Below, in pieces: positions 1 to 64,000 of a stretch of DNA of 64,000 nt (positions are counted from its first letter, which is position 1; each line of letters begins with the position of its first letter). Both the position numbers and the translations under genes were made by a program. The notes beneath the pieces were generated by a model that saw nothing but the letters and a program-made list of their open reading frames with translations, made no database searches and was not told the origin of the DNA. Source of the DNA: Cohnella faecalis (GTDB taxonomy: Bacteria; Bacillota; Bacilli; Paenibacillales; Paenibacillaceae); the NCBI RefSeq assembly GCF_003570905.1, contig NZ_QXJM01000063.1, positions 62,001-126,000 on the forward strand, given 5' to 3'.

Positions 1-162
1 GCGATCGACGTCGTGCTGATCGAAGCCGCCCGCAAGAAAGTCCAGTTCATCCAGCTCGATACGATGACCCGGATACAAACGACCCGCGGCAACGCGGAGG
101 ACGGCGTCAAGCGGCTCCAGCCGATGGTATTGAAGGCCGCCCAGGCTCAACGAATCGATTAG
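1..162 (+). CDS. C-terminal end of an unrecognised protein (5' cut by window edge)
   Basis: An open frame runs from the first base and stops with TAG at 160-162, giving 53 residues that start AIDVVLIEAARKK and end AAQAQRID. It is soluble, rich in K/R/Q and has no membrane segment. A rho-independent terminator follows directly, which supports this being the real end of a gene. I do not recognise the family from this fragment, and the alpha-glucosidase downstream lies beyond the terminator, so a functional link is not implied. Confidence 0.6.
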   Translation, partial: AIDVVLIEAARKKVQFIQLDTMTRIQTTRGNAEDGVKRLQPMVLKAAQAQRID

Positions 163-175
163 CGCTTCGGCGCAA

Positions 176-219
176 AGCCTCCATCTCTACTGCCAAAGCG
201 GGGATGGAGGTTTTCCTTT
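176..219 (+). terminator. Rho-independent terminator of the upstream partial gene
   Basis: CCTCCATC (178-185) pairs with GATGGAGG (203-210), followed by a T-rich run. It sits 14 bases after the stop codon. Confidence 0.8.
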
Positions 220-324
220 TCAGGCGGGTAAAAGGGGAATGCACCTTAAACCGTAATAACCGCACATGTAATGAAATTGAATTTTGTATCCGTTCCCAGT
301 ATTCTCTGCGTAGGAGGGATTGGC

Positions 325-2001
325 ATGCAGAAGAAATGGTGGAAGGAAAGCGTCGTCTATCAGATTTATCCGAGGAGCTTCATGGATAGCAACGGCGACG
401 GAATCGGGGATTTGCCCGGCATTATCTCCAAGCTGGATTATTTGAAGACGTTAGGAATCGACGTTATCTGGCTCAGCCCTGTTTATGAATCGCCGAATGA
501 CGACAACGGCTACGATATTTCCGATTATCGTTCCATCTTGAAGGATTTCGGGACGATGGCCGATTGGGAGCTGTTTTTGAAGGAAGCTCATCTGCGGGGA
601 ATTAAGCTGATCATGGATTTGGTCGTGAACCACAGCTCCGACGAGCATGCGTGGTTCGTCGAATCGAGAAGCTCGAAGGACAATCCGAAGAGGGATTATT
701 ACATATGGCGTCCCGGCAAAGACGGCAAGGAGCCGAACAACTGGGTGTCCGTGTTCAGCGGCTCCGCCTGGAAGTATGACGAAACGACGGATGAATACTT
801 CCTTCATTTATTTTCGTCCAAGCAGCCGGACTTGAACTGGGAAAGCGACAAGCTGAAGCGCGAAATCTACGATATGATGACCTGGTGGCTGGACAAGGGA
901 ATCGACGGCTTCCGAATGGATGTCGTCAATTTCATCTCGAAGGATACCGCATATCCAGACGCTCCGGGCGAAGGCGGCGGGTACCATTGGGGCGGGGAGT
1001 ACTTCATGAACGGGCCTCGAATTCATGAGTTTCTGCATGAGATGAACCGGGAAGTGCTGTCCAAATACGATTGCATGACGGTAGGTGAAATGCCGGGCGT
1101 TACGCCGGAGGAAGCTGTCAAATACACCTCGCCGGAAAGCCAAGAGGTCGATATGGTGTTCCAGTTCGAGCATATGGATCTGGACTCCGGCAATGGCAAA
1201 TGGGACGTTCGCCCTTGGACGCTTGCGGCGCTGCGAGAGAATGCGAACAAGTGGCAGACCTCCTTGCAGGGCAAAGGCTGGAACAGCTTGTACATGAACA
1301 ATCACGATCAGCCGCGCATGGTTTCCCGCTTTGGCGACGACGGCCGTTATCGGGTAGAGTCGGCGAAGATGCTGGCGACGTACCTGCATATGCAGCAAGG
1401 GACTCCCTACATCTATCAAGGCGAAGAGATCGGCATGACCAACGTGCAGTTCCCGTCCATTGCCGATTATCAGGATATTGAGATTTTGAACTATTACAAG
1501 GAGCAAATCGAGCGAGGCGCGAATGAAGCCGATTTGTTGAAAGCGATCCATATTAAGGGACGGGACAATGCGCGCACTCCGATCCAGTGGGACGATACCC
1601 TCCATGGGGGATTCACTACGGGAACGCCGTGGCTGCAGGTTAATCCGAATTACAAGGACATTAACGCCGCGCAAGCGCTGGCCGATCCGCAATCCATTTT
1701 CCATTATTACCGCCAGTTGATTCAGCTTCGGAAGCAGCATGAAGTCATCGTCTACGGAGATTTCGAAATGCTGGCTTGGGAGCATGGAGAAATAATGGCG
1801 TACAAGAGGACGTTGGGCGGCCAAAGTCTGCTTGCGATCATGAACTTCTACGGCGGCACCCCGGAGTGGACGCTTCCGGAACCGTTCGTTAAGGGGCAAG
1901 CGAAGCTGCTCATCGGCAACTATCCGACAGAGGGCGAGACTATCGCTTCGGAGAGAATCGTATTGAAGCCTTACGAGGCGAGAGTGTACTTGCTGGCTTG
2001 A
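325..2001 (+). CDS. malL: Oligo-1,6-glucosidase / alpha-glucosidase (GH13)
   Basis: 558 residues, the usual family length, likely cytoplasmic, hydrolysing short alpha-glucosides taken up by the cell. The start ATG at 325 is chosen because TAGGAGGG lies at 311-318; an in-frame start 54 bases earlier has no such site. The protein begins MQKKWWKESVVYQIYPRSF, typical of GH13 oligoglucosidases. Four conserved regions are visible: DLVVNHSS, GFRMDVVNF (nucleophile D199), TVGEMPG (acid/base E255) and NNHDQPR (D328). The Val after the catalytic Asp is the residue that in this family goes with alpha-1,6 preference, so isomaltose-type substrates are more likely than maltose; trehalose-6-phosphate hydrolase is the alternative. 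No transporter or regulator gene is adjacent, and it appears to be monocistronic. Confidence 0.9.
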   Translation: MQKKWWKESVVYQIYPRSFMDSNGDGIGDLPGIISKLDYLKTLGIDVIWLSPVYESPNDDNGYDISDYRSILKDFGTMADWELFLKEAHLRGIKLIMDLVVNHSSDEHAWFVESRSSKDNPKRDYYIWRPGKDGKEPNNWVSVFSGSAWKYDETTDEYFLHLFSSKQPDLNWESDKLKREIYDMMTWWLDKGIDGFRMDVVNFISKDTAYPDAPGEGGGYHWGGEYFMNGPRIHEFLHEMNREVLSKYDCMTVGEMPGVTPEEAVKYTSPESQEVDMVFQFEHMDLDSGNGKWDVRPWTLAALRENANKWQTSLQGKGWNSLYMNNHDQPRMVSRFGDDGRYRVESAKMLATYLHMQQGTPYIYQGEEIGMTNVQFPSIADYQDIEILNYYKEQIERGANEADLLKAIHIKGRDNARTPIQWDDTLHGGFTTGTPWLQVNPNYKDINAAQALADPQSIFHYYRQLIQLRKQHEVIVYGDFEMLAWEHGEIMAYKRTLGGQSLLAIMNFYGGTPEWTLPEPFVKGQAKLLIGNYPTEGETIASERIVLKPYEARVYLLA

Positions 2002-2005
2002 TTAA

Positions 2006-2037
2006 GATCGGCATCCTTTGAAGGGGTGCCGATTTTT
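2006..2037 (+). terminator. Rho-independent terminator after the alpha-glucosidase
   Basis: ATCGGCATCC pairs with GGGGTGCCGAT (one G-T wobble), followed by TTTTT. Confidence 0.8.
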
Positions 2038-2087
2038 CGCAAGTATAAGCCCATTCCGAACTAAGCTCACTTTGGAGGCTGCTTCGT

Positions 2088-2816
2088 ATGAGAACGGATC
2101 ATCGCCCATGGCCAATCCCGTCTAAACCTTGGAGAATGAAACAAGTCTGGCACCGACTGTTGTTTGCTCATTGGCCCGTAGCAGCAGATGTTCTTGCCCC
2201 ATTGATCCCCGGCAAATTAAAGCTCGACTTATTCGAAGGGCAGGCTTGGATAGGCGTTGTTCCCTTTCATATGAGCGGGATTCGATTAAGGGGCCTTCCT
2301 CCTGTTCCATTCACATCAAGCTTTGCCGAGATCAATGTGCGAACGTATGTAACAAACGGCCATGCGTCCGGGGTTTACTTCTTTAGCTTGGATGCAGCCC
2401 ATTTATTGGCGGTGAAGGCTGCGAGGCAATTCTACCACTTGCCTTACTATTACGCGGAAATTGGAATGAACAAAGAGAACGAAGAAATCTTATTTCGCTC
2501 CAATAGAATAGGGGCAGACGACAAGTTTCAGTTCGAAGGAAAGTACCGGCCTATTTCAGAACCATTTGTGTCGCAAAAAGGCACGCTGGACTATTGGCTG
2601 ACGGAAAGATATTGTCTATATTCCCACCATAAGGATCGTTTGTTCCGCTGCGATATTCTTCATGAGCCGTGGATGCTGCAACATGCGGAAGCAGAGATCT
2701 TTACAAACACCCTTGGTAATAGGGCAGGAGTCCGTTTGCCTCCTACTCAGCCTCTCTTGCACTATTCGGAGCGGTTGGATGTACTAACTTGGGGGCTTGA
2801 AGAGGTTAAAAGCTAG
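2088..2816 (+). CDS. DUF2071 (YqjF-like) protein
   Basis: 242 residues. The pattern fits the DUF2071/YqjF family: N-terminal KQVWHRLLFAHWPV, then LIPGKLKLDLFEGQAWIGVVPF, then FAEINVRTYV and GVYFFSLDA, with a C-terminal LTERYCLY segment. The family is widespread in Bacilli and has no firmly assigned reaction. No signal peptide or membrane segment is seen, so it is probably cytoplasmic. A GGAGG ribosome site precedes the ATG. It stands alone after a terminator and 57 bases before the ankyrin gene on the same strand, so the two could be co-transcribed. Confidence 0.8.
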   Translation: MRTDHRPWPIPSKPWRMKQVWHRLLFAHWPVAADVLAPLIPGKLKLDLFEGQAWIGVVPFHMSGIRLRGLPPVPFTSSFAEINVRTYVTNGHASGVYFFSLDAAHLLAVKAARQFYHLPYYYAEIGMNKENEEILFRSNRIGADDKFQFEGKYRPISEPFVSQKGTLDYWLTERYCLYSHHKDRLFRCDILHEPWMLQHAEAEIFTNTLGNRAGVRLPPTQPLLHYSERLDVLTWGLEEVKS

Positions 2817-2873
2817 TTGGAGCGGTTGTAGCCGCGAAATAATTAAATACCTTGAAGGTCGAGGAGGTTGAAA

Positions 2874-3380
2874 ATGATTAACGATGTCTTTGCAGCAGCT
2901 CAAACTGGAAATGCCCCGCAATTAATGCGCCTGCTGAGCTCCAATCCTGCATTGGCCAACATGGAAAACGCGGAGGGGCTGACGCCGCTGGGATTTGCGG
3001 CGCACTTCGGCCATGCGCAGGCGGCAGCTGTGCTGCTGGATTATGGAGCCGTCATCAACGCGCTGTCGCATTCCAAAGTCGGCTATATTCCTTCCAATAC
3101 CGCACTCCACGCCGCGATTGCGGGGGAGAGGAGCATGGAAGTGATCGGACTGCTGCTGGAGCGCGGAGCGGCAACCAACATTTTTGACAGCAACGGCCAC
3201 ACTTGTCTTCATGTCGCTGCTTTTCACGATGACAATTGGGAAATGGCGAATCTATTGATCGAATTCGGAGCCGACGTTCATGCCAAGCGGGAGGGGGGAG
3301 CTTCGGCGCTTTCCATCGCGATAGAAAGAGGAAATCTGAAAGTCGCTGAGCTATTGCGTGAAAAGGGTGCTGTCGAGTAA
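2874..3380 (+). CDS. Ankyrin-repeat protein
   Basis: 168 residues formed almost entirely of ankyrin repeats, seen as repeated blocks such as GLTPLGFAAHFGHAQAAAVLL, NTALHAAIAGERSMEVIGLLL and HTCLHVAAFHDDNWEMANLL. About four to five repeats are present, with no signal peptide or other domain. GGAGG at 2863-2867 lies six bases before ATG 2874; a TTG two codons earlier sits too close to that site. Ankyrin proteins act as binding scaffolds, so the partner cannot be read from sequence. It lies convergent to the guanylate-kinase-like gene with no clear terminator between them. Confidence 0.85.
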   Translation: MINDVFAAAQTGNAPQLMRLLSSNPALANMENAEGLTPLGFAAHFGHAQAAAVLLDYGAVINALSHSKVGYIPSNTALHAAIAGERSMEVIGLLLERGAATNIFDSNGHTCLHVAAFHDDNWEMANLLIEFGADVHAKREGGASALSIAIERGNLKVAELLREKGAVE

Positions 3381-3411
3381 GCAAAACACATCACGGGATC
3401 GAAAAACTAAC

Positions 3412-3978
3412 TTACATCGAGCTTGAAATAATCCCTTGTACTTTAGCCAGCGTTTCTTCAAAATCGGCTCCGTCGTCATTCCAAACAACGGCATCAGCTA
3501 ATGCGAGGTATTCCGGACTCAACTCCAGCTCTCTAGCTCTCGTCAGCCGTCCGTTCAATTCCTCGTCCGTACCGGCTCGAAGAAGAAGCCTTCTTTCAAT
3601 GCTCTCGATATTTGCCCCGATAAAAATAGCGAAGGTGTCCGCGTATAGCCGCTTAAGGGCGCGGACACCGGCAAAATCCAAAATAATATTGGCGCTTCCA
3701 TTGCCGGAAACGATATTTTCCGCGCTATCTTTTAACGTGCCGTAAAGCTCGTTGCCGTACTCGGTCCATTCGATAAAACGACCGTTTTCGATCTGACTGC
3801 GAAACTCGCTTTTAGACATGAAAATATAATGTTCACCATCGATTTCGTTGTCTCTCGGCGCTCTTGTAGTCGCGGTGATGATTCGAGGCAAACGGCCGGA
3901 AGTGATCTGCTTTTGGATTTCGGTTTTTCCGGAAGCGGAAGGACCGTACAGCACAAAAATTTTTCCCATTCGGGTCAT
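3412..3978 (-). CDS. Guanylate-kinase-like P-loop kinase
   Basis: 188 residues. The N-terminus MTRMGKIFVLYGPSASGKT carries a P-loop, and TTRAPRDNEIDGEHYIFM matches the guanylate kinase GMP-binding lobe (TTRxPRxxExDGxxYxF). ERRLLLRAG is the arginine-rich lid. It is slightly shorter than housekeeping Gmk (about 205 residues) and is not in the usual gmk-rpoZ context, so it may be a paralogue rather than the essential enzyme. Two start ATGs lie three codons apart; GAAAGAG upstream does not separate them. Confidence 0.7.
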   Translation of the reverse strand: MTRMGKIFVLYGPSASGKTEIQKQITSGRLPRIITATTRAPRDNEIDGEHYIFMSKSEFRSQIENGRFIEWTEYGNELYGTLKDSAENIVSGNGSANIILDFAGVRALKRLYADTFAIFIGANIESIERRLLLRAGTDEELNGRLTRARELELSPEYLALADAVVWNDDGADFEETLAKVQGIISSSM

Positions 3979-4120
3979 CTCTTTCTACTTCTGGACTCAG
4001 CAGCGTCCCGAAAGATGCTCTGGCTATCTTACTAGTAGGTAACAATCCTTCAGGCCGACCGTTTCGCTCAGTAAGTATACTTCGCTTTTATGCTTTCGTA
4101 TAGTCACCGCCCGCCAACGA

Positions 4121-4188
4121 ATGGATAGTGCTTCCGGCGAGGATTTGGCGAGATCGAGCTCATCGTCGAAGATTACAGGGAAGAATAA
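4121..4188 (+). pseudogene. 3' remnant of a beta-carbonic anhydrase gene
   Basis: Bases 4156-4188 encode EIELIVEDYREE plus a stop and match the last codons of the intact carbonic anhydrase gene (7712-7744, EVIVEDYREE plus stop) at 29 of 33 positions. The preceding MDSASG in another frame resembles MDPETG of the intact copy, which implies a frameshift between the two blocks. The rest of the gene is not recognisable. With the intact gene at 7178 the two copies flank the lipase gene. This rests on a short match and is inference from sequence comparison only. Confidence 0.55.
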
Positions 4189-4420
4189 TAGCATGCATCC
4201 CGAGAGAGAGTCCGGTGTTATCGCCGCGGCTCCTTTTTTTGCGCGCTTTTACCTGACCGGGATTCCGCATCCTGCGTCGGGCGTCCTCTCCCTCCATGCG
4301 ACAGCATCTCCTGTCGCAACAACAGCACTTGCGTACTATTGGAGGATGATTGCGAAATATTGTAATTTCTAAGAGGGTTCCCATACCCCAAGCCGGCCCT
4401 TAAGGAAGGAGAAAACAATA

Positions 4421-7090
4421 ATGAGCGAACCGATTATTCAAGGCGATTACGCTCCCTATTTTTTGGCTCAATGCTCCCTTCGCGCTTATGATCCTCCCGC
4501 AGTTCTGCAGGCCGTTTATTCCGGTTCCGAGTCGCCGTGGACGTTCAAGGAGGACTACTTTTTCGACATCCCCGCTACCGATACGCAGGGGTTTATTATC
4601 TTTTCCAAGGAAACGCAGGAAGTCGTCATCGCTTTTCGAGGCAGCTACGAGTGGATCGATTGGCTGCGCGATCTGAAAAATCTGGCTTACTCTCCATGGA
4701 ACGGGACGAAGGTAGGAGTCGGCTTTCTGGCAGCGTGGCAAAGCGCGAGCAACTCGATAACGGTTCGATTGGATCGCCTCGTGAAAGAGCTGGGGCCTAT
4801 GATGGATTTGAGCATCTATATTACCGGACACAGTCTTGGAGCCGCCTTGGCGACGTTATCCATTGTGGATCTATGGCAAGGCCGATTTTCGACGAAGCCC
4901 CCCAAGAAGCTCGCCGTCTATACGTATGGAAGCCCTGTCGTCGGCAATCGGGCTTTCGCCTCCTATTACAAAACGTTGGGAGCCCATTTCCAAAGCAATC
5001 ACTATCTCGATCCCAACGACCAAATCGAGTGGTTCAATAACTTTGCAACGAAGTCCTTTTTTCAGGGTGACGACCCCTTCTGCAAGGTGGACGGGCAAAT
5101 CCGGCTTCCCGCCGCCAACGGGCACAGAATTGCCAATTATATCGATCTTCTTGAGCCGTCGGCTCCGACAAGAAGACGAGCTCTCGGCGTTCCCGCCGCC
5201 GATTTCGAACGCGATCCGAATAAGCTTGTCTCTTATATCGTACTTAGAACCTTCACCAGCGACAACTACGAAGCAGCTACGACAGACAAAGTGTCGTTTT
5301 TCATCGGGCTTGACGATAGCGGGGCAGGCGGCTTCGAATTCAATCTCGACCGCCCGGTCAACAATCTCGTTCCGTTCCGCGCAGGCCAGTCGGATACGTT
5401 CGTGCTGGAGCTGCCTCTCGGCAACGGGCTGCTGCTGAACGGCTTCCGAAATTGCAAGCTGGAGAAAACCAAGGGAGGCTCCGATTGGGATTTGCTAGGG
5501 CTTCAAATTTTGGTGGACGGCAGCGAGCTATTTAACGATATGAATATTTCCGCGACCTTCACGGACGATAACCCCGATTTTCTTTTTCCAATCGAGCTGG
5601 CTCCTTTCGCGGTTCCCGCCGGAATCATTGCGGTCGGAGAGCGGCCGTACTGCTTCGTCATCGGAAAAGACGGCCATCTATGGTGCAACTGGTGGGACGG
5701 CTACGAATGGGTTTGGTCCGATCATGGAAGGCCGGATGGCACAACGGTTCTATTGCCTTTCGGTGTCGTCAAAACGGGGGATGAAAGACCCTATGTGTTC
5801 GTTCAATGCTCGGACGGGAATCTGTATTTCAACTGGTGGCATGGGGCAGCGTCGAAATGGCAATGGACATTGCACCCAAGCCCTTCCGATTTCTCCGGCA
5901 AGATCGCAGGTCCGATCGGAGCCGTGTCGGTTCAGAGCAGTCCGCTGTACCTCGTGCACAATAACGGTCAGGCGTTCGTCCATTATTGGAATGGGAGCGA
6001 TTGGGCATGGAGCAATCAGCGCATACCGGGCGGCAAGCTCGCGGCGGCGGGAATCGGCGCATGCGTAGTGGACGATTATCGCGCTTATGGCTTCTTCAAT
6101 TGCAGTGACGGTATGGTGTTATCCAACTACATGACCGGGAGCAGCATGAGCGAATGGGTGTGGTACGATCAGAACAAGCCGGCCGCCCTTACTATCGCAA
6201 GCTCGATAGGAGCTGTGGGCATCGATAACCGTCCGTATTATTTTGTCGTGAGCGCGGATGGGGAGGTGTGGTCAAATTGGTGGGACAGCGGGCAATCCCG
6301 GTGGGAATGGACTTCCCAGAACGTGCCGGCCGGCATCAAGGCGACGGAAGGCTCCGGCCTTCTCGGTATCCGAAATCTGCCGTCTTACTTCGTTCTCTGC
6401 GATGACGGCAATCTGTGGCTGAATGGATGGAACGGCAGCGCATGGTTCTGGTCCAATCAGCAAAAGCCGCCGGGACGAACGATCGTCAAAGGAGCAGGCG
6501 CTGTCGAGGTAGGCGACAATCCCTACTGCTTCGTTCTTTGCGACGACGGCAGTCTTTGGGTGAACGGGTTGAACGGTCAGCAGTGGAGCTGGACGAACCA
6601 CAAGGAGCCGGGCACGCCGAACGAGCTGTTCAACCTGGAAGTTAACATCGAGCTTGTCACATGCGTACAACCGCAAGAGAACGGCAGCTTCGGCATCTAT
6701 GACGAAGTTTATTTGACCAAGAACGGAGTCAAGGCATGGCCGGTGGATCAACCCTACCTTAGCATGACGAAGGGGCAATTCTCGGACGTGAAGCAAAAAT
6801 TTGAGGTTGTCAGAGGCGCTGCCGTCGTCTGGGAGCTATGGGATAAGGACGATATTACGAGCGATGACGATCTGGTCGAATTCGCGTTTTCGTTCGATAC
6901 GGCCGCTTACGATCAACAAGAGGATCGCAAAGTCGCCTTAAAGGATTGCTCCCCAGGTAAATCGTATCGAATTAACGGCCGCAACATCGAAGATGGCGTC
7001 TACGGCTATTACCTGACTGTCCAAGTGAAGCGCATAAGCCAGACGTCCTCGACTCAGGGAAGCGGTGTTACGTCTGCCTTCAGAATTTAG
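4421..7090 (+). CDS. Class 3 lipase fused to PLAT-like and seven-bladed propeller domains
   Basis: 889 residues with no signal peptide. Residues ~1-250 are a lipase class 3 alpha/beta hydrolase: nucleophile S138 in GHSLG, a likely Asp in DPNDQI and a His in GHRIANYIDLL. Residues ~270-395 read as a PLAT/LH2-like beta sandwich (SYIVLRTFTSDNYEAATTD onward). Residues ~404-733 hold seven repeats of about 45-50 residues, each with a [YF]-F-V--DG-L---WW-G--W-W signature (FVLCDDGNLWLNGWNG), resembling fucose-binding PLL-like or tectonin propellers. A C-terminal beta-rich domain of ~140 residues follows. AAGGAG precedes ATG 4421. Domain names are inferred; lipid plus glycan binding is plausible, substrate unknown. 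Confidence 0.8.
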   Translation: MSEPIIQGDYAPYFLAQCSLRAYDPPAVLQAVYSGSESPWTFKEDYFFDIPATDTQGFIIFSKETQEVVIAFRGSYEWIDWLRDLKNLAYSPWNGTKVGVGFLAAWQSASNSITVRLDRLVKELGPMMDLSIYITGHSLGAALATLSIVDLWQGRFSTKPPKKLAVYTYGSPVVGNRAFASYYKTLGAHFQSNHYLDPNDQIEWFNNFATKSFFQGDDPFCKVDGQIRLPAANGHRIANYIDLLEPSAPTRRRALGVPAADFERDPNKLVSYIVLRTFTSDNYEAATTDKVSFFIGLDDSGAGGFEFNLDRPVNNLVPFRAGQSDTFVLELPLGNGLLLNGFRNCKLEKTKGGSDWDLLGLQILVDGSELFNDMNISATFTDDNPDFLFPIELAPFAVPAGIIAVGERPYCFVIGKDGHLWCNWWDGYEWVWSDHGRPDGTTVLLPFGVVKTGDERPYVFVQCSDGNLYFNWWHGAASKWQWTLHPSPSDFSGKIAGPIGAVSVQSSPLYLVHNNGQAFVHYWNGSDWAWSNQRIPGGKLAAAGIGACVVDDYRAYGFFNCSDGMVLSNYMTGSSMSEWVWYDQNKPAALTIASSIGAVGIDNRPYYFVVSADGEVWSNWWDSGQSRWEWTSQNVPAGIKATEGSGLLGIRNLPSYFVLCDDGNLWLNGWNGSAWFWSNQQKPPGRTIVKGAGAVEVGDNPYCFVLCDDGSLWVNGLNGQQWSWTNHKEPGTPNELFNLEVNIELVTCVQPQENGSFGIYDEVYLTKNGVKAWPVDQPYLSMTKGQFSDVKQKFEVVRGAAVVWELWDKDDITSDDDLVEFAFSFDTAAYDQQEDRKVALKDCSPGKSYRINGRNIEDGVYGYYLTVQVKRISQTSSTQGSGVTSAFRI

Positions 7091-7177
7091 AGCTTGTTCG
7101 CTCGTTTTGACCTACGATTGATGGTAGACTTAATCGTAGAGGAACGATATGAGCTTAACGAGCAAGGAGGCAGAAGG

Positions 7178-7744
7178 ATGTCCATCGTACCCAGCCTGCT
7201 GGCGTATAATAAGCAATTCGTCGAAGAGAAGCGTTATCGGGATTTTTTGACGGACAAGTACCCGGATAAGAAAGTCGCGATACTGACGTGCATGGATGCG
7301 CGGCTCAGCGAGCTGTTGCCGAAGGCGCTCGGCTTTAAGAACGGAGACGCGAAGTTCATTAAGAACGCGGGCGCGATTCTGACCCAGCCTTTCGGAAGCG
7401 CGATGCGCAGCATTCTGGTGGCCGTGTACGAGCTGGGGGCCCGCGAAGTTATCGTCATTGGACACCACGGCTGCGGGATGACGGAGATCAATCCGGAAGG
7501 GATGGTCCGCAAGTTCATTGAGCAAGGCATCGATCCGTTAGCGATCAAGACTCTCGAAGATTCCGGCATTCGCATGGAAAAGTTTTTGCGCGGCTTCGAA
7601 CGAGCGGAGGAAGGCGTCATGCACAGCGTCAGGATGATACGCAGGCACCCGCTATTTCCGCAGGCCGTTCCCGTCCACGGCTTCGTCATGGATCCGGAGA
7701 CCGGAGCTGTCGAGGTTATCGTCGAAGACTACAGGGAAGAATAG
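7178..7744 (+). CDS. Beta-class carbonic anhydrase
   Basis: 188 residues. It interconverts CO2 and bicarbonate in the cytoplasm. Zinc ligands are visible as C38 in TCMDAR and H96/C99 in GHHGC, with the D40-R42 dyad of the active site; NAGAI lies between them. ATG 7178 is chosen because AAGGAGG lies at 7164-7170; the frame is open 28 codons further upstream but without a ribosome site. It follows the lipase gene closely (87 bases) on the same strand and ends at a good terminator, so co-transcription with the lipase is possible. A decayed second copy lies upstream of the lipase. Confidence 0.93.
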   Translation: MSIVPSLLAYNKQFVEEKRYRDFLTDKYPDKKVAILTCMDARLSELLPKALGFKNGDAKFIKNAGAILTQPFGSAMRSILVAVYELGAREVIVIGHHGCGMTEINPEGMVRKFIEQGIDPLAIKTLEDSGIRMEKFLRGFERAEEGVMHSVRMIRRHPLFPQAVPVHGFVMDPETGAVEVIVEDYREE

Positions 7745-7805
7745 CGCCGCAACCGGACAGGGAGCAAGGTGGAGTTTCGCAGCCTTTTTCCATGTTCGCT
7801 TTGCC

Positions 7806-7846
7806 AAGCGCCTTCAACGTTCAAAAGACGTCGGAGGCGCTTTTTT
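7806..7846 (+). terminator. Rho-independent terminator after carbonic anhydrase
   Basis: AAGCGCCT pairs with AGGCGCTT around an inner ACGT/ACGT pair, followed by a T run. Confidence 0.8.
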
Positions 7847-7933
7847 GCTGCCGCCATCCTTTCCGCTTGTAGATTAATTTTTCTTTCGTTTAATGCAGGT
7901 GTAATTCAGAAAGAATAAGGAAAAGACTCCCGT

Positions 7934-7962
7934 TTGTTATTCCTCGGCAAGTGTGGTACAGT
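7934..7962 (+). promoter_or_regulatory. SigA-type promoter of the cold-shock gene
   Basis: TTGTTA (7934-7939), a 17-base spacer, then TACAGT (7957-7962). Transcription would begin near 7969, giving a leader of about 130 bases, the long leader typical of cold-shock genes. Confidence 0.65.
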
Positions 7963-7990
7963 GAATATATTGAAATGCTGACCTTATTCG

Positions 7991-8055
7991 CATATTGTAG
8001 AGGGTTATTATTTTAGCTAATAACCTTGTACAATATGTGAATTTTTTATTTTTAA
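7991..8055 (+). promoter_or_regulatory. Long hairpin plus T-rich tract in the cold-shock leader
   Basis: CATATTGTA (7991-7999) and GGTTATTA (8003-8010) pair with TAATAACC (8018-8025) and TACAATATG (8029-8037), an almost unbroken stem of about 20 pairs. It is followed by TTTTTTATTTTT. It looks like an intrinsic terminator placed inside the csp leader between promoter and ribosome site, so it may act as an attenuator or a temperature-responsive structure. Confidence 0.6.
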
Positions 8056-8097
8056 GTAAATAAAGAGGCCATGTAAATTTATTAGGGGGTAATGAGT

Positions 8098-8298
8098 ATG
8101 GAAGCAGGAATAGTGAAATGGTTTAACGCAGACAAAGGATTTGGTTTTATCGAGGTTGACGGCGGCAGCGACGTATTCGTGCATTTCAGCGCGATCGTAG
8201 GCGACGGCTACAAATCGTTGGACGAAGGCCAGCGCGTCGAATTCAACGTGGTTCAAGGCAATCGCGGACCGCAAGCCGAGAACGTTGTAAAGCTGTAA
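8098..8298 (+). CDS. Cold-shock protein, CspA/CspB family
   Basis: 66 residues, the standard size. One OB-fold cold-shock domain with both RNA-binding motifs, KGFGFI (RNP1) and VFVHF (RNP2), and the usual start [14 protein letters not shown]. It binds single-stranded nucleic acid and keeps mRNA unfolded in the cold. ATG 8098 is preferred over ATG 8092 because of its spacing from the GGGGG ribosome site at about 8084-8088. Transcribed from its own promoter through a structured leader and closed by a terminator. The YdjO-type gene follows. Confidence 0.95.
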
Positions 8299-8313
8299 GC
8301 TAGACGCTGATAC

Positions 8314-8355
8314 GGATGCCCCGAACGTCAAAGTTTGGGGCATCCTTATTTTTTC
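8314..8355 (+). terminator. Rho-independent terminator after the csp gene
   Basis: GGATGCCCC (8314-8322) pairs with GGGGCATCC (8337-8345), then TTATTTTTT. It lies just ahead of the YdjO gene, so that gene probably depends partly on read-through. Confidence 0.85.
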
Positions 8356-8388
8356 GCAACTAAACCAAGGATAGAAAGAGGGAAGGCT

Positions 8389-8601
8389 ATGTACTATTCT
8401 CGGAAAAGACCGCTGGAAGACATTCCGATGGAGCTGACATCGATCTGGTCTTGCTCGAATGAAGCTTGTAAGGGATGGATGAGGGATAATTTTGCTTTGG
8501 CGATCTTGCCGGTATGCCCCCAATGTCAATCCGTCATGGTAAAAAGCGAGAAAATGCTCAGCGTGCTGGTCAACACAAGCCCCAATCAGTTCAAACAATG
8601 A
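8389..8601 (+). CDS. YdjO-type cold-inducible small zinc-ribbon protein
   Basis: 70 residues, starting MYYSRKRPLEDIPMELTSIW. Two cysteine pairs, C-x4-C (CSNEAC) and C-x2-C (CPQC), bracket GWMRDNF as in the YdjO family of cold-inducible Bacilli proteins. They probably bind one zinc. ATG 8389 is chosen for the GAGGGAAGG site just upstream; an earlier in-frame ATG at 8335 lies inside the csp terminator. Its position straight after a cold-shock gene fits a shared cold response. The biochemical role is unknown. Confidence 0.8.
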   Translation: MYYSRKRPLEDIPMELTSIWSCSNEACKGWMRDNFALAILPVCPQCQSVMVKSEKMLSVLVNTSPNQFKQ

Positions 8602-8622
8602 ATTCATGATTTTACACAGAAG

Positions 8623-8648
8623 GAGCACCCCGCGCGGTGCTTTTTTTT
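8623..8648 (+). terminator. Rho-independent terminator after the YdjO-type gene
   Basis: AGCACC pairs with GGTGCT around CCGCGC, followed by TTTTTTTT. Confidence 0.85.
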
Positions 8649-8736
8649 CGTTATATAGGTGATTCGTGAACCGGCGCCTCTTGCCGCAATAGAATCCGAT
8701 GAGGCGGGGCTTCCGACTTCGCAGCAACTCCGTATG

Positions 8737-8785
8737 AAAAAAACAGGTCTATACCCGCGATTGCGCGGAATAGACCTGTTTTTTT
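8737..8785. terminator. Bidirectional terminator before the phytase 3' end
   Basis: AAAAAAACAGGTCTAT pairs with ATAGACCTGTTTTTTT, giving A and T runs on both sides. It would end the minus-strand phytase transcript. Confidence 0.85.
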
Positions 8786-8798
8786 GAGAGGCGTAAGC

Positions 8799-11011
<2,213 letters not shown>

Positions 11012-11157
11012 GAGTGAACCTGGCAAGCTTACGCGAGCGTATTCGATCCTTTTTTTGTAAAAAACATGAAACTAAAAGGGAGGTTCATCCGTTAAATGTT
11101 CGTAGCGAACGATTCGAAGCATTCGTTAATACGGTTAAGAAAAAGGAGCTGCCTCGA

Positions 11158-12114
11158 TTGATGCGATTGCGTTCCATGACGATAGTTTTTCTCGGCCTTG
11201 TTCTATTGACGGCTTGCACAAGCAATAAGGCTAACGACAGACCCGACCTGCAGGCGTCATCGACATCCGATGCCTCAACCGAAACCGCTTCGCCGTCGCC
11301 GAGCGCGTCCGAATCCACGGTTGGAAGCTTGAACGATTATTGGGATGGACAGTCCAAGCGAAGGCTTCTCGACACCGCGATATTGGACGAAGAACCGCCT
11401 TTCGAATATGTTCGTTTCGGGCTTACGCACGATAATCCGGAGGTGCGATGGTATTGTGCATATAGAATCGGCGAGGAGCCTTCGAAAATCGATGAAGCCG
11501 ACCGCGCGAGGCTGGAGGCGATGACCAAGGATACCGACGGCAACGTCCGGCAAGCTGCCCAATTTACTCTTCAAGTGTTGAACGGAACCTTTGAAGGCGA
11601 CGCCTTCAGCCATTCGTCCGACAACAAGACGGTCGCCTTCCACCGATATCGCGAAGCTCGTTACAATGACGGCAAAGTATGGCTGTCCCGCAACGGCGAT
11701 ACGAAAGTCGTCTACTATTCCGATGCAAGCATTACGAATCTATCGATATCTCCCGATGCGGCATGGCTCGCCGTGGAGTACGGAGGACGAATCTGGGGCT
11801 CGCTAGAGCTTGTAGATATGAAGACGGCAAAGCCTCTCGGCAACACATTTTTGCTCGAAGCCGTGTTGAAAGACCCGAACGGAGGTTATACGGACGTCGA
11901 TCCGAGCCAAAATGACCGGTTCGATCCTTATGTTCGTTTCCTGGAGTGGAAGTCTGACGGAACGCAATTTCTGTTCTCCTATGGGTTCTGGCGAAGCGCC
12001 GATAGACCCGAATACGGCACAGCGGTGTACACGATCAAGACGGGAACGGTATCCCGCATAGAGAAGGCCGCCGACGAGCGGAAGCATCAAAAGCCCGAAA
12101 ATTTCGCCTGGTAA
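11158..12114 (+). CDS. Lipoprotein with HEAT-like and propeller-like regions
   Basis: About 318 residues. The N-terminus MRLRSMTIVFLGLVLLTAC is a lipoprotein signal with lipobox LTAC, so the mature protein is anchored to the outer face of the membrane. A Ser/Thr/Pro linker (STETASPSPSASES) follows, then a HEAT-like helical stretch (PEVRWYCAYRIGEEPS) and a beta-rich part with SPDAAWLAVEYGGRIW, as in TolB/WD-type propellers. The start is TTG 11158 (AAGGAG nine bases upstream) or ATG 11161. A longer frame from GTG 11014 lacks a ribosome site and would bury the signal. No known family recognised. Confidence 0.7.
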   Translation: MMRLRSMTIVFLGLVLLTACTSNKANDRPDLQASSTSDASTETASPSPSASESTVGSLNDYWDGQSKRRLLDTAILDEEPPFEYVRFGLTHDNPEVRWYCAYRIGEEPSKIDEADRARLEAMTKDTDGNVRQAAQFTLQVLNGTFEGDAFSHSSDNKTVAFHRYREARYNDGKVWLSRNGDTKVVYYSDASITNLSISPDAAWLAVEYGGRIWGSLELVDMKTAKPLGNTFLLEAVLKDPNGGYTDVDPSQNDRFDPYVRFLEWKSDGTQFLFSYGFWRSADRPEYGTAVYTIKTGTVSRIEKAADERKHQKPENFAW

Positions 12115-12150
12115 TCATGCGGATTTAACGAACGAAAAGGAGAGGTTGGA

Positions 12151-12675
12151 GTGGGAGCCGCGTTTCGCACACTGTTCTGGGGATTTATCTTTTTATTCGA
12201 TTTCCGAATTAACGGGCTGGATATTCTGCCGGACGTCGTCGCCTACTATTGTTTTTATACCGGGCTTTCCAGGCTCGTTGTCGTCAGTCCTCGCTTCGAA
12301 GAAGCGCGGAAGTTCACGCTGCCGCTCCTCTTTTTGTCTATACCCGATATTAATCCGGCGTGGTTTTCTTTTTCCGGCATCCTCATGCTCATCTATGTCA
12401 TGGCGTTAACAGTATTAAATTTGATTATGGTCTACTCCATTTGCATGGGAATCAAGGAGGCCGCGGCTGCTCGACAGGATCAGGATTTGGCCGATACGGC
12501 CCATTCGCGGTGGACGTTTTTCTTGATTGCCGCGCTCGCCGTCATTTTTACGCAGCTCCTGGCTATGGGATCGGCAGTCAGCGCCGTATGGGCCATTCTG
12601 ATCTTCTTTTTCAGCCTCGTCGTTTACGTCCTTTTCTTGGACTTGATGAGGAAATGCGAGACTCGGCTTAACTAG
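12151..12675 (+). CDS. Small multi-pass membrane protein
   Basis: 174 residues starting at GTG 12151, after AAGGAGAGG. About four to five hydrophobic segments: TLFWGFIFLFDF, VVAYYCFYTGLSRLVVV, ILMLIYVMALTVLNLIMVY, FFLIAALAVIFTQLLAMG and AILIFFFSLVVYVLFL. A charged loop (KEAAAARQDQD) separates the last pairs. The gene starts 36 bases after the lipoprotein and is probably co-transcribed with it. I do not recognise the family. Confidence 0.7.
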   Translation: MGAAFRTLFWGFIFLFDFRINGLDILPDVVAYYCFYTGLSRLVVVSPRFEEARKFTLPLLFLSIPDINPAWFSFSGILMLIYVMALTVLNLIMVYSICMGIKEAAAARQDQDLADTAHSRWTFFLIAALAVIFTQLLAMGSAVSAVWAILIFFFSLVVYVLFLDLMRKCETRLN

Positions 12676-12708
12676 AGCTATTTGCTTGCAACCGGGTGTT
12701 ATCCGGTC

Positions 12709-13386
12709 TCAGCGGCCTTTTAAGTAAAAGATCGCTATCTGCGTCCGGTCGCGAAGATTCAGCTTTCCGAGAATTTCCGTGACATAGTTCTTGATCGTTC
12801 CTTCGCTCAAATAAAGCTGTTGGGCGATCTCCTTGTTGGAGAGGCCGTCGGCGATTTTCTCGACTACGGCTTGCTCGCTCGGGGTAAGCCCGAAGTCCGA
12901 TAACGGACGCGCGGTTACGGCGGAAGCGGAAGCGGCAGTGGAAGATAAGGCGCTTGCGCTCGCCGGACCGCCGATGAAGGAAGTCAGCTTTGCCGCGATG
13001 TCGGGATGAATGAGCAGGTTTCCTTGATGGACGGTTTTGATTCCGTCGATGATGCGGTCGGGCGAGATGTTCTTCAGCAAATAACCGCTGGCCCCATTGC
13101 GCAGCGCTTCGATAATATACTCGTCATCGTCGAATGTGGTCAGTATGAGCACCTTGACGTCGGGATACGCCTGCTTGATGCGCCGCGTACCTTCGACTCC
13201 GTCGCACTCCGGCATGCGAATGTCCATAAGAACGACATCCACCCGTTCAAAGCGGCCGATCGCTTGGAATGCTTCTTCTCCGTTCGTGCAAGTATCGACG
13301 ACGCTGAGGTCCTGATTCAAGCCGAGAATAAGCTTCAAGCTTTCTCGAATGAACGGATCGTCGTCGGCAAGCAGCACATGAATCAT
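12709..13386 (-). CDS. lnrK: NarL/LuxR-type response regulator (LnrK/LiaR-like)
   Basis: 225 residues. Receiver domain at the N-terminus with acidic pocket ADDD and phospho-acceptor D55 in LMDIRMPECDG, then a KNISPD switch region, an Ala/Ser-rich linker near 143-160, and a C-terminal LuxR helix-turn-helix (GLSNKEIAQQLYLSEGTIKNY). It would be phosphorylated by the kinase encoded immediately upstream and act on DNA. The gene order kinase-regulator opposite an ATPase and two permeases matches B. subtilis lnrJK-lnrLMN (linearmycin resistance). The symbol is by context and similarity, not proof of the same ligand. Confidence 0.85.
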   Translation of the reverse strand: MIHVLLADDDPFIRESLKLILGLNQDLSVVDTCTNGEEAFQAIGRFERVDVVLMDIRMPECDGVEGTRRIKQAYPDVKVLILTTFDDDEYIIEALRNGASGYLLKNISPDRIIDGIKTVHQGNLLIHPDIAAKLTSFIGGPASASALSSTAASASAVTARPLSDFGLTPSEQAVVEKIADGLSNKEIAQQLYLSEGTIKNYVTEILGKLNLRDRTQIAIFYLKGR

Positions 13387-13407
13387 ATTTGTCAGCTCCC
13401 ATTATCC

Positions 13408-14544
13408 TCAGTTTGCTTCGTTTCGATACGTCGGCAGCACCGTCCGAACGGTGAAGATCGGCTCCACCACGACTTCCAGCCTTCCTCCGACGAGCGAGAC
13501 CCGCTCCTCCATGCCTCTAAGGCCTAGCCCCCGAACCCAATCTCCCTCCGGCGGCTTTCCGTTGTTCGTTACGTTCATGACGACTTGTTTCGGTTCATAC
13601 TCGAGAGTAATAAGTGCCTCAGACGCGCTGCCGTGACGAATTGCGTTCGTTACGGCTTCCTGCGCATTCCGGTACAGAATGAATTCCAAGCTCGGATACA
13701 AGGCGTAAGGCATTCCTTCGATCCGATGACGGACGGTAATCCCTTGTCCCGCTCCCGTGCCGAGCTCCTTAATAAGCTGGGTAAGCGAATAAGCTTGCAT
13801 CGTCCGCTCGTCGGGCTTCAGCTTGCGGACCGTAGACCGGAGAAGCTCCATGCTGTCCGAGAGCTGGTCCCGCACCGATTGAACGATTTCCATTCCTTTG
13901 TCCGGTTGATTCGGCAGAACCTGCACCGCGGCATCCATCATGAGCTTGAGCCGGATGAGCTTATGCCCAAGATCGTCGTGAATGTCGCGGGATATGCGGT
14001 TTCTCTCTTCCTTCTGCGCGGAGTCCTCGACGTTCCGGGCGTATTCGATCAGCTGCTTGCGCGCTTCGCCAAGCTCGCGATGCTTCAAGAGGAGCAAGTC
14101 GCTCTGCTCCTCGACGTCGAGCATGCTCTTGGAGGTGGATCTCAGCTTTAGCAGAAGCGCGCTTAACGCAACGAACAACAAATTGGCGATAACCCAATAG
14201 ACCGGCGGGCTGCCCGCCAAGCTAATATTCATAAGAATAAGCTGGAGCAAAAGCAGGGGCTTCCAATTCACGAAGGAGGAGTAAGGCAAATACGCGAACA
14301 GTGCGGCGAAAAAGGTCATGAACAGAATGCTGCCGTAATGGTGGCTCATCCAGGCCGCATAGGCCGATTCCGCCAATAGAATCGCCAAAGCCCATTCGTT
14401 GGAAGCCAGCTTTCGGTGTGCCTCGACGATGAGAAGATGGAGAAGAATGAAGAAAGTGAATAGGCTGTAAGATTCGTAAGATTGCAAGAGCATGGCCCCG
14501 AGAGCGGGACCGAGCACGAGCAAGGAGCGCAGCATGAAGAGCAT
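13408..14544 (-). CDS. lnrJ: Sensor histidine kinase (LnrJ-like, HisKA_3)
   Basis: 378 residues. Residues 1-135 are hydrophobic with about five to six membrane helices and almost no extracellular domain, as in intramembrane-sensing kinases. A coiled region leads to the phospho-acceptor H189 in RISRDIHDDLGH. The ATPase has YRNAQEAVTNAIRHG (N box) and GLGLRGMEERV (G box). ATG 14544 is chosen for AAAAGGA upstream; the frame extends further without support. It is 22 bases ahead of the regulator in one operon, transcribed divergently from the exporter genes. Confidence 0.87.
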   Translation of the reverse strand: MLFMLRSLLVLGPALGAMLLQSYESYSLFTFFILLHLLIVEAHRKLASNEWALAILLAESAYAAWMSHHYGSILFMTFFAALFAYLPYSSFVNWKPLLLLQLILMNISLAGSPPVYWVIANLLFVALSALLLKLRSTSKSMLDVEEQSDLLLLKHRELGEARKQLIEYARNVEDSAQKEERNRISRDIHDDLGHKLIRLKLMMDAAVQVLPNQPDKGMEIVQSVRDQLSDSMELLRSTVRKLKPDERTMQAYSLTQLIKELGTGAGQGITVRHRIEGMPYALYPSLEFILYRNAQEAVTNAIRHGSASEALITLEYEPKQVVMNVTNNGKPPEGDWVRGLGLRGMEERVSLVGGRLEVVVEPIFTVRTVLPTYRNEAN

Positions 14545-14581
14545 TCGATTCCATCCTTTTCCACGCGTCGAGTACTGCCCC

Positions 14582-14610
14582 AGTATACCTCCGGATATGA
14601 CTTTTGTCAC
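14582..14610 (-). promoter_or_regulatory. Likely promoter of the kinase-regulator operon
   Basis: Reading the minus strand: GTGACA, 17-base spacer, TATACT. It sits about 38 bases upstream of the kinase ATG in the divergent intergenic region shared with the exporter. Confidence 0.55.
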
Positions 14611-14697
14611 CGCAAGAGGATGACTAACTCCACCTGATTGTTCCAGCGTAATCTTCTATACTTCAGATATAAGGAACAGACGAGGGAGAGATGGACG

Positions 14698-15633
14698 ATG
14701 AGTCTCGTGCAATTCAAAGACGTTGTCAAAAAATACGGCAGCAGCCTGTCGGTCGATCATTTGAGCTTGGAAATCGGCGAGGGAGAAATCTTCGGCTTGC
14801 TCGGACCGAACGGAGCGGGAAAAAGCACGACGATCAAGATGCTGAGCGGCTTGCTGGATATGAATCAAGGGACGATTCGGCTTGAGGGTTATTCCGTCGC
14901 CGACGATCCGATCGAGGTTAAGCGCCGGATCGGGTTGGTGCCGCAGGATTTGGCGATCTACAACGAGATGACCGCGCGGGAGAACGTCACTTTTTTCGCG
15001 AAGCTGTACGGTCTTCGTGGCAAGCTGCTGCAGGAGCGGGTAAGCGAGGCGCTTGAATTCGTAGGGCTCCAGGATCGGCAGAAGGATAAGCCGCAGTCAT
15101 ACTCGGGCGGCATGAAGCGGAGATTGAACATCGCTTGCGCCATCATGCACCATCCGAAGCTCATCATTATGGACGAACCGACCGTCGGCATCGATCCTCA
15201 GTCCCGCAATCATATTCTCGAATCGGTACGCAAGCTGAACCAGATGGGCTCTACGATCATCTATACCAGCCATTATATGGAAGAGGTATCCGCCATCTCC
15301 ACGAGGGTCGGCATTATGGACCACGGTCGCCTCATCGCTTGCGGGACGCACGAAGAGCTGCGCAGTCTCGTCGCGAAGGAGGAGAAAATCGTCATCGAGG
15401 GGCAGAACATCTCGGCGGAGGCGTTGAACGAGCTGCGCGGGCATCCGTCCATTCGCGAAGCGCTGCTGGAGGAAGGCAAGCTCGAGCTGTACCTGCCTTC
15501 CGCGAACGCTTATTTGCAAGATATCCTGTTCATTCTATCCAAGCATCAGGCGACTATCCAAAGCTTGACCAAGCAAGAGCCGGATCTCGAAGCCTTGTTC
15601 CTATCGATTACCGGAAGAACGCTCAGGGACTAG
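14698..15633 (+). CDS. lnrL: ABC transporter ATPase (LnrL-like)
   Basis: 311 residues. Walker A GPNGAGKST (36-44), Q-loop QDLAIYNE, signature YSGGMKRRL, Walker B LIIMDEPTVGID and H-loop TSHYMEE are intact. A C-terminal ~90-residue extension is typical of drug-export ATPases. It energises the two permeases encoded next. ATG 14698 is preferred: GAGGGAG lies about ten bases upstream, and the competing ATG at 14691 is out of frame. First gene of a three-gene exporter operon opposite a kinase-regulator pair, as in linearmycin-type polyene efflux systems. Confidence 0.92.
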   Translation: MSLVQFKDVVKKYGSSLSVDHLSLEIGEGEIFGLLGPNGAGKSTTIKMLSGLLDMNQGTIRLEGYSVADDPIEVKRRIGLVPQDLAIYNEMTARENVTFFAKLYGLRGKLLQERVSEALEFVGLQDRQKDKPQSYSGGMKRRLNIACAIMHHPKLIIMDEPTVGIDPQSRNHILESVRKLNQMGSTIIYTSHYMEEVSAISTRVGIMDHGRLIACGTHEELRSLVAKEEKIVIEGQNISAEALNELRGHPSIREALLEEGKLELYLPSANAYLQDILFILSKHQATIQSLTKQEPDLEALFLSITGRTLRD

Positions 15634-15646
15634 GAGGAGACGCCGA

Positions 15647-16822
15647 ATGAACTTCATTACCCTTGTCGGTTTCGAGATCAGAAGAACTCTTCGCAAGCCG
15701 ATGTTTCTTGTCTTTCAAATCATTTTCCCGCTCCTGCTGATCTTTATTCTCGGTTCGGCGCTAAGCAACTCTTTCCAGATGAAGGATGTCGCCTTAAAGC
15801 CGGTGCAGGTAGCCTGGGTGCAAGAGGATTCCGGCAGTCTGGCCGCATCCGTCGACGGCTTTCTGCAGGCTCCCGAAGTGAAGTCGATCGTACGAATCAC
15901 TCGCGTCGCCGACCGGGAAGAGGCTGTCAAGCAAGTAAAAGCAGGCGAGACGGAGTTCGCCGTAATCGTGCCGGCAGGCTTCAGCGATGACGTCACGCAA
16001 GGAAAAGAGGCGAACTGGGAATGGATTCCCGGCAACGATCGCAGTCAAAATCTCGTAGCGGAGTCCGTGTTCCAATCGTTCCTGGACCATACGAACGGAA
16101 TGCAAGCCGCTGCCATTGCGCTAGGCCCTGATGCCGCAACGACAGCGGCGCCGGGAGCGCAGACCGCTGAAGGCGGTGAAGCGTCCTACGTTCACGTCGG
16201 CAAGCTGAATGCGAAATACGAGTATTCCTCGAAGCAGTACTATGGCGCCTCGATGCTGATCATGTTCCTGCTGTACGCGGGGATGGGAGCATCCTTCAGC
16301 CTCGCTTTGGAAAAAGAGGGGCATACTCTCTCACGGCTGAATTCAACGCCTGTCTCCGAAGTAACGCTGCTGCTCGGCAAAGTATTCGGCAACTTTATTC
16401 TCACATTGCTTCAATCGGCCGTTATTGTCGGGTTCACGACCGCCGTACTGGGCGTCGATTGGGGCAGCTCGTACTTGCCGATCGCAATCGTCTGCGTGTC
16501 GCTGTCCGTCTTGTCGATCAGTCTGGCAGTCATCGGCACCGCATTGATCAAAAATACGAAGTCGCTGCAAATGGTATTTCAAATCCCGATCATGGTCATG
16601 ACGTTCTTGAGCGGCGGGTTCACTCCGCTTCCGGAGGAAGGGGCGTTCGGTCATCTCCGCGAATTTACCGTCAACCACTGGGCTTTCCAAAGCTTGCTGA
16701 ACAACATGCTCGGCTCCGACTCTTCTATCGTTTGGCATCAGACTGGCGTGCTTGCGGCCATAGCAGCGACGATTCTCGCTCTATCCGTTCTCGCATACCG
16801 AAAGGTGGGTTACCGTGAATAG
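15647..16822 (+). CDS. lnrM: ABC-2 type permease (LnrM-like)
   Basis: 391 residues with the ABC-2 exporter layout: one N-terminal helix (MFLVFQIIFPLLLIFILGSAL), a ~170-residue extracytoplasmic loop, then five C-terminal helices (SMLIMFLLYAGMGASFSLAL through AIAATILALSVLAY). An Ala/Thr-rich linker is seen near residues 160-180. It starts 13 bases after the ATPase gene with AGGAG upstream. The ending overlaps the next gene by eight bases, so both permeases are probably made together and form a heterodimer. Confidence 0.9.
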   Translation: MNFITLVGFEIRRTLRKPMFLVFQIIFPLLLIFILGSALSNSFQMKDVALKPVQVAWVQEDSGSLAASVDGFLQAPEVKSIVRITRVADREEAVKQVKAGETEFAVIVPAGFSDDVTQGKEANWEWIPGNDRSQNLVAESVFQSFLDHTNGMQAAAIALGPDAATTAAPGAQTAEGGEASYVHVGKLNAKYEYSSKQYYGASMLIMFLLYAGMGASFSLALEKEGHTLSRLNSTPVSEVTLLLGKVFGNFILTLLQSAVIVGFTTAVLGVDWGSSYLPIAIVCVSLSVLSISLAVIGTALIKNTKSLQMVFQIPIMVMTFLSGGFTPLPEEGAFGHLREFTVNHWAFQSLLNNMLGSDSSIVWHQTGVLAAIAATILALSVLAYRKVGYRE

Positions 16823-17978
16823 CTGGCATATCGCGATGAATCTGGTCCGGCGTACGCTCGGGCAGAAGAGGGGCATTTGGGTTTACTTGGTCATTCCGGT
16901 TGCGACGCTGACGATTCTCATTGCCCTCATCGGAGGGGGCGGGCCGGAGCCCGCTCGGATCGCCTACGTGAACGAGGATCAGGGATCCCTTGGCGGGCAT
17001 CTCGTGCGGGAATTGGAACGGGTGCAAGGGTATTCGTTGAAGGAGATCGGTTCCGAAGCAGAGCTGAAAAAAAACCAGATCGACCAGAAAGCGGCCGCAT
17101 CGTTCGTCATTCCCGCAAATTTCACCGAACAGATGTTGAATGGGCAGGTGCCGTCTATAGAGGCTTATGAGCTCAACATTAGCGAAGCTTCCGTGACGTT
17201 AAAGCTGCGGATCGATTCTGCGGCCCGTCAAACCGCCCAGACGGTCAGAACCGTCATCGCCTCCGGCGTGCAAGGAGAAGCTGCGGTACGCGAAGCGGTG
17301 GAACGGGTTGCCGCGCAAGCGGAGAAGCATCAGGTACAGCCTAAGGTGACCGACTTTGATCTGTACGTTGATCCGAACATGAGCGTAATTATCGGCTTCA
17401 CGTTGATGTTTCTGATGGGACTGATCAATACGACCGTCAGCTCCGTCATGGAGGATCGCCGCCTGCGGACGATGGCGAGGATGTTTGCCGCTCCGGTGCG
17501 GGCGTTCGAAATTGCGATCGGGAACGCTCTCGGCAGCTTTCTGGTCGGAACGCTTCAGGTGCTGCTTGTTCTGGTATTCACCCGCAGCATAGTCGGCTTC
17601 GATTACCATTTGCCTTTTCTGGCGCACTTTCTTATTATGGAGTTTTTCGTGCTGGCCTGCATGGGCATCGCCAGCGCCGTCGGGGGAGCGCTTCGGAACT
17701 CGAATGCGGCGGGCATGCTCAACGGCGTCATCATTACTCCGACCTGCATGCTCGGCGGCTGCTTCTGGCCGATCTCGTTCATGCCGGATTGGATGCAGAA
17801 GATTGCGAATTTCATGCCGCAAAAATGGGTGATCGAGGCGATCGACAGGCTTGCGGCCGGAGAAAGCTTGACCGATGTATGGCTGCCGTTCGGTGTCCTG
17901 GCTTTGTTCGCCGTCGTGCTCATCAGCTTCGGCTCCGTCATTCTCCAGCCTAATAAGGCAGAGGTAAATACGGTATAA
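16815..17978 (+). CDS. lnrN: ABC-2 type permease (LnrN-like)
   Basis: 387 residues, same fold as its neighbour: N-terminal helix (GIWVYLVIPVATLTILIALIG), an exported loop, and five to six C-terminal helices (MSVIIGFTLMFLMGLINTTV through FGVLALFAVVLISFGSVIL). It starts at GTG 16815 within the last codons of the preceding permease (shared GTGAATAG), indicating translational coupling. Last gene of the exporter operon; a strong terminator follows. Confidence 0.9.
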   Translation: MNSWHIAMNLVRRTLGQKRGIWVYLVIPVATLTILIALIGGGGPEPARIAYVNEDQGSLGGHLVRELERVQGYSLKEIGSEAELKKNQIDQKAAASFVIPANFTEQMLNGQVPSIEAYELNISEASVTLKLRIDSAARQTAQTVRTVIASGVQGEAAVREAVERVAAQAEKHQVQPKVTDFDLYVDPNMSVIIGFTLMFLMGLINTTVSSVMEDRRLRTMARMFAAPVRAFEIAIGNALGSFLVGTLQVLLVLVFTRSIVGFDYHLPFLAHFLIMEFFVLACMGIASAVGGALRNSNAAGMLNGVIITPTCMLGGCFWPISFMPDWMQKIANFMPQKWVIEAIDRLAAGESLTDVWLPFGVLALFAVVLISFGSVILQPNKAEVNTV

Positions 17979-17981
17979 AAG

Positions 17982-18034
17982 AAAAGGGCATTCCCGTTTG
18001 GACGGATTAGTCGTCCTCAGGGAATGCCTTTTGT
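17982..18034 (+). terminator. Terminator of the ABC exporter operon
   Basis: AAAAGGGCATTCCC pairs with GGGAATGCCTTTT across a 24-base loop that itself holds GACGGATTAGTCGTC. Confidence 0.8.
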
Positions 18035-18053
18035 CATGTTCCGCTATCGCTGC

Positions 18054-18224
18054 TTAGTGATCGCTCTTGTCCGACGTTCCGTTCTTCGGGTGCTCGCCTT
18101 CGCTATTGAAGGCGATGAGAGTAATCGGATGGCCGGTTTTGGCCGATAAGCTCCGCTCGGCTTCGCGAAGCTCGTTCACTTGGTCCGGCTGCAGCTCGGC
18201 GAAGCGATAGTCTCCTGTATCCAT
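18054..18224 (-). CDS. Small protein coupled to the His-rich secreted protein
   Basis: 56 residues, MDTGDYRFAELQPDQVNEL and onward, hydrophilic and acidic, ending KSDH. Its start lies five bases after the stop of the upstream gene, and GGAGTGA overlapping that stop is its ribosome site, so translation is probably coupled. No signal peptide. The family is not recognised. Confidence 0.55.
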   Translation of the reverse strand: MDTGDYRFAELQPDQVNELREAERSLSAKTGHPITLIAFNSEGEHPKNGTSDKSDH

Positions 18225-18229
18225 GCGGC

Positions 18230-18784
18230 TCACTCCGTTTTCGGCGCGGGAGCAGCGGGAAGCAATTCGGTTAGCTGCTTTTGCAGCTTCACGATGTTCC
18301 GCTGATCCTCGAGAATGTCTTTTTTGCGCTCGACAATCGTTTGCAAATCGCTCTTGGCCGCATCCCATTGCTTGGCCGCGGTATGCTGATGGAATTGTTC
18401 CCAGGCTGCCCGCTTTTGATCCCTTTTTTCGCGAATGGTCTGGCTGGACGCTTTAAGCTTCTCGATAAGCGTCTTCGCCTTGCCGAACACCTTTTTTCGT
18501 TGCTCTTGGGTCAACGAATGGTTGGCGGCCTTGATCTGCTCGCGCTGCTCGTGAATTTGGCGATAGACGTCCTTCTGCTCGTCCCGCAGCTTGTCCAATT
18601 GCGATTTAAGCGCTTGAAGGTCGGCTGGATAGCTGCTCCAATCGAGCGCTTGATCCGCCTTCTCGTGCCGATGCCCATTGTCGTGGGAATGCCCGTGCTC
18701 ATGTGCCGGACCGGCGGCCGCGACGGCCGGAACGGAGAAGGCGAGCGTCGCTGCTCCCAGCAAGGCGATCCATTTCGATTTCAT
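18230..18784 (-). CDS. Secreted His-rich coiled-coil protein
   Basis: 184 residues. The N-terminal signal peptide MKSKWIALLGAATLAFSVPA ends near VAAAG. Directly after it comes a histidine cluster (HEHGHSHDNGHRHEK) able to bind Zn, Ni or Cu. The remaining ~140 residues are charged and strongly helical (QALKSQLDKLRDEQKDVY, TLIEKLKASSQTIREKRDQ), suggesting a coiled coil or a CpxP/Spy-like four-helix fold. ATG 18784 follows GGGAGGAAC. A periplasm-like metal buffer or chaperone role is inference only. Confidence 0.75.
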   Translation of the reverse strand: MKSKWIALLGAATLAFSVPAVAAAGPAHEHGHSHDNGHRHEKADQALDWSSYPADLQALKSQLDKLRDEQKDVYRQIHEQREQIKAANHSLTQEQRKKVFGKAKTLIEKLKASSQTIREKRDQKRAAWEQFHQHTAAKQWDAAKSDLQTIVERKKDILEDQRNIVKLQKQLTELLPAAPAPKTE

Positions 18785-18860
18785 GAATGGTGTTCCTCCC
18801 AGATGTTGGATTCCCACCTAGTATGCGCCCGGGGAACGGGTTCCATTCCTCGGAGCGGAA

Positions 18861-18900
18861 ATGAAAAAGCCGTCCCCCCGGGAAGCGAGGGGACGGCTTA
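18861..18900 (-). terminator. Terminator of the nitrite/sulfite reductase gene
   Basis: On the minus strand AAGCCGTCCCC pairs with GGGGACGGCTT, followed by a T run. Confidence 0.8.
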
Positions 18901-18913
18901 AGAATTTAGCGCT

Positions 18914-20529
18914 TTAGGAAGCCGCCAAAATTTCGGTTAGCTTCGATTGCATCGTTTCGGTGCCTACGCGCTGGACGAAATCGTGGAACGATTCTTCGGC
19001 GCTGACTCGCGTTTCCTTGTAGTAGTTGATCAACTGCGCAAGGACGAGCTGAACCTCTTCGCCTTTGACGCGGCCCTTCAGCGCGGTGTTATATTTGGCG
19101 CCGGGTCCGAGCGTGCCGCCGACGGCGATATCGAACGCGTCGATCATGCCGTCCGGAGTCTTGATCAGCGAGCCTTGCAGACCGATATCGGCGACGCTCT
19201 TCTGGCCGCAGCCGTTCGGGCATCCGATGAAATGGATGCGAACCGGCTCTTCCAATTGAACGTTCTCATCGAGGTACTTGGCGACGCGGCGGGCGCGCTC
19301 CTTCGTCTCGACGATGGCAAGATTGCAGAACTCGTTGCCCGTGCAGGATACGGTACGGCTCATGAACCGCTTCGGATCCGGAGTAAGGCGCTGCAGGACA
19401 GGCTCCTTCAGTAGATCTTCGAGCTTGTCATCGGGAACGCCTGTCAGAATCAGGTTTTGCGAAATCGTCGTCCGGATCTTGCCGTCGCCGTATTTGTCGG
19501 CAAGGTCGGCGAGCGCGTCGAATTCGTCGCTGTTCGTCCGGCCAACCGGAACGCTAAGGCCGACATAGTTGAGGCCGGCTTGCTTCTGCGGATGAACGCC
19601 GTCGAAGTAAGAGCCGTTCCAACCGACCGTGCGATCGTCGCCGAGCGATTCCATCGGTCCGATCAGCTCGATCAGCTTCTCCTGGAATTTCTCTACGCCC
19701 AATCGGCGACCAAATACTTGAGACGGGCGACGTGGCGTTTTTCGCGGAAGCCGTGATCGCGGAACAGCGTCGTTACTCCGATAGCGACCTTCAGCACTTC
19801 CTCCGGACGGATGAACATGTCCATCTGACGGGCCAGGTGAGGCTTGGCGGACAATCCTCCGCCGACCATGGCGTGGAAGCCGACGACCTCTTCGCCGTTC
19901 AATACTTTCGTAGCCGGCGTGAAGGACAGGCATTGAATTTCCGCGTTGCAGTTGTTATAGATATTGGCGGAAATGGACATTTTATATTTCCGAGGCAGGT
20001 TGGAGAAGTCACGGTTGTCCAGGAAGAACCGTTCCAGCTCGTCGACCAGCGCGGTCGTGTCCATCAGCTCGTCCGGGTCGATTCCCGCAAGCGGGTTGCC
20101 GACGATCGTACGAGGGCAGTCGCCGCAAGCTTCCGTCGCGGACATGCCGACAGCGTCCAGACGATCGAAAATGTCAGGAAACTGCTCGATCTCGAGCCAG
20201 TGCCATTGAATCGCTTGGCGAGTCGTTACGTCGATCAGCTCGCGCCCGTAGTCGCGGCCGAGAGCCGCAAGCTCGCGAGTCTGGTTGCTCGTCAGGATGC
20301 CGCCCGGAATCCGAACGCGCATCATGAAGTGGCCGTTGTTCGGCTTCTGTTGGTAGACGCCCGCCCATTTGAACAGGTTGAAATCTTCCGCCGGAATCGA
20401 CGCGAAGCCTTCTTTGGAATAGATTTCGCGAATGTCCCGGATAATGTCGAGACCGTCTTTTTCTATTTTGTAAAATTCGAATTTGTTGAGCTTGGCCGGA
20501 TCGTTCATCCATACCGCTTCATAAGCCAT
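18914..20529 (-). pseudogene. Ferredoxin-type nitrite/sulfite reductase with a single-base frameshift
   Basis: Two overlapping frames together give one siroheme reductase of ~538 residues, the normal family size. The 5' part (MAYEAVWMNDPAKLNKFEFY onward) holds KWAGVYQQK, the first half of the enzyme and ACGDCPRTIVGNPLAGID; it stops early after KYLVADWA. The 3' part continues GVEKFQEKLIEL and carries the 4Fe-4S/siroheme cysteines (CTGNEFC and CPNGC). Adding one base in the C run at 19699-19701 restores a continuous frame. ATG 20529 follows AAGGGGAG. The enzyme reduces nitrite or sulfite by six electrons; which one is not decidable here. The defect may be real or a sequencing error. Confidence 0.85.
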
Positions 20530-20609
20530 CGTTGCGACTCCCCTTACCGGAATCCGCCGCACTCAGGCGTACAAATTCCGATTGATTTGGTGTGAAAAAT
20601 ATCGACTTG

Positions 20610-20638
20610 ATCGTACCATATTTCACTTCGCGTCTCAA
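20610..20638 (-). promoter_or_regulatory. SigA-type promoter of the nitrite/sulfite reductase
   Basis: Minus strand: TTGAGA (20638-20633), 17-base spacer, TACGAT (20615-20610). It would start transcription about 75 bases before the ATG. Confidence 0.65.
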
Positions 20639-20754
20639 CCGAATTAGGCGATCTTCGTCCCATAAAACTTACTGATACGACATGCAATCTCGCCTTATAG
20701 TTCGACGCGCCGAAACGGGACTGTGACAAACTTGTTACGGCGGCAACTTCGGAC

Positions 20755-20783
20755 TTGCAAGCCGGTCTCCCAGAAGATAACAT
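20755..20783 (+). promoter_or_regulatory. Likely promoter of the small membrane protein gene
   Basis: TTGCAA, 17-base spacer, TAACAT, about 45 bases before the ATG at 20828. Confidence 0.5.
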
Positions 20784-20827
20784 AGATGAAGATGGGTATC
20801 GTATGACAGAAAAAGGAGGTCCCCCTC

Positions 20828-21037
20828 ATGTTCCTCGCTGGTAACGCGGCGGAAGAGGCTGCTAGCACGTTTACGAACTTCGACATTTTCATGGTCATTT
20901 TCACGGTTCTGATCGTTGTCGCGCTAGTTCGCTTGCTTCTGCAAAGACCGCGCAAAAACATATTCGCCATCGGCTTCACCACGGTCTCCCTTTTGGTGTT
21001 CCTCATCGCGGATTGGAAAATGCTAAGCGGCTGGTAA
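20828..21037 (+). CDS. DUF2759-like small membrane protein
   Basis: 69 residues with two hydrophobic helices (FMVIFTVLIVVALVRLLL and IFAIGFTTVSLLVFLIADW) joined by a basic turn (QRPRKN). Size and layout fit the DUF2759/YqgW family of Bacilli; function unknown. A perfect AAAGGAGGT ribosome site precedes ATG 20828, and a terminator follows, so it is a single-gene unit. Confidence 0.65.
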   Translation: MFLAGNAAEEAASTFTNFDIFMVIFTVLIVVALVRLLLQRPRKNIFAIGFTTVSLLVFLIADWKMLSGW

Positions 21038-21056
21038 TCGAATAAGGGAGTTTGCG

Positions 21057-21096
21057 AAGCGGGTTGAGGAGCGAATAGCTCCTTGGCCCGCTTTTT
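21057..21096 (+). terminator. Terminator after the small membrane protein gene
   Basis: AAGCGGG pairs with CCCGCTT with an inner GGAGC/GCTCC stem, then TTTTT. Confidence 0.8.
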
Positions 21097-21263
21097 CCGT
21101 TGTCACTTAGAAAGGATTATTAGTTTTTCGATCTATTTGCCAAAGGCGTTATTGCTCGAAAAAAGTGGAATAATGCACGAGTTACATATTCTCTCAATTA
21201 GGATCATATGGTAAATTAGTAGAGTTACCCATTGAAATAAATCCCAGATTGGAGAGACGCCCT

Positions 21264-22391
21264 TTGTTCAGCATGAATCGTCTCAAGGCGATCGCAGCAC
21301 TTCTTCTTGCCACAGTCATCGTAACGGGAACCTCGGCCGCAGCCGCATCTAACGACAACGGTTCGGTAAAGTTGGACGCGAAGCTTATCAACGGCGAGGT
21401 TTATGTAAAAGCATCATCGGTAGTCGCCCAGCTAGGCGGTTCGGGCACCTACGATGCAACGTCCAAGAAGTACACATACACGATGGGGTCAATCGTGCCG
21501 GACGTTATCAAACGAGTATCGCCCTCGGTAGTGGCCATTATCGGCAAGCCGGACGACGCGAATGCGGGCAATCGTTATTCGCTCGCGCACGGCACCGGCG
21601 TTATCGTCAAGAAAGACGGCTGGATTTTGACCAACGCTCACGTCGTTAAAGATATGAAGAGCATCGTAGTCGTCACCTCGGACGGGCAGGAGCTAACAGG
21701 AACCCGCAAGCAGATGGACGTAACCAGCGATCTTGCTCTTGTCAAAGTCTCTGCGACCAATTTGAAGCCGGCAACCTTCGCGGCCTCCCCGCTCAAAGTG
21801 CAAGCGGGAGAAACGGTGATCGCGATCGGTACTCCCGTGTCGTTCGCCTTGCGAAATACGGCGACGGTCGGAGTCATTAGCGGCATGAACCGCTCGGTGT
21901 CGTCGGACTACAATTTGCTGCAGACCGATGCGGCAATCAACCCCGGCAACAGCGGAGGTCCGCTCGTGAACCTGAAAGGAGAAATCGTAGGCATCAACTC
22001 GATGAAGTTCGTCGACGTCGATATCGACAGCATGGGATTCGCCATACCGGCTGACACCGTCCAGTACGTGTTAAATCACTTCTACAAGTACGGCAAGGTA
22101 AAGAGGGCTTCTCTAGGATTGGAGCTCGAGGAAAGCTGGTCGGCCATCGTCGGGCTGCCGACCGACGAGCCGATGACCGTCACCGCGATTTCTTCACCGG
22201 GTGCGGAAAAGGCGGGCATCCGCGTTGGAGACGAGCTTTATGCGGTAGGCGGCAAACAAGTATCGACGATCGTCGAGCTGAATGAACTGCTCAAGTCGTA
22301 CTTGCCGGATCAGAAGGTGTCGATCACGCTGCTTTCCGACGGCGATCTCGTTACCCGGCAGTTGACGCTGTCGGCCAGCTTGGCCCAATAA
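21264..22391 (+). CDS. Secreted HtrA/DegP-type serine protease with stalk-like N-terminus
   Basis: 375 residues. Signal peptide MFSMNRLKAIAALLLATVIV, then a partial copper-amine-oxidase-type stalk segment (LINGEVYVKASSVVAQL). The trypsin-like domain has the full triad: H126 in TNAHVV, D156 in SDLALV, S230 in GNSGGPL. A C-terminal PDZ domain (ISSPGAEKAGIRVGDELYA) follows. It would act outside the membrane in degrading or refolding damaged proteins. TTG 21264 is chosen because GGAGAG lies seven bases upstream; ATG 21273 is the alternative. The next gene follows after 31 bases, so both are likely one operon. Confidence 0.88.
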   Translation: MFSMNRLKAIAALLLATVIVTGTSAAAASNDNGSVKLDAKLINGEVYVKASSVVAQLGGSGTYDATSKKYTYTMGSIVPDVIKRVSPSVVAIIGKPDDANAGNRYSLAHGTGVIVKKDGWILTNAHVVKDMKSIVVVTSDGQELTGTRKQMDVTSDLALVKVSATNLKPATFAASPLKVQAGETVIAIGTPVSFALRNTATVGVISGMNRSVSSDYNLLQTDAAINPGNSGGPLVNLKGEIVGINSMKFVDVDIDSMGFAIPADTVQYVLNHFYKYGKVKRASLGLELEESWSAIVGLPTDEPMTVTAISSPGAEKAGIRVGDELYAVGGKQVSTIVELNELLKSYLPDQKVSITLLSDGDLVTRQLTLSASLAQ

Positions 22392-22422
22392 CTTATATAT
22401 CTTCTAAGGAGCAATCACGTTT

Positions 22423-24339
22423 ATGAAATCCAAACTCACAGCTATCGCACTTGTATTCGCGCTTATTTTTACGTTTGCATTGCCCGCCCAGGCCGCTGCG
22501 GCGCTTGATATCAAGCTCAAGATAGGCAGTGACCAAATGACCGTTAACGGCAAAGCTTCGAAAATAACGGCCCCATACAAAACGGGTTCGACGGTCATGG
22601 TTCCGCTGGCTGTCGTTACGAAAGCGATCGGCGCGAAGCTGACGCTCAAAAACACCAAGACGATCACGTTAACCTATCAAAAGCACACCGTAGTAGTCAC
22701 GATTGGCAGCAAAGCCGCTACATTCGACGGCAAGAAGGTCGATCTGGCCGTCGCTCCCGTGAACAAAAGCAACGTAACGATGGTTCCGACAAAAGTAATC
22801 GAAGGGCTCGGAGCCAAAGTGACGATTAATGCGAGCACCAAGGAAGTTCGCATTACCGTTGCGGCTACTCCTGCAACGACGACAGGTGGAGGCACCGGAG
22901 GAGGCACGACGGGTTCGACTATTAATACCGATGCGGGCAAATCTAAGGTCGGAGACAGCTATTACGGCTGGTCGATTAACTACCCTACAGGGCTAGTTCT
23001 AGACTATCAATCCGAAGACGGGGACGCGATCGAGTTCCGAGACGTCAAGAAAGAATATTATTTGGGCGTGTTCGTAATGGAAGAGCTTGATGCGTTGACA
23101 GTCGAAGAGAAGCGTCAGACGCTCTATGGGTACTTCGATAAAGGCGAATCATTAGTCGACAAGCAGACAGTAAAAGCTGCAGCTCAAACCTATGAGAAAA
23201 TCACTTCCAAAAACAAGGAAGGCTTCTACTTCGAATATCGCGGTATTCAGGCAAACGGGCGAATGTACGTGATCATATTCGGCAAAAAAACGGCGAATGC
23301 CTCCGAACTTAGCCGCTACACGAATGTGCTCGACAGCTTCAAAACAACGTTCGACGCCTCGGATCGCACATTGAAAAACTTGACTAAAATCATCGCGGGC
23401 TACAAAGCGTTCAAAAACGCAGATTATGGGTTATCCGTAGTGCTTCCGAAAGAGTGGACGGCCAACACGGAAGATTATGTGTACCCGATGTACCAGTCGA
23501 AGAATAGATTTTTGTCGGTGGAAGCAACTTCGCTAGTCGAGGGCGATACGCTAGACGCCTGGGTGAAAAGGGAAGTAGAGCGATTCCACAATAAGTACGT
23601 TGAAGCTTACCGCAAGGATTCGGAGCCGACCGCGATTACTTGGAACGGCATTCAAGCAAAGCTATACAAGACGTCTTTTTCGAACGACACAACCAACTGG
23701 GCAAGCAATTATTCGATTTACGCGGTTCAAGGCAATTACAGGTACGAGATAACTTACGCCTTCATCGACGGGCAACAGGCCGATTCCGAAAGTCTTTTCG
23801 CGGACATACTCCGCACGTTGAAGGTAGATTTCAATTTCATCGCCCAGAATTTCGGCACGATTACGGATGACTCCGATCTGGCCGATGTTAATGCAACCGT
23901 TACGAAAACGAGCAGGAAGTATGGTTATTCCATCACGTTGCCCGAGCAATGGTATGGCGTAAAAAAGGACTTTGAAAAAGAAGAGGTTCTTTACTTACTC
24001 GACGGCGGCAATTTTTCCATTTACGTCGTTGAGGACGTTTCGGATTTTAGCAATTTCAGTTGGGCCATTGACGAGGAATACCGCAAGATGGTCGCCGAAG
24101 AAAAAAATATGAAGGTCGTGGAGAGTGTGACGATTATGATCGCAGGTGCGCCTGCTAAAAAAATCGTACTAGAAAACTCGGGAACAGATAAGGAAAATCC
24201 AAGCCGGAGCATCGCCTATTTCATTTGGAAAAACGGAAAAGTGTATGTTGCTGAAGGCAGCTATTATGTAGCTAATGGAACCGAATTTATTACGAAACAA
24301 CTGGAAACGGCTACGAATTCATTCACGTTCACCAATTGA
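22423..24339 (+). CDS. Secreted stalk-domain protein with three PsbP-like repeats
   Basis: 638 residues. Signal peptide MKSKLTAIALVFALIFTFAL, cleaved near AQA-AA. Residues ~28-150 form a copper-amine-oxidase N-terminal-like stalk domain (GSTVMVPLAVVTKAIGAKL, VTMVPTKVIEGLGAKV). A Thr/Gly linker follows, then three copies of a PsbP/DUF1795-like domain, each opening with a Y-G/S-[IV] strand: YGWSINYPTGL, YGLSVVLPKEW and YGYSITLPEQW. AAGGAG lies 11 bases before ATG 22423. Co-transcription with the HtrA-type protease suggests a shared extracytoplasmic task; partner or substrate unknown. Confidence 0.8.
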   Translation: MKSKLTAIALVFALIFTFALPAQAAAALDIKLKIGSDQMTVNGKASKITAPYKTGSTVMVPLAVVTKAIGAKLTLKNTKTITLTYQKHTVVVTIGSKAATFDGKKVDLAVAPVNKSNVTMVPTKVIEGLGAKVTINASTKEVRITVAATPATTTGGGTGGGTTGSTINTDAGKSKVGDSYYGWSINYPTGLVLDYQSEDGDAIEFRDVKKEYYLGVFVMEELDALTVEEKRQTLYGYFDKGESLVDKQTVKAAAQTYEKITSKNKEGFYFEYRGIQANGRMYVIIFGKKTANASELSRYTNVLDSFKTTFDASDRTLKNLTKIIAGYKAFKNADYGLSVVLPKEWTANTEDYVYPMYQSKNRFLSVEATSLVEGDTLDAWVKREVERFHNKYVEAYRKDSEPTAITWNGIQAKLYKTSFSNDTTNWASNYSIYAVQGNYRYEITYAFIDGQQADSESLFADILRTLKVDFNFIAQNFGTITDDSDLADVNATVTKTSRKYGYSITLPEQWYGVKKDFEKEEVLYLLDGGNFSIYVVEDVSDFSNFSWAIDEEYRKMVAEEKNMKVVESVTIMIAGAPAKKIVLENSGTDKENPSRSIAYFIWKNGKVYVAEGSYYVANGTEFITKQLETATNSFTFTN

Positions 24340-24359
24340 CCTGTATGGTGAAAGATCTT

Positions 24360-24402
24360 ACTGCCCGCAAGAGGGAGAATCTCCCTCGGCGGGCGGTTTT
24401 TC
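24360..24402 (+). terminator. Terminator of the HtrA operon
   Basis: CTGCCCGC and GAGGGAG pair with CTCCCTC and GCGGGCGG, followed by TTTTTCTTT. Confidence 0.85.
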
Positions 24403-24407
24403 TTTGT

Positions 24408-24437
24408 TTGGCCCCCGTCCGCCGGGTTTGGTATACT
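24408..24437 (+). promoter_or_regulatory. Promoter of the U32 peptidase gene
   Basis: TTGGCC (24408-24413), 18-base spacer, TATACT (24432-24437) with an upstream TGG giving an extended -10. Confidence 0.6.
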
Positions 24438-24488
24438 AAGGGGTGACGATGCCGCGATAGAATCGGCATGCTGGAGGATGGAACGACG

Positions 24489-27011
24489 ATGATGATAGAT
24501 AAGAGCGCCTTGCGGCGTGAAGATATTGAACTGCTTGCTCCCGCAGGAGACTGGGAATGCTTGCGCGCAGCCGTGGCGAACGGGGCCGATGCCGTCTTTT
24601 TCGGGGTCGAGAAATTCAACGCTCGCGCCCGCGCCCATAATTTTCAGACGGGCGAGCTGCCGGAAATGATGAAATTCCTTCACCGCTATGGGGTGAAGGG
24701 CTTCTTGACGTTTAATATTCTCGTGTTCGAGGACGAGCTTCCGGACGCTAAGAAGCTGATCGAGGCATGCATCGACGCCGGAGTCGACGCCGTCATCGTA
24801 CAGGATCTCGGCTTGGTGAAGATGATTCGCGAGATTTCGCCCGACTTCCCGATTCACGGCTCCACGCAAATGACGATTACTTCGCCGGAGGCCGTCGAAT
24901 TCACGAAGCCGTTCGGGCTGGAGCGCGTCGTTCTCGGCCGGGAGAACAATCTCAAGCAGATCCGCCAAATCGGAGAGCAGGCGAAGCTGCCTATGGAAGT
25001 GTTCGTACACGGGGCTCTCTGCGTATCTTATTCCGGTCAATGCTTAACGTCGGAAATGTGGGGCGGCCGCTCGGCGAATCGCGGGGAGTGCGCGCAAGCG
25101 TGCCGTCTGCCTTACGATCTGATGGTGGACGGCGTTCATCAGCCGATGGGGGATATCGCTTATTTGCTGTCGCCGAAGGACTTGGCTGCGATCGATATTG
25201 TGCCGGAGCTGATCGAAGCGGGAGTCGCCTCCTTCAAGATCGAAGGCCGTCTGAAGAGCCCTGAATACGTCGCGAACGTCGTCGGCAAATATCGGCGCGA
25301 GATCGACAAGTACTTCGCGGGCGATGAATCCGAACCGTCGGAGCAAGAAATCCGCGAGCTGCAGCAGAGCTTCTCGCGAGGCTTCACCCACGGCTTTCTG
25401 GACGGAACGAACAACAAGCTGCTCGTGGAAGGGACGTTCCCGAAAAGCCGGGGAGTCTACCTTGGGCGCGTGGAGAAGGTGTTGCGCGACGCGGTCGTTT
25501 GCCGGATCGAAGCGCCTTTGAAGCGGGGAGACGGCATCGTGTTCGACGCTGGCGATCCGACGAAGAAGGAAGAGGGCGGACGGGTGTACGACGTGCGCCG
25601 CTCCGGCGTTAAGCTGGAAGGCGAAGCGCCTCAGGGCGATCTTATCGAGATCGTGCCGGGCCGCAATGACGTGGATTTGAGCCGCGTGCGCGAAGGGAAT
25701 CGGATCTGGAAGACGAGCGACCCGGCGCTGGACCGTCGGCTGCGCAGCACGTTCGAGACGGAGAAGCCTTACCGAACGTTCCCGACGGCGGTATCCGTCT
25801 TCGGTCAGGAAGGCTCGCCGCTTCGGACGATTTGGACCGATCTGTCGCGCGGAACGACGGTGGCCGTCGAGTCGGAGATGCCTCTGGAGCGCGCGGAGAA
25901 GCGCCCGCTTGGGCATGAGATTCTGAGCGAGCAGCTCGGTCGCCTGGGAGGAACGCTTCTCCACTTGGAGAAGCTGGAAGTATCGCTGAAGGGCGATGTT
26001 ATCGTACCGAAGAGCGAGCTGAACCGGATCCGACGCGAAGCGGCCGAGCAGCTTGAGCTGCTTCGCGAAGCGCCGCCAAAGTATGTGAAGCGTGAACTGG
26101 CGGACGTATACGCGGATTCGCCGGCAGAGGCCGAAACCGTTAACGGCAAGGACGTCCGGTTAACCGCGCTGTGCCGGACGCTGGAGCAAGTGAAAGCAGC
26201 CGTGAAGACGGATGTTGCGATGATCTACGCCGATTTCGAATTCATCAAGCAGTTTCCCGATGCCATCGCCGTTTGCCGCGAAGCGGGCAAGCCGATCGCG
26301 CTGGCGACTCCGCGCATTCATATGCCCGGAGAGAACGGGTACCACCGGAACATTCTGAACTTGAAGCCCGACGCGGTGCTCGTCCGCAATACGGGCGCTC
26401 TCTATTATTATTTGCGGGAGCGGATGGCCAAGCCGGATGCCGAGCATCCGCTGCTGATCGGGGATTTCTCGCTTAACGTGGCTAACCATAAGACGGTAAG
26501 CCTGTTCCGCGAAGCGGGTGTAGACGTGGTGACGCCCTCTTACGATTTGAATATTCAGCAGATGGTCGATCTTCTGAGGCGTGCGGATACGTCGCATCTT
26601 GAGGTCGTCATCCACCAGCATATGCCGATGTTCCATACCGAGCATTGCGTCTATTGCACGTTCATGAGCGAAGGGACGAATTACACAAATTGCGGCCGCC
26701 CATGCGAGGAGAAACGCGCTTCCTTGCAGGACCGCATCGGGATGTCGCATCCGGTTCGCGTCGACGAAGGCTGCCGCAACACGGTGTACAACGCTATCGA
26801 GCAGTCCGGAGCGGAGTACGCGACGACGTTCCTAGAGCTTGGCGTCAGCTCGTACCGGATCGAATTTTTGGAAGAGAACGCCGACAAAGTGCGCGAGGTA
26901 ATCGGCTTGTACCGCGCGGCGTTCGAAGGCCGGATCAGCGGAACGGAAGTATGGCGCAAGCTGAAAGCAATCAATCAGCTTGGCGTAACGCGAGGGCAGC
27001 TCGTGAGATAA
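24489..27011 (+). CDS. Long U32 family peptidase-like protein (RlhA type)
   Basis: 840 residues. The N-terminal half is a U32/TIM-barrel-like domain (ELLAPAGDWECLRAAVANG, FVHGALCVSYSGQC, then ANRGECAQACRLPY) with the conserved Cys set. A middle DUF3656-type region follows, and the C-terminal part has further cysteines (HCVYCTFMSEGTNYTNCGRPC). This long two-part form occurs in many Firmicutes. The E. coli relative RlhA is needed for hydroxylation of 23S rRNA C2501; activity here is inference. ATG 24489 follows GGAGG at 24473-24477; an earlier ATG lies upstream of that site. Confidence 0.85.
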   Translation: MMIDKSALRREDIELLAPAGDWECLRAAVANGADAVFFGVEKFNARARAHNFQTGELPEMMKFLHRYGVKGFLTFNILVFEDELPDAKKLIEACIDAGVDAVIVQDLGLVKMIREISPDFPIHGSTQMTITSPEAVEFTKPFGLERVVLGRENNLKQIRQIGEQAKLPMEVFVHGALCVSYSGQCLTSEMWGGRSANRGECAQACRLPYDLMVDGVHQPMGDIAYLLSPKDLAAIDIVPELIEAGVASFKIEGRLKSPEYVANVVGKYRREIDKYFAGDESEPSEQEIRELQQSFSRGFTHGFLDGTNNKLLVEGTFPKSRGVYLGRVEKVLRDAVVCRIEAPLKRGDGIVFDAGDPTKKEEGGRVYDVRRSGVKLEGEAPQGDLIEIVPGRNDVDLSRVREGNRIWKTSDPALDRRLRSTFETEKPYRTFPTAVSVFGQEGSPLRTIWTDLSRGTTVAVESEMPLERAEKRPLGHEILSEQLGRLGGTLLHLEKLEVSLKGDVIVPKSELNRIRREAAEQLELLREAPPKYVKRELADVYADSPAEAETVNGKDVRLTALCRTLEQVKAAVKTDVAMIYADFEFIKQFPDAIAVCREAGKPIALATPRIHMPGENGYHRNILNLKPDAVLVRNTGALYYYLRERMAKPDAEHPLLIGDFSLNVANHKTVSLFREAGVDVVTPSYDLNIQQMVDLLRRADTSHLEVVIHQHMPMFHTEHCVYCTFMSEGTNYTNCGRPCEEKRASLQDRIGMSHPVRVDEGCRNTVYNAIEQSGAEYATTFLELGVSSYRIEFLEENADKVREVIGLYRAAFEGRISGTEVWRKLKAINQLGVTRGQLVR

Positions 27012-27056
27012 GATAACGCAGAAGGGGCGCTCTCAACAGGCGCTCCCCAACCGCAA

Positions 27057-27107
27057 CAAAAGCACCTCCTTCTCCACATTACCGGTGGAAAACGGAGGTG
27101 CTTTTGT
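27057..27107. terminator. Bidirectional terminator between the U32 gene and the CAP gene
   Basis: AAAAGCACCTCC pairs exactly with GGAGGTGCTTTT, with A and T runs outside, between convergent genes. Confidence 0.88.
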
Positions 27108-27147
27108 TTATAGGACGAAGTAAAATTCAGAAGCCCAAATCGACCGT

Positions 27148-28152
27148 TTATTTAAGCGGAGTGAAGAAATTTTGCGTGTAGTAAATGCCGTACTCGCCGC
27201 CGAAGGCGACGCCTGCGCCAAATTTGGCGATGGCCGAGAGCAAATTTTTGCGATGACCGGCCGAGTTCATCCACGATTCGTGGGCGAATATCGCATTGTC
27301 CTGTCCGGCCGCGATATTCTCCGCCGCAAGACGGTAAGCGATGCCTTGCTTTTCCATCCGGTCGAACGGGCTTTTGCCGTCGGGATTCTCATGATCGAAA
27401 AACTTGCGGGCCGCCATATCCGCGCTGTGAAGCCGAGCCGTCTTGGCGGCAGTATCGTCCCACTTGAACGGAGCGAGTTCCATTCGCACGCGGACGGAGT
27501 TGGCCAGATCGAACAGCTCGCGTTCGTACGCCGCTTGCAGCTTGGCGTTTTTGACTGTCGCCGTGGCGGTTGTGGCCGTTTTCTTATCCATGACTAGCAT
27601 AGAGGTTACCGTGTTCTTGGCGTGAATGTCGTAGAATAGCGTAACGATTCCCGTGCCTACCGTGTAACGGCCAAGCTCCTTGCCATCGTTGAGCTTCCAA
27701 GTCGTATTGCCGATCTTTAACGTCGTTAGAGGCTTGCCGAGCTTTGCCTCGGCATCTTTTCGCGTCGTTCCGATGGCGATCCCGGCATTCGATTTAACTC
27801 CGGCGGCGTTGCTGTAGGCGGCAACGACCCGGCCGGCCGCTACGCCTATTTGCGCATATTGCTTGTAGTCTTTGTTATAGACGAACCAGGTAAACCCATA
27901 TTCGCTCGGGTCTTTGCGGTTAGGCTCGCCCAGCTTCTGTATTAACGTTTTTTCCGTTGTGCCGATCGTAATGCCTCGGATGGGGAACAACTTTTCGGTG
28001 AGCGGCTTGGTCGTGCTGTCGGCTGCGGCGGCAAGCACCTTGTAGGTTGACGTCGGATAGGGGGCAGCGAAGCCTAAGAGAAACGTTGCGGCCAGCGTAA
28101 GCAAGCCCCATTTGCCGATGCGCATGGTTATTCGGGACAAAGAACGTTGCAT
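27148..28152 (-). CDS. Secreted CAP-domain protein with CAP-associated N-terminal repeats
   Basis: 334 residues. The N-terminus has a signal/anchor helix (WGLLTLAATFLLGFAAP). Two CAP-associated repeats follow (IRGITIGTTEKTLIQKLGEP and IAIGTTRKDAEAKLGKP), then a C-terminal CAP/SCP domain with LANSVRVRMELAPFKWD, HSADMAARKFFDHENPDG, AAENIAAG and HESWMNSAGHRKNLL. The layout matches Bacilli YlbC-type proteins. The role of these CAP domains outside the cell is not settled. ATG 28152 follows GGGGAGGG; a TATAAT element on the minus strand lies at 28203-28198. Confidence 0.87.
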   Translation of the reverse strand: MQRSLSRITMRIGKWGLLTLAATFLLGFAAPYPTSTYKVLAAAADSTTKPLTEKLFPIRGITIGTTEKTLIQKLGEPNRKDPSEYGFTWFVYNKDYKQYAQIGVAAGRVVAAYSNAAGVKSNAGIAIGTTRKDAEAKLGKPLTTLKIGNTTWKLNDGKELGRYTVGTGIVTLFYDIHAKNTVTSMLVMDKKTATTATATVKNAKLQAAYERELFDLANSVRVRMELAPFKWDDTAAKTARLHSADMAARKFFDHENPDGKSPFDRMEKQGIAYRLAAENIAAGQDNAIFAHESWMNSAGHRKNLLSAIAKFGAGVAFGGEYGIYYTQNFFTPLK

Positions 28153-28432
28153 ATGAAAGCCCTCCCCGTTGGTAGCCGTGCGAAGACGCACTTCTCTATT
28201 ATATCGGCAGAACTTGCGGAATCCTTCATTCAAGGCTCCATTTTTATTGAAGTATGATTGCCGGTCCGATTTCGCCCTGCTTGGAAAACCGACAAGAGGA
28301 TATTTTTTCAAGAGGGGCAAGCTTTCGCAAAATTAACAATGCGCTGACGCAAACCGCATAATGCCCTTTCATAGCCATGCTACACTCCTTGCATTCAATC
28401 GATATCCGAAGAAACCAGGGAGGAATGCGTTT

Positions 28433-29791
28433 ATGAAAATAGCGGTTATCGGAACCGGCGTCGTCGGTCTGACGACGGGAGCCGGGTTCGCGGATTTGGG
28501 GCATTCGGTGCTATGCGTGGATATCGATGCTGCGAAAATCGCGCAACTGTCCAAGGGGCTCGTCCCCTATTACGAACCGGGGCTTCAAGAGCTTGTCACT
28601 CGCAATTTGGATGCGGGACGTCTGCAGTTCGGGGGCGCACCGTCGCATGCGCTGCGGGATGCGGAGCTGTTGTTTGTGGCCGTAGGAACACCGACGGACG
28701 ATCACGGCGAGATGAGCTTAGCCTCGCTATGGTCTGTCATCGACCGGTTGGAGCCATGGACGGGCGATTCGGTCAAAATGATCGCGATCAAAAGCACCGT
28801 TCCCGTAGGTACGGCTGATCGGGTGGAAGCGCGTCTGCGCAGTCGTCTGCCGGAGGAGTGCCTTGTAGACGTCGCCTCCGTTCCCGAATTCATGCGCGAA
28901 GGGAGCGCGGTCCGCGACTTCTTCGATCCTTCCCGCATCGTTATCGGTGTCGCTTCTCCGGAGACCGGCGCTCGCCTGGAGCTGTTGCATCGGCGACTTC
29001 CGGGCGGGATCATCGTCACGGATCGCCGCAGCTCCGAACTGGCCAAGCTGGCGTCCAACGCCTTCCTCGCCGTCAAAATCTCATATGCCAACGAGATGGC
29101 GGCGCTCGCCGAGCAGACGGGGGCCGATTATCCGTCCGTCGCCAAGATTATGGGGCACGACCCCCGAATCGGTCCCTTGTTCCTGAATGCCGGCCTCGGC
29201 TTCGGCGGGTCCTGCCTGCCGAAGGATACCCGTGCGCTCGTTCGTCTCGCGGACGAGGCGGGAGCACCGCAGACGCTTGTCGCGGCAGCCGTAAGAGCGA
29301 ACGTCATGCTGCCGCTCCGGACGGTTCGCAAGCTGGAAGCCGCCTTGTCGGATCCGGGAAGACGGAAGGTGGCCTTGCTTGGGCTGGCTTTCAAGCCGGG
29401 CACCGACGACATGCGCGAAGCTCCTTCGTTGCGGCTGGCGGCGGAATTGCTCCGTCGTAACCCGGGGGTACGCCTGACCGCGTACGATCCGGCAGCCGGA
29501 GAAGCCGCGCGCAAGCTTCTTCCCGGCGCGGTCAAAATATGCGCGACGGCGGAAGAAGCTTTGACGGGAGCCGATGCGGCGATTATCGTGACCGAGTGGA
29601 GGGAATTTCGTCTATTTCAGGCGGAAGACTTTAAGAAATGGATGAATCGTCCTATAATTATAGATGGAAGAAACTCTCTCGATTCGGAAGCGCTTAATGC
29701 GCAAGGAGTCGTCTGTATCGGCGCTGGGCGTCTTCCGGCTATTCCGGTCGAGCAAATTCGTCTGCCGGGGGAGCTACTACCGAAGAGCTAG
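28433..29791 (+). CDS. UDP-glucose 6-dehydrogenase
   Basis: 452 residues. It oxidises UDP-glucose to UDP-glucuronate using NAD. The dinucleotide motif GTGVVGLTTG is at the N-terminus, with VGTPTDDHGEMS, YANEMA and the catalytic C261 in GFGGSCLPKD. KVALLGLAFKPGTDDMREAP opens the C-terminal domain. ATG 28433 follows GGGAGG; an earlier in-frame ATG has no ribosome site. The adjacent galU gene supplies UDP-glucose, so the pair feeds surface polysaccharide or teichuronic-acid-type synthesis. Confidence 0.93.
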   Translation: MKIAVIGTGVVGLTTGAGFADLGHSVLCVDIDAAKIAQLSKGLVPYYEPGLQELVTRNLDAGRLQFGGAPSHALRDAELLFVAVGTPTDDHGEMSLASLWSVIDRLEPWTGDSVKMIAIKSTVPVGTADRVEARLRSRLPEECLVDVASVPEFMREGSAVRDFFDPSRIVIGVASPETGARLELLHRRLPGGIIVTDRRSSELAKLASNAFLAVKISYANEMAALAEQTGADYPSVAKIMGHDPRIGPLFLNAGLGFGGSCLPKDTRALVRLADEAGAPQTLVAAAVRANVMLPLRTVRKLEAALSDPGRRKVALLGLAFKPGTDDMREAPSLRLAAELLRRNPGVRLTAYDPAAGEAARKLLPGAVKICATAEEALTGADAAIIVTEWREFRLFQAEDFKKWMNRPIIIDGRNSLDSEALNAQGVVCIGAGRLPAIPVEQIRLPGELLPKS

Positions 29792-29806
29792 AGAGGATGC
29801 CTGCAT

Positions 29807-30685
29807 TTGAGAATTCGTAAAGCGATCATACCCGCGGCGGGGCTCGGAACCCGATTTCTTCCCGCCACCAAAGCGATGCCGAAGGAAATGCTTCCTATCA
29901 TCGATAAGCCCGGCATTCAATATATCGTAGAGGAAGCCGTATCCTCCGGGATCGAAGATATCCTCATCGTGACGGGCAAAGGCAAACGGGCGATCGAGGA
30001 CCATTTTGACAGCTATTACGAATTGGAACAGAATCTGCTGCAGAAGGGCAAGCTTGATCTCTTGTCCGAGGTTCAGAAAGCTTCCGATTTGACGGATATC
30101 CACTACATTCGCCAAAAAGAGCCGCGAGGACTCGGCCACGCTATCTGGTGCGCCCGCAAGTTCATCGGCAACGAGCCGTTCGCCGTATTGCTCGGCGACG
30201 ACATTGTGCAATCCGAGGTCCCCTGCCTCAAGCAAATGATGGATGTTTTCGATACGACCCAAAGCTCCGTTCTGGCCGTCAAGCAAGTGCCGAACGCCGA
30301 AGTTTCCCGGTACGGCATCGTCGATCCCGATCCGGCCGGAGGCGACGGCAACCGGCTCATCAAGGTGCGGGGCGTCGTCGAGAAGCCTTCGCCCGAGAAG
30401 GCTCCGTCGAATACCGCCATTATCGGCCGCTATATTTTGACTCCCGCCATTTTCGACTTGCTGGAGACGCAAGATACCGGAGCGGGCGGAGAAATTCAAT
30501 TGACCGACGCCATCTATCGCCTGCTGCGCCAAGAGTCGGTGTACGCCTATAATTTCGAAGGCAACCGTTACGACACGGGAGAGAAGCTCGGCTATCTGAA
30601 AACGATCATCGATTTCGCTCTCGAGCGGCCGGATTTGAAGGAAGAAGTGAGAGCTTACCTCAGCGAGAAGCTCGGCGGACGATAA
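29807..30685 (+). CDS. galU: UTP-glucose-1-phosphate uridylyltransferase
   Basis: 292 residues, typical length. It makes UDP-glucose from UTP and glucose-1-phosphate. The nucleotide-binding motif [19 protein letters not shown] is near the N-terminus, with VLLGDDIV and [10 protein letters not shown] further on. It starts at TTG 29807, with GAGAGG ten bases upstream, 15 bases after the dehydrogenase stop, so the two form an operon ended by a terminator. Confidence 0.95.
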
Positions 30686-30697
30686 GCAGATTTTATT

Positions 30698-30735
30698 GCC
30701 GGAACTCCCTTAGGCAAAGGGGGTTCCGGCTTTCT
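30698..30735 (+). terminator. Terminator of the ugd-galU unit
   Basis: GCCGGAACTCCC pairs with GGGGGTTCCGGC, followed by TTTCTCTATTT. Confidence 0.8.
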
Positions 30736-30758
30736 CTATTTCATCCGGTTTCTTCAAA

Positions 30759-30787
30759 TTGACAGCTATACGGGGAACGCATAGACT
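30759..30787 (+). promoter_or_regulatory. SigA-type promoter of pcrB-pcrA
   Basis: TTGACA (30759-30764), 17-base spacer, TAGACT (30782-30787), about 28 bases before the pcrB ATG. Confidence 0.75.
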
Positions 30788-30814
30788 TAGGTTAAACAAC
30801 CGTTGGAGGAACAC

Positions 30815-31507
30815 ATGATCCCCTCTTTTTACAAGCATTGGAGGCACGTATTCAAGCTCGACCCCGATCGGGAGATCGATGACGCCTCGTTGGACAGAAT
30901 TTGCATGTCCGGCACCGACGCGATTCTCGTTGGAGGCTCCAGCGGAGTAACATACGAAAATACGGTCGACCTGCTGGCTCGTATTAGACGCTACGAGGTC
31001 GATTGCGCGTTCGAGCTGTCCGATCCGGCGTGCGGCGTGCCCGGGTTTGACGGCTATTTCGTGCCGATGGTGCTGAATACGCCGCTTCGGGAGTGGATGA
31101 TCGGGCACCATGTGAATGCCCTCAAGGACTTCGGTCATCTGCTGCCTTGGGAGTCGGTCGTCGGGCAAGCCTATCTGGTGCTTAATCCCGATTCGACGGT
31201 TGCGAGAGTAACGGAGGCGGAGACGGACATCGATTCCGACACCGCGCTCGCATACAGTCATGTTGCCGATCGTCTGCTGAACGTACCGGTCTTATATATC
31301 GAATACAGCGGAACGTTCGGCGATATGGAGCTCGTTCGGAAAATTCGCGGCGGCTTGCGGCAAGCGCATCTGTTCTACGGCGGCGGTATCGACGATCCGG
31401 ATAAAGCGCGGCTGGCGGCTCAAACGGCGGACACCGTCGTCGTCGGCAATGTCGTCTATCGCGATCTCGAAGCGGCGCTTGCAACGGTTAGCGCGGTTAA
31501 GAATTAA
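30815..31507 (+). CDS. pcrB: Heptaprenylglyceryl phosphate synthase
   Basis: 230 residues, TIM-barrel of the GGGP-synthase superfamily, with GTDAILVGGSSGVTYENT, VPMVLNT and the phosphate-binding FYGGGIDDPDKA and VVVGNVVY. It joins a long prenyl diphosphate to glycerol-1-phosphate to make an archaeal-type ether lipid precursor. ATG 30815 follows GGAGG; a TTG four codons earlier overlaps that site. Sits 20 bases before pcrA, the conserved order in Bacilli. Confidence 0.93.
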   Translation: MIPSFYKHWRHVFKLDPDREIDDASLDRICMSGTDAILVGGSSGVTYENTVDLLARIRRYEVDCAFELSDPACGVPGFDGYFVPMVLNTPLREWMIGHHVNALKDFGHLLPWESVVGQAYLVLNPDSTVARVTEAETDIDSDTALAYSHVADRLLNVPVLYIEYSGTFGDMELVRKIRGGLRQAHLFYGGGIDDPDKARLAAQTADTVVVGNVVYRDLEAALATVSAVKN

Positions 31508-31527
31508 CGGAGCAAAGGAGTAAATCG

Positions 31528-33888
31528 ATGTTTTTTGAACCGGTTCACCAGTCGGGGGCTGTCGATATCGACAAAGCCATTTCCAAGCTGAATCCACGCC
31601 AAAAGCAAGCGGCCGAGTCGGTCCAAGGGCCGCTGCTCATTATGGCGGGAGCCGGCAGCGGCAAGACTCGCGTGCTGACGCATCGCATCGCCTATATGAT
31701 TGCGAAGCGGATGGCGGCGCCTTGGAGCATTCTGGCGATTACCTTTACAAATAAAGCGGCGCGGGAAATGCGCGAGCGGGTCGAGAAGCTCGTCGGCCCT
31801 TCGGCGAGCGATATTTGGGTCAGTACTTTCCACTCTATGTGCGTGCGTATTCTTCGCAAGGACATCGAGAGGATCGGCTACGGCTCCAACTTCACCATCC
31901 TCGATTCGACCGACCAACTGTCCGTCATTCGCAATGTCATGAAGGATCAGAATATCGACACGAAGAAGATCGAGCCCAAGTCCGTTCAGGCGGCGATCAG
32001 CGGGGCGAAGAACGAATTGCTGTCGCCCGAAATCTACGAGCAGCGTCAGGGAGATTACTTCCAGTCGATCGTGGCCCGCGTCTATACGCAATATCAGAAG
32101 CGGCTCAAGAGCAACAACGCGCTCGATTTTGACGATATTATTATGCTTTCCATCCGGCTGTTCAAAGAAGTTCCGGAAGTGCTCGACTATTACCAGAACA
32201 AATTCCGGTTCATCCACGTCGACGAGTACCAGGATACGAACCGCGCTCAATATATGCTCTGCCGGATGCTGGCCGACAAGCATCATAATATATGCGTCGT
32301 CGGCGACAGCGACCAGTCCATCTATCGTTGGCGCGGCGCGGACATTACGAACATCCTGAATTTCGAGAAGGATTACCCGGAAGCGAAGACCGTCCTTCTG
32401 GAACAGAATTACCGCTCCACCTCGAACATTCTCGAAGCCGCCAACGCGGTCATCAAGAACAATCTCGGCCGCAAAGCGAAAAATCTGTGGACCGATCAGA
32501 CCGGCGGAGACAAAATCGTCGTCTATCAAGGCGATTCCGAGCATGAGGAAGGCTACTTCGTCGCCGGGGAGATTCGCAAAAACCGGGCGAACGGGCGCAA
32601 GTTCGGCGATCACGCCATTCTGTACCGCACGAACGCCCAGTCCCGGGTCGTCGAGGAAATTTTGATCAAGTCCGAAATACCGTATCAGATCGTCGGAGGC
32701 ATCAAGTTCTACGACCGCAAAGAGATCAAGGACATTCTAGGCTACTTGAGGCTGATCTCCAATCCGGATGACGATATCAGCTTGAACCGGATCGTTAACG
32801 TTCCAAAGCGAGGCATCGGCGATACAACGATGGCGCGCGTACAGGAACAGGCGGGGCAGTGGGGCATCTCGATGTACCGCGCGTTGACCGAGAGCTTGCA
32901 CGAGCTCGACATTCAGGCGCGCGCCAAGGCGGCGCTTGGAGAATTCCGCGATCAGGTGGCGAGCTTGACAGCTATGGTCGACTACCTTTCGGTTACCGAA
33001 TTGACGGAAAAAATGCTGGAGATGACGGGCTACCGAATCGAGCTGCAGCGCGAAAAAACGTTGGAGTCCCAGTCCCGGCTCGAAAATATTGACGAGTTCC
33101 TGTCCGTTACGCAAGAGTTCGAGAAGCGCAACGATGACAAGTCGCTCGTTTCGTTTTTGACGGACTTGGCCTTGATCGCGGACATCGATTCGATGAACAG
33201 CGCCGAAGAGGAAGACGGCGGAGACGCGGTCGTACTCATGACGATGCACAGTGCCAAAGGACTGGAATTTCCCGTTGTGTTCATCGTCGGCATGGAGGAA
33301 GGCGTCTTCCCGAGCAGCAGGGCGTTCATGGACAACGAGGAGCTGGAGGAAGAACGGCGCCTCGCCTATGTAGGAATTACGCGCGCGGAGAAGAAGCTGT
33401 ACCTTTCTTGCGCGAGAATGCGTCTATTGTACGGCAGAACCAGCAGCAATGCTCCTTCGCGGTTTCTTGGGGAAATACCGGAGCAATTGAAGGAATCGAA
33501 CGGCAATATGAGCGGGCGTTCCGGCTCGTTTGGCGGCTTCGCGAGCCGTGTTGGCGGAAGCGGCGGTACAAGCGGCACGGTCGGAGGCTTCGGCTCGAGA
33601 GGGACGACCGGAGGCTTCGGCGCACGCCCGAGCGCATCGGGATCGGGCATGGCACCGGCACCGGCCGCCCGCGCGTCGGTCACCCAGACGCCGGCCGTCA
33701 AACCGGCCGGCTCCGGAGAAGGGCTGACCGTCGCGGCTGGAGACAAGGTTCAGCATGCCAAGTGGGGCATCGGCACCGTTGTCGCGGTGAAGGGAACCGG
33801 CAATGACATGGAGCTTCAAATCGCGTTTCCCGCCCCTATCGGCGTGAAACGTCTTCTTGCCGCTTTCGCACCCGTCACGAAAGTCTGA
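31528..33888 (+). CDS. pcrA: ATP-dependent DNA helicase PcrA
   Basis: 786 residues, UvrD/Rep superfamily 1. Walker A GAGSGKT (41-47), Walker B VDEYQDTN, QNYRST, TMHSAKGLEFPVVF and VGITRAEKKLYL are all present. Residues ~655-740 are a Gly/Ser/Ala-rich linker, then a ~45-residue Tudor-like end domain (GDKVQHAKWGIGTVVAVKG) as in PcrA of Bacilli. It acts in excision repair, plasmid replication and clearing RecA or RNA polymerase. AAAGGAG precedes ATG 31528. Confidence 0.97.
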   Translation: MFFEPVHQSGAVDIDKAISKLNPRQKQAAESVQGPLLIMAGAGSGKTRVLTHRIAYMIAKRMAAPWSILAITFTNKAAREMRERVEKLVGPSASDIWVSTFHSMCVRILRKDIERIGYGSNFTILDSTDQLSVIRNVMKDQNIDTKKIEPKSVQAAISGAKNELLSPEIYEQRQGDYFQSIVARVYTQYQKRLKSNNALDFDDIIMLSIRLFKEVPEVLDYYQNKFRFIHVDEYQDTNRAQYMLCRMLADKHHNICVVGDSDQSIYRWRGADITNILNFEKDYPEAKTVLLEQNYRSTSNILEAANAVIKNNLGRKAKNLWTDQTGGDKIVVYQGDSEHEEGYFVAGEIRKNRANGRKFGDHAILYRTNAQSRVVEEILIKSEIPYQIVGGIKFYDRKEIKDILGYLRLISNPDDDISLNRIVNVPKRGIGDTTMARVQEQAGQWGISMYRALTESLHELDIQARAKAALGEFRDQVASLTAMVDYLSVTELTEKMLEMTGYRIELQREKTLESQSRLENIDEFLSVTQEFEKRNDDKSLVSFLTDLALIADIDSMNSAEEEDGGDAVVLMTMHSAKGLEFPVVFIVGMEEGVFPSSRAFMDNEELEEERRLAYVGITRAEKKLYLSCARMRLLYGRTSSNAPSRFLGEIPEQLKESNGNMSGRSGSFGGFASRVGGSGGTSGTVGGFGSRGTTGGFGARPSASGSGMAPAPAARASVTQTPAVKPAGSGEGLTVAAGDKVQHAKWGIGTVVAVKGTGNDMELQIAFPAPIGVKRLLAAFAPVTKV

Positions 33889-33905
33889 CTTCATAGATTG
33901 GATAG

Positions 33906-33956
33906 GAAGGTTGAGCGAAGGCCATTCACGCCTGCGCTCAGCCTTCTTTTATTTTG
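33906..33956 (+). terminator. Terminator after pcrA
   Basis: GAAGGTTGAGCG pairs with CGCTCAGCCTTC (one wobble), followed by TTTTATTTTG. It shows the pcrBA transcript ends before the MFS cassette. Confidence 0.85.
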
Positions 33957-33979
33957 GACGAAATGACATGCGTAAAGCT

Positions 33980-34009
33980 TTGACAGCCTAGCAGAGTCAA
34001 TGGTATATT
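33980..34009 (+). promoter_or_regulatory. Promoter of the MFS-TetR cassette
   Basis: TTGACA (33980-33985), 18-base spacer, TATATT (34004-34009). Transcription would start near 34016, directly in front of the first palindrome. Confidence 0.7.
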
Positions 34010-34018
34010 ATACATCTT

Positions 34019-34036
34019 GCCGGACAATTGTCCGGC
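34019..34036. promoter_or_regulatory. Operator palindrome 1 for the TetR-type repressor
   Basis: GCCGGACAATTGTCCGGC is a perfect 18-base palindrome just downstream of the -10 element. Its core GGACAATTGTCC recurs 32 bases away. Binding here would block transcription initiation. Confidence 0.7.
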
Positions 34037-34052
34037 CCTATTTACGCTTGGG

Positions 34053-34066
34053 TGGACAATTGTCCA
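34053..34066. promoter_or_regulatory. Operator palindrome 2 for the TetR-type repressor
   Basis: TGGACAATTGTCCA, a perfect 14-base palindrome with the same GGACAATTGTCC core. Centre-to-centre distance to operator 1 is 32 bases, close to three helical turns, so two dimers could bind the same face. Confidence 0.7.
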
Positions 34067-34137
34067 AGAGTGTATAGCAACGCTTAGCGATGCTGACAAT
34101 AGGAGAATAGAAGATAGTTATCGAGGAGGGTATTATT

Positions 34138-35607
34138 TTGAATGCAGCAGGTGCAGAAACATCCGCTTCATCCCGGGATTTGAGCGGAATTAAGAGAGGG
34201 CCGATTGTCGCGGCGCTCATTATCGGAGCGTTCGTGTCTATTTTGAATGAGACGCTATTGAATATCGCGTTTCCCGATCTTATGACGCAATTCGGCATTT
34301 CGGCCGCCAAGGTCCAGTGGCTGGCGACCTCGTACATGCTCGTCATCGGCATTCTAGTACCGATAACGGCATTGCTGCAGCAATGGTTTACGACGAGGCA
34401 AATGTTCTTGGGAGCGATGACGCTCTTCTTGGCCGGAACGGTTATCTGTTCGGTAGCTCCCTCGTTCGAGGTGCTGCTGGTCGGCAGGGTTGTGCAAGCA
34501 TTGGGAACGGGGCTTATGCTTCCCGTGCTGATGAATACCATATTGGCGATCTTTCCCCCGGAAAACCGCGGCGGAGCCATGGGGATGATCGGGCTTGTCA
34601 TCATGTTCGCACCGGCGATCGGACCGACGTTGTCGGGACTGATTATCGACTGGCAGGATTGGCGCTGGCTGTTCTATCTGATTATTCCATTGACGGTGTT
34701 TTCTATTCTGTTCGCGGCGGCTTTTCTGAAAAATGTGTCCGATTTGACGCGTCCGAAGGTCGACATTTTGTCTATTCTGCTGTCGACCATCGGTTTCGGA
34801 GGACTCGTGTACGGCTTCAGCAAGGCGGGAGAAGCGTCTTGGTCTGCTCCGGAAGTATTTTGGTGCCTGATTGCGGGCGGAGTCGGGCTGCTGCTGTTCA
34901 TACTGAGACAGTTGGTTGTAAAGCAGCCGATGCTGGATTTGCGCGCGTTCAAGTACCCGATGTTCTCCCTTGTGACGGTGCTTATGCTCGTTCTCATGAT
35001 GAGCTTGTTCTCCACAATGATTTTGCTTCCGTTGTTCCTTCAGAACGCGCTGCTTATGACGGCGCTCGCGGCGGGCCTTACGCTCATGCCGGGCGGGGTC
35101 GTGAACGGTATTATGGCGCCGATCTCCGGCAAATTGTTCGATAAATTCGGTCCCCGGGTGCTGGTCATCCCCGGTCTTGCACTCGTGTGCGCAGCGACGT
35201 GGCTGTTCACTCAAATATCCGCATCCACGACGTCGGGCTACATCATTTTCGTCCATATCGTCTTGCTGATCGGAATTTCTTTGGTCATGATGCCGGCGCA
35301 GACAACGGGCTTGAACCAATTGCCGCGTCATCTGTATCCGCATGGAACCGCGATCATGAACACGCTGCAGCAAGTGGCCGGCGCTCTTGGTACGGCCTTG
35401 TTCGTCAGCATCATGTCGTCCGGTTCAAAAAGCTATCTGAAGACGTCCGAGAATCCGACTGCGCCTGCCGAGCTGGTCAACGGCTTGGTTGCCGGAATGA
35501 AAGACGCGTTCTATATCGGGTTGTGGATCTCTCTTATCGCGCTTGTGATCGGCCTCTTCATCAAACGCGCCAAGGCTCCGCAAGATGAGGTCAAACAAGC
35601 ATCATGA
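34138..35607 (+). CDS. DHA2-type MFS multidrug exporter (EmrB/QacA family)
   Basis: 489 residues with about 14 hydrophobic segments, the DHA2 number. Family motifs: LNETLLNIAFPDL in helix 1, WLATSYMLVIGILVPI, and GRVVQALGTGLMLPVL (antiporter motif region), with QQVAGALGTALFVSIM late in the protein. It would pump drugs out using the proton gradient. It starts at TTG 34138, seven bases after GAGGAGGG. Its stop overlaps the TetR gene start (ATGA), and two palindromic operators lie in its leader, so it is a repressor-controlled efflux unit. Confidence 0.92.
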   Translation: MNAAGAETSASSRDLSGIKRGPIVAALIIGAFVSILNETLLNIAFPDLMTQFGISAAKVQWLATSYMLVIGILVPITALLQQWFTTRQMFLGAMTLFLAGTVICSVAPSFEVLLVGRVVQALGTGLMLPVLMNTILAIFPPENRGGAMGMIGLVIMFAPAIGPTLSGLIIDWQDWRWLFYLIIPLTVFSILFAAAFLKNVSDLTRPKVDILSILLSTIGFGGLVYGFSKAGEASWSAPEVFWCLIAGGVGLLLFILRQLVVKQPMLDLRAFKYPMFSLVTVLMLVLMMSLFSTMILLPLFLQNALLMTALAAGLTLMPGGVVNGIMAPISGKLFDKFGPRVLVIPGLALVCAATWLFTQISASTTSGYIIFVHIVLLIGISLVMMPAQTTGLNQLPRHLYPHGTAIMNTLQQVAGALGTALFVSIMSSGSKSYLKTSENPTAPAELVNGLVAGMKDAFYIGLWISLIALVIGLFIKRAKAPQDEVKQAS

Positions 35608-36254
35608 CCGAATCCGATTTGACGAGCAATTTCCCGCAGCAATCGGGCTTGCCCGGCGAAAAACGGACAGACGAGCTGGGCATGCGGATTTTGAAAGCCG
35701 CTCAGACGATGTTCGTCCGGGACGGAGTCGACGCCGTCAGCATGCACAAAGTGGCGAAGACGGTAGGGATCGGACAAGGCACACTGTATCGAAGGTACCC
35801 GAACAAAGGCAGCCTATGCATGTCTTTGATGCAAACGAAGTTCGACTGTTTCGCGGAGGCTATTAACGAGTATCTTCGGGATGCCGCTAATGCAACTGTT
35901 TTCGAGCGGCTGTCAAGGGTCGTCTCGTCGTTGATCCGGTTTTCCGAGAACGATTTGGATTGGCTGAAAGCGATTCTGCAATCGGGTACGTTGAAAGATG
36001 CCAAAGCCAATATATTCGAGTCGCCTCCGTTCCTGTTCATCCGGGATACGGTGCAGCGTCTGCTCGAGGAGGCCGCCGCCAAGCGGGAGCTTGTCCCGCT
36101 TGATCCGGCGTTTGCCTCTGTGCTCATTACCTCCTCGATGACGCCGGAATTGATGTTCTATTTGTTCGATTCGGGCTATACGCCGGAGCGGATCGCGGAG
36201 CGTTACGTGGAGACCTTTTTGGCTCCTTTGTTCGCTGGTGCAGGCAGGATTTAA
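35604..36254 (+). CDS. TetR family repressor of the MFS exporter
   Basis: 216 residues. The N-terminal helix-turn-helix is AVSMHKVAKTVGIGQGTLYRRYPNKG; the C-terminal ~150 residues form the usual helical ligand-binding domain. ATG 35604 overlaps the exporter stop by four bases (ATGA), so translation is coupled. The GGACAATTGTCC operators upstream of the exporter are the obvious targets, giving autoregulation. The inducing compound is unknown. The gene ends before a hairpin and the ligA promoter. Confidence 0.9.
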   Translation: MTESDLTSNFPQQSGLPGEKRTDELGMRILKAAQTMFVRDGVDAVSMHKVAKTVGIGQGTLYRRYPNKGSLCMSLMQTKFDCFAEAINEYLRDAANATVFERLSRVVSSLIRFSENDLDWLKAILQSGTLKDAKANIFESPPFLFIRDTVQRLLEEAAAKRELVPLDPAFASVLITSSMTPELMFYLFDSGYTPERIAERYVETFLAPLFAGAGRI

Positions 36255-36268
36255 TAGGATCGAGTATG

Positions 36269-36300
36269 GAAGCCGCCCGGGAAACCGGAGCGGCTTCTTG
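36269..36300 (+). terminator. Probable terminator of the MFS-TetR cassette
   Basis: GAAGCCGC pairs with GCGGCTTC; the T run after it is weak (TTCTTGG). Confidence 0.5.
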
Positions 36301-36328
36301 GCATCTGAAATCGCCTTCGCCGCTCCGT

Positions 36329-38429
<2,101 letters not shown>

Positions 38430-38443
38430 GGGGCTATTCGCTG

Positions 38444-38484
38444 AAGAGACGGCTGTTCCGATTGCGGAATAGCCGTCTCTTTTT
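38444..38484 (+). terminator. Terminator after ligA
   Basis: AGAGACGGCT (38445-38454) pairs with AGCCGTCTCT (38471-38480), then TTTTT. Confidence 0.88.
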
Positions 38485-38580
38485 GTTAATTATTTTAATG
38501 ATTGATTAAATACGAAAATGATGGCATAAGAGGAATGCGCGGGGTTGAATTTCTTTTTGCTTATTATAGATACCCCTGAT

Positions 38581-38994
38581 TCAGGAAAGCTTACGCGAAA
38601 CCCGGTGCCGGAACTGCTTGTATTGAAAATAGATAGTGCACCCAACGCAGTAGCCGAGCAGCGCGGCGCTTGCCGCAGCCAGCAGCATGAGAGCGGCGGA
38701 ATAGCCGGCGGCTGTCCAGCCCACTAATAGAAAGAGTAAGGACACCGTTAAAAACAAGACGGCAAGCAAGTTGTTGAATCGGGTTAATTCTGCCGCTTGC
38801 GTAGGCCGATTGCTCGTTTGAAGAAATGGCTTGGCTATTCGAACGAAAAGATTCCAACGGCCGTTCGTCGCCAGTCCGACGACCTGAACAAGCCATAATG
38901 CGGCAAGCAGCCATGGCTGAAACAGGAGGGAGATCAGCACGAGTAAGACGATGCCCGTCTGGTTCGCTTTGACATATGCAAGGGGAATATTCAT
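38581..38994 (-). CDS. DUF4395-like membrane protein
   Basis: 137 residues. It starts MNIPLAYVKANQTGIVLLVL and has four hydrophobic stretches in two pairs, with RWNLFVRIAKPFLQTSNRPT between them. This layout fits DUF4395, a family of unknown function sometimes linked to thiol or rhodanese chemistry. The start follows AAAGAGGTG on the minus strand, and a good promoter lies upstream. Confidence 0.65.
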   Translation of the reverse strand: MNIPLAYVKANQTGIVLLVLISLLFQPWLLAALWLVQVVGLATNGRWNLFVRIAKPFLQTSNRPTQAAELTRFNNLLAVLFLTVSLLFLLVGWTAAGYSAALMLLAAASAALLGYCVGCTIYFQYKQFRHRVSRKLS

Positions 38995-39033
38995 GTTCGC
39001 ACCTCTTTAGTAAGTAGTGGATCTTTTAATTCC

Positions 39034-39062
39034 AACTTAATCTATTGGATAAGTTGTGTCAA
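39034..39062 (-). promoter_or_regulatory. Promoter of the DUF4395 gene
   Basis: Minus strand: TTGACA, 17-base spacer, TAAGTT, about 40 bases before the ATG. Confidence 0.65.
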
Positions 39063-39118
39063 CAAAATAACGTCTGTTTGCCCTCATTGAAAGCAGAAAG
39101 ATTTCTTCGGAATCAAAT

Positions 39119-39882
39119 CACAATTCCGGCTTGGAGTCGGGAATGCGTAGGAGTAATGAAAATTTGCACCACAATTCTTGCTCGGAGTCGGGAGTGCGTC
39201 GGAGTAGTGAAGATTTGCGTCACAATTCCGGCTCGGAGTCGGGAATGGGTTGGAGTAGTGAAGGTTTACGTCACAATTCCGGCTCGGAGTCGGTAATGCG
39301 TAGGAGTAGTGAAGATTTGCGTCACAATTCCGGCTCGGAGTCGGGAGTGCGTCGGAGTAGTGAAGATTTGCGTCACAATTCCGGCACGGAGTTGGTAATG
39401 CGTCGGAGTAGTGAAGATTTGCGTCACAATTCCGGCACGGAGTTGGTAATGCGTCGGAGTAGTGAAGATTTGCGTCACAATTCCGGCTCGGAGTCGGGAA
39501 TGGGTCGGAGTAGTGAAGATTTGCGTCACAATTCCGGCACGGAGTCGGTAATGCGTCGGAGTAGTGAAGATTTGCGTCACAATTCCGGCACGGAGTTGGT
39601 AATGCGTCGGAGTAGTGAAGATTTGCGTCACAATTCCGGCTCGGAGTCGGGAATGGGTTGGAGTAGTGAAGATTTGCGTCACATTCCGGCTCGGAGTCGG
39701 GAATGCGTAGGAGTAGTGAAGATTTGCGTCACAATTCCGGCTCGGAGTCGGGAATGCGTAGGAGTAGTGAAGATTTGCGTCACAATTCCAGCTCGGAGTC
39801 GGGAATGGGTTGGAGTAGTGAAGATTTGCGTCACAATTCCGGCTCGGAGTCGGGAATGGGTTGGAGTAGTGATGTTTTGTGT
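39119..39882. repeat. Tandem array of 51-bp repeats (15 copies)
   Basis: Fifteen head-to-tail units begin at 39119 and then every 51 bases: 39170, 39221, 39272, up to 39832. Each opens CACAATTCCGGCTCGGAGTC and closes AGTAGTGAAGATTTGCGT. Unit 12 (39680) is 50 bases, having lost one A. A decayed sixteenth start (CACAACACAGG) follows at 39883. Variation is concentrated mid-unit (GGGAATGCGTAGG, GGTAATGCGTCGG, GGGAATGGGTTGG) and neighbouring units share variants, as expected of unequal exchange. Three of six frames stay open only because 51 divides by three; no ribosome site or signal is present, so I do not call it coding. Confidence 0.95.
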
Positions 39883-40034
39883 CACAACACAGGAGCACCT
39901 TATATAAAGGCTAGTAAATCCTTAATGTAAAATATTACCTGTTGCATTGATTGTTCGAAATGTGATAAGTTATTTCTCGCCCCTCCGAGAGGAAAGGGCA
40001 AGAACGAAATGCCAAACGCAAATGAAAAAAGCGG

Positions 40035-40063
40035 TTGACATTGTCGCTCGAAGCTGATAAAGT
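40035..40063 (+). promoter_or_regulatory. rRNA operon promoter
   Basis: TTGACA (40035-40040), 17-base spacer, TAAAGT (40058-40063), roughly 180 bases before mature 16S. It lies about 150 bases after the end of the 51-bp array. Confidence 0.7.
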
Positions 40064-40115
40064 TAACTGCTGTTGGCCCGAGAGAGCCAACGTGGAATAC
40101 GAAGAGCTTCACGAT

Positions 40116-40152
40116 TGCTCCTTGAAAACTGAACATCGAGCGTAATACGGAT
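40116..40152 (+). promoter_or_regulatory. rRNA leader: boxA-like element and 5' half of the 16S processing stalk
   Basis: TGCTCCTTGAAAACT resembles boxA antitermination elements. From 40120 to 40152 the leader (CTTGAAAACTGAAC, CGAGCG, AATACGGAT) is the near-perfect reverse complement of 41854-41885 in the spacer, so the two would pair around pre-16S for RNase III cleavage. Confidence 0.75.
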
Positions 40153-40244
40153 CCCCGAAGATGAGGCTTAGGCCGAGTCGGAAGGACCAAAAAGTAAGAC
40201 CAGCTTTGAAAGAGCCATCGAGGTTCTTCAATAAAGTGTAACAC

Positions 40245-44983
<4,739 letters not shown>

Positions 44984-45009
44984 AACAAACACAGGTAAGA
45001 CGATGTTAA

Positions 45010-45042
45010 TCGCTCATTTCGTTTTCGCATCCGGTTTTCAGG
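45010..45042 (+). promoter_or_regulatory. 3' half of the 23S processing stalk
   Basis: CATTTCGTTTTCG, ATCCGGTTTTCA here is the reverse complement of spacer bases about 41918-41950, so the pair brackets 23S. It marks the end of the mature-RNA part of the transcript, with no 5S gene between it and the terminator. Confidence 0.8.
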
Positions 45043-45065
45043 GCGCAAGCCTATATAACCGCAAG

Positions 45066-45098
45066 TGGAGCTGTTCCTTAGGGAGCAGCTCCGCTTTT
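45066..45098 (+). terminator. Terminator of the rRNA operon
   Basis: GGAGCTG with inner TTCC pairs with CAGCTCC with inner GGGA, then GCTTTT. It lies 83 bases after the 23S end. Confidence 0.8.
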
Positions 45099-45121
45099 GC
45101 ATATCCGAGGAGGCTTCTCGA

Positions 45122-45856
45122 ATGGATACGATTGCGATCATATCGGACGTACACGGCAATATTCCAGCTTTGGAAGCTGTCCTCAACGACATTTCGCGTC
45201 GTAAAATAACCCGGATTTTCTGCTTGGGAGACTTGGTGGGGAAAGGGCCCGACTCTGTCGCGGTCGTGGATATCGTTAAGGAACGATGCGAGCGGATCGT
45301 TATGGGGAACTGGGACGATTTGGTCACTAAGCCGAACGACCATGAAGAAGTAAGCTGGCATCGGAACATACTGGGCGTGGATCGTTTGAACTTTTTGCGG
45401 TCGCTCCCTTTTTCCATAGAATTTTTCATGAGCGGCAAGTTTATTCGACTGTTTCACGCTTCGCCGAGAAGCTTGTACGAGCGTATCCAGCCGTGGGATG
45501 CTTTGGAGAAGCGGCTGTCTCTTTGTCAAAGCTCTGTATTTTGCCTGGAAGACAGGGAAGCCGACGTCATTGGCTATGGAGATATTCATAACGCTTATTT
45601 GCAGCATTCGAACGGGAAAGTTCTGTTTAACGTCGGAAGTGTGGGCAATCCGCTCGATTCGGTGGATGCCTCCTACGCGATTGTCGAAGGGGCAATGGAT
45701 GAGGAGCGTTCTTCGGCTCCGTTCGAATTGCGATTTATTAAGGTACCGTACGATATCGAAATGGCGGTTCGGCTGGCCGTAGCTGCGAAAGTGCCTTCTT
45801 CGGAGGCGTACATCAAAGAGCTTCGCACTGGGAAGTATAGAGGACTCAAGGATTAG
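45122..45856 (+). CDS. Calcineurin-like metallophosphoesterase
   Basis: 244 residues. Metal-binding motifs: D-x-H in SDVHGN, GDLVGKGPD and GNWDD, then a late GYGDIHNAY in place of the usual GHTH. This fits the YfcE/phosphodiesterase superfamily-2 fold. The replacement of GHTH by GDIH is a mild oddity. The substrate is unknown. ATG 45122 follows GAGGAGG. The gene starts only 23 bases after the rRNA terminator, so it may rely on read-through or a promoter hidden in the stalk region. Confidence 0.82.
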   Translation: MDTIAIISDVHGNIPALEAVLNDISRRKITRIFCLGDLVGKGPDSVAVVDIVKERCERIVMGNWDDLVTKPNDHEEVSWHRNILGVDRLNFLRSLPFSIEFFMSGKFIRLFHASPRSLYERIQPWDALEKRLSLCQSSVFCLEDREADVIGYGDIHNAYLQHSNGKVLFNVGSVGNPLDSVDASYAIVEGAMDEERSSAPFELRFIKVPYDIEMAVRLAVAAKVPSSEAYIKELRTGKYRGLKD

Positions 45857-45876
45857 AATCATTAATCATTACCATG

Positions 45877-45919
45877 AAAAAGGACGTCCTTCCAGTCATC
45901 AGACCGGAGGACGTCCTTT
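45877..45919. terminator. Bidirectional terminator between the phosphoesterase and CAP genes
   Basis: AAAGGACGTCCT pairs with AGGACGTCCTTT, with flanking A and T runs, between convergent genes. Confidence 0.85.
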
Positions 45920-45940
45920 CGATAAGGCTCAAGCTTTTGC

Positions 45941-46675
45941 TTAGCCGATAAATTCTTGTACCCATTCGCCGTTGTAATAAGCGACGCCGATGGTTGTGAA
46001 GTTAGCGTTCAGAATGTTCGCTTTATGCCCGGCGCTGTTCATCCACGCGGTCATAACCTCTTGGGGAGTACGCTGGCCTTTGGCGATGTTCTCGCCGGCG
46101 TAGCGGTAGCTTATTCCGTACGTTTTCATCATGTCGAACGGCGAGCCGTACGTCGGGGAAGTATGGTCGAAATAGTTTTTATTGTACATGTCCTTGGCTT
46201 TATCGAGCGCCATGGCCGTCAGCTTCGCGTTCGATTGAAGCGGCTTAAGACCGGCTTTTGCCCGTTCCTGATTAACCAAAGTTACGACTTGCTGCGCATA
46301 AGCGGAAGCGGAGCTGTCGGCAGCGGTGCTGCCGTTGCTGCCCGTGCTTGTCGAAGGTGTAGACGGCTTCGTTGTCGCTGGCTTGGAAGGCTGAGCTGCC
46401 GGCTTGGAAGGTTGAGTTACCGGTTTGGAAGGCTGAGCGGTTTGACCGGAGCCTGTGCCTGTGCCGGTTGTTGCGTTCGAAGGAGCTTTGACTTGAATAT
46501 ATTGTTGAATGAACGCGTTCCAATCAAAGCCGTTGGCTGATGTCGCTAATTGGTTCCAATCGTAAGCTTTCACTTGAACGACCGAAGCCGAAGCGGCGCC
46601 TGCTCCTGCCGGTACTGCGATCGCCAACGTCAACGCGCCTACTGCAAGGGACTTTTTCAACTTGTTGTTCTTCAT
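45941..46675 (-). CDS. Secreted CAP/SCP-domain protein (YkwD-like) under c-di-AMP riboswitch
   Basis: 244 residues. Signal peptide MKNNKLKKSLAVGALTLAIA, cleaved near ASA-SV. A Ser/Pro/Thr-rich repeat linker (QPSKPVTQPSKPAAQPSKP) precedes a C-terminal CAP domain with VVTLVNQERAKAGLKPL, FDHTSPTYGSPFDMM, AGENIAKGQ and AWMNSAGHKANIL. The YkwD group is exported in Bacilli and their spores. ATG 46675 follows GAGGAGG. The leader contains a ydaO-type riboswitch, a class that often controls cell-wall proteins, so c-di-AMP would tune its production. Confidence 0.88.
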   Translation of the reverse strand: MKNNKLKKSLAVGALTLAIAVPAGAGAASASVVQVKAYDWNQLATSANGFDWNAFIQQYIQVKAPSNATTGTGTGSGQTAQPSKPVTQPSKPAAQPSKPATTKPSTPSTSTGSNGSTAADSSASAYAQQVVTLVNQERAKAGLKPLQSNAKLTAMALDKAKDMYNKNYFDHTSPTYGSPFDMMKTYGISYRYAGENIAKGQRTPQEVMTAWMNSAGHKANILNANFTTIGVAYYNGEWVQEFIG

Positions 46676-46794
46676 GAATGAATTCCTCCTCTTTGGTAAC
46701 GACTCGGGCACGATCTCTAAGCTGCGATCCTGCCGAATCGTTGTCGATATAAACGCTTGTCGTCATCCGATGGATGTCGCTAGCCATTTATACT

Positions 46795-46912
46795 TAGCCT
46801 GCGAGGTTAGCTGACGGGTTCGGGTCAAAGAGTCGCCCTTGCGCGCAATTGCGCGCCTTCACCCCAATGAATTGGGTCCCCCGCGTCCGGTCGCCCGGAC
46901 TTCGGCTTTGCA
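46795..46912 (-). ncRNA. ydaO/yuaA-type cyclic-di-AMP riboswitch
   Basis: Reading the minus strand, the conserved blocks occur in the right order: GCGGGGGACCCAA, TTGGGGTGAA, then ACTCTTTGACCCGAACCC and GTCAGCTAACCTCG. An outer AGCC/GGCT pairing closes the element. It lies about 120 bases before the CAP gene ATG. A clear intrinsic terminator after the aptamer is not obvious, so the switching step is unresolved. Confidence 0.9.
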
Positions 46913-47053
46913 TAGGACACATTCTATCAACTATCAGCTTGAGATTCACTACCAAATATCTGGAATGGAAGATAAGGAAATCATAGGGCAGGGTAACACG
47001 ACTCACCGACACAGCCGCTTCAAGGCGGTCTGCGCAGGGAAATGGGAGCATGA

Positions 47054-47092
47054 AAAAGACCGTCATCCTATCAGGGGACGGTCTTTTCTTTT
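47054..47092 (+). terminator. Hairpin with T run in the CAP-SLH intergenic region
   Basis: AAAGACCGTC pairs with GACGGTCTTTT, then CTTTTT. No gene upstream on this strand explains it; it may end a small RNA. Confidence 0.65.
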
Positions 47093-47139
47093 TACGTAAT
47101 GAAAGAAGTCTTGTTTATTCTGTGTTTATTGCGAGCTTG

Positions 47140-47145
47140 TATAAT
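47140..47145 (+). promoter_or_regulatory. Probable -10 element of the giant SLH protein gene
   Basis: TATAAT preceded by GCTTG. No strong -35 is seen (TTCTGT at a workable distance). It implies a leader of about 180 bases with the direct repeat GTTGTCGAA twice at its start and a GAGCC/GGCTC stem near the end. Confidence 0.4.
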
Positions 47146-47330
47146 GTTGTCGAACGTTGTCGAATTTTACCAGCGGGTCTAGAAGGCGCTAAAGGAAAGG
47201 CACAACGATGTCCTTTGATATTCGTGCGTTTCCACCGAGCAAATGGGAGAAACGAGCCTTCGGAATCGACGGGTTCAATAGGCTCTAATAATGAAGGTTG
47301 GAACAGTCAAACGAATGGAGGAAACCGTCA

Positions 47331-50300
47331 GTGCGCAATCATTGGATTTCAGGATTGGCCAAGCTGTTGATCGCCGCGTTGCTGCTGCAAAGCATACCTC
47401 TTGTGTATGGAAGCGGAAATGCAGCTCATGCAGAGGGAGCGGAACAAGTATCAGACGATTTGACGGATTATACGTGGAAGAGGGCCGATAGCGGCACCTT
47501 TAAACCGGCTGCGAGGCAAGCTGCAAGCATGGCTTATGATGAAGCTGCCGGGAATGTCGTATTGTTCGGCGGCGAGAGCAGTGTCTTGTTGAACGACACT
47601 TGGCTTTGGGATGGCAGCGAGCAAACCTGGCAGGAGGCGGCAGTCTCTTCAACTAAGCCGGTTGCGCGCAAATATGCGGTAACGGCTTTCGACCCTGTTA
47701 GCCAGAAAGTGCTTCTGTTCGGAGGCGAAGGCTCCGCAGGAGTTCTTAACGACACATGGTTATGGAACGGGCAGACGGCTTCATGGGAGAAATTAACCCC
47801 TGCCATATCTCCTTCGCAGCGAGCCGGTGCGCAATTGGCTTACGACGGAGAGCATCTGATCCTGTTCGGAGGATATAAAATAAGCGGAGGAACGAAGACC
47901 TCTCTCGGTGATACTTGGCTGTGGGACGGGACGAATTGGACGGATGTAACGCCTACGGATCCGGGCGCGTCTCCGCCAGCCGCATATAACGGACAGATGA
48001 CTTTTGACGGGCAATCGGCCGTGTTGTATGGCGGCATTACCGGCAACGTAACGGTCAACAACGGCACGACCGACGTTACAATGAAAGACAGCTCGCCGAA
48101 GCTGTGGCACTGGAACGCCGATACGTTGGCATGGAGCTCGACGGATGGGCCGGAGTCATTCGGACGTTGGGGCCATACGATGGCCTACGACGGTCGCCGG
48201 GTTGTGTTCTTCAGCGGAGCGCGCGATTACCTTCATTCCTTTAATGGCACCTTGATAACGGACTTGAAGATGCCTTCCTCCGTCTATCCGTATCCGAGAA
48301 CCGGCCTGGCCTACGGCTTGAAAGGCGGGGTTTGGGAAGGGTATCCTCAAGTCGGCTCGTCAGGAACCGGGTTTCAAGACGATGTCGGCTACCCGGGTCA
48401 GCTTCAGCTTTATCCGAATCAGCGTCCGTTCCCGCTCACTAATGCGAGCATGGCGTTCGACGGCACCAATTTTGTTATTTTCGGCGGGCATCGCGATGCG
48501 GTCGACGTATGGGACAAACATCAAATCCAGGGCGGGCACAAGCTCGAAACGATTCCCGCCGGAGTAATGAATGAAACCTGGGTGTTCGGATACACGCCGC
48601 CATCGCCTCCGGGGATCAAGATGGTGAGCGAACCGATCATTAATCTGGATCCGGCACATCTCGACGATACCGTTAGTGTAGTAACTAGCGTCTACTCTCT
48701 AGGCGGCAAACCGGTCACTTCACGCGGGGTCGAGTATCGCCCGTATACGGAAGCTGGCAGTGCAGACTGGATTGCCATGCCTTATTCGGCAGATCCGCAA
48801 GCGACAGGCTCATTTACTGTTACGTTGACCGGTCTGACTTGGCAGCAGGAATATGAAGTTCGGAGTTATGCCGTCAACGAAATCGGCACCAGCTATACGC
48901 CTGTCGAGCGCTTTGTGCTTGAAGACGATCCATCGATGGAAGAGCCTGACGTTCGGTTCGATCGAATCGGTCCGTCCGTGCTGCATGTGAAAGACAAGAA
49001 GCGGATTGTCGCGGTCGGGGAAGGCGTGACCAATCTTCTGCGCAAGCCGCTCAACCAAATTCACTATTATTTGAAAAATGGCGGCAGCATTACTCCGCTG
49101 AACTACAACATTTTGAGCAAAAACCAGTTGGAATTGACTTGGGAGGCCGATTTGCCGCCAGGCTCCTATGAAGTACATCTGGAGCATGACACTTACCAAG
49201 ATTACGTGTATGTGGACGACCTTGGGACAGAAGAGTGGAATGAAGGACTGGCGCTAATTAACGTCGACTTCTACAAGCCGCGCAACTTCGATCGGATTGA
49301 CGTGCCAAGCACGGCATCGGGGAATGAACAGACCAGCCTGTGGCTGCAAGGTCCGTTCACCGAGACGCCTTCCAAGCCGAAGGAGTACGTATTGAACGAC
49401 ACCTCCGAGGTTGTCACGATCAACGGAAACGTCTTGTTCAAGGGCAGCAGACTTGTCGTGGACAAGACCGATTCGGCCAAAACCGTCATTACCGGCGAGG
49501 GACGGTTGTATGTCAACAGCGGCAGCTCGCAAGGGGCAAGCTTGCCCTATACGCTGCATGACGGACCGTTCGCATTCGATTCGGATGACTTCTCCCTCAT
49601 CCTGTCCGGCAACAGCGCTGCTGATTATATGGGCATAGATATGCCTTTCAAGGCCAATAAGCTTACCTTTGCCAAGGACGGCTTGAATTTGTCCGGCAAT
49701 CTGGAGGTTGGATTTACGGCCGGAAGTCAGAAAATATCCAGCTCCATTCCGATAAGCGGGGTGCAATATCGGAATAGCCGTTTCGAGCTGAGCGGCACTT
49801 ACGCGATGAACAAGAGCTTTAAGGTAGGACCGCTTGATGTCAGCAACACGCAGTTCGTTATTGACAGTCGAGTGCCTTATATTAGCGTTAAAGGCACAGG
49901 CAAATTGCCTAACGACAGCCTTGGTTTCGATCTTCTCATGAAGGTCAAGCAGGGGCGTCTTGACGAGATCGGCTTCGGAATGTACAGCAAGACGAAGCTT
50001 GCCTCGACAGGACTTCAAGTCAATTATTTGTTCGGCAATGTGAACAATCTGGCAGGGAAGACACAAATTCCTCAGCGGCTTGGCGTGACGGGCTCTGTGG
50101 CGGACATCATCGTACCCGAGCTTAAGCATCCGTCGGTCAGCTACAAGTTCAACCTGCTCGGAACGGATTCGATCGCTGTCGATTTAACCAATTACGGTTT
50201 TGATGCCACCGGCATCGAATATTATTACTGGCTGCCGGTGAACAACATGAGCATGCAGACCGTCGTTAATCCGACTGTCGCCGGTATTCCGGGCTTCACT

Positions 50301-53300
50301 TCGCCAGGCTTTCTGGCGAAGGGCGATATTAATGTATTCGATACGATCAAAGGCGTCATCGCTGCGTATTCCTTCAACAAAAAGGGATACAGCGGCGTGC
50401 TCAAAGGAACCGTATATGTGCCTAAAGGAATCCCGCGCATCGGCGGAGTGACGGTCCGGAATGTCGTTCTTAGCGTGAATGAAAAAGGCGTATCCGGATT
50501 GTTCAAGCACAACGGCATCAATGCAAGAGTGACCTATACGTTCCAAAACAACACGATCTTGTTCGAAGTAGAGGCCGAACCGCCGAAGAAATCATGGTGG
50601 GAAAAAGGGCTCGACCTCTATAACAGCGTCAACGACTTCTTCGAAAAGACCGAGCCATTGGGGGATCTGCTGGAGGAAATATTCCTCTTTAATCCGAACA
50701 CCTCTTCGTCTTTCAACATTGCGGCTGCAGACGATTGGATGAAATACTTTGATTTCACCCAGTTCAACGTTGCCAACAATGTCGCATCGACGACCGGCGA
50801 ATTGAAAAAAGTGTACGAGCTGACGCCGGTCAGGCTGGCGTTCCAGCCGGAGGATACGACGGAGACTGAGGTTAGCGCGCGGATTGCCGACGGACAGCTG
50901 ACAGCGGTTGACCGGACGCCGCTTGTGACTACGAAGGCAGACGCGGCAGCCAACGGACAGATCAGCTCCGTCTTCCCGGTCAAGCGCGCTTATGAGGCGC
51001 TTATCGCCATAAACGGCGACCAACGGTCAGCCGTATTGAAGGCTTCTTCCGCCGAAAAGCCGACTGTTGAAAAGACGGTATTGACGGAAGTTGTCTATGA
51101 CGCTGACCGGGATACTACCTACATGCGCGCATCGCTGTATGCAGGAAGCTGGAAGCTGATTACGGGGGAAAGCGTCCGAATCAGCGTGAATGAATTGGTA
51201 TTCGCAAAAAAATCGTTGACGCTTGAGCAATTGGCTGGCGTATGGGCGCAAACCGCTGACCGTTCGGTTACGTCTCTGAATATAGAAGAAGCGGGCGTCT
51301 ACGCATTGAACATCGATGCTGGATCGGACGAAGTTGTGCTCTACAAGCCGGATGGACGGCCTTATGATCTGCAAGGTTCGCAAAACCAGGCCGGTTGGAA
51401 CTCCTTCCTGGATGCGGACGACAATCGGCACGTACTGTTGAACGCGATTGAACCGGGAACGTGGCTGATCATTGCGGACGAGAGCCCGAAGGCGGCGATC
51501 AACCGCGTACCGGCGAAAACCACGACGGACGAGCTAAAGCAATGGGTACAGGATAGAGCCTATCCGACGTTTTTTGAGATGAGCCGCACGACCAATGGAC
51601 AGGCCATTGTGGAAATTTACGGAGCGGACGAAGAGACGAAGCTTTATATGCCTAGCGGCGAGCTGTACAGCTTGCAGCCCGATCCGAATTTGAGCGGGCT
51701 GAACGTTGCATACGACGAATCGCAGAACAAGCTGACCGTATGGCTCGACAAGGTTGAATTGAAAGGTCAATGGAAAGTGGTGAGCGGCGGCTTTACCAGC
51801 TTCGCGGCATACAAAACGAGCAGGAAGTTCAAGTCCATTAAGCCGCTGTTGGACGAAGGACGATATTCCAAGTATTTCGAATTGGCGGAGAAAGGCGACT
51901 ATATGTTGTCTGTCAGCGGCGGCAATACCGATACGGTCATCTATGCGCCGAACGGGAAGCCTTATACGCTGAGTTTTGAGGATCAGAGCGGCAACGCCTA
52001 CTTGCAGCCGGCGGCCGATCGAACGTCTAGCCCGTCTGCCGGAGGAGATCCGCTGAATCAGACTCAGATCGTTACTCCGAACCCTGTGCAGGACGGACGG
52101 GACATGCTCTATGTGTCGCTGCTTAATGCGCCTGCGGGCAAGTGGCGGGTACAGAACGGCACCAAGGTTGATTTGCAAATTCAGAAGCTTATTCCGTCGC
52201 CTGATGTCAAAGCTTCTGCCGACTCGATTGCCGGTGCTAACAATCGTATTCGGGTGACATGGTCAACGGAGAATGCCGCTGCCGATACCGAAGTGGCGAT
52301 TATGCTGACCGGCAGCAAAGACGCGTATGTCGGAGAAGTTCTTGCGGAAGGTCTGGCTGCTGCGGGCAGCACGGTCATCGACATTCCTGAAATGATGATA
52401 CCGGGCACTTACTATGTGACGGTAGCGGCGACAAGCGTGGATAAGGCGCCGACGTACGCCATTGTGGAAGAACCGGTGGTCGTATCGGCTCCATATTCGC
52501 TTAACGCGCCGGCCCAGCTTAGCGTGCAGTCGACCGGCAACGGAGAAGTGTCGCTGAAATTCTCCTCTGTGTCCGGGCAAGTGGAGCGCTACCGGGTTTG
52601 GGTCGGCGAAGGAGCGGACGTTCAACCTGCGACGCCGGTTCTGGATTTCGCTCCGGAGCCTGGCGCTTCTCAGCAAGCGGTAATCTCCGGCCTTCGGGTT
52701 AACGAGGACTATACGATTGCGGTTTCGGCGATCGGCGAGCAAGAGGGGCGGCTTGTGTTGAGCCCGCTATCCGACAACGTCAGCTTGACGCTTCCGGCTC
52801 CCCAGCCGGCCGCGCTGACCGTATCGGTCGATGCGGGATCGAATTTGGTCGCCAATCGCACTTACAAGAGTTACGACGGAAGCGACATACAGCTTGCGCT
52901 GACAGCGGCCGACCAAGCGAAGCTTGATGTAACGACGAATCAGGCGGCCGATCTGACCTTCACGATCAACGGGCACACTTTTGACAGCGTGCACGTCGCG
53001 GCGAACGGATCTTATTCATTTGATTTGAACGAGCGCCTTGAAACCAGCGTGCTGGAGGAGCAAGAATACAAGGTGACGATCGAGGCGGTCAATGCGCGCG
53101 GCGACCGCAGCGTCGAGTACCGCAGATTGTTCGTCGATCGCACGGCGCCGCTGCTGATCGCATCTGGCGGCGATGACGCAACGGGCGCGCCTATCTCGCT
53201 CAACGGTACAATTGACACCTCCGGCAAAGTGCTGATTGTGGGGCAAACGGAAGTCGGAGCGAAGCTGGATATTAACGGAGTCATCGTGCCTCTTGACGAT

Positions 53301-55982
53301 GCTGGCCGTTTTGTCTACTATGCTCCGCTCGCATGGGATAGCAGCATAGATCGGATTCTGATCACGATAAAGGCTTCCGACGAGGCAGGCAATACGACTG
53401 CGTACGGCTTCGAGGTGCTGAAGGCTGTTGCGGGAGCAGATTTGACCTATCCGGGCGACTTGGCTGCGCTGACAACGGTGGGTGCGACGATGAGCGCGCC
53501 GTATCAGTTCGGCACAGTCGATTATGAAACCGTGGCCTACTTGAACAAAGTTCGCGTCTATGCGGCACCTATGGTTTCGTCCTCTGTCGTATCGATAGAA
53601 GGAACGCCGCTGCCGACTAGCGGTTATGTGGAAGTCGCGGTACCGGATGCCGGGCGAGCTGTTCAAATTCGCGTGAAGCCTGCCGGCGGCCTGTCGGAGC
53701 AGCTATACACATTGAATATTGAAACCGGCTCAAGCGCGGCGCTGCTAAGCACATTGACACTGAAAACGCAATCGGGCGAAGCGGTTGCTGCGCAGCCTTT
53801 TACAGGGACAGAAGAAACTTATAACGTATATGTAGACAACTCGGTGGATGGGGTAACCTTGACGCCTGACGCCTTGATGGCCGGATCAGTGATTAGAGTC
53901 AAGGGGCAGGATGTGCAGAACGGACAGCCATCCCAGACCATTCCCTTGCAAGTGGATGACAATCCAATACCTGTAACCGTCGTCTCGCCGGACGGATTGA
54001 CGACGCGCAGCTACCAGGTAGTCGTCTCGCGGATGCCAAGCGGCAATTCCGAGCTGCAGCAATTGGGCATTGCTACAGCCGGCGTTTCGCTGACGCCGGG
54101 CTTTGACCCTAATGTGCTTCAATACCAAGTGCTTGTACCACACGACACTACAGCCTTCGCGCTGCAGCCTGTTGCGCAACAGGCGGATGCCGCCGTCCTC
54201 GTCAACGGCCAAGAATCGAACGGCAGCACGGTGACTATTCCGTTCGGCGGAGAAAGCTTGTCTGTCGCGATCGAGATTCGCGCACCAGACGACAGCGAGC
54301 GTAAGTATACTTTGTCCGTTGTGCGCCAGAAGGGTGCGCCTGCGCAAGCGCCATTGCTTACGAGCCTATCGGCGAGCACAGCGCTGGACGGCGAATTCAA
54401 TCCTTATCAATTTTTCTATGGCACCAAGGGGCAGACCGAAAACTATCTGACAACGATTACGGCGGTTGCGGGCGATCCGCAAGCAATCGTAACGGTAAAG
54501 GGTGTTTCGTTGCAGGGCGGCGGTAAATTCATGCCTAGCCTCAGTCTAGGGGAAAATACCATCGTCGTAAGAGTGGAATCCGCCGATCTGACCGCTTCGC
54601 GGACCTACTCCATCAATATTAAGCGCGTGAGCAAACCCGAGGAGAACTTGCGTCATTCGACGATTACCGGCAGCGCAGGGGATTGGTCGGATCAGATCGA
54701 GATCGTCAGAACTCGTACGCAAGAGGGAACTGCGGTCGATACAGTGAGACTGGATGCGGAAAAGGCGCGCCATATTTTGGACAAAGCCAAACAGAACAAA
54801 GACAGCATTGCGCGAATCTACGTGACTGATATCCCTGACGATCCGGCAGATGAGCGTATGGTAAAACTCAGCGCCGATTCCTTGAGCTTGCTTGCGGATG
54901 GCGGTATGTCGTTGCAAATCGTACTGCCCGAAGCGGTGATCGATTTGCCGGCAGCTTCGCTGCAACAGCTCGGCAAAGAAGGACAAGACGCTTACTTCCG
55001 GATTATTCCGGTTATCGCCGATGATGAGCGGGGCGAAGTGACATCACGTGTTCTCGCTTCTGACTTGGTGCAGCAAGCGGCAGGAGGCCAGCCTGCTTCC
55101 GTGATCGGGCATCCGGTCAAGATTGAAACGAATTACTCCGGGTTCAAGACGAAGCTTCTGTTCCCGCTGACGGACTTGAGGCTGCCGGCAGATAAGGCAG
55201 CAGCTAAGCAACTGCTGTCGGAACTGGCTGTTTATATTGAGCACAGCGACGGCGAGAAAGTGCTTGCGCCAGGAGAAATTCGTTATGACGCGGAAGGCAA
55301 CGTAACCGGCATTGCGATTGAAATCAATAAATTCAGCACATTTGCCATCGTTCGGACGAATGCGGCAAATACAGTGCTTGAGCCTTATATGTCCGGTTAC
55401 CCGGACGGCACCTTCCGTCCGTCGCAATCGATCAAGCGCGCGGAATTGGCAGCTATTCTTCACCGTCTAGGCGCAGAAGGTACTTTGTCGGCGCAAGCGG
55501 CGGGGTATGCGGATGTTGCTGCAAAACATTGGGCAGCGGAGGCAATCGCCTACATGAAGCGCTCCGGGCTAATGCTCGGCGATAACAAAGGGCTGTTCCG
55601 TCCGGAAGACGCCGTTACCCGCGCGGAGATGGCCAGCATCGTCGCCCGACTGCTTCCGGCATCCGCAGCCAATCAAGCGTCAGCAGGAGCATACAGCGAT
55701 ACGCATGGACATTGGGCTGCAGATGCGATCAAGAAAGCTGCGCAAGCGAGCATTCTGCAAGGATATCCGGATGGAACTTTCCGACCGGATAACAAGCTGA
55801 CTCGCGCGGAAGCGGTACAAATACTAAATAAATTGTTCCAACGACCTACAGCCGGCGTACCTTCGTCCAGCTGGCTGGATGTACCGCTAAGCCACTGGGC
55901 CATCCGGGAGATTGAGTCGGCTTCCGGCACAGTGGAGGTGTCGTCCGATGGCACTGTGCTTGTAGAACCCGCGATCCATTAG
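47331..55982 (+). CDS. Giant SLH-anchored surface protein with Kelch, Fn3 and cadherin-like domains
   Basis: 2883 residues. GTG 47331 follows GGAGG and opens a signal peptide (RNHWISGLAKLLIAALLLQS). Residues ~45-420 hold about six Kelch repeats (LFGGESSVLLNDTWLWDG, LFGGEGSAGVLNDTWLW). A long beta-rich middle includes Fn3-like domains near 430-520 and 1720-1820. At ~2130-2430 there are about three cadherin-like sandwich repeats (LSTLTLKTQ, LQQLGIATAG, LTSLSASTAL). Three SLH domains close the protein (~2684-2870), with RAEL, TRAEM and TRAEA motifs and GYPDGTFRP twice. SLH domains bind pyruvylated wall polymer, so it is surface-bound. Substrate or partner unknown; domain edges are approximate. 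Confidence 0.9.
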   Translation: MRNHWISGLAKLLIAALLLQSIPLVYGSGNAAHAEGAEQVSDDLTDYTWKRADSGTFKPAARQAASMAYDEAAGNVVLFGGESSVLLNDTWLWDGSEQTWQEAAVSSTKPVARKYAVTAFDPVSQKVLLFGGEGSAGVLNDTWLWNGQTASWEKLTPAISPSQRAGAQLAYDGEHLILFGGYKISGGTKTSLGDTWLWDGTNWTDVTPTDPGASPPAAYNGQMTFDGQSAVLYGGITGNVTVNNGTTDVTMKDSSPKLWHWNADTLAWSSTDGPESFGRWGHTMAYDGRRVVFFSGARDYLHSFNGTLITDLKMPSSVYPYPRTGLAYGLKGGVWEGYPQVGSSGTGFQDDVGYPGQLQLYPNQRPFPLTNASMAFDGTNFVIFGGHRDAVDVWDKHQIQGGHKLETIPAGVMNETWVFGYTPPSPPGIKMVSEPIINLDPAHLDDTVSVVTSVYSLGGKPVTSRGVEYRPYTEAGSADWIAMPYSADPQATGSFTVTLTGLTWQQEYEVRSYAVNEIGTSYTPVERFVLEDDPSMEEPDVRFDRIGPSVLHVKDKKRIVAVGEGVTNLLRKPLNQIHYYLKNGGSITPLNYNILSKNQLELTWEADLPPGSYEVHLEHDTYQDYVYVDDLGTEEWNEGLALINVDFYKPRNFDRIDVPSTASGNEQTSLWLQGPFTETPSKPKEYVLNDTSEVVTINGNVLFKGSRLVVDKTDSAKTVITGEGRLYVNSGSSQGASLPYTLHDGPFAFDSDDFSLILSGNSAADYMGIDMPFKANKLTFAKDGLNLSGNLEVGFTAGSQKISSSIPISGVQYRNSRFELSGTYAMNKSFKVGPLDVSNTQFVIDSRVPYISVKGTGKLPNDSLGFDLLMKVKQGRLDEIGFGMYSKTKLASTGLQVNYLFGNVNNLAGKTQIPQRLGVTGSVADIIVPELKHPSVSYKFNLLGTDSIAVDLTNYGFDATGIEYYYWLPVNNMSMQTVVNPTVAGIPGFTSPGFLAKGDINVFDTIKGVIAAYSFNKKGYSGVLKGTVYVPKGIPRIGGVTVRNVVLSVNEKGVSGLFKHNGINARVTYTFQNNTILFEVEAEPPKKSWWEKGLDLYNSVNDFFEKTEPLGDLLEEIFLFNPNTSSSFNIAAADDWMKYFDFTQFNVANNVASTTGELKKVYELTPVRLAFQPEDTTETEVSARIADGQLTAVDRTPLVTTKADAAANGQISSVFPVKRAYEALIAINGDQRSAVLKASSAEKPTVEKTVLTEVVYDADRDTTYMRASLYAGSWKLITGESVRISVNELVFAKKSLTLEQLAGVWAQTADRSVTSLNIEEAGVYALNIDAGSDEVVLYKPDGRPYDLQGSQNQAGWNSFLDADDNRHVLLNAIEPGTWLIIADESPKAAINRVPAKTTTDELKQWVQDRAYPTFFEMSRTTNGQAIVEIYGADEETKLYMPSGELYSLQPDPNLSGLNVAYDESQNKLTVWLDKVELKGQWKVVSGGFTSFAAYKTSRKFKSIKPLLDEGRYSKYFELAEKGDYMLSVSGGNTDTVIYAPNGKPYTLSFEDQSGNAYLQPAADRTSSPSAGGDPLNQTQIVTPNPVQDGRDMLYVSLLNAPAGKWRVQNGTKVDLQIQKLIPSPDVKASADSIAGANNRIRVTWSTENAAADTEVAIMLTGSKDAYVGEVLAEGLAAAGSTVIDIPEMMIPGTYYVTVAATSVDKAPTYAIVEEPVVVSAPYSLNAPAQLSVQSTGNGEVSLKFSSVSGQVERYRVWVGEGADVQPATPVLDFAPEPGASQQAVISGLRVNEDYTIAVSAIGEQEGRLVLSPLSDNVSLTLPAPQPAALTVSVDAGSNLVANRTYKSYDGSDIQLALTAADQAKLDVTTNQAADLTFTINGHTFDSVHVAANGSYSFDLNERLETSVLEEQEYKVTIEAVNARGDRSVEYRRLFVDRTAPLLIASGGDDATGAPISLNGTIDTSGKVLIVGQTEVGAKLDINGVIVPLDDAGRFVYYAPLAWDSSIDRILITIKASDEAGNTTAYGFEVLKAVAGADLTYPGDLAALTTVGATMSAPYQFGTVDYETVAYLNKVRVYAAPMVSSSVVSIEGTPLPTSGYVEVAVPDAGRAVQIRVKPAGGLSEQLYTLNIETGSSAALLSTLTLKTQSGEAVAAQPFTGTEETYNVYVDNSVDGVTLTPDALMAGSVIRVKGQDVQNGQPSQTIPLQVDDNPIPVTVVSPDGLTTRSYQVVVSRMPSGNSELQQLGIATAGVSLTPGFDPNVLQYQVLVPHDTTAFALQPVAQQADAAVLVNGQESNGSTVTIPFGGESLSVAIEIRAPDDSERKYTLSVVRQKGAPAQAPLLTSLSASTALDGEFNPYQFFYGTKGQTENYLTTITAVAGDPQAIVTVKGVSLQGGGKFMPSLSLGENTIVVRVESADLTASRTYSINIKRVSKPEENLRHSTITGSAGDWSDQIEIVRTRTQEGTAVDTVRLDAEKARHILDKAKQNKDSIARIYVTDIPDDPADERMVKLSADSLSLLADGGMSLQIVLPEAVIDLPAASLQQLGKEGQDAYFRIIPVIADDERGEVTSRVLASDLVQQAAGGQPASVIGHPVKIETNYSGFKTKLLFPLTDLRLPADKAAAKQLLSELAVYIEHSDGEKVLAPGEIRYDAEGNVTGIAIEINKFSTFAIVRTNAANTVLEPYMSGYPDGTFRPSQSIKRAELAAILHRLGAEGTLSAQAAGYADVAAKHWAAEAIAYMKRSGLMLGDNKGLFRPEDAVTRAEMASIVARLLPASAANQASAGAYSDTHGHWAADAIKKAAQASILQGYPDGTFRPDNKLTRAEAVQILNKLFQRPTAGVPSSSWLDVPLSHWAIREIESASGTVEVSSDGTVLVEPAIH

Positions 55983-56005
55983 ATTCTCGGGCAGCACGAA
56001 ACGAG

Positions 56006-56044
56006 AAACGACCATCCTTCCGTCTAGAAGGGTGGTCGTTTTTT
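56006..56044 (+). terminator. Terminator after the SLH protein gene
   Basis: AAACGACCATCCTTC pairs with GAAGGGTGGTCGTTT (one wobble), then TTTT. Confidence 0.88.
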
Positions 56045-56762
56045 GTACCTATTCGATGCCTACGTCGACGTCCAGAGAGCGCCAGAGCCGTGTTTTCTTG
56101 GAATACCGACATGCTAGGTCAATGGCATTTGAGTATCTCAAAGACACCAAACCAACCGACAGCGTAACGGTGCTTGGAACATTAGAACCGGCCTTTCTTG
56201 GAAACGCGGCATGTCCGACTTCCGGGTACGAACCCAAAGCCGGGCTTGTCGCCGAACCAAACCGAGCATGACTAACGACGACCGCCCGACGATCCGTGCC
56301 AAGCCTACCCCGACGATCCGCGCCAAGCCTAGCCCAACGATCCGCGCCGAGCCTACCCCGACGTTCAACTGCAAAACATACCTTTATTTTTAAGACAGAT
56401 CGGTATTCTAACGACATTACCTGCAAAAGGGACATGTATCTAGGGCGCCTTTGCCGTTAAGCTCCGAAATGACAAAAAATAACGGTACTTACTGCAGTTC
56501 AATCTCAGCGGTGCGGCTCAACAGGATGAATAGGTGTATCAAATGCAGTTAGTCAACTGGCCCATCAGACAGCAAGGGCGAAACAGCGCTGGTTTTCTTT
56601 CTCCTGATCCCCATCCGATACCGGTCAAAGCTTCTTCAACGTACAAAGGCCACCGAAGACGCGTTTGCTTGACGAACGGGTTTTTTGTAAATACTTTATG
56701 TTGAGGCGGACTTGTGTCGCAAAACGGTTCACTTTTTGTGTCGATACGCAGCAAGGAGACAC
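56045..56762. other. Gene-free interval between the SLH gene and the ctsR promoter
   Basis: About 720 bases with no convincing coding region on either strand: short open frames lack ribosome sites and known motifs. It holds a small 24-bp repeat (56287-56358) and otherwise nothing I can name. Confidence 0.6.
56287..56358. repeat. Three tandem 24-bp repeats
   Basis: Units start at 56287, 56311 and 56335, each near CGACGATCCGCGCCAAGCCT plus four bases; a decayed fourth begins at 56359. Copies differ at one to three positions. Confidence 0.8.
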
Positions 56763-56791
56763 TTGGCAAACAGAAAGAGACGGCGTATAAT
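56763..56791 (+). promoter_or_regulatory. SigA-type promoter of the ctsR operon
   Basis: TTGGCA (56763-56768), 17-base spacer, TATAAT (56786-56791). Confidence 0.8.
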
Positions 56792-56799
56792 GAGATTAA

Positions 56800-56816
56800 A
56801 GTCAAAGAAAGTCAAA
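56800..56816 (+). promoter_or_regulatory. CtsR operator (heptad repeat)
   Basis: AGTCAAAGAAAGTCAAA matches the CtsR box, two direct heptads (A/G)GTCAAA with a three-base gap. It lies at the transcription start, so bound CtsR would repress its own operon. Confidence 0.88.
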
Positions 56817-56845
56817 GTCAGAAGCTGCTGAAAGGAGGGCGAACG

Positions 56846-57307
56846 TTGCGCAACATTTCCGATCTGATCGAAATTTACTTAAAACAGATTTTGAACGATA
56901 GCTCGGAAGGCGCCGTCGAAATCCAACGGAGTGATTTGGCTGACAAGTTCTCTTGCGTTCCGTCTCAAATTAATTACGTTATCAGCACTCGTTTCACGCT
57001 CGAGAAGGGATACTATGTAGAGAGCAAGCGGGGCGGCGGCGGTTATATCCGCATTCAACAGGTCGATCTTCCTTCATTGGAAGCCGTGCAAAGGCATATT
57101 CAATGCACGGTTGGCGAACAAATCGATCAAACGGCCGCCGAAGGGTTAATTTATCAATTAGAGGAAGCGCGATATATGACGAGCCGCGAAGCGCATTTAT
57201 TGCGCGCGACGATATCCAGAGATGTGCTGGCGATCAAGCTGCCCTTGCGCGACGTTATTCGCGCCAACGTGCTTAGAGCCGCTCTGATCGCGCTTCTTGC
57301 CAAATAA
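56846..57307 (+). CDS. ctsR: Transcriptional repressor CtsR
   Basis: 153 residues, normal size. The N-terminal winged helix has RNISDLIEIYLKQIL, LADKFSCVPSQINYVISTRF and the glycine-rich wing tip RGGGGYIRI, the heat-sensing loop of CtsR. The C-terminal domain mediates dimerisation and McsB contact. It starts at TTG 56846, six bases after AAAGGAGGG; the frame is open further upstream through the promoter, so those codons are not used. First gene of the class III heat-shock operon, controlled by its own box. Confidence 0.95.
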   Translation: MRNISDLIEIYLKQILNDSSEGAVEIQRSDLADKFSCVPSQINYVISTRFTLEKGYYVESKRGGGGYIRIQQVDLPSLEAVQRHIQCTVGEQIDQTAAEGLIYQLEEARYMTSREAHLLRATISRDVLAIKLPLRDVIRANVLRAALIALLAK

Positions 57308-57337
57308 TAGTGGATGGGCCGATAAGGAGGCGATGCG

Positions 57338-57868
57338 ATGCAGTGTCAAGAATGCGGCAAAAGGCCGGCGACGCTCCATTTTACGAAAATCATCAATGGA
57401 GAAAAGACGGAGCTGCACATCTGCGAGTCCTGCGCGCGCGAAAAAGGAGAGCTCATTCCGGGCACGCAGAGCGGATTTTCCATCCATAATCTGCTTTCGG
57501 GCTTGCTCGACTTCGATACTTCGGGAACGGCGTCTGTCGGGGCCAAGGCCGCCGATGCAGCGCAGCAGCCTCGCTGCGAAACGTGCGGCATGACGTACGG
57601 GCAATTCGGCAAGGTAGGACGGTTCGGATGCAGCAACTGCTATAAGCAATTTTCGGAGCGTCTCGATCCTTTGCTGAAGAGGGTTCACGGCAATACGGTA
57701 CATGTCGGCAAAGTGCCGAAGCGGGCCGGAGGAAGAGTCAAGGCCAAGCGGGAAATCGACAGGCTGAAGAAGGAAATGCAAGGACGCATCGAGAGGGAAG
57801 ATTTCGAAACCGCCGCTCAGCTGCGCGACAAGATTCGCGATCTGGAGAAAGAGATGGCGAACGGTTAA
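57338..57868 (+). CDS. mcsA: McsA, activator of McsB
   Basis: 176 residues. Four C-x2-C pairs in two zinc-binding pairs are visible: CQECGK, CESCAR, CETCGM and CSNCYK. A C-terminal UVR motif (REDFETAAQLRDKIRDLEKE) follows. McsA binds McsB and switches on its arginine kinase activity. AAGGAGG precedes the ATG; it lies 30 bases after ctsR. Confidence 0.95.
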   Translation: MQCQECGKRPATLHFTKIINGEKTELHICESCAREKGELIPGTQSGFSIHNLLSGLLDFDTSGTASVGAKAADAAQQPRCETCGMTYGQFGKVGRFGCSNCYKQFSERLDPLLKRVHGNTVHVGKVPKRAGGRVKAKREIDRLKKEMQGRIEREDFETAAQLRDKIRDLEKEMANG

Positions 57869-57889
57869 GCGATAAGGAAGGTGATGCCC

Positions 57890-58954
57890 ATGGCGGAACG
57901 TAGCTTTGTCAACGATGCGCTGAGCCATTGGATGAAAGAAACGGGACCCGAATCCGACGTCGTGCTTAGCAGCCGGGTTCGGATTGCGCGCAACGTAAGA
58001 GGCATTCCGTTTCCGCTTATGGCGGCTTCCGAGCATTCGATATCGGTTATGGAGCAATTGCTCGGAGTCGCCGAGAACGGAAGATTGAACGGACTTGGCG
58101 CGCTTGAGATGATTCGTTTGTCCGAGTTGAGCGAGCTTGAGAAGCAAGTGCTGGTCGAGAAGCATCTGATCAGCCCAAGCCTAGCCAATGAATCCCGTAA
58201 CGGAGCCTTCATATTGACACGGAATGAAGACGTGAGCATTATGATTAACGAAGAGGATCATCTTCGCATTCAATGCTTATGCCCCGGATTTCAAATTCAC
58301 CAAGCATGGGAATGGGCGAGCAAGATCGACGATGTGTTCGAGGAGCAGGTCGATTACGCGTTCGATGAAAAATACGGTTACTTGACGAGCTGCCCGACCA
58401 ATGTCGGTACCGGGATCCGGGCGTCGGTCATGATGCATTTGCCGGCACTGGTGCTCACCGGACAAATTAACCGAATCTTGTCGGCAGTCCAGCAAGTAGG
58501 TCTTGCGGTCAGGGGGCTGTACGGGGAAGGCAGCGAAGCGACCGGCAACCTGTTCCAAGTATCGAACCAGATTACGTTGGGGCAATCCGAGCAGGAAATT
58601 ATCGAAAATTTGCATCAAGTGGCCCGTCAGATTATTGGACACGAGAAAGCCGCCAGAGCGAAGCTGCTTGCGGAATCCCGCCCTCGGATCGAGGACAGGG
58701 TCCGGCGTTCGTACGGCATATTGTCGCACGCGGCCATCATGGATTCGAAGGAGTCGTCCCAACGGTTGTCGGACATCCGATTGGGCGTTCACCTGGGTCT
58801 CTTGCCCGACGTCAAAGGGGAAACGCTGAACGAATTGCTGGTGTCCACGCAGCCCGGATTTCTTCAACAAAAATTCGGCGAAGCGCTCGAACCGGAGCAG
58901 CGCGATATGACGAGGGCGCAATTGATACGAAGCCGACTGGCTTCGGGGACCTAA
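57890..58954 (+). CDS. mcsB: Protein-arginine kinase McsB
   Basis: 354 residues, phosphagen-kinase fold without the usual N-terminal domain. Motifs: VVLSSRVRIARNVRG, the lid region IMINEEDHLR and CPTNVGTGIRASV, which holds the active-site Cys. It phosphorylates arginines of CtsR and damaged proteins, marking them for ClpCP. ATG 57890 follows AAGGAAGG; ATG 57884 is the alternative. Confidence 0.95.
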   Translation: MAERSFVNDALSHWMKETGPESDVVLSSRVRIARNVRGIPFPLMAASEHSISVMEQLLGVAENGRLNGLGALEMIRLSELSELEKQVLVEKHLISPSLANESRNGAFILTRNEDVSIMINEEDHLRIQCLCPGFQIHQAWEWASKIDDVFEEQVDYAFDEKYGYLTSCPTNVGTGIRASVMMHLPALVLTGQINRILSAVQQVGLAVRGLYGEGSEATGNLFQVSNQITLGQSEQEIIENLHQVARQIIGHEKAARAKLLAESRPRIEDRVRRSYGILSHAAIMDSKESSQRLSDIRLGVHLGLLPDVKGETLNELLVSTQPGFLQQKFGEALEPEQRDMTRAQLIRSRLASGT

Positions 58955-58992
58955 ATGGTTTATTCTGTATTTATTAGGGGAGGTGTTGTCTC

Positions 58993-61443
58993 ATGATGTT
59001 CGGACGATTCACTGAACGCGCACAGAAGGTGTTGGCGCTCGCGCAGGAAGAAGCGGTGCGCTTGGGACACAACAACATAGGTACGGAGCATATATTGCTC
59101 GGCCTTATTCGCGAAGGCGAGAGCATCGCGGCCAAAGCGCTTATCGCTTTGGGATTGGGACTGGAGAAAATTCAAGACGAGGTCGAATCGCTGATCGGGC
59201 GCGGCCAAGAGCAACCTACCAATATCGCTTACACGCCTCGCGCGAAAAAAGTGATTGAGCTGTCGATGGACGAGGCGCGCAAGCTGGGCCATACTTACGT
59301 CGGCACGGAGCACATCCTTCTCGGTCTGATCCGCGAAGGGGAAGGCGTAGCGGCGCGCGTCCTGAACAATCTTGGAATCAGCTTGAACAAAGCCCGCCAG
59401 CAGGTTCTTCAATTGCTCGGCAGCAGCGAAAGCGTTCAGACGAACCACGGTCCGTCCTCTAATGTCAGCACGCCGACGCTGGACGGTCTGGCGCGCGATC
59501 TTACCGCGCATGCCCGTGATGGTCATATCGATCCCGTCATCGGACGCTCGAAGGAAATCGAACGCGTTATTCAAGTGCTGTCCCGCCGTACGAAGAACAA
59601 CCCGGTTCTGATCGGGGAGCCCGGCGTCGGCAAGACGGCGATAGCCGAAGGTCTCGCGCAGAAAATCGTTAACAACGAGATTCCCGAGACGCTGCGCGAC
59701 AAGCGCGTGATGACGCTGGATATGGGCTCCGTCGTAGCCGGAACCAAATATCGCGGCGAGTTCGAAGACCGGCTGAAAAAAATAATGGACGAAATCCGGC
59801 AAGCGGGCAACGTCATCCTGTTCATCGATGAGCTTCATACGCTGATCGGCGCAGGCGGCGCGGAAGGAGCCATCGACGCCTCCAATATCCTTAAGCCCGC
59901 TCTCGCCCGCGGAGAGCTCCAGTGCATCGGAGCGACGACGCTGGACGAGTACCGCAAATATATCGAGAAGGATGCCGCGCTGGAGCGCCGCTTCCAGCCG
60001 ATTACGGTCGACCAGCCTTCTCCCGACGAAGCGGTTCAAATTCTGCACGGCTTGCGCGATCGTTATGAAGCGCATCACCGCGTGAAAATTACGGACGAAG
60101 CGATCGATGCAGCCGTTAAGCTGTCGGATCGCTACATTACCGATCGGTTCCTGCCGGACAAAGCGATCGATTTGATTGACGAAGCCGGCTCGAAGGTACG
60201 GCTGCGCTCCTATACGATACCGCCTAACCTGAAGCAATTGGAAGGGCGCTTGGAGGACATTCGCAAGGAGAAGGATTCCGCTGTCCAAAGCCAGGAATTC
60301 GAGAAAGCGGCCGCTCTTCGCGATACGGAGCAAAAAATCCGGGAAGAGCTCGATACCACGAAAAACCAGTGGAAAGAGAAGCAAGGCCGCACCGATTCCG
60401 AGGTGACTCCGGAAGATATCGCTCAAGTCGTCGCAAGCTGGACCGGCATTCCGGTCAGCAAGCTGGCGGAAGAGGAAACCGAGCGCCTGCTTAAGATGGA
60501 GGAGATTCTTCACGACCGCGTTATCGGACAGGAAGAAGCCGTCAAAGCCGTAGCTCGCGCCGTTCGCCGTTCGCGGGCAGGCCTCAAGGATCCGAAACGT
60601 CCGATCGGCTCGTTCATCTTCCTCGGACCGACCGGCGTCGGCAAAACCGAACTCGCCCGCGCGCTTGCGGAAGCGATGTTCGGCGACGAGAATGCGGTCA
60701 TTCGCATCGACATGTCGGAGTACATGGAGAAGCACTCCACGTCCCGTCTCGTAGGAGCGCCTCCGGGATACGTCGGCTACGACGAAGGCGGTCAACTGAC
60801 CGAGAAAGTTCGCCGCAAGCCGTATTCGGTCGTGCTGCTCGACGAAATCGAGAAGGCGCATCCGGAAGTGTTCAACGTGCTGCTGCAAGTGCTTGAGGAT
60901 GGCCGTCTGACCGATTCCAAAGGCCGCACCGTCGACTTCCGCAACACGCTCATCATCATGACGTCGAACGTCGGCGCCGACCAAATCAAGCGCAATTCCA
61001 CGCTCGGCTTCACGGCCGCGCAGGATTCCGGCAAAGACTACGCGAACATGAAGGATAAGGTTCTCGGCGAGCTGAAGAAGTCGTTCCGTCCCGAGTTCCT
61101 GAACCGGATCGACGAGATGATCGTGTTCCACCCGTTGGAGCAGGAGCATATCGCCCAAATCGTAACGCTCATGGCCGACGATCTTCGCAAGCGTCTGAGA
61201 GAGCACGACGTGCAGTTCGATCTGACCGAAGCCGCGAAAAACTTCCTGGCGAAGGAAGGATTCGATCCGGCCTACGGGGCTCGGCCGCTGCGTCGGGCGA
61301 TTCAGAAGCACATCGAGGACCGTCTGTCCGAAGACTTGCTGCTCGGCAAGATCAACAAGGGCGACCTGCTCGTTATCGACGAGAAGGACGGCGGTTTGGT
61401 CGTCGACACGAAGCAAGACGAACCGGTATCGAATAACAAGTAA
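58993..61443 (+). CDS. clpC: ATP-dependent Clp protease ATPase subunit ClpC
   Basis: 816 residues, full length. Duplicated N-terminal Clp_N repeats ([34 protein letters not shown] twice) bind adaptor and phosphoarginine. Two AAA+ modules follow with Walker A GEPGVGKT and GPTGVGKT. A middle UVR-like segment ([17 protein letters not shown]) lies between them. It unfolds substrates for ClpP. GGGAGGTG precedes the start. Last gene of the ctsR operon, closed by a terminator. Confidence 0.97.
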
Positions 61444-61452
61444 CTTATACGA

Positions 61453-61488
61453 AGAGACAGTGGACCGAGCGTCCGCTGTCTCTTTTTT
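61453..61488 (+). terminator. Terminator of the ctsR operon
   Basis: AGAGACAGTGGAC pairs with GTCCGCTGTCTCT, then TTTTTT. Confidence 0.88.
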
Positions 61489-61601
61489 GTACGTCCGGCA
61501 TGGGCGTCATCTCTACGGTGAAGTGAAAGTTACCTCCAGGCCGCAAGGGTGAATAAAGGTAAGAAGACAAATTGGGACAAGCGCAAAGACGAATCTGAAC
61601 G

Positions 61602-61629
61602 TTGTTAATCTGCATCAAAAGTCTACAAT
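61602..61629 (+). promoter_or_regulatory. Likely promoter of the oxidoreductase operon
   Basis: TTGTTA (61602-61607), 16-base spacer, TACAAT (61624-61629), 34 bases before the first gene. Confidence 0.6.
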
Positions 61630-61662
61630 AAACGTGAATCGACGAATTCAGGAGGGATCGCA

Positions 61663-62724
61663 GTGAATAAGATCAAGGTTGCCATTATCGGATGCGGTAC
61701 GATCGCCAGCAACGCGCACATTAAGGCTTATTTGGGCAATCCGAACGCGGAAATCAAATATTTCTGCGACATTATCGCTGAGAAAGCCGAGAAAGCGGTC
61801 GCCGACTTCTCCTGCGGAATTGCAATAGAGGATTACCGCATCATTCTTGAAGACCCCGAGGTCGAAGCGGTCTCGATCTGTACGCCGAACCACGTTCATG
61901 CCTCGATCTCTATCGATTGCTTGCGGGCAGGCAAAAACGTGCTTTGCGAGAAACCGGCTGCCAGAACGTATGCCGAGGCGCTGGAGATGCAGAAGGTCCA
62001 GCATGAAACCGGCAAAGTGCTGAATATCGGCGTTGTCAATCGCTTTAACAAGGGCGTCAATATTATCAAGACCATGATTGAAAACGGCGAGCTCGGCGAG
62101 CTTTATCACGTTTATGTAAGCTTCCGCGCCTTCCGATCCATCCCCGGTCTTGGAGGCGCATTTACAACCAAGTCCATTGCCGGCGGAGGCGCGCTGATCG
62201 ATTGGGGCGTCCACTTTCTCGATATTGTCATGTATTGCTCGGGCGATCCGCTGCCTCGGACGGTTTCCGGCCAAGCATACAGCAAGCTGGGCAAGGATAT
62301 GGAAAATTACTCTTATGTTAACATGTGGGCGGGTCCGCCAAAGTATTCGGGCACGTACGATGTAGACGATTTCGTTACCGCCATGATCCGTACGGAAGGC
62401 CCGACGATTACATTAAACGGAGCATGGGCACAAAATATCGGCGTCGAGGAAATGTATATCGATTTTCTTGGCGACAAGTCCGGAATCCGGCTTCAATACG
62501 GAGCCGACTTCAAAATCTACAGCGCGCGAAACGGCGTTTTGCTGGAAACCTCGGCCAAATACGAGCAGGGAGATATGTTCCAGAACGAAATCGACAGCTT
62601 CCTCGATTGCATACGAACAGGCGAGAAGCTGCCGTCTCATATCGATACCGTCATCCTGACATCGCAAATGATTCAAGCCATATACGATTCGTCCGAGCAG
62701 AAGTCGGAAATCGTGATTGGCTGA
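61663..62724 (+). CDS. Gfo/Idh/MocA family oxidoreductase
   Basis: 353 residues. The N-terminal Rossmann fold is VAIIGCGTIASNAHIKAYL. The family signature CEKPAARTYAEAL supplies the conserved Lys, and IDWGVHFLDIVMYC is the catalytic-domain helix with the conserved D-x-x-x-H. Such enzymes oxidise or reduce sugars or inositols using NAD(P). It starts at GTG 61663 after AGGAGGG. The next gene follows after 16 bases, and an AraC regulator after that, so the set looks like a carbohydrate-utilisation operon; the sugar is unknown. Confidence 0.9.
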   Translation: MNKIKVAIIGCGTIASNAHIKAYLGNPNAEIKYFCDIIAEKAEKAVADFSCGIAIEDYRIILEDPEVEAVSICTPNHVHASISIDCLRAGKNVLCEKPAARTYAEALEMQKVQHETGKVLNIGVVNRFNKGVNIIKTMIENGELGELYHVYVSFRAFRSIPGLGGAFTTKSIAGGGALIDWGVHFLDIVMYCSGDPLPRTVSGQAYSKLGKDMENYSYVNMWAGPPKYSGTYDVDDFVTAMIRTEGPTITLNGAWAQNIGVEEMYIDFLGDKSGIRLQYGADFKIYSARNGVLLETSAKYEQGDMFQNEIDSFLDCIRTGEKLPSHIDTVILTSQMIQAIYDSSEQKSEIVIG

Positions 62725-62740
62725 TAATTGGAGGGAGAAC

Positions 62741-63580
62741 ATGAAGAAGATCGGATTTATCGATTATTTCCTGGATGAGTGGCATGCGGACAATTACCCG
62801 ACCTGGATTGAGCAGGCAACCGGCGGGGAGATGAAGGTCGCCTACGCTTATGGCATGAAGGATGCGGAGAACGGTTTGGATAACGCAAGCTGGTGCAGAA
62901 GCAAAGGCATCGAGCTGCTCGATTCGATCGAAGCGGTCGTGGACAAGAGCGACTACTTGATCGTATTGTCCCCCGATCATCCGGAACGACACGAAGAGCT
63001 GGCCACGCTTCCTCTGCAATCCGGCAAGCCGACCTACGTCGACAAAACGTTCGCTCCTGATCGAAAGACGGCGCAGCGGCTATTCCAGCTGGCGCGCGAA
63101 CACGGAACACCCGTTTTTTCCTCCTCGGCCCTTCGTTTTGCCTCCGAGTACGTCGGAGCGGATCGGGAAGGAATCCGGGCAATCTGCAGCATCGGGCCCG
63201 GAAAATACGACAACTATTCCGTTCACCAGATCGAACCGATCGTCTCCATGATGGGTGTCGAAGCGGAACGAGTGATGTATGTCGGTACGGAAAAATCGCC
63301 GGAGTGGATTATAGGGTTTTCGGGAGGCAGACAAGCAACCATTCATTTCTTCAAGAATAGTCCGTTTTTTCTCGCTCTGAACGAAGAAGCCGACAGTTCC
63401 AGATTCCTGAAAGTAGAATCCGATTTTTTCGCCGCATTCATTAAAAGCATGGTACAATTTTTTGAAACGGGCAAGCCTCCGGTAGAGCCGATTGAGACGA
63501 TCGCGATCGTCTCGATCATTGAATACGGCCATTTGGCGGCAGCAGCGCCGTACCAGTGGGTGGAATTGCCGAGAGGGTAA
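62741..63580 (+). CDS. Shorter Gfo/Idh/MocA-like oxidoreductase
   Basis: 279 residues, shorter than usual for the family (about 330-390). It begins MKKIGFIDYFLDEWHADNYP instead of the standard G-x-G-x-x-G motif, but DYLIVLSPDHPERHEELA and GKPTYVDKTFAPDRKTAQ match the cofactor-domain end with the conserved Lys. GFSGGRQATIHFFKNSP belongs to the sheet domain. The altered dinucleotide loop suggests weakened or different cofactor binding. ATG 62741 follows GGAGGG. Likely co-transcribed with its neighbours. Confidence 0.75.
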   Translation: MKKIGFIDYFLDEWHADNYPTWIEQATGGEMKVAYAYGMKDAENGLDNASWCRSKGIELLDSIEAVVDKSDYLIVLSPDHPERHEELATLPLQSGKPTYVDKTFAPDRKTAQRLFQLAREHGTPVFSSSALRFASEYVGADREGIRAICSIGPGKYDNYSVHQIEPIVSMMGVEAERVMYVGTEKSPEWIIGFSGGRQATIHFFKNSPFFLALNEEADSSRFLKVESDFFAAFIKSMVQFFETGKPPVEPIETIAIVSIIEYGHLAAAAPYQWVELPRG

Positions 63581-63605
63581 CCTTCCAGCAGAAGGTGATA
63601 TCATC

Positions 63606-64000
63606 ATGAGAGACGAAAAGAGAGAGGCAGGCTGTCTGTTTCACTTCGACAATCATTTATCCAAAGACGAGTCTACCTTCGGCAGCATCGAATTGTATCA
63701 AATCGGCGAGCTTTGCTGCGAAAGCGGCTATGAAGTAGAGCCGCATTTTCAGTACTGCTATGAAATCAGCTATATCGTGTCGGGGAGCGGTTATTTCTAT
63801 ATTGACGATGAATGCGTGAGGGTTGGCGAAGGCGATATTTTTTTTAATTCCGTCGGTCACATTCATCGGATAAGAACGGGCTCTTCCCAACCGCTTCGTT
63901 ACGTTTATATGGGGTTCATGTTCAATGATCTTGCCGATGAGGAATTTGCGCCTATCCATACTTTTTTTCGGTCGGCGAGCTATTATCATTCCAAGGACAC
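63606..64000 (+). CDS. AraC-type regulator, N-terminal part (cut by window edge)
   Basis: 131 complete codons before the window ends. The visible part is an AraC-binding cupin (FQYCYEISYIVSGSGYFYID and GEGDIFFNSVGHIHRI), which normally senses a sugar. The helix-turn-helix half lies outside the window, so DNA binding is inferred from family habit. AAGGTG precedes ATG 63606, 25 bases after the oxidoreductase stop. Confidence 0.75.
   Translation, partial: MRDEKREAGCLFHFDNHLSKDESTFGSIELYQIGELCCESGYEVEPHFQYCYEISYIVSGSGYFYIDDECVRVGEGDIFFNSVGHIHRIRTGSSQPLRYVYMGFMFNDLADEEFAPIHTFFRSASYYHSKD

Follow-up and report, generated by a model that had tools for sequence, protein, structure and literature searches.

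The window, a 64,000-nucleotide stretch of the Cohnella faecalis genome, contains a tandem array in the divergent gap between a DUF4395 gene on the minus strand (38581–38994; Pfam PF14340, E 1e-26), which lies outside the satellite, and a plus-strand rRNA operon with 16S rRNA at 40246–41799 and 23S rRNA at 42055–44984. The window 16S shares 96% identity with its counterpart in Cohnella caldifontis (positions 193–1554) and 92% with that of Paenibacillus herberti. The array itself (39118–39887, plus strand) has a period of 51 bp, with 15.1 copies, 92% matches and a score of 1253 in TRF. The unit listing gives 14 of 15 units at 51 bases and one at 50 bases, so that the 15-unit array of the original prediction, including its shorter unit, is real. 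On the DUF4395 side, the array begins 124 bases upstream of the gene's start codon (38994). Its end was expected about 150 bases before a putative rRNA promoter, and 148 bases indeed separate it from the TTGACA of a promoter-like site (TTGACA-17-TAAAGT, 40035–40063, plus strand); this site is weak, with one found against a mean of 1.4 in shuffles. Elsewhere in the window, a c-di-AMP riboswitch (RF00379, 46781–46917, minus strand) lies upstream of a CAP-domain protein gene (45941–46711, minus strand), and a large surface protein is the probable product of a 2894-aa ORF (47298–55982, plus strand) that contains Kelch, fn3, Cadherin-like and SLH domains.

Within the array, the first two units and the last one are more diverged than the interior units, and a two-unit core-word pattern occurs 8 times in the window, against a mean of 0.00 over 100 shuffles. 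The proposal that neighbouring units share variants finds weak support: adjacent-unit identity is 0.926 against 0.912 in permuted orders when all 15 units are taken (p 0.049), whereas for interior units only, p rises to 0.14 and the top identity is at lag 3. Likewise, the inverted ATTCC/GGAAT ends proposed for some units are found in those with GGGAAT, but the element common to other arrays is TGTGA...CACAA. We agree that a 51-bp unit corresponds to about five helical turns, and a repeated DNA-binding site, listed among the original possibilities, is kept as such.

The proximity of the array to the rRNA genes raises the possibility that it is a regulatory element of the operon, such as a set of upstream activator sites, an insulator or a fork barrier. 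The position in a divergent gap, so close to the promoter-like site, is what speaks for such a role. However, a 51-bp array is present at only one of the eight rRNA operons of this genome; about 1.6 kb upstream was examined for each, and no such array was found at the other seven. In addition, 15 other genomes of the genus have the same DUF4395–16S junction without a 51-bp array. In these, the DUF4395–16S distance is 321–686 bp (median 427), as compared to 1257 bp here, or 487 bp minus the array; 14 further junction loci, with no 16S start within the stretch examined, fall outside the 15. Finally, 12 sister arrays sit elsewhere in the genome. An rRNA-specific element was therefore rejected on the evidence of the seven operons and the 15 relatives, and we regard this reading as very unlikely; the special link with the rRNA operon that had been suggested is thus unsupported. 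Since the junction lacks the array in all 15 relatives, the position beside the rRNA genes is, within the genomes sampled, specific to this lineage; it looks accidental.

Arrays of period 50–53 and their gene context

Arrays of this kind are frequent in the genome. In the 1.6 Mb scanned, 64 arrays of at least three copies have a period of 50–53, and extrapolating this number to the 6.43-Mb genome would give roughly 250. A sequence-blind scan of the first 1.2 Mb of the contig C33 (period of at least 15, at least 2.5 copies; overlapping tandem-repeat rows merged to one per place before counting) identified 83 tandem arrays, 54 of which have a period of 51 (50 arrays) or 52 (4 arrays). In the next 0.4 Mb of the contig, the period is 50–53 in 10 of 14 tandem arrays. 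Under the same thresholds, 0.4 Mb of another genome of the genus (G016) showed a period of 51 in 7 of 19. Arrays of 50–52 bp are also present in 100-kb samples of three further genomes (G003, G010 and G024), while in a 100-kb sample from another family (G037) 51-bp rows occur only inside a 112-bp array. A different period is seen in two places of C33, at about 317–324 kb, where 21-bp tandem arrays have about 12 copies; 20–21 is the other constant repeat period reported for Bacillus (PMC8161180).

The 64 arrays fall into families of different sequence: alpha (30 arrays), beta (12), gamma (9) and delta (5), with 8 unassigned. A similarity search with the window unit against its own genome, as had been suggested, returned seven further matches besides the window array. 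A model of the unit gave at least 84 matches at E values up to 1, among the best 150 of 2723 candidates, corresponding by our count to 16 further places. The same suggestion applied to relatives was negative: similarity gave no match in the 59 other genomes searched, which include 36 of the genus, and the unit model (R1) found none at E up to 0.01 among the best 150 candidates in each of these 36.

None of the 64 arrays lies inside a gene predicted with our home-made gene finder. For context counts, arrays with fewer than three copies were left out and predicted ORFs lying mostly within arrays were removed (three in the first set). In the first 1.2 Mb of C33, 18 arrays are in convergent gaps, 32 in co-directional gaps and 4 in divergent gaps, against a background of 106, 433 and 127 among the 666 gaps of at least 30 bp. 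Convergent gaps are thus enriched (odds ratio 2.98, p 0.0008) and divergent gaps depleted (odds ratio 0.32, p 0.019). A similar distribution was observed in G016, with 4, 2 and 0 of 6 arrays (p 0.006). The convergent bias was, however, not replicated in the next 0.4 Mb of C33 (2, 7 and 1 of 10 arrays, p 0.64), and the arrays sampled in G003, G010 and G024 (1, 2 and 4, respectively) are all co-directional. Within gaps of this type, arrays lie closer to the 3' end of the upstream gene in 27 of 32 cases of the first 1.2 Mb and then in 4 of 7 in the replication set; the corresponding numbers are 2 of 2 in G016, 1 of 1 in G003, 2 of 2 in G010 and 2 of 4 in G024. The window array, being in a divergent gap, is therefore atypically placed for its class.

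The dyad core of the arrays

The unit of the window array contains a decayed dyad whose ideal form is TTGTGACG-N5-CGTCACAA, and this core is common to 12 other arrays of otherwise different sequence. One unit carries, for example, CGGAGTAGTGAAG-ATTTG-CGTCACAATTCCG (39200–39230, plus strand), and along the array the core returns at intervals of about 51 bases; CGTC occurs inside the core. Fourteen consensi from 13 arrays, one of them split in two by a transposase gene, match CGGAGTTGTGACG-N5-CGTCACAACTCCG at 18–23 of 26 positions, and none of 300 shuffles exceeds 17; the pattern was composed from these same arrays, which had been gathered by similarity to the window unit. As a check on this self-written pattern, 13 consensi were anchored on CACAATTCCG alone. 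TGTGA is then found 15 bases upstream with a mean match of 4.69 out of 5, and the next best distance does not exceed 2.54.

At the level of families, dyad symmetry exceeds all 300 column permutations in alpha (30 arrays) and delta (14 rows), and the same test revealed no dyad in beta (12) or gamma (9). The delta value is optimistic because its rows were phased with the palindromic pattern; moreover, the rows are not all independent, since adjacent arrays could belong to a single one. Taken singly, 10 of 74 arrays have a significant dyad, as compared to 1 of 24 among arrays whose period is different, with a median p of 0.45. A palindrome in every array was therefore rejected: since so few consensi are significant singly, the dyad is a decayed symmetry of families and no rule for every array. 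We also observed a PF00872 (Mutator-type) transposase gene (L050:2573–3763, C33 about 593.6–594.8 kb) interrupting a delta array, with 8.4 and 7.4 copies on either side.

Searching the genome collection for CACAATTCCG twice at a spacing of 50–53 retrieved 18 stretches, 14 of which contain an array or duplication of about 50–52 bp. At this spacing the core word is present in 7 of 394 genomes of the family, namely the genome studied here, 4 of the 36 others of the genus and 2 of the 357 elsewhere, and its reversed form in none of the 394. In the four genomes of the genus, the array letters are identical to loci of C. caldifontis, C. silvisoli, Cohnella sp. SGD-V74 and Cohnella sp. REN36. The alpha word has no match in the 36 other genus genomes; the beta word has one, its reversed control giving 3 matches in one other genome.

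In six consensi from Cohnella and P. herberti (five species), a spacer of 5, the one found in the delta unit here, gives the best match between the arms, with one tie at spacer 10. Of the 18 inner pairs, three per consensus, 16 are complementary, with letters that differ between species, and the whole 8-base arms match at 4–7 of 8 positions. On the other hand, the dyad at spacer 5 is not clear in 7 of the 13 foreign consensi that have the core word, namely those of P. sacheonensis, Bacillus, Neobacillus, a Bacteroidales MAG and three from a Thermoclostridium MAG; over all 13, the inner pairs are complementary in 24 of 39 cases. Other dyads were also noted. The 51-bp arrays of G016 (C1:1.0–1.4 Mb, L133–L152) have a dyad core of their own, ATAACGGCAC-CCC-GTGCCGTTAT, and the core ATCGTCGCA-NNN-TGCGAC(G/T)AT is found in 51-bp arrays of both G016 and G024 (L204).

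Candidate roles of the arrays

The array could in principle encode a repetitive protein, and open frames of 258 aa and 210 aa do span it, with Pfam matches that stay below the cut-off (best E 0.0007). Yet no Pfam family exceeds its cut-off for the window frames, and open frames are hardly more frequent than expected: four of the six consensus frames are open here, and across the 53 arrays whose consensus is 51 bp long the mean is 3.7 open frames, as compared to 3.3 after shuffling. Related arrays of period 52, moreover, could not keep one frame. With open-frame counts near those of shuffles and no Pfam family above its cut-off, the protein-coding array was rejected, in agreement with the earlier view that coding is unlikely; the window array is very probably noncoding, and a protein product is extremely improbable.

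A second reading is that the array is transcribed, its hairpins acting as a small RNA, a sponge or a stabiliser of mRNA ends. For the plus strand of the window array, the folding energy is -332.7 kcal/mol and the mean of 20 shuffles -269.9 (z -9.2), while the minus strand gives -187.9 (z -1.8); in addition, 52-nt arrays of B. coagulans have been reported as transcribed (PMC8161180, PMC8625621). Several observations nevertheless argue against RNA. Five single units from five arrays fold with z values of only -1.6, -3.2, -1.7, -0.5 and -0.9. Among 39 co-directional arrays, 16 fold more stably as the sense strand (Wilcoxon p 0.28). Terminator-like hairpins precede 15 of 25 co-directional arrays; for comparison, they occur in 53 of the 163 gaps that lack an array and in 20 of 132 cases when the wrong strand is scanned, the stretches compared differing in length. 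Orientation relative to transcription gives no consistent signal, with the same strand in 22 of 31 cases of the discovery set and then in 1 of 3 of the replication set. The consensus structure pairs 77.5% of cells, versus at most 60.0% for slid versions, although this structure was drawn from the consensus itself. RNAalifold found no common structure, and, within this genome, changes affecting both sides of a pair do not occur more often than in shuffles, which fits a fixed-sequence site for a dimer better than a free hairpin. Overall, lacking a covariation excess, an RNAalifold structure and a sense/antisense stability bias, the RNA hairpin is unsupported; an RNA role is not favoured, and we consider it improbable.

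Taken together, half-sites that are largely constant within the genome, complementary changes between species and a period of about five turns would best fit sites for a dimeric protein. Our tentative best explanation, to which we give slightly less than an even chance, is thus a noncoding satellite carrying DNA-level sites for a putative dimeric protein. The core would be recognised on double-stranded DNA by a putative homodimer whose specificity may drift between lineages. With a spacing of 51–52 bp, or about five helical turns, consecutive dimers could sit on the same helix face, and this would keep the period fixed while the linker changes. Copies may be gained and homogenised locally via slippage or unequal recombination, and arrays would be tolerated mainly downstream of genes. 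The arrays would then probably act where transcription units end, as local nucleoprotein or topology elements. The copy in front of this rRNA operon would be atypically placed and presumably has no dedicated rRNA role. In a more specific and rather doubtful version, the arrays would be phased multi-site operators of a putative homodimeric chromosome protein that polymerises along one helix face at transcription-unit ends, with a constant dyad centre and co-drifting half-sites.

Sites for a dimeric protein have to be weighed against a selfish or neutral satellite, which is nearly as likely and which we hold to be a serious possibility. Here, the arrays would have no host function and would spread and expand through a putative amplification machinery that itself sets the 51–52 step, and selection would only clear genes and promoters. 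Such a satellite is consistent with a position that is not conserved, the 15 relatives having the junction without the array, with an alpha word confined to this genome within the genus, and with the exclusion of all 64 arrays from predicted genes. It also agrees with the placement of co-directional arrays near upstream 3' ends (27 of 32, then 4 of 7), where insertions should harm least, and with the PF00872 transposase gene that interrupts one array. However, neutrality alone leaves two observations unexplained: a single period is seen across different sequences and species, and the arms change in a complementary manner on either side of a spacer fixed at 5 bases. Should the dyad geometry be borne out, what measures 51–52 bases becomes directly testable in several species with different predicted half-sites. 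If it fails, the array is an ordinary satellite and its rRNA adjacency is not to be over-read.

Comparison with known repeats

CRISPR arrays also consist of tandem, partly palindromic repeats, but in the window array the whole 51-bp unit is repeated, without unique spacers. BOX and MITE-like small repeats form dispersed intergenic families; compared by arrangement only, the arrays described here resemble them in their dispersal between genes and differ in their constant-period tandem layout.

A closer parallel is offered by REP/BIME elements, intergenic palindromes located mainly between convergent and co-directional genes and in some cases in tandem (PMC3733652, PMC1525189). Our arrays share their intergenic location, their palindromic character and, in the discovery set, a similar gap preference. 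The gene-downstream location of REP/BIME is shown by our arrays in the discovery set, while the window array is in a divergent gap. In REP/BIME elements, a palindrome of 20–40 bp has a GTAG or CGTC tag at its foot, and the elements bind gyrase, IHF or Pol I; our arrays, unlike them, are arranged head-to-tail at a constant 51 bp. The Y1_Tnp (RAYT) transposase PF01797 has no match in this genome (a draft of 65 contigs), whereas the control was positive in 5 of 14 genomes, and a REP/RAYT system was rejected on this ground.

The window array belongs to a published class, the noncoding 51–53-nt satellites of Bacillales. These tandem repeats ("52 nt") were described in Bacillus and other Firmicutes by Subirana and Messeguer in 2021 and are particularly abundant in Paenibacillus (PMC8161180). 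They are characterised by numerous arrays in each genome, a constant length and a variable sequence, several families, and short characteristic words often accompanied by their reverse; a nucleoid protein or a small RNA was suggested, and the satellites were described without a mechanism (PMC8161180). The period of 51 lies within the 51–53 range, and the 14 of 15 units of equal length compare with thresholds of at least four copies and at least 60% equal length (PMC8161180). At the genome scale, the alpha, beta, gamma and delta families likewise have equal length and different sequence, and the arrays are noncoding, with none of the 64 in predicted genes. TGTGA and (T)CACAA, at a fixed distance in the unit, correspond to the words and their reverse. 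The published 52-nt consensi themselves contain a significant inverted repeat in 14 of 24 cases, 12 of these 14 with an odd spacer; the 24 were taken from the 27 of Table 1 of PMC8161180 after three apparent near copies had been dropped, and related families among them are not independent. Our literature search, directed at the arrays themselves, found no publication on intergenic 51-bp tandem repeats of Cohnella. The arrays differ from the published satellites in their mode, which is 51 here, versus 52 there; in addition, PMC8161180 stresses species-specific sequence, whereas here the core word and the spacer geometry recur in other Cohnella species. Our analysis adds to that description a shared core whose geometry is fixed across Cohnella species, and a measured position relative to gene ends.
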